The notes beneath the pieces are model-generated. The model was given only the letters and a program-made list of their open reading frames with translations. It ran no database searches and was not told the origin of the DNA. Of a DNA stretch of 34,084 nt, positions 1 through 34,084 are shown piece by piece. This DNA is from an uncultured Rhodospirillales bacterium (GTDB lineage: Bacteria > Pseudomonadota > Alphaproteobacteria > Acetobacterales > Acetobacteraceae), in assembly GCA_903845065.1 (NCBI GenBank), contig CAIMWH010000295.1, positions 1 to 34,084 of the forward strand, given 5' to 3'. Position 1 is the first letter of the stretch, and each line of letters starts with the position of its first letter. The position numbers were made by a program, and so were the translations under genes.

Positions 1-27
1 CGGCGGATTTCGGCGATCACATCCATG
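1..27 (-). CDS. Start of a probable IS21-type transposase gene istA (partial)
   Basis: Only nine codons lie in the window, reading MDVIAEIRR from an ATG at 27 and running off the left edge. A purine-rich GGGGTG lies about six bases upstream of the ATG. IstA proteins of the IS21 family often begin with a similar short helix before their helix-turn-helix domain, and the position just inside the repeated element end fits. Nine residues are too few to prove identity; it could be another gene. Confidence 0.35.
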
Positions 28-140
28 AGCAACACCCCAGATTCTCCAGCCCAAAAGCCGGATCATCGCATGGACCAGGGTGGAAACTTTTGGGCGCTGT
101 TTACCCCTGGAATCTGGAAAGGTTTGCACGCTGTTTTACA
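1..140 (-). mobile_element. End of an IS21-family-like insertion sequence (partial)
   Basis: Read on the minus strand, the element would begin with TGTAAAACAGCG at 140. Two imperfect direct copies of a 22-base motif follow, both starting AAACAGCG and ending TTTCCA, with about 18 of 22 positions matching. A short gene then starts at 27 whose first residues, MDVIAEIRR, resemble the start of IS21-type IstA transposases. A 5'-TG terminus, tandem internal terminal repeats and istA starting about 110 bases inside the end are the known IS21 layout. The boundary falls inside the retropepsin-like gene, between its codons 258 and 259, where similarity to that family appears to stop. The base composition is also less GC-rich than the flank. 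The rest of the element is outside the window, so the family assignment is an inference from ends and position. Confidence 0.6.
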
Positions 141-914
141 CACCTCCCCGCCGATCCGCATGGTGCGGAACTGGCGGGACTGCGTGGCGATCGTGCGCGG
201 CCCCAGCCCGGCCATGGCGCGGCTTGGCGCCTGCGCCATGGTTTCCGCGGTCAGCCCGAGACGGGCCATGCCGGGGGCGGCGATCAGCGTCGTGCTGGCG
301 CCGGTGTCCAGCAGGGCGCGCAGGGGAATGCCATCGATCTCCACCTGGACCGACAACGCGGTATCCATCGGGTTCTGCACCGGAAGCGCACTGTATGGCT
401 GCGGCCACGGCAGGAACGCCCCCTGGCACGCCTCGACGCTGTAGAGCGTGAGCGTCCGTGCCGGCAATTCGAGCGATAAATCGAACGGCGCGAGGAAATC
501 CCGCCCCAACAGCCCGTCGATCGCCCGGCCCGCGCGCGTGTCGTTCGGCAGGGTGGCGACGGTCAGGCTGGTGTCATGCGTCAGGGTTCGGCGAACCAGC
601 GCGATGCCGCCGAGGGCTAATGAGCGTGGCAGCGCGTTGCGGTTGCGCTCCAGCCCGCCGACGCCGCGCATGGTGGTGGCGACCCATTCATCCAGCGCCA
701 GATCCAGCCGCGCCACCGCCGCGCGCGTCACCACCGAGCGCTGGGCGCCGGTATCCAGCACCATGCGCGCCGGCCGCCCGTTGATCATCACCTCGACGAA
801 GATCGTGCCGCCGGTGACCTCCAGCGGCACCTCGGTGCGCGCGGTCACCACGCAGGCCGCCGGCACGCCGCGGCTTGCGATCAGCATGAGCAGCACGAAC
901 AGCAGACAGCGCAT
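63..914 (-). pseudogene. Retropepsin-like aspartic protease, interrupted at its 3' end
   Basis: An exported or lipid-free periplasmic aspartic protease of the retropepsin-like (gag-asp) family. The start at 914 has GGGAGG six bases upstream and gives a clear signal peptide (MRCLLFVLLMLIASRGVPAA); a start at 962 would bury it. Two active-site motifs are present, DTGA at residues 54-57 and 203-206, so one chain carries both halves of what is a dimer in viral enzymes. GLLGRDFL at about 134-141 is the conserved end of the first lobe. The matching LLGADFL-type segment of the second lobe is missing. After residue 258 the frame enters the IS-like sequence and ends 25 codons later with an unrelated tail. 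I infer that the insertion removed the last 40-50 residues, so the product is probably inactive or altered. Confidence 0.75.
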
Positions 915-1357
915 ACGATCCTCCCACCGCGCCTTCATCGGCCGCCAGCCCAGCTTGCGCAACTCCCGGCGGCGTGGCGGTCACATCCGATCACAGGTTG
1001 TGAGAAATGTGCGACACGGATTGTCCCGCTGGATGGTTCATCAAATAGTCGGCGCGTCACCAGAGTGGAGTGCGGAGCAATGTCGTGCAGTAAATCGAAT
1101 TTCGATATGGGATTGGTTCGGCCCGATATGCTTGATGGGTCGCACATGGAGGCGCGATTGATTGTCCGTTAAAATCCAACAACGCGAATATATAATCGAA
1201 CGATAACACGGTTTCATTCGCGCTGGATTTATCATCCACCCCGAATGCCTGCGATTTCATCGCCAGACTCTCCACCGAAACCCCGGCCTTCCATCTCCGG
1301 ACCGCCGCATTCAACGCGGAACCATCGATCGAAGCTCGGCAAGGGAGCCCATATCCC
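915..1357. other. Intergenic region with an AT-rich core, no gene seen
   Basis: About 440 bases separate the divergent protease and otsA genes. The stretch from roughly 1080 to 1235 is much richer in A and T than its surroundings. It contains an odd palindrome ATCGAATTTCGAT (1094-1106) and a TATAAT at 1191-1196. The best -35 candidate at the right distance is only TTAAAA, so a promoter is possible but weak. AAGGGAG at about 1340 is the ribosome binding site of otsA. No convincing small reading frame or RNA gene was found on either strand. Confidence 0.4.
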
Positions 1358-2749
1358 ATGGCAAGATTGGTCATTGTCTCCAACCGCGTTCCCGTCCCCG
1401 GGGACCGCAATCCAGCCGCCGGAGGGCTTGCCGTCGCGCTCGCGGACGCGATCACCCCGGGTTCGCTCTGGTTCGGCTGGAGCGGCGCCCGCGCCACCGC
1501 CACCGCGACGAGGCCCGAAATCCGCACCGTCGCCGGCATCACCTTCGCCACCCTCGATCTCGGCGAGACCGACTATCGCCGCTACTATTCCGGGTTCGCC
1601 AACAGCACGCTCTACCCGTTGTTGCTGTTCCGCCTCGGCCTGGTGAGCTTCCGCAAGGAGGACTACGTGGGCTATCGCGCGGTCAACCGGGCCTTTGCCG
1701 CCGCCCTGGCACCGCTGCTGCTGCCCGACGACATCATCTGGATCCATGACTACCACCTGCTGCCGCTCGGCCTCGAACTGCGCGCGCTCGGGGTCACCCA
1801 GCGGATCGGGTTCTTCCTGCACACGCCGTTCGTGCCGCCCGCGCTGTTCTCCGTGCTGCCGCGCGCCGCCGAACTGCTGGAGGCCCTGTGTGCCTGCGAT
1901 GTGATCGGCTTCCACACCGAGGACTATCGCGCGGCGTTCTGCGACTGCGTCACCGCCATCCTGGGCATCCGGCCCAACGCCGATGGTGGTTTCCTGCACC
2001 GCAAGCGCCTTGTGCAGGTCATCGTCGCACCGGTCGGCATCGATGTCGGCAGCTTCACCGCCAGTGCCACCCGGGCCGCGACGGGGGCGGCGACGACCGG
2101 CCTGGTGCAAAGCCTCGGTGGCCGGCAACTCGCGGTCAGCGTGGATCGGCTGGACTATGCCAAGGGGTTGCCGAACCGCATCCACGCGCTCGACCATCTG
2201 CTGAGCCGCTATCCCACCCACCGCAAGCGCATCACCTTCCTGCAGATCGCTGCCCCCTCGCGGGAGGAGTTGGGCCATTATCGTGGCCTGCGCCGCGAGT
2301 TGGACCGCGCGGTGGGCGATATCAACGGGCGCTATTCCGAGCCGGACTGGACCCCGATCCGCCACATCACCCGCCCGGTGCGGCGCACCACGCTGGCCGG
2401 TTTTCATCGCCGCGCCAGCCTGGGCGTGGTCACCCCGTTCCGTGACGGGATGAACCTCGTCGCCAAGGAATACGTCGCCGCACAGAACCCGGCCGATCCC
2501 GGCGTGCTGGTGCTGTCGCGGTTCGCCGGGGCGGCGGAGGAACTCGGCGATGCGCTGATCGTCAATCCGTATGACGCCGAGGAAATCGCCGAGGCGATGC
2601 ATCGCGGCCTGCTCATGCCGCTGGAGGAACGCCAGGCGCGCCATGCCGCCATGCTCGCCCGCATCCGCGCCTCCTCGGCCAACCGCTTCTGCGAGCGGTT
2701 CCTCGCGGCGCTGGACGGCGCGCCCGAACCGACACCGGAGGTATCGTGA
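1358..2749 (+). CDS. otsA: Alpha,alpha-trehalose-phosphate synthase (GT20 family)
   Basis: Transfers glucose from a nucleotide sugar, normally UDP-glucose to glucose-6-phosphate, giving trehalose-6-phosphate; cytoplasmic. At 463 residues it is full length for bacterial OtsA. Visible family motifs are SNRVPVP (8-14), GGLAV (22-26), WFGWSG (38-43), HDYHLLP (130-136), GFFLH with His155, VDRLDYAKG with Arg264 and Lys269, Arg302 in APSREEL, and [12 protein letters not shown] with Asp363. These cover the donor-site residues known from E. coli OtsA. One acceptor-site position differs: the tryptophan equivalent to E. coli Trp85 is Tyr86 here ([11 protein letters not shown]). AAGGGAG lies about nine bases before the ATG. 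It heads a three-gene operon with no otsB; the next gene is a histidine phosphatase. A related GT20 product other than trehalose-6-phosphate cannot be excluded. Confidence 0.9.
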
Positions 2750-3399
2750 TGCGACGCACCATATTTCATCTCATCCGCCATGCCGTGGTCGAGCCCGGCG
2801 CCCGCGGCGTCCACTACGGCATCACCGACGTGGGGCTCTGCGAGGACACCCTGGGTGCGCAGGCCGATATCTACACCGCGCTGGCCGACCGGCTGCCGTA
2901 TCCCGCGCATTGGGTGGTCACGCCGCTGTCGCGCACGCTGCAAACCGCGGAGGCGATATTCGCCGCCGGATACCCGCATTGCGCGCTGAACGCCGAGCCG
3001 GGCCTGCTCGAACAGGACATCGGAGCTTGGCACGGCCTGGCGCATAACGATCTGCCGCCGCGCCTGCGCCAGCCCGCCCATCCGTTCTGGCCCATGGCGG
3101 CCGAGGAGGTGCCACCCGGGGGCGAAAGCATGCTCGCGGTGATCCGCCGCGTCGGCGCCACGCTGGAGCGATTGGCTGATACCCATACGCAGGGCCACAT
3201 CGTCATCATCGGCCATGGCGGGGCGATCCGTGCGGCAATCGGCCACGCGCTTGCCATCCCGCCCGAGGCCGCGCTGCGCCTCGCGGTGGACAACCTGTCG
3301 CTGACGCAACTGGAACGCCGCGCCGGTCAATGGCAGGCGGTGCGGATCAATGATGCCGCCGCGGCGGCGCGCTGGACCTCCGGGGAGGTGGCGCCATGA
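2749..3399 (+). CDS. Histidine phosphatase (phosphoglycerate mutase-like) family protein
   Basis: A cytoplasmic phosphohydrolase of the RHG superfamily. The phospho-accepting motif is LIRHA (residues 8-12 from the ATG), with Arg in [12 protein letters not shown], the acidic [11 protein letters not shown] segment, and the second catalytic histidine in [10 protein letters not shown]. All core residues are present in 216 residues. The ATG at 2749 overlaps the last base of the otsA stop and has GGAGG seven bases upstream; a GTG at 2746 is possible but too close to that site. The start suggests translational coupling to otsA. Family members act on phosphoglycerate, fructose bisphosphate, alpha-ribazole phosphate or sugar phosphates, so sequence alone does not give the substrate. 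The context makes a trehalose-6-phosphate-like product of OtsA the best guess, in place of the missing OtsB. Confidence 0.85.
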
Positions 3400-4676
3400 G
3401 CGAGCTTTCCGCTGCCACCCGCAGCCGGGTGGCGATCCTGGGCGCCGGCAGCCGTGGCGCCGGCGCCTATGGCAGCTACATCCTGCGCCGGCCGGACCTG
3501 GCGCAGGTGGTCGCCATCGCCGATCCCCGGCCGGACCGCCTGGCCGCCGCCGGCGCGCAGCATGGCGTGCCGGCCGGCAACCTGTATGCATCATGGGAGC
3601 GGCTGATCGCCGAGGAGCGCGCGCTCGACGCCATCATCATCGCCACGCCCGATACCATGCACCTCGCTCCGGCACTGGCCGCCATCGCGCGTGGTATCGC
3701 AATTCTGCTGGAAAAGCCGATCTCGCTGACCGAGCCGGAGGTGCGGCACCTGCTCGCGGCAGCCGACCGCACCGGGGCGGATGTCACCGTCGCCCATGTG
3801 CTGCGCTACACCGCGTTCTTCGCCCGCATCAAGGAACTGCTGGATCGTGGGGTGATCGGGACGCTCCAGTGCGTCAGGCACACCGAGCACATCGGCTATT
3901 GGCACTTCGCCCACAGCTACGTACGCGGCAACTGGCGCAACGCGGCCACCGCGGCGCCGATGATCCTCGCCAAGGCCTGCCATGACTTCGATATCCTGCA
4001 CTGGCTGATCGGCGCGCCCTGCGCCACGATCAGCTCATTCGGCCGCCTCGGGCACTTCACCGCCGCCAACGCGCCCGAAGGCAGCACCGGGCGCTGCGCC
4101 GAGGGCTGCGCGGTGGAGCGCACCTGTCCGTATTCGGCCCATCGGATCTATCTGGAGAAATTCCCCCCGGCCGACCGCTGGCCGCACGCCGTGCTGTCGA
4201 TCGATACCTCGGCCGAGGGCATCGCCGCCGCGCTGCATGAGGGGCCCTACGGCCGCTGCGTCTATCGCTGCGACAACGATGTGGTGGATCACCAGGTGTT
4301 GCTGATGCATTTCGAAAACGGCGTCGATGCCACCATGACCGTAAGCGCCTTCACCGGCGAGGTGACCCGCACCATCAACCTGATGGGCAGCCTGGGTGAG
4401 ATTGCCGGCGATTTCAACGCCAACGAGATCACCGTGACCGATTTCAGCCTCGGCGATCGGCGCACCAGCAACCTCAGCATCCCCGGCGACGCGCTGCATG
4501 GCGGTGGCGATGACGGGCTGATGGCGGATTTTCTCGGCCGCGTGCAGGAGCGCCGGCGCCGCGGTGGCGCGCCCGAGGCCTCCACGTCATTGCGGGCCTC
4601 GGTGGTCAGCCACCTGATGGCGTTCGCCGCCGAGCGGGCGCGGGCGAGCGGCCAGTGCACGGGCCTGACGATGTAA
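3396..4676 (+). CDS. Gfo/Idh/MocA family oxidoreductase
   Basis: A probable NAD(P)-dependent sugar or cyclitol dehydrogenase. The N-terminal Rossmann fold begins at residue 8 with [15 protein letters not shown] and an acidic residue in IADPRPDRL. The dinucleotide-binding lysine motif EKPISL is near residue 110, and [11 protein letters not shown] lies in the C-terminal substrate domain. The protein is 426 residues, longer than the usual 330-400. It carries an unusual cysteine group, CAEGC...CPYSA, near residues 230-245. I recall this in one subgroup of the family; it may bind a metal or be structural. ATGA overlap with the phosphatase gene shows the operon continues. The sugar substrate is unknown; oxidation of the disaccharide made by the upstream genes is a reasonable but untested idea. 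Confidence 0.85.
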
Positions 4677-4720
4677 CGGTGGCGCCATGAAAATTTCACT
4701 GCGGCAGGGCACCAAAGCCG

Positions 4721-4752
4721 GCCGCCGGCACCCTTGCCAGCGGCACTTTTTT
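4721..4752 (+). terminator. Intrinsic terminator after the otsA operon
   Basis: The arms GCCGCCGGCA (4721-4730) and TGCCAGCGGC (4735-4744) pair over ten positions with one mismatch around a four-base loop. Two bases later come six T (4747-4752). It lies 44 bases after the oxidoreductase stop and before the next ribosome binding site, so it separates the otsA operon from the beta-roll gene. Confidence 0.75.
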
Positions 4753-4807
4753 GGGGTCCGGTAACCGTCACTTCTCCCTCAAGCCGGCCAGTCGTGGAGG
4801 CTTCCTG

Positions 4808-6388
4808 ATGACCAGCGCCCCAATCGCCGTAGTGACCGTCACCGGCGCCGCGGCTGACGTATTCACCGTGCCGTTCGACACCGCCCAGTACGCCGGCACG
4901 GCGCAGTTTTATGCGAACCAACAGTCCGATCTCATCGCCGCCGGCACCGCGATCCCGTTGGTGTTCGCCGGCGGCGCCGCGCCCACCGTGGCGGCTGACA
5001 AGTCGCTGGTGCTCTACGATCCCGCCGCGCTGCCGGTGGTGCTGCCCGATACCGTGCCGGCCGCGCTGTTCACCAATGCCACCGGGCGCACCAGCATCAC
5101 CAGCGGGGCCGCCAACGGGGACCTGATCGTTTCCGGCACCGGCGGCATCGATTTCACCGCCGGCCTGGGGCTGTTCAACCTGTTCGCCGGCAGCGGGGAC
5201 AACAACGTCAGCCTCGCCGCCGGGGTGGGCGGCGGGTTCATGACGCTGGGCAACGGCAACAACACCGTGAACGCCATCGGCGGCAACAACTACATCTATA
5301 CCGGCACCGGCAACAACCTGATCACGCTTGGCATCGGGGTGAACGAGGTGAGTCTGGCGGGCACCGATACGGTGCTGGCCGGGCCGGGCGCGGCGATGGT
5401 CTACGGCGTCAAGTCGATGAGCGACGTGGTGTTGTTTGGTTCGGGCAACAACGTATATTCGGGCGTGTTCCTCGGCGGCAGCAGCGCCACCGTGGTGAGC
5501 GCCACCGGCAACGACCAGGTGAATGGCGGGCTGGGCGGCTCGATCGTCTATTTCGCCGGTTCGGGGAATGACCAGTTCCACGCGGGCGGCACCGTGGTGG
5601 GCGGCAGCGGCAACCTCAATGTTGGGCCGCTGAACAATATCCTCGCCTCGCCGGTGGCGGGCACGCTGGCGTTCGCCGGCACCGGGTTGACCACCTCCAA
5701 TTTCAGCATCGGCGCCGAGACCATCGTGGGCAACGCGTCCGGCACCACGAACGTCACCCTGGCCGGCGGCAGCCTGATGGTGTTCGCCGAGGGCACCACC
5801 CATATCGACAGCAGCAACGGCGTGGAAACGGTGATCGGCATCAACGGCGCCCTCACCGTGACGGGCAGCAGCACGGCGCTGATGCTGGGGGCGCCCGGGG
5901 GCAACAACTTCCTCCAGGGCGGCGGGTCCTCGACGATTTTCGGCGCGGCGGGCGGCGATGTGCTGTCCCTCGCGCCCGGGTTCTTCACCAGCCACGCCAC
6001 CCTGGTGGGCGGCAGCGGGGCGGAGACGCTGTCGGGCGCGGGCAACATGGGGACCAACACGTTTTTCGCCGCCACCGGGCCGGAGTTCATCCAGACCGGA
6101 GACTGGAGCACCACCGTGCTGACCAGCACCGGGGCAGCCACCCTGGCCGGCGGCGCGTTGGGCATCGCACTCTACGGCTTCGTCAAGGACCAGCACCCCG
6201 ATGTGGTGGTGCAGGGCTTCGATCCGGCGCGGCACTACCTCACGTTGATCAACTACGGCACCGGGGAGGTCGCCAGCGCGCTGGCCGGCGCCACCACCAC
6301 GGCCGGGTCCGAGCATGTCACGCTGTCGGATGGCACCAACATCACCTTCCAGGGCTTCACCGGGCTGACGACGGCGAGCTTCCTGTAG
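4808..6388 (+). CDS. Beta-roll repeat protein, probably exported by a type I system
   Basis: A 526-residue protein rich in Gly, Asn, Thr, Ala and Val with irregular short repeats such as GNGNNTVNAIGGNNYIYTG and GGSGNL. These are typical of beta-roll or beta-helix proteins related to RTX calcium-binding repeats, though the exact GGxGxDxUx nonapeptide is not well kept. There is no N-terminal signal peptide. The C-terminus reads VTLSDGTNITFQGFTGLTT, a segment I have seen at the end of alphaproteobacterial type I secretion substrates. Surface or extracellular location is therefore inferred. The ATG at 4808 has GGAGG six to seven bases upstream; an in-frame start at 4751 falls inside the terminator T-run and is unlikely. 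No secretion genes are nearby. Adhesion, matrix or S-layer-like roles are all possible. Confidence 0.65.
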   Translation: MTSAPIAVVTVTGAAADVFTVPFDTAQYAGTAQFYANQQSDLIAAGTAIPLVFAGGAAPTVAADKSLVLYDPAALPVVLPDTVPAALFTNATGRTSITSGAANGDLIVSGTGGIDFTAGLGLFNLFAGSGDNNVSLAAGVGGGFMTLGNGNNTVNAIGGNNYIYTGTGNNLITLGIGVNEVSLAGTDTVLAGPGAAMVYGVKSMSDVVLFGSGNNVYSGVFLGGSSATVVSATGNDQVNGGLGGSIVYFAGSGNDQFHAGGTVVGGSGNLNVGPLNNILASPVAGTLAFAGTGLTTSNFSIGAETIVGNASGTTNVTLAGGSLMVFAEGTTHIDSSNGVETVIGINGALTVTGSSTALMLGAPGGNNFLQGGGSSTIFGAAGGDVLSLAPGFFTSHATLVGGSGAETLSGAGNMGTNTFFAATGPEFIQTGDWSTTVLTSTGAATLAGGALGIALYGFVKDQHPDVVVQGFDPARHYLTLINYGTGEVASALAGATTTAGSEHVTLSDGTNITFQGFTGLTTASFL

Positions 6389-6476
6389 GGGAGGGGGCGC
6401 CACCCCGCCGTCTCGACTTCTGGCCCGCCCTCGGCCACAACAACCGCCCCGTCCCCACCAGCAAGGAACAGCGCCT

Positions 6477-6893
6477 GTGAAATACCTGCACACGATGATC
6501 CGCGTCTCCTCGATCGAGGATACCATCGCCTTCTTCAGCATCCTCGGCATGAAGGAGATCCGCCGCTATTCCAGCGAAAAAGGCCGCTTCACCAACGTGT
6601 TCCTCGCCGCCCCCGGTGACGAGGCGGTGCCGCTCGAACTCACCTACAACTGGGACCCGGAGCCCTACACCGGCGGGCGCAACTTCGGCCACCTGGCCTA
6701 CGCGGTGGACAACATCTACGACACCTGCAACGCCTTCATCGCCCATGGCGTGACCATCAACCGCCCGCCGCGCGAGGGCCGCATGGCGTTCGTGCGCACG
6801 CCGGATGGTATTTCGATCGAAGTGCTGCAGGCCGGCGATGCGCTGGTGCCGGCCGAGCCCTGGACCAGCATGCCCAACGTCGGCGCCTGGTAG
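6477..6893 (+). CDS. gloA: Lactoylglutathione lyase (glyoxalase I), VOC family
   Basis: Converts the hemithioacetal of methylglyoxal and glutathione to S-lactoylglutathione in the cytoplasm. The 138-residue protein matches bacterial GloA closely at its start (MKYLHTMIRV). It keeps all four metal ligands known from the E. coli enzyme: His5, Glu54 in PLELTYNW, His72 in FGHLAYAV, and Glu115 in ISIEVLQ. The start is GTG at 6477 with AAGGA nine bases upstream. It is a single gene between the beta-roll gene and a lipoprotein gene. The short C-terminal tail after residue 120 is not conserved in my memory. No linked glyoxalase II was seen. Confidence 0.9.
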   Translation: MKYLHTMIRVSSIEDTIAFFSILGMKEIRRYSSEKGRFTNVFLAAPGDEAVPLELTYNWDPEPYTGGRNFGHLAYAVDNIYDTCNAFIAHGVTINRPPREGRMAFVRTPDGISIEVLQAGDALVPAEPWTSMPNVGAW

Positions 6894-6902
6894 GTTGCCC
6901 GC

Positions 6903-6930
6903 GCCGCCGCCGGAGTGATCCGGTGGCGGC
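6903..6930 (+). terminator. Strong GC hairpin after gloA, possible terminator
   Basis: The arms GCCGCCGCCGGA (6903-6914) and TCCGGTGGCGGC (6919-6930) pair with a single mismatch around a GTGA loop, ten bases after the gloA stop. There is no T-run behind it, so it could be a weak or factor-assisted terminator or an RNA-stabilising stem. The rest of the gap up to 7083 shows only the ribosome binding site of the next gene. Confidence 0.45.
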
Positions 6931-7083
6931 ACCTCGGCCATCTTTCAAGTGGCCCCCGCATCACCATGTTTTGTCTGCGAGCACCCGTGCCGCGCATGTT
7001 TCCGCCCTAATGTTGCGCCAGTCCGGTGCCATGGTGCGGAGCCGTCGCGGTGGTTGTTCCATCCGCACGCCCGGAGGCAAGCC

Positions 7084-7461
7084 ATGACCCGTCATATCAG
7101 CCGAACTGGCCGCCGCGTGGCCATCTGCGCCGCGCTGCTGACCCTGTCCGGCTGCGTCGCCTATCCGTATGACGAGGTGCCAGGCTATGCCTCGCCCGGC
7201 TACGGCCCGCCGCCGGTCATCTACGCGCCGGGCTATGGCTACGGGTATCCGCGTTACGACAATCGCGGCGGCTATGACAACCGTGGCGGCTATGACAACC
7301 GTGGCGGCTACGGCGGCCAGCCGCATGGCGGGCAGCAGCAGGCGCCGCCCCCCCGGGCCGCACCGCCGCCGAGCTATGCGCCGCCGGCCTATATTCCGCG
7401 CAGCGGCCGCCCCTCGCGCGACAACGACCGCAACGGCCCGGACGGCGGCCCCAGCCGGTAG
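7084..7461 (+). CDS. Small putative lipoprotein with Tyr/Asn/Gly and Pro-rich repeats
   Basis: A 125-residue protein starting at an ATG with GGAGG seven bases upstream. An N-terminal signal is followed by the lipobox LSGC near residue 24, so it is probably lipid-anchored. The residue after Cys is Val, which does not favour inner-membrane retention. The mature part has no fold I recognise. It is rich in Tyr, Pro and Gly, has three copies of YDNRGG, and continues into QQQAPPPRAAPPP and a basic, polar tail. Such low-complexity lipoproteins are common in alphaproteobacteria and poorly characterised. It converges with the SDR gene, leaving four bases between stop codons. Confidence 0.7.
   Translation: MTRHISRTGRRVAICAALLTLSGCVAYPYDEVPGYASPGYGPPPVIYAPGYGYGYPRYDNRGGYDNRGGYDNRGGYGGQPHGGQQQAPPPRAAPPPSYAPPAYIPRSGRPSRDNDRNGPDGGPSR
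7255..7308 (+). repeat. Three tandem 18-bp units inside the lipoprotein gene
   Basis: The units start at 7255, 7273 and 7291 and encode YDNRGG three times. The second and third are identical; the first differs at three positions (third-codon changes). In-frame copy-number change by slippage would keep the reading frame. Confidence 0.9.
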
Positions 7462-7465
7462 AGCG

Positions 7466-8287
7466 CTACACCAGCGCCGAGGCCGCGACGCCGAATTCCT
7501 CCAGGAAGGGGGTGGCGTGATCCACCCGCCCGGTCATGGTCTTCGGATCGCGCGAGACGATCTGGTAGACCGCCTCGGCGATGTTCTCCACCGGGGAGAC
7601 GCGGTGCTTGTTGGCCTCGGTGATCAGCTTGTGCACCGCCACGCCCGGCGTCGCCACCAGGCCGGGCGAGATGGCATTGACCGAGATGTTGTCCTGGTAG
7701 ACCTCCGAGGCCAGCCCGGTGGAGAAGCGCTCCAGCGCCGCCTTGCACATGCCGTAGACCGTGCCGCCCGGATTGGTGCCTGTATAGGGCTTCACCGGAT
7801 GGATTGCCGCACCCGACGAAATCGTCACGATGGCGCCCGATTTGCGTTCGCGCATGCCCGGCAGCACCATTTGCGCCAGATGCACCGCAGCCCATACCTG
7901 CACCTCCATCATCAGGTCGAACCGCCGCTCGGGGAAGGTCTCGATGGGGATGAAGAAGGTGACGGCGGCGTTGTTCACCAGGATATCGATCGGTCCGTAG
8001 ACCGCCACCGCATCGGCCACCAGGCGCTCGCGGTCTTCGGCGCGGGACAGGTCGGCCTTGATGAAGGTGGCCTCGCCGCCGGCGTTGCGGATGCGGCGGA
8101 TGGTGTCGTTGAGGGTGCCGGGCAGGCGGCTCTCGCCTTCCTCGGCGGTGCGCGCGGTGCACACCACCCGCGCGCCCTGCATCGCGAGGCGCACCGCCAC
8201 CGCCTCGCCGATGCCGCGGCTTGCGCCGGTGACCAGGGCGACCTTGCCCTTGAGGGTGCCGTTCGGATTGATGGTCGGGCCGGACAT
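7466..8287 (-). CDS. SDR family NAD(P)-dependent oxidoreductase
   Basis: A classical short-chain dehydrogenase/reductase of 273 residues. The cofactor-binding motif TGASRGIG lies at residues 20-27, the structural NNAA at 105-108, the catalytic Ser in TISSGAA (Ser158) and the YxxxK pair in VYGMCKAAL (Tyr178, Lys182). CTAR after the second strand hints at a preference for NADP(H). The substrate cannot be read from the sequence; such enzymes reduce or oxidise ketones, alcohols or acyl-thioesters. AGGA is present ten bases before the ATG. The gene stands alone, convergent with the lipoprotein gene and downstream of the histidine kinase on the same strand. A GC palindrome (GGCCGG/CCGGCC, about 8339-8357) lies between the two. 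Confidence 0.85.
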   Translation of the reverse strand: MSGPTINPNGTLKGKVALVTGASRGIGEAVAVRLAMQGARVVCTARTAEEGESRLPGTLNDTIRRIRNAGGEATFIKADLSRAEDRERLVADAVAVYGPIDILVNNAAVTFFIPIETFPERRFDLMMEVQVWAAVHLAQMVLPGMRERKSGAIVTISSGAAIHPVKPYTGTNPGGTVYGMCKAALERFSTGLASEVYQDNISVNAISPGLVATPGVAVHKLITEANKHRVSPVENIAEAVYQIVSRDPKTMTGRVDHATPFLEEFGVAASALV

Positions 8288-8364
8288 GACAGAGTTTTCC
8301 TGTTCTTGCGTTTCCTGCCTCGACTCCTAATGGCTCCCCGGCCGGCTGGCAATCAACCGGCCGC

Positions 8365-9639
8365 TCACGCCAGGGCCGGCAGGCTCACACTGGCACAGGT
8401 GCCCGCGCCGGGCGTGCTGTGCAGGCCGAACACCCCGCCGTGCTGCTCCACCAGGGCCTTGACGATGGGCAGGCCAAGGCCGGTGCCTTCCCGCAGCGTC
8501 CGCGCGCGGGCCTCCTCGTCGGACGGCACCACCTGGCCGAACGGCGTCAACACCTTGGCGATATCCTCGGGCGCGATGCCGATGCCGGTATCGCGCACCC
8601 GCAACACCGCCGTGCCGCCCTCGCGCACCAGCGACAGGGTGACGGTGCCGCCGCGCAGGGTGAACTTGATGGCGTTGGTCAGCAGGTTGAGCAACACCTG
8701 CTTCAGCCGCAACGCATCGCCGCGCACCTGCACATCGGGCGCCGCGATCTCCTGCCGCAGCGTCACCCCGCGGTTGCGGGCGAACACCGCCACCATCCGC
8801 GCGGCTTCCTCCACCACGCGGCGCAGCCCGACGGCCACCGGGCGGAAGGCGCTTGCCCCGGCTTCGAGGCGGCTGTATTCGAGGATGTCATTGATCAGCG
8901 CCAGCATGTGGGTGCCGGACTCGTTGATATCGCGCGCGTAGCCCTGCCGCTGCTGGCTCTCGTCGGGATCGTTCAGGATCAGGTCGCTGAAGCCGATCAC
9001 CGCGTTCAGCGGGGAGCGCAACTCATGCGACAGGCTCGACAGGAAGTCGCTCTTGGCCTTGAACGCCGCCTCCAGGGTGCGGTGCGCCGCCTGCACCCGC
9101 TCGGCGATCTCCCGCTCCGCCCGCGCCTGCGCCACCACGGCGCGGCCGACGCGGCGCAGCTCCATTTCGTCCATCACCAGGTCCGCGAGATCGCGCAGCA
9201 CCTGCACCCGCGCGGGGTCGGGCGCCACGCGCGGCACCCGGTCGATCACGCACAGGGTGCCGAGGGTTTCGCCCGCGGGGGTGTTCAACTGGGCGCCGAG
9301 GTAGAAGCGGATCTCGGGCTCCCCGGTTACCAGCGGATTGTCGGCGAAGCGCGGATCGGCCGGCGCATCCAGCACCACCAGCGGTTCCTCCTGCACCAAA
9401 GCGTGGCTGCAGAACGCCCAGTCGCGCGGGGTTTCGCTGGCGGCCAGACCAACCCGCGCCTTGAACCACTGCCGGGAGCCGTCGATCAGCGAAATCAGCG
9501 CGATAGGCGCCTCCAGCAATGCCGCGGCGATCCGTGCCAGCCGGTCGAAGGCCTCCTCGTTCGGGGTATCAAGAATGGCGTAGTCGAGCAGGGCCTGGAG
9601 GCGGCGGGCTTCATTCAGCGGCAGGGCGGAGGCGGGCAT
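8365..9639 (-). CDS. Cytoplasmic GAF-domain sensor histidine kinase
   Basis: A 424-residue sensor kinase without membrane segments. Residues 12-160 form a GAF domain of the type seen in light and redox sensors. A short coiled linker (165-195) follows, then the HisKA phosphoacceptor motif SHELRSPLNAVIGFSD with His205. The HATPase part has an N box (QVLLNLLTNAIKF), a G1 box (RDTGIGIAPED) and a G2 box (GTGLGLPIVKAL). No receiver domain is fused and no response regulator is adjacent, so it is an orphan kinase here. The GAF segment has Cys77 and Cys130; a bilin or redox role is not supported by any specific motif. GGAGA lies nine bases before the ATG. Its promoter should lie in 9640-9778, where an inverted repeat sits. 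Confidence 0.88.
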   Translation of the reverse strand: MPASALPLNEARRLQALLDYAILDTPNEEAFDRLARIAAALLEAPIALISLIDGSRQWFKARVGLAASETPRDWAFCSHALVQEEPLVVLDAPADPRFADNPLVTGEPEIRFYLGAQLNTPAGETLGTLCVIDRVPRVAPDPARVQVLRDLADLVMDEMELRRVGRAVVAQARAEREIAERVQAAHRTLEAAFKAKSDFLSSLSHELRSPLNAVIGFSDLILNDPDESQQRQGYARDINESGTHMLALINDILEYSRLEAGASAFRPVAVGLRRVVEEAARMVAVFARNRGVTLRQEIAAPDVQVRGDALRLKQVLLNLLTNAIKFTLRGGTVTLSLVREGGTAVLRVRDTGIGIAPEDIAKVLTPFGQVVPSDEEARARTLREGTGLGLPIVKALVEQHGGVFGLHSTPGAGTCASVSLPALA

Positions 9640-9706
9640 GCGGGGCGATCTCCGGTTGGCTCACCCCGGAGATAATTGGGCGTCTTGCGCGTCCCGCAAC
9701 CGGCGA

Positions 9707-9737
9707 ATTCGGTAAAACGTGTAAACGACTACCGAAT
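9707..9737. repeat. Perfect 8-bp inverted repeat upstream of the kinase gene
   Basis: ATTCGGTA (9707-9714) and TACCGAAT (9730-9737) are perfect inverted copies separated by 15 bases that hold the similar TAAAACG and TAAACG. It lies about 70-100 bases upstream of the kinase start and 42 bases beyond the livF stop. It could be an operator for a dimeric regulator or a weak stem terminating the liv transcript; there is no T-run. Confidence 0.4.
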
Positions 9738-9778
9738 GGAGGAAATCTCATCCCCGCGGGCTGCGCGGCCCTCGCGGC

Positions 9779-10480
9779 TCAGAAATAGTCCCACACGTTG
9801 GCCGCCCGCGCGGCATCGGGCAGGCCGGCGAAGACGATCTGGCCGTTGTTCATGATCACGATGTCATCCGCGATGCGCATCGCCGCCGCCACGTTCTGCT
9901 CCACCAGGATGGCGCTCATGCCGTGCGCCGCGCACAGGGCGCGGATCTGGTCGAACAGGCGCTCCACCAGATTGGGCGCCAGGCCGATCGAGGGTTCGTC
10001 GAGCAGCAGGCAGCGCGGCGTGCCGAGGATGGCGAGGCCGAGCGCCAGCATCTGCTGCTGGCCACCGCTCATGCTGCCGGCCCGCACGCCGCGGCGTTCG
10101 TCCAACGCCGGGAACAGCTTGAACACGTCGGCCTCGCGGAACATCGGGGCGGGGCCGCTGACGTTGCGCGCCGCCACCACCGCCACGTTGTCGGCCACGC
10201 TGAGATCGGGGAACACCCCGCGCCCCTCGGGCAGCAGGCGGATGCCGAGGCCCACCCGGTCAGCCACCGCCATCCGCTCGATGCGCGCGCCGTCGAAGCT
10301 GATCTGGCCGGTGCAGGCCGGCAGAAGGCCGATGGCTGCCTTCAGGGTGGTGGTCTTGCCGGCCCCGTTATGGCCGAGCAGCGCCATGATGCGGCCGGGT
10401 TCGAGGGCGAGCGACAGCCCGGACAGCACCGTTTTGTTGCCGTAGCCAGCGGAGAGGCCGTCGATCCGCAACAGGCTCAT
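9779..10480 (-). CDS. livF: Branched-chain amino acid type ABC transporter ATPase LivF
   Basis: The second ATP-binding subunit of a HAAT-family importer, at the inner face of the cytoplasmic membrane. Walker A GHNGAGKTT (36-44), signature SGGQQQ, Walker B LLLDEPSIGLAP and the switch histidine in LVEQN context are typical of LivF; at 233 residues it has the usual length. It is last in the operon and its ATG overlaps the livG stop by four bases (ATGA), implying coupled translation. The transporter may carry leucine-type amino acids, other amino acids, amides or urea-like compounds; LivF does not decide this. Confidence 0.92.
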   Translation of the reverse strand: MSLLRIDGLSAGYGNKTVLSGLSLALEPGRIMALLGHNGAGKTTTLKAAIGLLPACTGQISFDGARIERMAVADRVGLGIRLLPEGRGVFPDLSVADNVAVVAARNVSGPAPMFREADVFKLFPALDERRGVRAGSMSGGQQQMLALGLAILGTPRCLLLDEPSIGLAPNLVERLFDQIRALCAAHGMSAILVEQNVAAAMRIADDIVIMNNGQIVFAGLPDAARAANVWDYF

Positions 10481-11241
10481 ATCACACCGCCAAAGTAGAT
10501 TTCCGCCAGCGCCGGATCGGTGATGATCTCTTGCGGGGAGCCTTGCGCCAGCACGTGGCCCTGGTGGAGGAACACCACCTCGTCGGCGATCTGCTGCACC
10601 ACGCGGGTGTTGTGCTCCACCACGAGCAGCGTTTTGCCGTCCGTCTGCAAGCCGCGCAGCACCTCCATCACCCGATCGAGCGCGGCGCCGCTGAGGCCCG
10701 AGGTGGGTTCGTCGAGCAGCAGCAGTTCGGCGCCGGTGGCGAGCAGGCGGGCGATGGAGAGCAGTTTCTGTTCGCCGTAGGAGAGGTTGCGCACCATGGT
10801 ATCGGCGCCATCGGCGAGGCCGACATGGGCCAGCACCTCGCGCGCCGCCGCGCGCCGTTGCGCCGTGGCGCGGGCGGCATGCAGCGGGCGGAAGATGGCG
10901 CCAAGCGGGGTCTCGCCGGCCTGGCCGGGCATGGCCACCAGCACGTTGTCCCGCGCCGTGAGGTCAGTGAACAGGCGCAGGTTCTGGAAGCTGCGGGCGA
11001 TGCCGGTGGCCACCACCTGCTGCGGGCTGAACCCATCGAGGCTGGTGCCCTGGAACGCCACATGGCCCTCGTCGGGCACCAGGAAGCCGGTGATGGCGTT
11101 GAAGATTGTGGTCTTGCCCGCTCCGTTGGGGCCGACGAGGCAGGTGATCAGACCCTTGGTGGTGGTGAAGCTGCAATCGTTGAGCGCCCGCAGCCCGCCG
11201 AAGCTCTTGGATACGCCGACAACCCTAAGATACGCGCTCAC
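10477..11241 (-). CDS. livG: Branched-chain amino acid type ABC transporter ATPase LivG
   Basis: The first ATP-binding subunit, 254 residues. Walker A GPNGAGKTT (37-45), the signature LSYGEQKLLSIARLL, Walker B LLLLDEPTSGLS and the H-loop VEHN are all present. The C-terminal extension with GSPQEIITDPALAEIYFGG is characteristic of LivG (BCA_ABC_TP_C). It overlaps livM by four bases upstream and livF by four bases downstream. With LivF it would form the heterodimeric motor for LivH-LivM. Confidence 0.92.
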   Translation of the reverse strand: MSAYLRVVGVSKSFGGLRALNDCSFTTTKGLITCLVGPNGAGKTTIFNAITGFLVPDEGHVAFQGTSLDGFSPQQVVATGIARSFQNLRLFTDLTARDNVLVAMPGQAGETPLGAIFRPLHAARATAQRRAAAREVLAHVGLADGADTMVRNLSYGEQKLLSIARLLATGAELLLLDEPTSGLSGAALDRVMEVLRGLQTDGKTLLVVEHNTRVVQQIADEVVFLHQGHVLAQGSPQEIITDPALAEIYFGGVI

Positions 11242-12101
11242 AGCTTTTCCCCCAGCAACCCCTGCGGGCGGAACAGCATGAAGACGATCAGCAGCACCCC
11301 GTAGATCAACTGCCGCGCCGCCGCCGCCACGCTGGTCGGCAGGTCGATCAGCGCCAGGGCCTGCGGCAAGGCGAGCAGCACGAAGGGGCCGATGATGGAG
11401 CCGGCCAGGGTGCGCGCGCCGCCCACCACCACCATCGCGAGCAGCAGGATGGAGGCATCGAGGTCAAACGATGATGGGTCGATGAAGCTCAGGAAGGTGG
11501 CATAGAGCCCGCCGGCCGTGCCCGCGAACGCGCCGGCGAGGGCGGCGGCGGACACCTTGGCGCGCAGCACGCTCTTGCCGAGGGCGGCCACCGCGAGTTC
11601 ATCCTCGCGGATGGCTCGCAGCAGGCGGCCGAACGGGGCGCGCATGATGAGCCAGAAGCCCAGGCACCCCAAAGCCATCCCGGCGGTGGCGAGCCCGAGG
11701 AACGCCCCGGGCTCGATCAGTTCCTGCCCGAAGATCAGTGGCGCCGGCACCCCGGGCAGCCCGGCAGCCCCCCCGGTGCCGGCGGTCCAATTGGTGAAGA
11801 TGGCGGTGGCCAGCAACTGGATGCCGAACGAGGTCACCACGAAGTAGTCGCCGGATACCCGCAGGCTTGGCAGCGTGACCAGGATGTTGAGCGCCACGCA
11901 CAATGCCGCCGCCGCCAGCAGGGCCGGCAGGAACGGCACCGCGGTGTTCATCAGCAGATAGGCCACCACATAGGCGCCCACCCCGAAAATCGCCGCCTGC
12001 GACACCGAGAAAATGCCGACGATGCCAACCAGAAGGTTGGTCGACAATCCGAGCAGCACATAGATCTCGGCGAGCGCGATGTAGGAATAAAAGAAGTCCA
12101 T
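11238..12101 (-). CDS. livM: Branched-chain amino acid type ABC transporter permease LivM
   Basis: An integral membrane subunit of 287 residues with about eight hydrophobic segments. It carries the LivM signatures LLGLSTNLLVGIVGIFSVSQAAIFGVGAY near the N-terminus, GLRVSGDYFVVTSFG-like SLRVSGDYFVVTS in the middle, and the cytoplasmic coupling loop FGRLLRAIREDELAVAALG. The C-terminus RPQGLLGEKL is also typical. It lies nine bases after livH and overlaps livG. It is shorter than E. coli LivM, which has an N-terminal extension, but normal for alphaproteobacteria. Confidence 0.92.
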   Translation of the reverse strand: MDFFYSYIALAEIYVLLGLSTNLLVGIVGIFSVSQAAIFGVGAYVVAYLLMNTAVPFLPALLAAAALCVALNILVTLPSLRVSGDYFVVTSFGIQLLATAIFTNWTAGTGGAAGLPGVPAPLIFGQELIEPGAFLGLATAGMALGCLGFWLIMRAPFGRLLRAIREDELAVAALGKSVLRAKVSAAALAGAFAGTAGGLYATFLSFIDPSSFDLDASILLLAMVVVGGARTLAGSIIGPFVLLALPQALALIDLPTSVAAAARQLIYGVLLIVFMLFRPQGLLGEKL

Positions 12102-12110
12102 GTCCTGCCC

Positions 12111-12968
12111 CTAGGTCGCGAACAGCCCGCGCGGGCGGAACAGCATGAAGATCACAAACACAAAGAAAGTCACCCCGATGCTCCACTCGCCCGGCATCAC
12201 CAGCAGCGACAGGTTCTGCAACACCGCGATGGCCACCGCGAGCACGAAGGCGCCTGATATACTGCCGACACCGCCGGCGATCATGGCGATCGTCGCGGTC
12301 AGCAGCATCGGCACGCCGCCGAACGGCTGCAACCCGAGATCGAGCGGCACCAGCGCGCCGGGCAGGCACACGATGGCGCTGCCCAGCGCGACCACCACCA
12401 CGTGCACATCGCGCGGGTTCAGCCGGGTGATTTCGGCGAGGAACGGGTTGGATGCCACCGCGCGCATCCGCTTGCCCAGCCCGGTGCGATGGGCGAACCA
12501 CATCACCCCCGCATAGGTGGCGAGCCCGATGCCCACGGTGACGATCTGCGTCATCGACAGCAGCACGCCGCCGATGGGCACCGTGCGGTCCGCCCAGGGC
12601 AGGGCGAAGCGCAGCACGTTGGAGGTATAGACCCCGGCGATGATGTTCTGCAGCACGGCGGAGGCACCGAGCGAGGCGATCAGCACCACCAGGTGCGTCG
12701 CGCCGCTGCGGGCCAGGCGCTCGTACAGCAGCTTCTGGATCAGCGCCCCCAGCAGCCCGCACGCCACGATGCCGATCAGCAGCGCCAGCGGTTCGGGCGC
12801 GCCGTGCCGCAGGGCGGACCATGTGAGGTAGCCGCCCATGCTGTAGACCCCGGCATGGGCGACGTGAAAGATCTTGGTGGTGGCGAAAATCAGCGAGAAG
12901 CTTACCGCCACCATGCCCAGCGCGCAGCCCGAGACGAGGCCGTTGACCAGCAGGTGAAGCCACAGCAT
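12111..12968 (-). CDS. livH: Branched-chain amino acid type ABC transporter permease LivH
   Basis: An integral membrane subunit of 285 residues. LVNGLVSGCALGMVAVSFSL at the start, HVAHAGVYSMGGYLTW next (the LivH HxAHG-type segment), the coupling loop GLGKRMRAVASNPFLAEI, and the C-terminal RPRGLF mark LivH. It is separated from the binding-protein gene by 22 bases and from livM by nine. The usual N-H-A-x-G segment reads HVAHAGVY, a small variation near the translocation pathway. Confidence 0.92.
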   Translation of the reverse strand: MLWLHLLVNGLVSGCALGMVAVSFSLIFATTKIFHVAHAGVYSMGGYLTWSALRHGAPEPLALLIGIVACGLLGALIQKLLYERLARSGATHLVVLIASLGASAVLQNIIAGVYTSNVLRFALPWADRTVPIGGVLLSMTQIVTVGIGLATYAGVMWFAHRTGLGKRMRAVASNPFLAEITRLNPRDVHVVVVALGSAIVCLPGALVPLDLGLQPFGGVPMLLTATIAMIAGGVGSISGAFVLAVAIAVLQNLSLLVMPGEWSIGVTFFVFVIFMLFRPRGLFAT

Positions 12969-12990
12969 CGGGATGCGTTCCGGTCGGGCG

Positions 12991-14106
12991 TTATTGCTTC
13001 GGCGGGATCACCTTGATGATGGCGTCCGTCTTGGCCTGCATGCGGTTGATGTTCACCTGGGTGTCGGCAGTGTTGTTGTTGAACACCACGCGGGTCAGCC
13101 CGTCGAAGGTCTTGATGGCGAACAGCGCGGCGCGGAGGTTCTCGCCGGTCAGCGGCTTGCCCTCCTTCAGCAGGCGCTCGACGCACGCCAGCACGATGTT
13201 GGTGGCGTTGTAGTACTGCTTGGGGAAGAAATCGAACTCGGTGCCGTAGGTCTTCTTGAATTCGGCGGCCAGGCTGTCCGGCGCGTTGATCAGCACCTGA
13301 CTGTGGATCCAGCCCTCGGCATTGGGGTTGGCCACCACTTCGGGGTCGGAGAAGAAGGTATTGCCCACCACGGTGAACTTGGCGTCGATCTGGCGGATCT
13401 GGTCGGCCAGCGGGCTTACCCCGGCGGTGAGGATGACGAACAGCATGTCCGGCTGCGCGGCCGCCAGTTTCAGCAGCACCGGGCGGTAGTTGGTGTCGCC
13501 GAAGGCGATGGGTTCCTGTGCCACGATCTTGCCGCCGGCGGCGGTGTAGGAGGCGGCGAAGTCATCGCGGCCGGAAATCCCCGCCGCGTCGTTCTCGAAC
13601 AGGATGGCGGCGGTTTTCTTGCCCGCGTCATGCAGCACGTAGTTGGCCAGCACTTCCAGTTCGCCGGCCAGCACCGGGATGGTGTTGACGAGGTAGGGCG
13701 AGGCCTTGGCGAGCGGATCGGCCTGGGCGCCGCCGTTCACCAGCAACACCTTCTTGCGCGTCGCCAGTGGCGCCATCGCGAGGGTAGGGCCGGAGAAGCC
13801 GGTGATCACGGCGGGCACGCCCTGGAGGTCCACCAGCTTGTTGAACGACAGCACGGACTGGTCGGGCTTGGCCTGGTTGTCCTCGAACAGCATTTCGATC
13901 TGCCGCCCGGCGATGCCGCCCTTGGCGTTGGCGTGCAGCAGCGCGAACTGGATGCCGCGCTGTTCCTGGCTGCCCACCACGGCCGCCGGCCCGGTCAGCG
14001 GCAGCACCGCGCCGAGGCGAATGGGTTGCGCCTGTGCGGCGGCGCCCAGCGCAACGCACGCCCCCGCCAGAGCCCCGGCCAGCCAAAAACGACGATTGCG
14101 CGCCAT
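12991..14106 (-). CDS. Branched-chain amino acid type ABC transporter binding protein
   Basis: The periplasmic substrate-binding protein of the operon, 371 residues, with a signal peptide ending near AAAQAQ and a mature start PIRLGAVLPLTGPAAVVG that is typical of the Peripla_BP_6 family. Conserved blocks are GGIAGRQIEMLFEDNQAKPDQ and AVITGFSGPTLAMAPLA. AGGGAG lies eight bases before the ATG. A TTGACT (complement of 14191-14196) could be a -35 box for the operon, but the -10 candidate is poor. Ligand identity is open: family members bind Leu/Ile/Val, other amino acids, short amides, aromatic acids or urea. Its position first in the operon fits the usual higher expression of the binding protein. 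Confidence 0.9.
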   Translation of the reverse strand: MARNRRFWLAGALAGACVALGAAAQAQPIRLGAVLPLTGPAAVVGSQEQRGIQFALLHANAKGGIAGRQIEMLFEDNQAKPDQSVLSFNKLVDLQGVPAVITGFSGPTLAMAPLATRKKVLLVNGGAQADPLAKASPYLVNTIPVLAGELEVLANYVLHDAGKKTAAILFENDAAGISGRDDFAASYTAAGGKIVAQEPIAFGDTNYRPVLLKLAAAQPDMLFVILTAGVSPLADQIRQIDAKFTVVGNTFFSDPEVVANPNAEGWIHSQVLINAPDSLAAEFKKTYGTEFDFFPKQYYNATNIVLACVERLLKEGKPLTGENLRAALFAIKTFDGLTRVVFNNNTADTQVNINRMQAKTDAIIKVIPPKQ

Positions 14107-14203
14107 CGATGAATCTCCCTTGCAGGGCCGCGCCTAATGAACGCCTGGGCAGCCTCTTCGAGGGGGCAGGGTTGAACGCGCGGCGCGCCGAGTCAACCGC
14201 TAG

Positions 14204-14935
14204 CTAGACCTTGAATTCCTCCATCCGCTCCACCGCCGAGCGCAGCGCGTCCGACCAGGCTTTGGACAGGCGGCGGAAGTATTCGTTGTCCTTGTCCAAC
14301 CGATGGAACTGCTGCGCCACCAGGCTTTCCCGCTCATAGACCAGCAGGTCGATCGGCATGCCGACGGAGAGGTTGGAGCGCATGGTGGAATCGAACGACA
14401 GCAGGATCAGCTTGGCCGCCTCGCCCAGGCTCATGTCCGAATGGGTGACGCGGTCGAGGATGGGCTTGCCGTACTTGTGCTCGCCGATTTGCAGATAGGG
14501 GGTGTCGACGGTCGATTCGATGAAGTTGCCCTCGGCGTAGATCTGGAACAGCCGCGGCGGCTCGCGCCCGATCTGCCCGCCCAGGATGAAGGAGGCCGAG
14601 AAGCCGGCGCTGGCCTCCAGCGCCTCGCCGTCCACCGCGCGGATTTCGCGCACCGCGGCGCCCACCAGGCGGGCGGCGCGGTACATCGAGGCGACCGTCA
14701 TCAGGGTGGGGGTTTCGGGGTCCTGCTCGGCCTCGATCTGCTCGTTGAGCAGGCTCACCACGGACTGCGTCACCGCGAGATTGCCGGCGGTCAGCAACAC
14801 CAGCACGCGGTCTCCCGGGCGGTTCCAGTGATGCAGCTTGCGGAACTGGGAGATGTTGTCGACGCCCGCGTTGGTGCGGGTGTCAGCAGCAAACACCATG
14901 CCGCTCTCGAGATTGAGGGCTACGGCGTAGGTCAT
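14204..14935 (-). CDS. Anbu (proteasome beta-subunit homologue) peptidase
   Basis: An N-terminal-nucleophile hydrolase of the Anbu family, ancestral or sister to the 20S proteasome and HslV. The ATG at 14935 has GGGAGG seven bases upstream and gives MTYAVAL, so removal of Met exposes Thr as the nucleophile. Asp18 in AADTRTNAG and Lys33 in SQFRKLHHW occupy the proteasomal Asp17 and Lys33-type positions. A longer reading frame upstream (to 15193) has unrelated low-quality sequence and is rejected. The 243-residue length is normal. Anbu proteins form open helical rings, and their peptidase activity and substrates are poorly established. It is last in a four-gene operon whose other members could make or trim an unusual peptide, suggesting Anbu degrades or matures that product. 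Confidence 0.92.
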   Translation of the reverse strand: MTYAVALNLESGMVFAADTRTNAGVDNISQFRKLHHWNRPGDRVLVLLTAGNLAVTQSVVSLLNEQIEAEQDPETPTLMTVASMYRAARLVGAAVREIRAVDGEALEASAGFSASFILGGQIGREPPRLFQIYAEGNFIESTVDTPYLQIGEHKYGKPILDRVTHSDMSLGEAAKLILLSFDSTMRSNLSVGMPIDLLVYERESLVAQQFHRLDKDNEYFRRLSKAWSDALRSAVERMEEFKV

Positions 14936-14987
14936 CGGCAAGCCTCCCGATCGACAGGTGAGTGTCGACAGCGTTTCGCGCGCAACC

Positions 14988-15797
14988 CTATTGCTGCGCG
15001 CTTTGCCGCTGCACCCGCACCTGCACTTCGAGCCGTTCCTCGCCGCCGCCACGGCGGGAGCCCCGGATGGGGGCGGCGTAGTAGGCATCCAGCGCCGCGG
15101 CCATGCGAACGTAGCGGTCGGTCGGACATACATTGTTCGCGACGTCGAAGCCAATCCATCCGAGTCCCTCAACGAACGCCTCGGCCCAGGCATGGTGGGC
15201 CGGTTCGTCGGAGATGCCGTCGGTCAGCAGATAGCCGGTCACGTAGCGGGCCGGCACCTCGGCGGCGCGGCAGGCGGAGATGAAGATGTGGGCGTGGTCC
15301 TGGCAGACGCCGTGGCCGGCTTTCAGGGCCTCGGCGGCGGTGGTTTGGGAATCGGTGACGCCGGTTTCGTATTCCACCTGGCCACGGATGTTACCCATCA
15401 GGTCATGCAGCCAGGGCAGGGTCTCGCCGGCGGCGATCGGCTTGAGCAGGTCAAGGATGCCAGGCCCCGGCATCGTCAGGTCCGTCCGGCGCAGGAACAC
15501 CCGCAGCGGCACGGTTTCCACCAGCCCGCGCACCACGCCGTGGCGGTCCTCGATGTCCACCACGCCGCTGGCGATGATGTCGACATCCTGGTGCGGCCCC
15601 TCCACCGTCATGAGGTGCATCACATTGCCGAAGCCGTCCCGTGTGGGAGTGATCACGCCGTCCGGCCGGCAGGTGACCTGCCAGTTCACCACCTGCTGCC
15701 CCTCGAACGCCGCCGGCGTCAGGCGCAGGCTCTGCACGCTGTAGGTGGCGATCGAACTGTAGCGATAGCTCGTCGTATGCTCGATCACGATGCGCAT
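14988..15797 (-). CDS. Transglutaminase-like cysteine protease with N-terminal beta domain
   Basis: A 269-residue cytoplasmic protein. The N-terminal transglutaminase-associated beta domain runs from residue 1 (MRIVIEHTTSYRYSS) to about 100. The papain-like core has Cys165 in GHGVCQDHAH, His202 in HHAWAEAF and Asp218 in GWIGFDVAN, a complete catalytic triad. Such proteins are usually peptidases or amidases rather than cross-linkers in bacteria. The ATG at 15797 lies 11 bases after the alpha-E stop, with AGG upstream; the longer open frame toward 16157 is the antisense-like shadow of that gene. The C-terminal tail is basic and low in complexity (SRRGGGEERLEVQVRV). In the operon it could cleave or hydrolyse the amide bond formed by the ATP-grasp ligase. 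Confidence 0.9.
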   Translation of the reverse strand: MRIVIEHTTSYRYSSIATYSVQSLRLTPAAFEGQQVVNWQVTCRPDGVITPTRDGFGNVMHLMTVEGPHQDVDIIASGVVDIEDRHGVVRGLVETVPLRVFLRRTDLTMPGPGILDLLKPIAAGETLPWLHDLMGNIRGQVEYETGVTDSQTTAAEALKAGHGVCQDHAHIFISACRAAEVPARYVTGYLLTDGISDEPAHHAWAEAFVEGLGWIGFDVANNVCPTDRYVRMAAALDAYYAAPIRGSRRGGGEERLEVQVRVQRQSAQQ

Positions 15798-15808
15798 GGG
15801 ACGACCTA

Positions 15809-16750
15809 TCAGCCGTTGAAGTGGTAGGCGGCGGCAATGTCGCTCGCCAGCAGGTTGTTGCCGGTGATCACGCCGCCGAGGAAATCGTGCAGCCCGGTTT
15901 GCAGGATGCCGTTCATGTCGTTCGCCACCAGCCGGCCGAGGGTTTCCTCGGCGCGGGCGTGGCATGGCGTCGGCCCGCCGTAGGAGTGTTCGAGCCCAGC
16001 GAGGGCCGCCGAAATCTCGGCGTAGCAGGAGCGCAGCGAGCGCGGCATCTGCGGGTTGAGGATGAGGAAGTCGGCGATGTGCCAGGGCTTGAACGCATCG
16101 CGATACACCCAGCGGAAGCTGCGATGGGCGGAAACCGAGCGCAGGATGGCGGCCCACTGGGCGCTGTCCACGCCGCCGCCGACCAGCTCGTTCTCGGGCA
16201 GCAGCACGTAGTACTTGGTATCGAGGATGCGCGCGGTGTTGTCGGCCCGTTCGAGGAAGGTGCCGAGCTGGGTGAAATAGAAGGTGTCGTTGCGCAGGAT
16301 GGTGTTGAGCAGGGCGCCGCGGAACAGGGCGGAGCGGTCGCGGATCCAGTCAAACAGGTCAGGCAGCGCGTTGGCCTCGATGCGGGCGGCGGCGATGGTG
16401 GGGAATTCGATCCACGCCGCGTTCAGCGCCTCCCACATGTCCCGCGTGATGGCGGTGCGCTGCGCCCGCGCGTTGCGCCGCGCGGTGGACAGGCAGGAAT
16501 AGACCGAGGAGGGGTTGTCGCGGTCGAGCAGCAGGTAGTTGCAGACCTGGCTCGTCGCGATGGTTTCGTGGCGGTTGAAATAGCCGGGCTCGCAGCCGGC
16601 GCTGCGCAGGGTGGAGCGCCATTCGGCCTCGCCCCCTTCGTGCGGCAGCAGCGTCAGCCGGTGGCCGACTTCGAGCAGGCGGGCGATGTTCTCGGCGCGC
16701 TCGATATAGCGGGCCATCCAGAACAGGTCATTGGCGGTGCGTCCGAGCAT
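15809..16750 (-). CDS. Alpha-E domain-containing protein
   Basis: A 313-residue all-helical protein of the alpha-E family, named for conserved glutamates. It starts with the hallmark MLGRTANDLFWMARYIERAEN, and has a second pair of conserved acidic and arginine residues in GTFLERADNTARILDTKYY. FRWVYRDAFKPWHIADFLILN is another conserved block. Biochemical function is unknown. The family nearly always neighbours, or is fused to, the circularly permuted ATP-grasp ligase and the transglutaminase-like protein, as here (four bases after the ATP-grasp stop, 11 before the next start). A role as partner or carrier-binding subunit of the ligase is inference. Confidence 0.92.
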   Translation of the reverse strand: MLGRTANDLFWMARYIERAENIARLLEVGHRLTLLPHEGGEAEWRSTLRSAGCEPGYFNRHETIATSQVCNYLLLDRDNPSSVYSCLSTARRNARAQRTAITRDMWEALNAAWIEFPTIAAARIEANALPDLFDWIRDRSALFRGALLNTILRNDTFYFTQLGTFLERADNTARILDTKYYVLLPENELVGGGVDSAQWAAILRSVSAHRSFRWVYRDAFKPWHIADFLILNPQMPRSLRSCYAEISAALAGLEHSYGGPTPCHARAEETLGRLVANDMNGILQTGLHDFLGGVITGNNLLASDIAAAYHFNG

Positions 16751-16754
16751 GGCG

Positions 16755-18170
16755 TTATTCTTCCAACACCCAGGTGTCCTTGGTCCCGCCGCCCTGGCTG
16801 GAATTCACCACCAGGGAGCCTTTTTTCAACGCCACCCGGGTGAGCCCGCCCGGGGTGAGGCGCATCTTGTCGCCGAGCAGCACGAACGGCCGCAGATCGA
16901 CATGGCGGGGCGACAGCCCCTCGTCGGTCAGCACCGGGCAGGTGGAGAGCGCCAGGGTGGGCTGGGCGATGTAGCGCTCGGGCGTGGCCTTCACCTTGCC
17001 GCGGAACGCCTCCACCTGGGCGCGGGTGGAGGTGGGGCCGACCAGCATGCCGTAGCCGCCGGAGCCGTGGGTTTCCTTCACCACCAGGTCCGCCATGTTC
17101 TCCAGCACGTAGGCGAGATCATCGGGGTTGCGGCAGTTGTAGGTGTGCACGTTCTTCAGGATGGGCGGGCGGCCGGTGTAGAACTCGATGATCTCCGGCA
17201 CGTAGGAATAGATCGACTTGTCGTCCGCGATGCCGGCGCCCGGCGCGTTCACGATGGTGACGCGCCCGGCGCGATACAGGTCGAACAGGCCGGGCACGCC
17301 CAGCACCGAGTCGGGGTTGAACACCAGGGGATCGAGGTAGTCGTCATCGATGCGGCGGTAGACCACGTCCACCTGTTGCAACCCCTGGGTGGTCTTCATC
17401 ATCAGCCGCCCGCCGGTGACCACGAGGTCCTGCCCTTCGACCAGTTCCACGCCCATGCGGTCGGCGAGGAAGGAGTGTTCGAAGTAGGCGCTGTTGTGCA
17501 GCCCGGGGGTCAGCACCACGATGGTGGGCTCGCGGTCGAGGTTGGTGGGGGCCACGCTTTCCAGCGTCGCCCGCAGATCTTCCGGGTAGCGCTCCACCGG
17601 GGCGACGCGGTTGAGCCCGAACAGGTCCGGGCACATGTGCATCATCGTCTCGCGGTTTTCGAGCATGTACGACACGCCGGACGGGGTGCGGGTGTTGTCC
17701 TCCAGCACGAAGAAATCGTTCTCCGAGGTGCGGACGATGTCGATGCCCATGATGTGCGAGTAGATGCCGCGCGGCGGTTCGGCGCCCATCATCTCGGGCA
17801 CGAAGGCGGCGTTCTGGATCACCAGGTCCGCCGGCACGCGGCCGGCGCGCAGGATCTCCTGGCGGTGGTAGATGTCATACATGAAGGCGTTGAGCGCCCG
17901 CACCCGCTGCTCGATCCCGGCGGCCAGACGGCGCCATTCGGCGGCGCTGATCACGCGGGGGATGATATCGAACGGGATCAGCCGCTCGGCGGCCTCGTGC
18001 GCGCCATACACGGCGAAGGTGATGCCGGTGCGGCGGAACATCGATTCCGCGTGTGCCGACTTGCGGCGCAATTCGGCGCCGGGCTGGCCCTCAACCCAGG
18101 CTCCCACGGCACGGTAGGGTTCGCGCGGGCGTTTGCCCTTGCCCGTCCCTCGCATTTCGTCAAACGCCAC
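16755..18170 (-). CDS. Circularly permuted ATP-grasp type 2 amidoligase
   Basis: A predicted carboxylate-amine ligase that would use ATP to form a peptide-like bond. The circularly permuted ATP-grasp fold shows VLEDNTRTPSGVSYMLENR, NAPGAGIADDKSIYSYVPE and KETHGSGGYGMLVGP, the last being the nucleotide-binding loop. It ends with the usual SQGGGTKDTWVLEE. I chose GTG at 18170 because it yields the family's common start (M)AFDEM and has AGGA about 11 bases upstream; TTG at 18191 or ATG at 18155 are alternatives. Length is then 471, as expected. It is the first gene of the operon, divergent from parE. Comparative studies of amidoligases grouped this enzyme with alpha-E, transglutaminase and Anbu genes as a putative peptide-synthesis and processing system. 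Substrates are unknown. Confidence 0.9.
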   Translation of the reverse strand: MAFDEMRGTGKGKRPREPYRAVGAWVEGQPGAELRRKSAHAESMFRRTGITFAVYGAHEAAERLIPFDIIPRVISAAEWRRLAAGIEQRVRALNAFMYDIYHRQEILRAGRVPADLVIQNAAFVPEMMGAEPPRGIYSHIMGIDIVRTSENDFFVLEDNTRTPSGVSYMLENRETMMHMCPDLFGLNRVAPVERYPEDLRATLESVAPTNLDREPTIVVLTPGLHNSAYFEHSFLADRMGVELVEGQDLVVTGGRLMMKTTQGLQQVDVVYRRIDDDYLDPLVFNPDSVLGVPGLFDLYRAGRVTIVNAPGAGIADDKSIYSYVPEIIEFYTGRPPILKNVHTYNCRNPDDLAYVLENMADLVVKETHGSGGYGMLVGPTSTRAQVEAFRGKVKATPERYIAQPTLALSTCPVLTDEGLSPRHVDLRPFVLLGDKMRLTPGGLTRVALKKGSLVVNSSQGGGTKDTWVLEE

Positions 18171-18420
18171 GATCGTCGTTATCCTGCACAATGCTGCTCT
18201 GCGCTATTGTAGAGGCAAGAACCGGGCCAGCGATAGTGTGCGCGTGCATTCGCAGCCAAATCCCGATTCCGCCCCGTACCGGATGATCCACGCTGCGTCG
18301 GAAATGGACCCTTTGCCGCGAAAACAGGCATATCCGCCCGCCGCATGGCCGCCCGCGCGCGGCTCGCTTGAACCATCACGACGGGGGCGGCTAGAGTGGG
18401 TCCCGATACGGGAACACAGC
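18171..18420. other. Divergent promoter region between the Anbu operon and parE
   Basis: These 250 bases must hold the promoters of both divergent units. I see no strong -35/-10 pair. The open frame of parE continues upstream to 18133, but that extension has no conserved features and the conserved protein begins at 18421. No RNA gene or repeat was recognised. Confidence 0.4.
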
Positions 18421-20442
18421 ATGAACGATCTCTTCGGCTCCACCCCCAAGGGCGGCAAGGCCGTCGCGCGCCAGCCGGCCCCGCGTGACGCCGCCCCGCG
18501 TGATGACGACGCCTACTCCGCCAAGGACATCGAGGTCCTGGAGGGGCTCGAGCCCGTACGCCGTCGCCCCGGCATGTATATCGGCGGCACCGACGAGAAC
18601 GCCCTGCACCATCTGGCCGCCGAAATCCTCGACAACGCGATGGACGAAGCGGTGGCCGGGCATGCGAGCTTCATCGAGGTCAGCCTGGCCACCGGCAATG
18701 TGCTGAGCGTGCGCGATAATGGGCGCGGCATCCCGGTGGACCCGCACCCCAAGTTCAAGCACCTCAGCGCGCTCGAGGTGATCCTCACCACGCTGCATTC
18801 GGGCGGCAAGTTCGGCGGCAAGGTTTATGAGACGTCGGGCGGCCTGCACGGGGTCGGCTCGTCGGTGGTGAACGCGCTGTCCGAGGTTTTCGACGTGGAG
18901 GTGGCGCGCGACCGGGTGCTGTGGAAGCAGAGCTACGCGCGCGGCAAGCCGCTCGGGCCATTGGTGAATGCGGGGCCGACGCAGAACCGGCGCGGCACCA
19001 TGATCGGCTTCAAGCCCGATCCGCAGATATTCGGGGACCTGCAATTTCTCCCCGCCCGGCTCTACCGGCTGTGCCGCTCCAAGGCCTACCTGTTCAAGGG
19101 CGTGAAAATCCGCTGGTCCTGCGATCCGGCGCTGCTCAAGGGCGGCGACATTCCGGCCGAGGCGGAACTCCATTTCCCGGGCGGGCTGCGTGACAGCCTG
19201 GAGGACGATATCGGCACCGCGGTGCGCGTGGCCCCGCTATGGGCCGGCGAGGCCGATCTTCCCGCGGCGCCCGATGGCCGTCCCGCCGGGCGGGTCGAGT
19301 GGGCGGTGGCGTGGCTCGAAGAGTCCGATGCCTTCCTCCACTCCTACTGCAACACGGTGCCCACCGCGCAGGGCGGCACCCACGAGGCCGGGTTCCGCAA
19401 CGCCCTGCTCAAGGGCCTGCGGGCCTGGGGCGAACATCGCGCCAACCGCCGCGCGGCGCAGATCACCGCCGAGGACATCGCCGCCAACCTGGTGGCGAAA
19501 CTCTCCGCCTTCATCCGGGACCCGCAGTTCCAGGGCCAGACCAAGGAAAAGCTGACCTCCCCCGAGGCCACCCGCTTCGTGGAAACCGCCATCCGCGACC
19601 GCTTCGACCATTTCCTCGGCGGTGACCCGACCCAGGCCGACAACCTGCTGTCCTTCGTTATCGAGCGTGCCGAGGACCGTATCCGCCGCAAGGAACTCAA
19701 GGACACCCCGCGCAAATCGGCCACCAGGCGGCTGCGCCTGCCCGGCAAGCTGGCGGATTGTTCGGTGGAGGATGCCAGCCGCACCGAACTCTTCCTCGTC
19801 GAGGGTGACAGCGCCGGCGGCTCGGCCAAGCAGGCGCGCGATCGTGCCACCCAGGCCATCCTTCCCCTGCGCGGTAAGATCCTCAACGTCGCCTCCGCCT
19901 CGGCCGAAAAGCTGCGGCAGAACCAGGAACTCAAGGACCTCATCGAGGCCCTCGGCTGCGGCGCCGGCGAACGGTTCGACCGCGCCCGCCTGCGCTACGG
20001 CCGCGTCATCATCATGACGGACGCCGATGTGGACGGTGCCCATATCGCCTCGCTGCTGATGACGTTCTTCTATCGCGAGATGCCGGACCTGATCCGCCAG
20101 GGCCATCTCTACCTCGCCCAGCCGCCGCTCTACCGGCTCACCCAGGGCGCCAAGTCGATCTACGCGATGGATGACGCCGACCGCGAGCGCAAAACCAAGC
20201 TGTTCAAGGCCGGCAGCAAGATCGAGGTCAGCCGCTTCAAGGGGCTCGGCGAAATGCCGCCCTCCGCCTTGAAGGAAACCACCATGGACCCCAGCAAGCG
20301 CACCCTGCTGCGGGTGATGGCGATCCGCGAGGAACGCGCCGAGACCAACGAACTCGTCGAAAGCCTGATGGGCCGCCGGCCGGAACTGCGCTTCGCCTTC
20401 ATCCAGGAACACGCCAGCGACGTCATCGACGTCGATATCTAG
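18421..20442 (+). CDS. parE: DNA topoisomerase IV subunit B
   Basis: The ATPase subunit of topoisomerase IV, which with ParC decatenates chromosomes. GHKL ATPase motifs are EILDNAMDEAV, DNGRGIPVD and GGLHGVGSSVVNALS; QTKEKL is the switch lysine loop near residue 375. The TOPRIM domain has EGDSAGGSA (about 461-469) and DADVDGAH (about 534-541). The start RRPGMYIGGTDE and the C-terminal LMGRRPELRFAFIQEHA match ParE rather than GyrB. At 673 residues the length fits alphaproteobacterial ParE. The ATG at 18421 has a weak GGGAA upstream. The residues before about 38 are a variable, charged N-terminus. parC is not in the window. A small unknown gene follows after 11 bases. Confidence 0.93.
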   Translation: MNDLFGSTPKGGKAVARQPAPRDAAPRDDDAYSAKDIEVLEGLEPVRRRPGMYIGGTDENALHHLAAEILDNAMDEAVAGHASFIEVSLATGNVLSVRDNGRGIPVDPHPKFKHLSALEVILTTLHSGGKFGGKVYETSGGLHGVGSSVVNALSEVFDVEVARDRVLWKQSYARGKPLGPLVNAGPTQNRRGTMIGFKPDPQIFGDLQFLPARLYRLCRSKAYLFKGVKIRWSCDPALLKGGDIPAEAELHFPGGLRDSLEDDIGTAVRVAPLWAGEADLPAAPDGRPAGRVEWAVAWLEESDAFLHSYCNTVPTAQGGTHEAGFRNALLKGLRAWGEHRANRRAAQITAEDIAANLVAKLSAFIRDPQFQGQTKEKLTSPEATRFVETAIRDRFDHFLGGDPTQADNLLSFVIERAEDRIRRKELKDTPRKSATRRLRLPGKLADCSVEDASRTELFLVEGDSAGGSAKQARDRATQAILPLRGKILNVASASAEKLRQNQELKDLIEALGCGAGERFDRARLRYGRVIIMTDADVDGAHIASLLMTFFYREMPDLIRQGHLYLAQPPLYRLTQGAKSIYAMDDADRERKTKLFKAGSKIEVSRFKGLGEMPPSALKETTMDPSKRTLLRVMAIREERAETNELVESLMGRRPELRFAFIQEHASDVIDVDI

Positions 20443-20453
20443 GAGGCCCCGCC

Positions 20454-20948
20454 ATGAGCCAGTCCGTCCGCCCCGTCTGGATCATCGAGCGCGCGGTTTC
20501 GCGCGGCAAGGTGCGCATCGGCGTCGCCGGCTACCGCTTCGTCGCCGAACTCAACCTGCGCCGGGTGCCGCTCGCCAACAACGATATCCTGACCATCCAG
20601 GAGATCGCCGCCTCCCGCCATACCGCCAACATGTACCCGACGCTGCGCGACGGCGGCTACAGCCACCTGCTCGGTGGGCAGATCGCCCTGCTGCCGGGCG
20701 AGGCCAAGATGCTGAAGGATGTGGCGATGGGCACGCCCGAGGGGCTGGTGCTGCATCGGGAGAAGCTGGTCGAAGCGTTGCCGGAGGATGCCGAGGAGCA
20801 ACCCGAGGCTGAGGACATCATCTCCGGGCTCGGTCATCACGGCGACGAGCACGCGCTGCGTATCGGGCCGGCGCGGCAGGCGCTGCTGGATTTCGACGCC
20901 AAGCATCCGGAGATTTTGGCGGCGATCGTGGCGGGACGGAAAGCATAA
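20454..20948 (+). CDS. Hypothetical protein downstream of parE
   Basis: I do not recognise this 164-residue protein. It has a strong GGAGG site and starts 11 bases after the parE stop, so it is probably cotranscribed. No signal peptide, membrane segment or cysteine is present. The N-terminal half (WIIERAVSRGKVRIGVAGYRFVAELNL) alternates hydrophobic residues as in a small beta domain. The middle is mixed, with RDGGYSHLLGGQIALLPGEAKML. Residues 110-125 are strongly acidic (EALPEDAEEQPEAED), and the end is helical (ARQALLDFDAKHPEILAAIVAG). The codon use is like its neighbours, so it is likely a real, lineage-restricted gene. A link to topoisomerase function is suggested only by position. Confidence 0.65.
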   Translation: MSQSVRPVWIIERAVSRGKVRIGVAGYRFVAELNLRRVPLANNDILTIQEIAASRHTANMYPTLRDGGYSHLLGGQIALLPGEAKMLKDVAMGTPEGLVLHREKLVEALPEDAEEQPEAEDIISGLGHHGDEHALRIGPARQALLDFDAKHPEILAAIVAGRKA

Positions 20949-20951
20949 GCA

Positions 20952-21073
20952 AGCGCTTCTTTTTGAAAAAAGAAGCAAAAACTTTTTGTCCGATGGCTTC
21001 GCCCCCCTCCCGGGAGAGCGGCGAAGCCATCGGATAGACGTTTTTGTTTCTTTTTTTCAAAAAAGAAAGCGCT
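20952..21073. repeat. 122-bp near-palindromic element, copy 1
   Basis: The outer ends AGCGCTTC and the matching GAAAGCGCT are inverted. Inside each end is a T-run/A-run hairpin (GCTTCTTTTTGAAAAAAGAAGC on the left). The core arms CCGATGGCTTCGCC (20990-21003) and GGCGAAGCCATCGG (21020-21033) are a perfect 14-bp inverted repeat around CTCCCGGGAG. It starts four bases after the stop of the gene downstream of parE and ends seven bases before the stop of the convergent PLP-enzyme gene. Stems flanked by T-runs on both strands fit a bidirectional terminator. A second copy of equal length is at 31968-32089. Confidence 0.85.
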
Positions 21074-21079
21074 GGCTTC

Positions 21080-22248
21080 CTACCTCTTGAGCGCCTGATC
21101 CAGATCGCGGAACAAATCCTCCACGTCCTCGATCCCCGCCGAAAGCCGCAGCAGATCGAGCGGGCACGGCGAGCCGGCACCTTCGATGGAGCCGCGATGT
21201 TCGATCAGGCTTTCCACGCCGCCGAGGGAGGTGGCGCGTTTCCACAACTCCACCCGCGCCGCCGCGCCGATTGCCGCCGCCTCGCCGCCGCGCAGGCGGA
21301 TGGACAGCATGCCGCCGAAGCCGCCCTGCATCTGGCGGCGCGCGATGTCGTGGCCGGGGTGTTGCGGCAGGCCGGGATACAGCACGTGGGAGATCGCCGC
21401 GTGGTTGGACAGGCGTTGCGCCAGGTCCATCGCGGTGTCGCACGCCGCCTTCACCCGCAGCGACAGGGTGCGCATGCCGCGGATCAGCATGTAGGCTTCG
21501 AGCGGCGCCAGGATTTGCCCCAGCATGCCACGGGTGCGGCGGATGCGGGCCCAGAACGCGTCCTCGGTGCCGGTGGCGAGCGCGCCGGCGATCACGTCGG
21601 AATGGCCGTTGAGGTACTTGGTGGCCGAATGCATCACGATATCGGCGCCGAGTTCGATCGGGCGGGTGAGCAGCGGGGTGGCGCAGGTGGAATCGACCGC
21701 GAGTTTCGCACCGGCGGCGTGGGCGATGGCGGCGGCGGCGGCGATATCGGTGATCGACCACATCGGGTTGGAGGGGGTTTCAAGCCACACCAGCTTGGTT
21801 TCGCCGGGGCGCACGGCGGAGCGCAGGGCGTCGAGATCGGAAGTGTCGACCAGTTCCACCCGCAGGCCCAGGCCGTCGCGTCATTGATGAGCCAGTTGCG
21901 CAGGCCCCAGTACATCACCTCGGGCGCCACCACGTGGTCGCCAGGTGCGAGCGAGAGGAACACCGCGGTGGCGGCCGACATGCCGGAGCCCAGCAGCATC
22001 GCCGAGGCGGCGCCTTCGAGGGTGGCGATGATGGCCTCGGCCTCACGCACGGTGAGGTTGTCGGGCCGGCCGTAGATGTTGCCCGAGCGGTACTGGTTGT
22101 CGGGATCGCGGATGAAGGTGGTGGCGACATGGATGGGCGGCACCACGGCGCGGCTTGCTTCATCGATGCCCCCCAGCGCCTGGGCGGCGAGGGTGCGGCG
22201 GGACCAGAGGGGATTGTGTTGGCTTGTCATTCCCCGAAGTGTAGCCAC
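21080..22248 (-). pseudogene. Cys/Met metabolism PLP-dependent enzyme, frameshifted
   Basis: A cystathionine gamma-synthase/beta-lyase type enzyme of about 385-390 residues encoded in two frames. The first part (from GTG 22248 or ATG 22230) has RSGNIYGRPDNLTV and ends its homology at YWGLRNWLINDATAW. The second frame then continues with ELVDTSDLDALRSAVRP, and holds the PLP-lysine motif SATKYLNGHSDV and the C-terminal domain to 21080. Restoring one G to the GGG run at 21867-21869 (CCC on the plus strand) gives a seamless AWGLRVELVDT join. The lesion is therefore a single-base deletion in a short homopolymer, either a recent mutation or a sequencing error. All other family features are intact. 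Exact reaction (gamma-synthase, beta-lyase, sulfhydrylase) is not decided. The 122-bp palindrome follows its stop. Confidence 0.85.
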
Positions 22249-22271
22249 GCCCGGCCACCAAGGGAATTCCG

Positions 22272-23021
22272 ATGCGCCTGATACCAGCCCTGCTGATCCT
22301 CCTCGCGTTCGCGGTGCCCGCCCGCGCCGAGGATGTCAGCGTCCTCGCCTACCACCGCTTCAACCCGGCCGGTTCCACCGGCGCCACCACCGTCAGCACC
22401 CGGGTGTTCGCCGCCCAGATGGACCGGATCGCCGAGAGCGGCTTTACCGTGGTGCCGCTGCGCGCCCTGCTCGATGGCAGCGTCCTGCCGCCCCATGCTG
22501 TTGCGATCACCGCGGATGACGGGCATCGCTCGGTCTACACCGAGATGTTCCCCATCCTGCGCCGCCATGGCTTCGCGGCCACGCTGTTCCTCAACCCGCC
22601 AGGCCTCGATCACGGCAGCTACCTGCGCTGGGCGGAGATCGCCGAGATGCAGGCGAGCGGGCTGATCGATCCGGAGCCCCACACCACCAGCCATCTCAAC
22701 TTCAACACCGAGCGCGCCCGCCGTACGCCCGAGGCGTTCGCCGCCCTGCTGCGGCACGAACTGGCCGATCCGCGCGCCATTCTCGCCAGCCGGCTGGGCA
22801 CTCGGGCGGATATTCTCGCCTGGCCGTTCGGCATCCACGACGACGCGCTTGAAGCCGCAGCCCGGGAGGCCGGTTATATCGCCGCCTTCGCGCTTGGCGG
22901 CCGTGCGGCGAGCGCCGGCGCGCCAGCCTTCGCGGTGCCGCGCTACCAGGTCTACGAGACCGATGTCGGGGTGCGGTTCGATCGGGTGCTGGCGGGAATT
23001 CCGCGTGGGCAGGCGAAATGA
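22272..23021 (+). CDS. Secreted polysaccharide deacetylase family protein
   Basis: A 249-residue exported protein with a signal peptide ending at ARA-ED (about residue 19). The NodB-type metal-dependent deacetylase core shows ITADDG with Asp82 and Asp83, the metal histidines in HTTSH (137 and 141), and WPFGIHDD near 190. These fit carbohydrate esterase family 4, which removes N- or O-acetyl groups from glycans such as peptidoglycan, chitin-like or capsular polymers. The usual TFDDG reads TADDG, a mild change. The last catalytic motif near the C-terminus is less clear. AAGGGA lies about six bases before the ATG. The gene starts only 23-41 bases from the divergent PLP-enzyme start, so the two promoters must overlap. 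Confidence 0.82.
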   Translation: MRLIPALLILLAFAVPARAEDVSVLAYHRFNPAGSTGATTVSTRVFAAQMDRIAESGFTVVPLRALLDGSVLPPHAVAITADDGHRSVYTEMFPILRRHGFAATLFLNPPGLDHGSYLRWAEIAEMQASGLIDPEPHTTSHLNFNTERARRTPEAFAALLRHELADPRAILASRLGTRADILAWPFGIHDDALEAAAREAGYIAAFALGGRAASAGAPAFAVPRYQVYETDVGVRFDRVLAGIPRGQAK

Positions 23022-23123
23022 TCTTGCCCCATATCCGGGCAACGCCTGCCTGACTTGCTTGTTTGACGCGCAGTTTGCCGCCGCCCGATCGTCGATTGCC
23101 CGACATTTCCCCATGTAACGGCG

Positions 23124-23140
23124 TTGGCTCGGTTCCTGCT
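23124..23140 (+). promoter_or_regulatory. Candidate sigma-54 (-24/-12) promoter
   Basis: TTGGCTCGGTTCCTGCT matches the consensus TTGGCACG-N4-TTGCT at all but two positions. It keeps the essential GG and GC with exactly ten bases between them. It lies 36 bases before the binding-protein ATG, so transcription would start near 23152 with the ribosome site AGGGAG inside the leader. Nitrogen-source uptake operons are often sigma-54 controlled. No upstream activator site was identified. Confidence 0.5.
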
Positions 23141-23176
23141 AGGGGCCGCCCACCACCACACAAGGGAGACTGGGCG

Positions 23177-24364
23177 ATGACCAAGCCGACCAATCCGCCA
23201 TCCGGCACCAAGCTGAGCGGTGCCGAAGCCACGGTGCAAGCCGCGCAATCCTTCACCCGCCGTACCCTGCTCACCCGTTCCGCCCTGCTCGGCACCGCCG
23301 CCGCCATGGGCCCGTGGATCGTGAAGGACGCGCTCTCCTCGTCCGGTTCGCTCAACCTGCTCAACTGGGATGACGAGCTGCCCGATCCGGTGATCCCCAC
23401 CTTCGAGAAAAAGACCGGCATCAAGGTCAACACGACCCCGTTTAGCCAGAACGAGGAGCAGATCAACAAGCTGCAGGCCACCGGCGGCGGCGGGTTCGAT
23501 TTGTGCCAGCCCACCGCGGACCGCGCACCCCAGTTCAAGGACCTCGAAGTCCTGCAGCCGCTCGATCCCGGCAAGATGGCGCTCGACGCGATCCTGCCGG
23601 CGTTTGTCGCACTTTCCGCCAAGCTGTGGACCTGGGAGGGCAAGCTCTACCACACCGCCCACACCTGGGGTTCCGAGGCGCTGTCGTGGCGCACCGATCT
23701 GGCCACGCTCGAATACAAGACCCTGTCCTACGGCACGATGTGGGAGGACCGTTTCAAGGGCAAGGTGCAGGGCCGGCCGCATTCGCTGCTGCTCGGCATC
23801 GGGCTGTGGATGGACGGCACTGGCAAACTGCCCTCCAACCGCATGCTGGATGCGTTCAAGGACGAGGCCAGCTTCAAGAAGATCTATGACCAGATCCTGC
23901 CGTTTGCCATCGCCCACAAGAGCTGGATCAAGCAGTTCTGGGACAGCTCGGACAACACCAAGTCCGGCCTGATCGACAACGGCGTGGTCATCGGCCAGAC
24001 CTGGGACGGCCCGGCGCTCAGCCTCAAGAAGCAGGGCAAGCCCGTCACCTACATGGCCCCGCAGGAAGGTGCCATCACCTGGCTTGACGGCTGGTCGATG
24101 CCCAAGGCGGCCAAGAACGTCGAGCAGGCCTATGAGTGGCTGAAGTTCGTCCATTCCGCCGAGGGCTCGGCGATGGTGGCCGAGGGTTCGGGCTACAACC
24201 CGGTGGTGAAGGGTGCGGACTCGCTGCTGTCCGCCGTGGCGAAGAAGAACTTCCAGGAAGCCTACCCGGCCGATGCGCTTGATCGCCTCTGGCCGCGCCC
24301 GGCGGAACCCACCTGGTTCGCCGAACTGCGCAACCAGTACGCCGAGAAGTTCAAGGCCGCCTGA
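23177..24364 (+). CDS. Polyamine-type ABC transporter substrate-binding protein
   Basis: A 395-residue periplasmic binding protein of the PotD/extracellular solute-binding family. The N-terminus carries FTRRTLLTRSALLGTAAAMG, a twin-arginine type export signal with a long n-region. The mature part begins LNLLNWDDELPDPVIPTFEKKTGIKVN, as in PotD-like proteins. AWLDGWSMPK-like TWLDGWSMPKAAKN and the C-terminal WFAELRNQYAEKFKAA are also family features. The ATG at 23177 follows AGGGAG. It is first in a four-gene importer operon. A stable stem-loop separates it from the ATPase gene. Ligand is probably a polyamine or similar cation; I cannot verify the binding-site acidic residues by eye. Confidence 0.85.
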   Translation: MTKPTNPPSGTKLSGAEATVQAAQSFTRRTLLTRSALLGTAAAMGPWIVKDALSSSGSLNLLNWDDELPDPVIPTFEKKTGIKVNTTPFSQNEEQINKLQATGGGGFDLCQPTADRAPQFKDLEVLQPLDPGKMALDAILPAFVALSAKLWTWEGKLYHTAHTWGSEALSWRTDLATLEYKTLSYGTMWEDRFKGKVQGRPHSLLLGIGLWMDGTGKLPSNRMLDAFKDEASFKKIYDQILPFAIAHKSWIKQFWDSSDNTKSGLIDNGVVIGQTWDGPALSLKKQGKPVTYMAPQEGAITWLDGWSMPKAAKNVEQAYEWLKFVHSAEGSAMVAEGSGYNPVVKGADSLLSAVAKKNFQEAYPADALDRLWPRPAEPTWFAELRNQYAEKFKAA

Positions 24365-24371
24365 CCCAGCC

Positions 24372-24406
24372 CGGCGGGAGGTGACGGCCATCGCCCCCTC
24401 CCGCCG
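24372..24406 (+). terminator. Stem-loop between binding-protein and ATPase genes
   Basis: CGGCGGGAGG (24372-24381) and CCTCCCGCCG (24397-24406) form a perfect 10-bp stem with a 15-base loop, eight bases after the binding-protein stop, followed by TTTCTTC. This is a leaky terminator or RNA-stabilising hairpin, a known way to give more binding protein than membrane components. Confidence 0.6.
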
Positions 24407-24457
24407 TTTCTTCACGCCAACCGGACCGCACCCCATGCCCCGCGAATTTTCCCGCCC

Positions 24458-25525
24458 GTGACCGCCGATGTCGAACTTGATGGCCTGACCGTCCGCTTCG
24501 GAAGCTTCACCGCGGTTGCGGACGCGAACCTGCGCATCCGGGGCGGGGAGTTCTTCTCCTTCCTCGGCCCGTCCGGCTGCGGCAAGACCACCATCCTGCG
24601 CACCATCTCGGGCTTCATCGACCCCACCCAGGGCGCGGTGCGCATCGGCGGGCAGGACATGCGCGGCATCGGCGCCAACAAGCGGCCGACCGCGCTGATT
24701 TTCCAGTCCCTCGCGCTGTTCCCGATGATGTCGGTGGCCGACAACATCGGCTACGGCCTGCGGGTGCGCGGCGTCGGGAAATCGGTCCGCCAGAAGAAGG
24801 TGGACGAACTGCTCCACCTCGTCGCCCTGGGGGACCAGGGGGCGAAGAAGGTGGATGAACTCTCGGGCGGCCAGCGCCAGCGCGTGGCGATCGCCCGGGC
24901 GCTGGCGGTGGAGCCGCAGGTGCTGCTGTTGGACGAGCCGCTGTCGGCGCTTGATCTCAAGCTGCGCCAGCACATGCGCAACGAGCTGCGCGCCATCCAG
25001 AAACGCGTCGGCATCACCTTCATCTACATCACCCATGACCAGGGCGAGGCGCTCACCATGTCCGACCGGATCGCGGTGATGAACCGTGGCCGCATCGAGC
25101 AGGTGGGTGATGGGCGTGATGTGTATAACGCCCCGCGCACCGCGTTCGTCGCCAGTTTCGTGGGGGAGAACAACGCCATCGTTGGCTTCGTGACCGACGT
25201 GGCGGAGGGCATGGCGGTGATCGAGGGCAAGCTCGGGCGGTTCCGGGCGACCAATCCGCTCGGGCTCAAGAAGGGCGCCCTGGCCACCCTGTTCGTGCGG
25301 CCGGAGGCGTTGCGCTTCGGCGCCGCGGACAACAGCCTGGCCGCCATCACCCGTGAGATCGCCTACGAGGGCAACCTCACCCATGTCGGCCTGCGCACCG
25401 CCGAGGACACCCACCTCACCGTGCTGCTCAGTGCCGGCGAGGCCGCGCCTGAGATGGACGCGCCGGCCAGCGTGGGGTTCGATGCCGCCCGCGCCATCAT
25501 CCTGCCGCCCCGGCAGGACGACTGA
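24458..25525 (+). CDS. Polyamine-type ABC transporter ATPase (PotA-like)
   Basis: The ATP-binding subunit of the importer, 355 residues. Walker A GPSGCGKTT (37-45), Q-loop FQSLALFP, signature LSGGQRQRVAIARAL, Walker B LLLDEPLSALD and switch THDQGEA are all present. A C-terminal TOBE domain (about 275-350) is usual for the PotA/MalK group. The start is GTG at 24458 with no clear ribosome site; downstream in-frame starts would cut into the first strand. The 93-base gap to the binding-protein gene contains the stem-loop. The permease gene starts five bases after the stop. Confidence 0.9.
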   Translation: MTADVELDGLTVRFGSFTAVADANLRIRGGEFFSFLGPSGCGKTTILRTISGFIDPTQGAVRIGGQDMRGIGANKRPTALIFQSLALFPMMSVADNIGYGLRVRGVGKSVRQKKVDELLHLVALGDQGAKKVDELSGGQRQRVAIARALAVEPQVLLLDEPLSALDLKLRQHMRNELRAIQKRVGITFIYITHDQGEALTMSDRIAVMNRGRIEQVGDGRDVYNAPRTAFVASFVGENNAIVGFVTDVAEGMAVIEGKLGRFRATNPLGLKKGALATLFVRPEALRFGAADNSLAAITREIAYEGNLTHVGLRTAEDTHLTVLLSAGEAAPEMDAPASVGFDAARAIILPPRQDD

Positions 25526-25530
25526 GCGCG

Positions 25531-26547
25531 ATGCAAGCCGCCCTTGGCCACCCCTTCGTCATCGCGCTGCCGTTCGTGGTGGGCGTGCTGTTCTGGCTGG
25601 TCGCGCTGCGCGAGCGCCGGCGCGGCCTGATCACCGGGCAGACTTTTTTCCAACGCAACGGCACCGCCGTCGGCCTGTTCCTCATCGCCGCCGTCGCGTT
25701 CTGGGCGGTGTTCATGATCGTGCTGCCGCAGCTTTTCATGGTGGAGATGTCCTTCCGCCCGAAGCTGCCGCCCTCGGCGATAGGCGGGCCGCGCGATCTC
25801 TATACCCTGCAGAACTACCACTATTTCCTGTTCGGCAGCCCGACCAGCTCGGCCGAGTGGAACTTCATCCACATCAAGGCGTTCTTCCTCACCATCCTGG
25901 CCTCCATCCTGGTGACGATCGGCAATTTCCTGCTGTGCTACCCGCTCGCCTTCTACATGGCGCAGGTGGCCAACGGCGCCCGGTTGCGCTTCCTGCTGCT
26001 GCTGCTCATCACGCCGTACTGGGTGAACGAGATCCTGCGCGCCTTCGCGTTCCGAGTGATTTTCTCCTCGGGCGGGCTGATCAACAAGCTCCTGCTCGCG
26101 GCTGGGCTGCTGCATGAGCCGATCGATTTCCTCGGCATGGATGTCGGCATGTATGCCGGGCTCAGCTACGCCTACCTGCTGCTGATGGTGTTCCCGCTCT
26201 ACAACGCCATCGAGAACCTGCCCAAGGCGCAGATCGAGGCCGCGCGGGACCTTGGGGCGCCCTGGTGGCACATTCATGTGTTCATCGTGATGCCATTCGC
26301 CAAGCCGGGCATCGCCTCGGGTTGCACGCTGGTGTTCATGCTCACCTCGGGCGCGCTCGCCGCGCCGCTGGTGCTGGGCGGGCCGCGCTCGCTGTGGTTC
26401 ACGCCGATTGTCTATGATCGGTTCTACCAGGCGTTCAACTGGCCGCAGGGCTCGGCCTACGCGTTCATCCTGCTGCTCACCTGTATCGCCTTCGTGCTGG
26501 CCGTGATGCGCTTCGGCAAGCTCAGCCTGGGCGAGATCACGCGATGA
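25531..26547 (+). CDS. Polyamine-type ABC transporter permease (PotB-like)
   Basis: An inner-membrane permease of 338 residues with about seven hydrophobic segments. One extra N-terminal helix (FVIALPFVVGVLFWLVAL) precedes the usual six. The cytoplasmic coupling loop reads EAARDLGAPWWHIHVFIVMPFAKPG, the EAA motif that docks to the ATPase. The loop after the first core helix, MVEMSFRPK, and the conserved NEILRAFAF are typical of PotB. Its stop overlaps the next start by four bases (ATGA). Confidence 0.88.
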   Translation: MQAALGHPFVIALPFVVGVLFWLVALRERRRGLITGQTFFQRNGTAVGLFLIAAVAFWAVFMIVLPQLFMVEMSFRPKLPPSAIGGPRDLYTLQNYHYFLFGSPTSSAEWNFIHIKAFFLTILASILVTIGNFLLCYPLAFYMAQVANGARLRFLLLLLITPYWVNEILRAFAFRVIFSSGGLINKLLLAAGLLHEPIDFLGMDVGMYAGLSYAYLLLMVFPLYNAIENLPKAQIEAARDLGAPWWHIHVFIVMPFAKPGIASGCTLVFMLTSGALAAPLVLGGPRSLWFTPIVYDRFYQAFNWPQGSAYAFILLLTCIAFVLAVMRFGKLSLGEITR

Positions 26548-27413
26548 CCTCCAGATCGGTCCTGCGCGTCATCGTCGGCGCCTACCTGGTGCTGTTCTTC
26601 GCCTATCTGTTCGGCCCGCTGATCATCATGGGCATCACCGCGTTCAACACCGCGCCCTATCCCACGGTGATGCCGTTCGAGGACTTCACGCTGAAGTGGT
26701 TCGATATCCTGTTCCGCGACAAGGACATGATGCTCGGGCTGCAGAACAGCCTGAAGATCGGCGCCCTTGTCGTCGCCATCTCCGTGCCGTGCGGCCTGGC
26801 CGGCGCCATGGTGATGCAGCAGGTGTATGCCCGGGCGCGCAGCTTCTACTATCTGGTGGTGGTGTCCCCGGTGCTGACGCCGGGGGTGATCATCGGCATC
26901 TCCACGGTGATTTTCTGGAAGGACTTCACCGGCGCCACCGGCACCGGGTTCCTGTATGACGGCATCATCCTGGCCGCGCTCGGGCAGTCCTCCTTCATCT
27001 CGGCCTACTGCATGCTGATTTTCCTCAGCCGGCTGCAACGCTTCGATCGCGCGCTGGAAGAGGCCGGGCTCGACCTTGGGGCCAGCAACGCCCAGGTGTT
27101 CCGCCATATCCTCATCCCCTACCTCCGCCCGGCGGTGCTCTCGGCGGCGGTGATGGCGTTCCTCTCCAGTTTCGAGAACTACAACACCACCACCTTCGCC
27201 ATCCTCGCCGACAAGACGCTGACCACCGTGCTGGCCGGGCGGGTGCGGCAGGGCTCGACGCCCGCCATCAGCGCCCTCGCCGTCACCATCATCGGGGTGA
27301 CGGTGGCGGGGACGGTGGTCTACGAACTGCTCAAGCGCCGCGAGGATGCCCGCAAGCTGCGCGAGATGCGGACGGCGCAGGAGGCGGAGGAGCGCGAGTT
27401 GGCGGTGGCCTAG
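26544..27413 (+). CDS. Polyamine-type ABC transporter permease (PotC-like)
   Basis: The second permease, 289 residues and six predicted helices. ITAFNTAPYPTVMPFEDFTLKWF after the first helix is the typical PotC periplasmic loop. The EAA loop is EEAGLDLGASNAQVFRHILIPYLRP. The C-terminal tail (KRREDARKLREMRTAQEAEE) is charged and probably a short cytoplasmic helix. It ends the operon, five bases from the convergent YbaK stop. Confidence 0.88.
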   Translation: MTSRSVLRVIVGAYLVLFFAYLFGPLIIMGITAFNTAPYPTVMPFEDFTLKWFDILFRDKDMMLGLQNSLKIGALVVAISVPCGLAGAMVMQQVYARARSFYYLVVVSPVLTPGVIIGISTVIFWKDFTGATGTGFLYDGIILAALGQSSFISAYCMLIFLSRLQRFDRALEEAGLDLGASNAQVFRHILIPYLRPAVLSAAVMAFLSSFENYNTTTFAILADKTLTTVLAGRVRQGSTPAISALAVTIIGVTVAGTVVYELLKRREDARKLREMRTAQEAEERELAVA

Positions 27414-27418
27414 GCGGC

Positions 27419-27895
27419 CTAGCCCTCGGCCCGGATATCCGCCACCACCGCGCCGGTGATGCGCACCAGTGCCGCCGCCTCGGTGGGGAATACGTGGTGT
27501 GGCGAGCCGGCGGCGGCCCAGATCGGGTGTAGGTCCAGCAGGTCCTGGTCGAACACCAGCACCGGCGGCACGGTGTGCCCCACCGGGGCCACGCCGCCGA
27601 TGGCGAAGCCGGTGGCGGCGCGTACGAAATCGGCATCGGCGCGTTTCACCGGCATGCCGATCGCCGCCTCCACCTTCTTCGCATCTACCCGGTTGGCGCC
27701 TGAGGTGATCACCAGCACTGCCCGTTCGCCCGCCCGCAGCACGATGGACTTGGCGATTTGCGCCACCGTGCAGCCCACCGCGGCGGCGGCATCGGCGGCG
27801 GTTCGGGTGCCTTCGGGGAACTCGGTGATGGCATCGGGGTGCCCGGCGGCGAGCAAAGCGGCGCGCACGCGCTCGACGGAGATGGATTGGCTCAT
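27419..27895 (-). CDS. YbaK/EbsC family protein (aminoacyl-tRNA deacylase-like)
   Basis: A 158-residue single-domain protein of the YbaK/ProX superfamily, which hydrolyses mischarged tRNAs (Cys-tRNAPro, Ala-tRNAPro) in trans. The lysine in QIAKSIVL and the loop GFAIGGVAPVGH are the conserved active-site elements. The ATG at 27895 has AGGA six bases upstream; the longer frame to 28048 is rejected because it has no conserved residues. Divergent from the YbbN-like gene across 170 bases that must carry both promoters. Substrate specificity is unknown. Confidence 0.87.
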   Translation of the reverse strand: MSQSISVERVRAALLAAGHPDAITEFPEGTRTAADAAAAVGCTVAQIAKSIVLRAGERAVLVITSGANRVDAKKVEAAIGMPVKRADADFVRAATGFAIGGVAPVGHTVPPVLVFDQDLLDLHPIWAAAGSPHHVFPTEAAALVRITGAVVADIRAEG

Positions 27896-28065
27896 CGCGG
27901 GTCCTGATTGGGAGGGGGCCGCCGCCTTCATGCCATCCCGCCCGCGTCGCTCGCAAGACTCGCATGTTCGGCTTGCGAGGGGCGCGATTTCGTGGCTTGT
28001 GCGCCGTCGGTGCGGACCACATCTATTCCGCCAACAGCAGCCAGACACCAGACGGGGACGCCGCG

Positions 28066-28989
28066 ATGGACCAGCTTATCGGACAGAACTCGACCGCCGA
28101 GGCGATGATCGTCGACGGCGACCAGACCACGTTCATGAAGGATGTCGTCGAGGCATCGCGCACCATCCCGGTGCTGGTCGATTTCTGGGCCACCTGGTGC
28201 GGCCCGTGCAAGACGCTGACGCCGGTGCTCGAAAAGGTGGTGAAGGCCGCCGGCGGGCGGGTGAAGCTCGTGAAGATCGACGTCGACAAGAACCAGCAGC
28301 TGGTGCAGCAACTGGTTCAGATGGGCGTGCCGTTGCAGTCCATCCCGACGGTGGTGGCGTTCTGGCAAGGGCAGCTGGCGGACATGTTCCAGGGCGCCAA
28401 GCCGGAAAGCGAGGTCAAGCGCTTCGTCGAGACGCTGCTGAAGATGGGCGGCGGCGCGCTGCCCACCACGGAACTGCTGGCCGAGGCCAAGGCGGCGCTG
28501 GAAGCCGGAGACGGCGAGCAGGCCGGCGGCATGTTCAGCGAACTGCTCCAGATGGAGCCCGAAAACCCCGATGCCTGGGCCGGCCTCATCCGCGCCCTGA
28601 TGCTGCTCGGCCGCGAGGAGGACGCGCAGCACGCCGTGACGCAAGTGCCGGCCAAGATCGCCGATCATGCCGAGGTTGCCGGCGCCCGCAGCGCATTGGC
28701 CCTGGCCGCCGAGGGGCGCAAGGCGCGCGAGTTGCTGGGCACCTTCGAGGCCCGGCTGGCCGCCAATGCCGATGACCACGAGGCGCGCTACGAACTCGCC
28801 ACCGCGCTGAACGCGATGGATCGCCGCGAGGAGGCCGCCGACGCCCTGCTCTACATCATCAAGAAGGCGCGCACCTGGAACGAGGAAGCGGCGCGCATGC
28901 AGTTGCTGAAGTTCTTCGAGGCGTGGGGCTTCGATGATGCCACCACCATGGCGTCCCGCCGCAAGCTCTCCGCCCTGCTGTTCAGCTGA
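28066..28989 (+). CDS. Thioredoxin-domain co-chaperone-like protein (YbbN/CnoX type)
   Basis: A 307-residue cytoplasmic protein. An N-terminal thioredoxin domain (about 20-125) with the intact CGPC active site (Cys45, Cys48 in FWATWCGPC) is joined to a helical TPR-like region with ALEAGDGEQA, NPDAWAGLIRALMLLG and DDHEARYELATALNAM. This is the CnoX/YbbN layout; the E. coli protein lacks the first active-site cysteine, but alphaproteobacterial members keep CxxC and can be redox active. A role in protecting proteins from oxidation and handing them to chaperones is known from the family. GGGGA precedes the ATG. It heads an operon with a LON-domain gene, a Trm112 gene and a DUF971 gene. Confidence 0.88.
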   Translation: MDQLIGQNSTAEAMIVDGDQTTFMKDVVEASRTIPVLVDFWATWCGPCKTLTPVLEKVVKAAGGRVKLVKIDVDKNQQLVQQLVQMGVPLQSIPTVVAFWQGQLADMFQGAKPESEVKRFVETLLKMGGGALPTTELLAEAKAALEAGDGEQAGGMFSELLQMEPENPDAWAGLIRALMLLGREEDAQHAVTQVPAKIADHAEVAGARSALALAAEGRKARELLGTFEARLAANADDHEARYELATALNAMDRREEAADALLYIIKKARTWNEEAARMQLLKFFEAWGFDDATTMASRRKLSALLFS

Positions 28990-28996
28990 ACGCCGG

Positions 28997-29659
28997 ATGC
29001 CCGCCTTCGCCGTGCGCACGGATGACCTGCCGGAGGAATTCCCGGTGTTTCCGCTCGCCGGCGCGGTGCTGCTGCCGCGTGGCCGGCTGCCGCTGAATAT
29101 CTTCGAGCCGCGCTATCTGGCGCTCACCGAGGATGCGCTGGCCGGCGGGCGGCTGTTCGGCATGGTGCAGCCCGACCCCACGCGCCCGGCCGGCACCACG
29201 GGGCCGGCGACCTATGGCGTGGGGTGTCTCGGGCGGATGATCTCGTTCAGCGAGACCGATGACGGGCGCTACCTCATCACCCTGCTCGGCATCAGCCGCT
29301 TCCGCATCACCGGGGAAGCGATCATGCGGCGCGGCTATCGCCGGGTGCAGGCGGATTTCTCGCCCTTCGCGGATGACCTGGCGCCGCCGGCGCCGCATTT
29401 CGACCGGGACCTGATGCTGGTGGCGCTGCGCAGCTATTTCACCCGCCACGGGATCGACGCCAACTGGGAGGTGATTTCCAAGATGGCGGATGCCGAACTC
29501 GTCACCACCCTCGGCATGGTCTGCCCCTTCGCGGCGCCCGAGAAGCAGGCGCTGCTCGAAGCCCCCACCCCCACCGATCAGGCCACCACCCTGGTCACCC
29601 TGCTGCAAATGGACATCCACGCCCCGGGCGGCGATGCGCCGCGCGGCCGGGCGAGTTGA
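28997..29659 (+). CDS. LON substrate-binding domain protein
   Basis: A 220-residue protein with only the N-terminal substrate-binding domain of Lon protease. [27 protein letters not shown] at residues 14-40 is the domain's hallmark, followed by [16 protein letters not shown] and the helical C-terminus. There is no ATPase or protease part, so it is not a truncated Lon but the standalone family seen in many proteobacteria. The function is not established; substrate recruitment or a regulatory role is speculation. It starts seven bases after the YbbN stop and is followed after 13 bases by Trm112. Confidence 0.88.
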
Positions 29660-29672
29660 AAGGCACCATACT

Positions 29673-29870
29673 ATGAGCGATGCGCCCAAACCTGTCCCAG
29701 TTGATCCGAAACTGCTGGAAATCCTGGTCTGCCCGCTCACCAAGACCGCGCTCGAGTATGACCGCGAGCACAACGAGCTGATCAGCCGCGCCGCCGGCCT
29801 GGCCTACCCGATCCGCGACGGCATCCCCATCATGCTGGCCGACGAAGCCCGCCAGCTCGACGACGCCTGA
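29673..29870 (+). CDS. Trm112 family protein (UPF0434/YcaR type)
   Basis: A 65-residue small protein. [17 protein letters not shown] and [28 protein letters not shown] are the bacterial Trm112 signature. Eukaryotic and archaeal Trm112 activates several methyltransferases; the bacterial role is less clear. The single Cys in LVCP means the full zinc site of longer members is absent, as is normal for this subgroup. AAAGG lies nine bases before the ATG. The last base of its TGA is the first of the next ATG. Confidence 0.9.
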
Positions 29871-30223
29871 TGCCCACCCCCAGCGAGATCCACCTCAAGC
29901 GCGAGCAGAAACTGCTCGAAATCGCCTATGACGACGGGACCGCGTTCAGCCTGCCGGCCGAATATCTGCGGGTGGAGAGCCCGAGCGCCGAGGTGCAGGG
30001 CCATGGCCCGAACGAGCGGCGCACCATCGCCGGGCGCCGCCACGTTGGCATCATGACCATCGAGCCGGTGGGCAACTACGCGGTGCGACTGGTGTTCGAT
30101 GACCTGCACGATACCGGCATCTTCTCGTGGGACTATCTCTACGAACTCGGCCGCGACCATCTGAAGCGGTGGAACGCCTATCTCGAGGCCCTGAAAGCCC
30201 AGGGCCTCAGCCGCGATCCGTGA
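29870..30223 (+). CDS. DUF971 domain protein
   Basis: A 117-residue protein equal to one DUF971 (gamma-butyrobetaine hydroxylase-like N-terminal) domain. Conserved positions are LLEIAYDDG, SLPAEYLRV, SPSAEVQGHG and the C-terminal GIFSWDYLYELGRDH. Other bacteria fuse the domain to Mrp/ApbC iron-sulfur carriers, so a link to Fe-S handling has been proposed, without direct proof. It overlaps trm112 by one base and converges with msrB, six bases away. Confidence 0.87.
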   Translation: MPTPSEIHLKREQKLLEIAYDDGTAFSLPAEYLRVESPSAEVQGHGPNERRTIAGRRHVGIMTIEPVGNYAVRLVFDDLHDTGIFSWDYLYELGRDHLKRWNAYLEALKAQGLSRDP

Positions 30224-30229
30224 GGCCGG

Positions 30230-30628
<399 letters not shown>

Positions 30629-30748
30629 CGAAACCTCCGGGTTACTCGCCATTTAGGCACGCCGCGCCACTCCGCAACTGGGGGCCCGCAACTGGCGACG
30701 CGCGCGCCGTTACGCCATCATGCGCGCCACCCCTCCGGACCCATCGGC

Positions 30749-31960
30749 GTGATTGACCTGCTTCGGCTGCCCGAACTGCGCAGCTTCCTGCTTTCCTCCG
30801 CCTGCGCCAGCCTCGCCACCTCCGCGCTGGCGACCGTGCTTGGCATTCATGTCTATGCGCTCACCCATGATCCGCTCGCCCTCGGCTGGCTCGGGCTGGT
30901 GGAGGCGATCCCGGCGATCGGCCTGGTGCTGATCGGCGGCCAGGTGGCGGACCGTACCAGCCGGTTGCGCACCGCGGTGCTGGCAAGGGGGCTGATGGCG
31001 GTGCTGGCGGCGCTGCTGGCACTCAGCGCGTCCTCCAGCCTGGTGGTGCTCTACGTGATCGCCTTTGCGGTGGGGGCGATCCATGCGTTCGAGGAGCCCG
31101 CCATCACCGGGTTGGAAGCTGAAATCCTGCCGCGCGCGCGGATGATGAACGCGGTTTCGCTGGTGGCCTCGGTGGGCCGCGTCGCCGGATTGAGCGGGCC
31201 GATCGCCGGGGGTATCGCGTATGATTTCGCCGGGCCGCGGCCGACGTTTATCGCCGTGGCGGTGTTGCTGGCGATTGCGGCGGCGGCGCTTGGGTTTGGC
31301 ATCGCGGCGCGCCCGGCGCCATCGCATCCCTCGGCGGGCGCGTGGATGGATATCAAGGAGGGCGTGCGGTTCGTCTTCAACAGCCAGATCCTCATCGGCT
31401 CGATGGCGCTCGATTTGTTCGCGGTGTTTTTCGGCGGCGCCGCCGGGCTGTTTCCCGCCTATGCGGACCAGATCCTGGGCGAAGGACCGTCGGCCGTGGG
31501 GCTGTTGCGGGCGGCGGCCTCGGCCGGGGCGTTGGCGGCGATGCTGATCGCCACGCGGCACCCGCCGCGCGCCCGGGCCGGGCTGGCGCTGCATCTCGCG
31601 GTGGCGGGGTTTGGCGTCGGCATCATCGTGCTGGGGTTTTCGAGGGTGTTGTGGCTGTCGCTGGCCGCGTTGTTTTTTGTCGGTGCCTGCGATGGGATCA
31701 GCGTGATCGTACGGCGCGCTATTGTCCGTCTCGGGGCGCCCGATGCGCTGCGCGGGCGGGTGGCGGCGGTGCGGGGGCTGTTCCTCAATGCGACGAATGA
31801 GCTGGGGTCGTTCGAAAGCGGGCTGGCGGCGGCGTGGCTCGGCATTGCGCCGGCGATCTGGACCGGGGGGGTGGTGACGCTCGCGGTGGCGGCGGTGACG
31901 GCCTATGCGGCGCCGCAGCTTCGGAAGCTGGACCTTGGGCGGTTTGGGGCTGGGCGGTGA
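30749..31960 (+). CDS. MFS transporter
   Basis: A 403-residue major facilitator with about twelve hydrophobic segments, most like the enterobactin-exporter/MFS_3 group. The loop between helices 2 and 3 (GGQVADRTSRLRT) and ITGLEAEILPRARMMNAVSL in the helix 4-5 area are typical of that group. The midpoint loop is PSAGAWMDIKEGVRFVF. The first conserved residues are IDLLRLPELRSFLL, so I chose GTG at 30749; its ribosome site is weak. The open frame continues far upstream antisense to msrB, without conservation. The substrate is unknown; efflux of small hydrophobic compounds is a guess. The 122-bp palindrome starts eight bases after its stop. Confidence 0.85.
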   Translation: MIDLLRLPELRSFLLSSACASLATSALATVLGIHVYALTHDPLALGWLGLVEAIPAIGLVLIGGQVADRTSRLRTAVLARGLMAVLAALLALSASSSLVVLYVIAFAVGAIHAFEEPAITGLEAEILPRARMMNAVSLVASVGRVAGLSGPIAGGIAYDFAGPRPTFIAVAVLLAIAAAALGFGIAARPAPSHPSAGAWMDIKEGVRFVFNSQILIGSMALDLFAVFFGGAAGLFPAYADQILGEGPSAVGLLRAAASAGALAAMLIATRHPPRARAGLALHLAVAGFGVGIIVLGFSRVLWLSLAALFFVGACDGISVIVRRAIVRLGAPDALRGRVAAVRGLFLNATNELGSFESGLAAAWLGIAPAIWTGGVVTLAVAAVTAYAAPQLRKLDLGRFGAGR

Positions 31961-31967
31961 GGTAGCA

Positions 31968-32089
31968 AGCGCTTCTTTTTGAAAAAAGAAGCAAAAACTT
32001 TTGTCCAATGGCTTCGCCCCTTTGACGGGAGAGTGGCGAAGCCATCGGACAAAAGTTTTTTGGCTCTTTTTTTCAAAAAAGAGCTGCTT
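31968..32089. repeat. 122-bp near-palindromic element, copy 2
   Basis: Same layout and length as the element at 20952-21073. The left end AGCGCTTCTTTTTGAAAAAA is identical, then come core arms ATGGCTTCGCC (32008-32018) and GGCGAAGCCAT (32035-32045), and a right T-run/A-run hairpin with a diverged tip (GAGCTGCTT). The loop differs (CCTTTGACGGGAGAGT). It lies exactly between the convergent stops of the MFS gene (31960) and the KirBac remnant (32095). Short frames through it, with strings such as LFFKKE, are by-products of the repeat. Confidence 0.85.
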
Positions 32090-32094
32090 GTCTT

Positions 32095-32856
32095 CTATGC
32101 GTCCGGCTCGACCATGCTGATACGGCCGAGGTTGGCCACCACCCGTCCATCGGGTTCGGTCACCACGGCGTCGGCGTAGCGATGGCCGCAGATGATGTCG
32201 GCCGGGCCATACTGGTGCACGTCGTGGACAGTAGCGGCCAGCGCCGGGTCGCGCGCCTCGAAGGTGAGGAACAGGATGACATTGCGTTCCGCCAGCCATT
32301 CCGGGGTGGCCCCATGCAGCGGGCTGTGATCGTCGATGGTGTGCATGATGGTCCAGGTGAGCGAGAACACCGGCAGGCGGGCCATGCGCAGCTTGAGGTC
32401 ATGGGTATGGCGGTAGGTCTGGCCTTCCTCGGTGCGTTCGGCCAGCAGGGCGTTCAGGCGGGCTACCGCGTCCCCCAGCGGGCCGATGCGGGCATTGCCC
32501 ATGCGCACCATCAGGGTGGGCTTGCCGTTGTAGTTGGTGATCACCGCGCGATCGGCGTACATCACCTTGGCCTTGGGCTTGGAGAAGCGCACGAAGGTGA
32601 GGCCGGTGAGGATGGCGGTGAAGCCCATGCCGCAGATGATTTCGGCGGTGGCGACCACATGGCCGTAGATCGAGCCGGGCGACATCACGCCGTAGCCCAC
32701 GGTGGCGAGGGTTTCGAAGCTGAAGAAGAACGCATCCACCACCGAACCGGGCCGTGCGCCCACGATGCTGTCGGGCACCATCAGATAGAGAGTGGCGAAC
32801 ACAAGGTTGTTGGCAGGAAATCCCGGTTGTGCCGTCCAGTTTCCCAGATCTTTCAA
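32095..32856 (-). pseudogene. KirBac-type inward rectifier potassium channel, 5'-truncated
   Basis: The C-terminal part of a bacterial Kir channel. GARPGSVVDAFFFSFETLATVGYG contains the pore helix and K+ filter TVGYG (52-56 of the open frame). The second helix ends GLTFVRFSKPKAKV, and the cytoplasmic gating domain (NGKPTLMVRMGN, FSLTWTIMHTIDDHSPL) is complete. Homology begins at ANNLVFATLYL, half-way through the first membrane helix; the slide helix and N-terminus are missing. Only TTG (32856) opens the frame, with unrelated residues before position 15. The homology edge, about 32814, coincides with the start of the C10 protease leader. A channel without its first helix should not work. I regard it as a remnant left by a rearrangement, or an assembly join. 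Confidence 0.8.
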
Positions 32857-34084
32857 TTTTTCTTATTTGCGCTCCTGACCGTGCTGCCGTGGGGGAGGGC
32901 GTTTGCCGATCCCGCGACGGCGGACCAGGCCAAACGTACGGTTCAGGGCTGGCTTCGCGCCGAAAAGACGCCCCTCCAGGCGAAACTGGGATCGACCATC
33001 AAGGGTGTAGATACCTACAACGATGCGAAGGGCTCGGCGCTCTACCATGTCGTGCGCCTGGAGCCCAACGGCTTCGTGATCGTGGCCGCGGACGATTATG
33101 TCGAGCCCATTATCGCGTTTTCATCCAGCGGCACGTTCGATCCCTCAACCAAGACCCCTATCGGGGCGTTGATTGCCAGGGACCTGCCCAACCGCATGGC
33201 CAACGTGAAGGGGTTGCAACGCGCCAAGGCCAAGAGCTTTCATCTGTCTGCCCGGAACAAGTGGGACCAGATGAGCGCCAGCGCTGCCAGTCCGACGTCC
33301 GGCGGAGTGAAACCGATGGTAAGCGGTTCTCCGACCACTTCGGTTTCCGACCTTCGCGTGGCGCCGCTGGTCCAAACTACCTGGGACCAGTCACTTTCCA
33401 CAAACGAGTGGACCGGACCGGCCTGCTACAACTACTACACGCCGCCCTATGCCGCCGGAAATGTGAACAACGACGTATGCGGTTGTGTCGCCACGGCCAT
33501 GGCGCAACTCATGCGGTACTGGCAATACCCGGTCAACGGTGTTGGCACGACCTCTTTTCCGATTCTGGTGGACGGCAATCTCACGACACGCAGTCTGCTT
33601 GGCGGCGACGGGAATGGCGGACCCTATGCGTGGAGCTCGATGCCGACCAACCCCGCCGGCGGAACGACGCTGACGCAGCGTCAGGCGATCGGCGCCTTGT
33701 GCGCGGACGCCGGCGTGGCTGTGGACATGTCCTATACGGCCGGCAATTCCGGTGCGTATCTCTGGAATACGATCGCGCCCCTCAAGAGCACTTTCCGGTA
33801 CGGCAACGCAAACAACATTGTTTTCAATGGGTCCATTGTATTCGCGGCCATCAATCCCAACCTCGATGCGGGCTGCCCGGTCTTGCTGGCCATTTCAGGC
33901 GACGGCGGTCACGCGATCGTGTGCGATGGTTACGGGTACAATTCGTCCACGCCTTATCATCACCTGAACCTCGGCTGGTCCGGCCAAGCCACGGCGTGGT
34001 ACAACCTGCCGAATATCGATACGACGCAGGAAGGGGGGGGGGACACCTTCACCAGTGTCGACCAGTGCGAATACAACGTGTTTA
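32827..34084 (+). CDS. Streptopain-like cysteine protease (peptidase C10), partial
   Basis: A secreted protease precursor, open to the right edge (419 codons seen). From TTG 32827 (AGGAA seven bases upstream) it has a signal peptide with hydrophobic core FFLFALLTVLPW ending AFA-D. The propeptide region contains PNGFVIVAADDYVEPIIAFS, the SpeB/Spi prodomain pattern. The catalytic cysteine block is CGCVATAMAQLMRYWQYP (Cys at codon 220 or so), and the catalytic histidine is in DGGHAIVCDGYG, followed by LNLGWSG. These match streptopain. Third codon positions are much less GC-rich than the neighbours (11 of 20 codons at 33541-33600 against 19 of 20 at 28201-28260), pointing to horizontal transfer or a foreign contig piece. 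The missing 3' part may hold C-terminal sorting domains. The start is uncertain because the 5' side is a junction. Confidence 0.85.
   Translation, partial: MCRPVSQIFQFFLFALLTVLPWGRAFADPATADQAKRTVQGWLRAEKTPLQAKLGSTIKGVDTYNDAKGSALYHVVRLEPNGFVIVAADDYVEPIIAFSSSGTFDPSTKTPIGALIARDLPNRMANVKGLQRAKAKSFHLSARNKWDQMSASAASPTSGGVKPMVSGSPTTSVSDLRVAPLVQTTWDQSLSTNEWTGPACYNYYTPPYAAGNVNNDVCGCVATAMAQLMRYWQYPVNGVGTTSFPILVDGNLTTRSLLGGDGNGGPYAWSSMPTNPAGGTTLTQRQAIGALCADAGVAVDMSYTAGNSGAYLWNTIAPLKSTFRYGNANNIVFNGSIVFAAINPNLDAGCPVLLAISGDGGHAIVCDGYGYNSSTPYHHLNLGWSGQATAWYNLPNIDTTQEGGGDTFTSVDQCEYNVF

What the first reader, a model, noticed from the sequence alone, without database searches (positions are those of the whole stretch)
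14204..18170. Complete Anbu operon: ATP-grasp ligase, alpha-E, transglutaminase-like protease and proteasome homologue
Seen: four tightly spaced genes (gaps 4, 11 and 52 bases) in the order ligase, alpha-E, transglutaminase, Anbu, with catalytic residues intact in the last two (Cys165/His202/Asp218; Thr after Met, Asp18, Lys33). Known: comparative genomics groups these families as a putative peptide-synthesis or tagging and processing system, and Anbu is a proteasome relative of unclear activity. Inference: the ligase makes a peptide-like bond with alpha-E as partner, the transglutaminase reverses or trims it, and Anbu degrades tagged or oligomeric product. No regulator or transporter is included, so the substrate is likely cytoplasmic. 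This is the best candidate for an incompletely described system here.
Basis: partly seen in the sequence, partly recalled or inferred. Interest (0 to 1): 0.75.

Follow-up and report, generated by a model that had tools for sequence, protein, structure and literature searches.

The report
Known Anbu ligase operon, nitrogen-linked
This is an ordinary, intact copy of a known but still unexplained bacterial gene set in which an amide-bond-making enzyme and its helical partner travel with two separate amide-cutting enzymes, one of them a proteasome relative, probably switched on when nitrogen runs short.

Summary
Four minus-strand genes (ATP-grasp ligase, alpha-E, transglutaminase-like protease, Anbu) lie where stated, with gaps of 4, 11 and 52 bases and the named catalytic residues. 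The four-gene Anbu operon has been in print since 2008-2009 and Anbu structures are solved, so this is a new member of a known kind. The ligase groups with Hyphomicrobiaceae, so this genus (family taken as Acetobacteraceae) probably gained the operon horizontally.

Found here:
(2) Alpha-E contains two homologous halves, is confidently predicted, and has no significant fold match in the PDB.
(3) A sigma-54-type element precedes the ligase in the window, in 13 of 21 family operons (window included) and in 21 of 53 Anbu operons across the phylum, against 11 of 493 control regions. This fits published nitrogen-limitation induction; one rpoN-mutant data set disagrees.

Most likely: a glutathione-synthetase-like ligase with alpha-E makes an amide conjugate under nitrogen limitation, and two optional hydrolases process it. 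The substrate is unknown. The downstream ABC importer was not found in any of 80 related loci.

The parts
16755..18170 (-). Circularly permuted ATP-grasp ligase (471 aa, GTG start)
   Evidence: Pfam CP_ATPgrasp_2 3.5e-163; PDB 3n6x 1.3e-187; Foldseek of the AF2 model: 3n6x, then glutathione and glutathionylspermidine synthetases
15809..16750 (-). Alpha-E, helical partner protein (313 aa)
   Evidence: Pfam Alpha-E 3.8e-93; AF2 mean pLDDT 90.5; no Foldseek match at E<=0.001 in PDB or BFVD
16466..16708 (-). Alpha-E first internal repeat (residues 15-95), motif ERAENxAR
   Evidence: hhalign of N half against C half: probability 97.9%, E=6.2e-13; halves of the other three proteins 0.1-0.7%
15998..16258 (-). 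Alpha-E second internal repeat (residues 165-251), motif ERADNxAR
   Evidence: same comparison; E167, R168, D170, R174 in 65 of 65 rows
14988..15797 (-). Transglutaminase-like cysteine protease/amidase (269 aa), Cys165-His202-Asp218
   Evidence: Pfam Bact_transglu_N and Transglut_core; triad counts; PDB 3isr 3.9e-16
14204..14935 (-). Anbu, proteasome-type Ntn hydrolase (243 aa), Thr2/Asp18/Lys33
   Evidence: PDB 5nyj/5nyf about 1e-105; Pfam Proteasome 5.5e-9; residues in 58 of 58 rows
18214..18229 (-). Sigma-54-type -24/-12 promoter element TGGCCCGGTTCTTGCC, 44 bases before the ligase GTG (putative)
   Evidence: recurs upstream of the ligase in relatives against natural controls

Best explanation
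An intact Anbu operon. Its core is a two-protein amide synthetase: the circularly permuted ATP-grasp ligase activates a carboxylate as acyl phosphate and joins it to an amine, and the duplicated helical protein alpha-E is its obligate partner (substrate carrier or second half of the active site). The transglutaminase-like cysteine enzyme and the threonine hydrolase Anbu are two alternative amide hydrolases that trim, release or recycle the product, in the way that glutathionylspermidine synthetase is paired with a cysteine amidase. In this lineage the operon is probably transcribed from a sigma-54 promoter, so it would be made when nitrogen is limiting. Shown here: gene content, residues, conservation, modularity, duplication, promoter-element enrichment. 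Published for other species: ATP turnover by the ligase and nitrogen/NtrC control. Inferred: the amide product, the hydrolase roles, the partner role of alpha-E, sigma-54 use in this genus. Unknown: the substrate.
For: Family and structure matches. The ligase model is closest to 3n6x, then homoglutathione/glutathione synthetases (E 8e-14 and weaker), 'Ligase Cp1B' (9cjn) and glutathionylspermidine synthetase (E 9e-9). Alpha-E follows the ligase in 80 of 80 loci and in 20 of 20 family loci, whereas transglutaminase and Anbu vary independently. Sigma-54-like element (GG-N10-GC fixed, at least 6 of 8 other consensus positions, within 180 bp): own family 13 of 21 with the window (0.58 expected from shuffles), phylum Anbu operons 21 of 53 (1.47 expected), in 10 of 18 families; natural control regions 11 of 493; Fisher p 1.8e-14 and 5.3e-16. 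At 7 or more: 9 of 21 and 15 of 53 against 1 of 493. The genome has rpoN and NtrC-like pieces at the first base of contig C87 and on C185. Published: PP_2685 and PP_2688 up log2 4.44 and 3.99 on nitrate against ammonium (PMC8050072, passages); B. cenocepacia ligase, alpha-E and transglutaminase genes down 8- to 9-fold in an ntrC mutant (PMC5491218, passages); predicted RpoN site TGGCCCGGCCCTTGC before a Bradyrhizobium CP_ATPgrasp gene (PMC13207237, passages); ligase releases phosphate from ATP (PMC6376114, passages).
Against: No product or substrate is known. In Yersinia no specific interaction of Anbu with the other operon proteins was detected, and Anbu did not stimulate the ligase (PMC6376114, passages); in Pseudomonas, co-expression gave no different Anbu form (PMC5666114, section 14). 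Fuchs et al. judge a peptide-synthesis role for Anbu less likely and favour protein degradation. In P. putida the three genes before Anbu rose 11-15-fold on nitrogen limitation but Anbu only 1.12-fold, and induction persisted (14-20-fold) in the rpoN mutant (PMC7801951, Table 2), against strict sigma-54 control there. The element is infrequent in the first 80 loci (10 of 80, 2.48 expected; at 7 or more 2 of 80, 0.35 expected) and was not seen in 8 of 18 families sampled. TGGC-N7-TTGC alone occurs 4 times in the window against 2.27 expected, so the single match proves nothing without the relatives. NtrC-type dyads are not enriched upstream of the elements (9 of 44 against 7.0; exact dyads 2 against 0.13, both in one genus) and the best in the window has 2 mismatches. 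A TACAAT hexamer lies just downstream of the element, so a sigma-70 promoter is not excluded.
Confidence: 0.5

Rival explanations
1. Protein tagging and degradation: the ligase (with alpha-E) attaches a residue or peptide to proteins, the transglutaminase-like enzyme removes or remodels it, and Anbu degrades tagged proteins, giving amino-acid recycling in nitrogen starvation, by analogy with the Pup-proteasome system (analogy recalled, not from a call).
For: Anbu is a proteasome relative with Thr/Asp/Lys in 58 of 58 rows; Fuchs et al. argue for protein degradation from inhibitor binding and the processive ring (PMC5666114, section 14); nitrogen-limitation induction in print.
Against: 53 of 172 alpha-E genomes had no Anbu match, and 2 of 121 Anbu genomes had no match to alpha-E or the ligase; no AAA+ unfoldase among the six downstream neighbours scanned; no peptidase activity of purified Anbu on the substrates tested (PMC6376114); in P. 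putida Anbu was not co-induced with the other three in one study, though it was in another.
Confidence: 0.25
2. Two unrelated functions side by side: a ligase/alpha-E(/transglutaminase) amide pathway and a free-standing Anbu peptidase, merely co-transcribed and moved together.
For: Anbu stands at least about 6 kb from any of the other three genes in 11 loci that I picked because it looked detached (L083-L088, L090-L093, L099), in some beside genes that I recognise by eye as mutS or metG (not scanned); Anbu without transglutaminase and the reverse both occur in the family.
Against: Anbu and alpha-E co-occur far above chance (119 of 299 both, 2 Anbu only; Fisher p 4e-38, not corrected for kinship) and Anbu lies within 315 bases after the transglutaminase match in 57 of 80 loci.
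Confidence: 0.2
3. One reading: ligase makes a bond with alpha-E, transglutaminase trims it, Anbu degrades the product, all four required.
For: All four genes tightly packed here with the catalytic residues present.
Against: Each hydrolase gene is missing from many operons and the transglutaminase Cys is lost in three loci; genes elsewhere in those genomes were not excluded for every locus.
Confidence: 0.05

Closest known systems
Anbu operon of Pseudomonas, Yersinia, Hyphomicrobium and others (Valas and Bourne 2008 and Iyer et al. 2009 as cited in PMC5666114 and PMC6376114)
   Same: Same four genes in the same order, same catalytic residues; ligase 73-75% and Anbu 66-70% identical to the Hyphomicrobium copies L004-L007; Anbu matches PDB 5nyj/5nyf
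   Different: Nothing essential; the host belongs to a family taken as Acetobacteraceae, yet its ligase groups with Hyphomicrobiaceae and not with other members of its family
P. putida PP_2685-PP_2688 and B. cenocepacia I35_5080-83 nitrogen-regulated clusters (PMC8050072, PMC7801951, PMC5491218; passages and one table)
   Same: Ligase/alpha-E/transglutaminase genes of the same kinds and nitrogen control in print; a sigma-54-like element in relatives of the window
   Different: In B. cenocepacia the fourth gene is a large transglutaminase-domain protein; no NtrC dyad was found upstream in the window
Glutathionylspermidine synthetase/amidase and glutathione synthetases
   Same: ATP-grasp ligase fold (Foldseek); pairing of a synthetase with a cysteine hydrolase (the amidase partner as named in the PDB titles)
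   Different: Hydrolases of other families here, no counterpart of alpha-E, 10-15% identity in the aligned structures

Membership tests
Anbu operon | Genes in order ATP-grasp, alpha-E, transglutaminase-like, Anbu, same strand | tested here: met
   same order in 57 of 80 related loci
Anbu operon | Anbu N-terminal Thr with Asp17/Lys32-33 equivalents | tested here: met
   58 of 58 rows; published residues Thr1, Asp17, Lys32(33) (PMC6376114)
Anbu operon | Anbu closer to solved Anbu than to HslV or 20S chains | tested here: met
   5 PDB hits at E<=0.001: three named Anbu or designed Anbu, 5lox (called Anbu in PMC8665760) and 5nyw, named 'Peptidase' (recalled as an Anbu); no HslV or 20S chain at that threshold
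Anbu operon | Open-ring (lock-washer) assembly | not testable with these tools
   needs purified protein
Circularly permuted ATP-grasp (CP_ATPgrasp_2) | Family match and ATP-grasp fold | tested here: met
Circularly permuted ATP-grasp (CP_ATPgrasp_2) | ATP-dependent amide ligation | not testable with these tools
   for the Anbu-operon ligase I saw only ATP-to-phosphate turnover in print (PMC6376114)
Alpha-E (PF04168) | Helical domain with ER motif | tested here: met
   motif present twice
Glutathionylspermidine synthetase/amidase | ATP-grasp synthetase plus cysteine amidase in one system | tested here: inconclusive
   fold similarity only; the hydrolase here is of the transglutaminase family
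AAA+-dependent proteasome-like protease | Neighbouring unfoldase gene | tested here: not met
   none among six downstream neighbours, and parE is next upstream; the rest of the genome was not searched
Sigma-54-controlled operon | -24/-12 element at promoter distance, conserved in relatives | tested here: met
   13 of 21 in the family; spacing kept in 3 of 3 genus members, although L109 has GC for the -24 GG
NtrC regulon | NtrC dyads upstream | tested here: not met
   best in the window has 2 mismatches; 9 of 44 against 7.0 expected in relatives

The most novel reading that the evidence does not exclude
Alpha-E is a tandemly duplicated helical protein of a fold not yet among solved structures, and together with the circularly permuted ATP-grasp it forms an obligate two-component amide synthetase for an unknown nitrogen-starvation metabolite. 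Transglutaminase and Anbu are two interchangeable hydrolases for it, so that the proteasome's bacterial cousin would be a dedicated amidase of a small product and not a general protease.
Probability: 0.3. Interest if true: 0.65.

Novelty: new member of a known kind. Interest (0 to 1): 0.35.

Why it matters
Anbu has been proposed as an ancestral form of the proteasome, yet what it and its operon do is unknown. Showing that the constant unit is the ligase with alpha-E, that the two hydrolases are optional, and that the promoter element is repeatedly of the sigma-54 type narrows the question to a testable one: which amide appears in nitrogen-starved cells only when ligase and alpha-E are present, and which hydrolase removes it.

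Tried and rejected
Conserved transporter partner: rejected; no match to the downstream ABC binding protein or first permease in any of 80 loci, and none to the binding protein in the genus loci L109 and L111; one weak binding-protein match elsewhere in L116. Conserved flanking genes: outside the four genes the widest clusters held 13 loci (it looks like a shadow frame over alpha-E) and 11 of 81 (my simple ORF caller picks shadow frames in GC-rich DNA). Sigma-54 control of alphaproteobacterial operons in general: not borne out by the first 81 upstream regions. NtrC sites: not enriched. Known fold for alpha-E: no significant match in PDB or BFVD. The ParE query was out of frame by my error, so its blanks mean nothing.

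Rows dropped: alignments held 64 of 80 alpha-E loci (A1), all 57 Anbu loci (A2), 45 of 80 transglutaminase loci (A3; L020 had a stop in the matched stretch, L041 and others left out by me) and 35 of 80 ligase loci (A4; L037 had a stop, others left out by me), each plus the window. In one search one of 54 phylum regions (L172) fell out for too short an upstream stretch. The 54 were picked, at most two a genus, from 71 genomes whose entered places put Anbu within 4.5 kb of alpha-E; I entered only part of the places listed, and one search's list was itself cut. Family loci L103-L122 are 10 of the 11 best-scoring ligase genomes (all but the window's own) and 10 of the next 23; of the remaining 63 family genomes with a match only L098 was fetched. 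Controls come from a mechanical ORF caller and include genes inside operons, which lowers their promoter rate; the shuffle control does not have that bias. Kinship was not corrected for in the Fisher tests. In the tree three unlabelled rows (L015, L041, L042) are themselves of or next to the window's family, so the forced count of 7 label changes is inflated.
Full report
OBSERVATION. Pfam assigns all four. The ligase matches PDB 3n6x at 1e-187, Anbu matches 5nyj/5nyf at about 1e-105, the transglutaminase matches 3isr, and alpha-E has no solved relative by sequence (one hit at E 0.38). No NCBIfam family matched the first three proteins at E<=0.001, and Anbu matched only an archaeal proteasome model far below its cut-off. 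The stated catalytic residues are present and conserved.

PRIOR ART. The operon is not new. Papers seen in passages describe it and cite its discovery in 2008-2009: PMC5666114 (passages and section 14), PMC6376114 (passages), PMC3597751 (passages); PMC8665760 (passages) covers Anbu alone. The 2009 paper itself (PMC3268129) is not held. Nitrogen control is also in print: PMC8050072 (passages), PMC5491218 (passages), PMC13207237 (a predicted RpoN site; passages), PMC7801951 (passages and tables), and a sigma-54 survey naming COG3484, the proteasome-type protease (PMC12316311, one passage). A marine metagenome study groups the same domains with urea-metabolism domains (PMC3597751). In the searches I found no published substrate. 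Hints of phenotypes exist: a single transposon insertion in a DUF403 (alpha-E) gene was enriched in a Klebsiella gut screen (PMC6414703, one passage), a COG2308 regulatory region came up in a Sinorhizobium competitiveness association (PMC8407117, passages), and an antinematode metagenomic clone is listed with these four gene names (PMC7764037, passages).

RELATIVES. A scan with the ligase gave 80 loci, the best of at least 591. All 80 keep ligase, alpha-E and transglutaminase in order; 57 have Anbu next. In 299 genomes sampled from the phylum, alpha-E matched in 172, Anbu in 121, both in 119. The two Anbu-only genomes, one genus, have no ligase match either, with a model that matched 97 of 120 genomes of the window's family. 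In 11 of the loci that I fetched because Anbu looked detached or unusual, it stands with none of the other three genes in the stretch. In the window's family only 11 of 120 genomes score in the window's ligase class (above 860 bits), including all three genus members searched. Two family loci are identical or nearly so in the ligase to records named Rhodospirillales (L015) and Acetobacteraceae (L041), so the family is taken to be Acetobacteraceae. In the tree the three genus members group with five Hyphomicrobiaceae rows (support 100/99), apart from the other family rows; seven label changes are forced, a count inflated by three unlabelled family-type rows. Horizontal gain is the simplest reading.

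MODULES. In 20 family loci ligase and alpha-E are together in all 20; 3 have both hydrolases, 8 only the transglutaminase, 5 only Anbu, 3 neither, 1 ends too early (profiles from A1-A4, stretches of about 4-9.5 kb, so genes elsewhere in the genome are not excluded). Three Devosia-type loci (L012, L017, L037) have replaced the transglutaminase Cys and have no Anbu beside it; but most Anbu-less loci aligned keep the Cys. The constant unit is ligase plus alpha-E.

ALPHA-E. Its two halves are homologous: residues 15-95 and 165-251 align with 97.9% probability, E=6.2e-13, while the halves of the other three proteins give 0.1-0.7%. Each repeat carries ERAxNxAR. AF2 is confident (mean pLDDT 90.5, pTM 0.90) and Foldseek finds nothing at E<=0.001 in PDB (best 0.72) or BFVD (best 0.69). 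Whether the duplication has been reported I cannot say; it was not in the passages read. The ligase model is weaker (pLDDT 77.9) but recovers 3n6x and then the glutathione-synthetase, glutathionylspermidine-synthetase and trypanothione-synthetase group, and 'Ligase Cp1B'; by its name I take that to be the Cp1B of a paper on E-64 biosynthesis (PMC12568646, search listing only).

PROMOTER. A TGGCCCGGTTCTTGCC element ends 44 bases before the ligase start. By itself it is not significant (TGGC-N7-TTGC: 4 in the window, 2.27 expected). In relatives, elements with at least 6 of 8 variable consensus positions within 180 bp occur in 13 of 21 family operons including the window (0.58 expected), 21 of 53 phylum Anbu operons (1.47 expected; at most two genomes a genus; 10 of 18 families) and 10 of 80 of the first loci (2.48 expected). 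Natural control regions give 11 of 493. In the family it is found with and without Anbu, so it goes with the ligase unit. Spacing is kept in the three genus members, with GC for GG in L109. The genome holds rpoN. Its best NtrC-model matches include a C-terminal piece at the first base of contig C87 and an N-terminal piece on C185, with full-length relatives elsewhere; none passes the NtrC cut-off alone. Against: no enrichment of NtrC dyads, 8 of 18 families without the element, and persistent induction in a P. putida rpoN mutant (the urt genes behave likewise there).

NEIGHBOURHOOD. parE runs divergently (18418-20442, TIGR01055). Downstream on the same strand are an ABC importer of the branched-chain amino acid/urea class (14106-9779) and a histidine kinase (9639-8365). 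The importer's binding protein and first permease were not found in the 80 loci. The simple scan found no sigma-70 promoter in 14000-18450.

VERDICT. Real, intact, known kind. The most likely mechanism is an amide synthetase (ligase with alpha-E) under nitrogen control with two optional hydrolases; the substrate and the role of Anbu remain open.

Noticed in passing
window 9779-14106 (-): ABC importer of the branched-chain amino acid/urea class (binding protein, two permeases, two ATPases) starts 97 bases after Anbu on the same strand; its binding protein and first permease were not found in 80 related loci.
   Followed up: partly
window 8365-9639 (-): GAF-domain histidine kinase directly after the importer on the same strand.
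   Followed up: no
L012:8378-9175, L017:8367-9119, L037:8376-9131: Transglutaminase-like proteins of Devosia-type loci have lost the catalytic Cys but keep His and Asp; no Anbu follows in these operons.
   Followed up: partly
L083:6035-6775 (-), L084:7258-7977 (+): Anbu in two genomes of one genus with no alpha-E and no ligase match; in L083 it lies beside what look by eye like pterin/folate genes, and Thr2, Asp18 and Lys33 are kept.
   Followed up: partly
lower-scoring matches; L102:7864-10614: A second, diverged ligase type in long frames (mostly about 760-950 aa) in many family genomes; in L102 one frame matches both ligase and alpha-E profiles, so a natural fusion there.
   Followed up: partly
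L113, L115, L118, L119, L122: Operons with ligase, alpha-E and Anbu but no transglutaminase in the stretch fetched.
   Followed up: partly
L030: A contig labelled Acidobacteriota (Candidatus Sulfopaludibacter) carries an alphaproteobacterial-type operon: transfer or a misbinned contig.
   Followed up: no
literature: PMC7764037 Table 2 (passages): A metagenomic clone (jj117) with the same four gene names is listed for antinematode activity, citing a 2019 thesis that I could not read.
   Followed up: no
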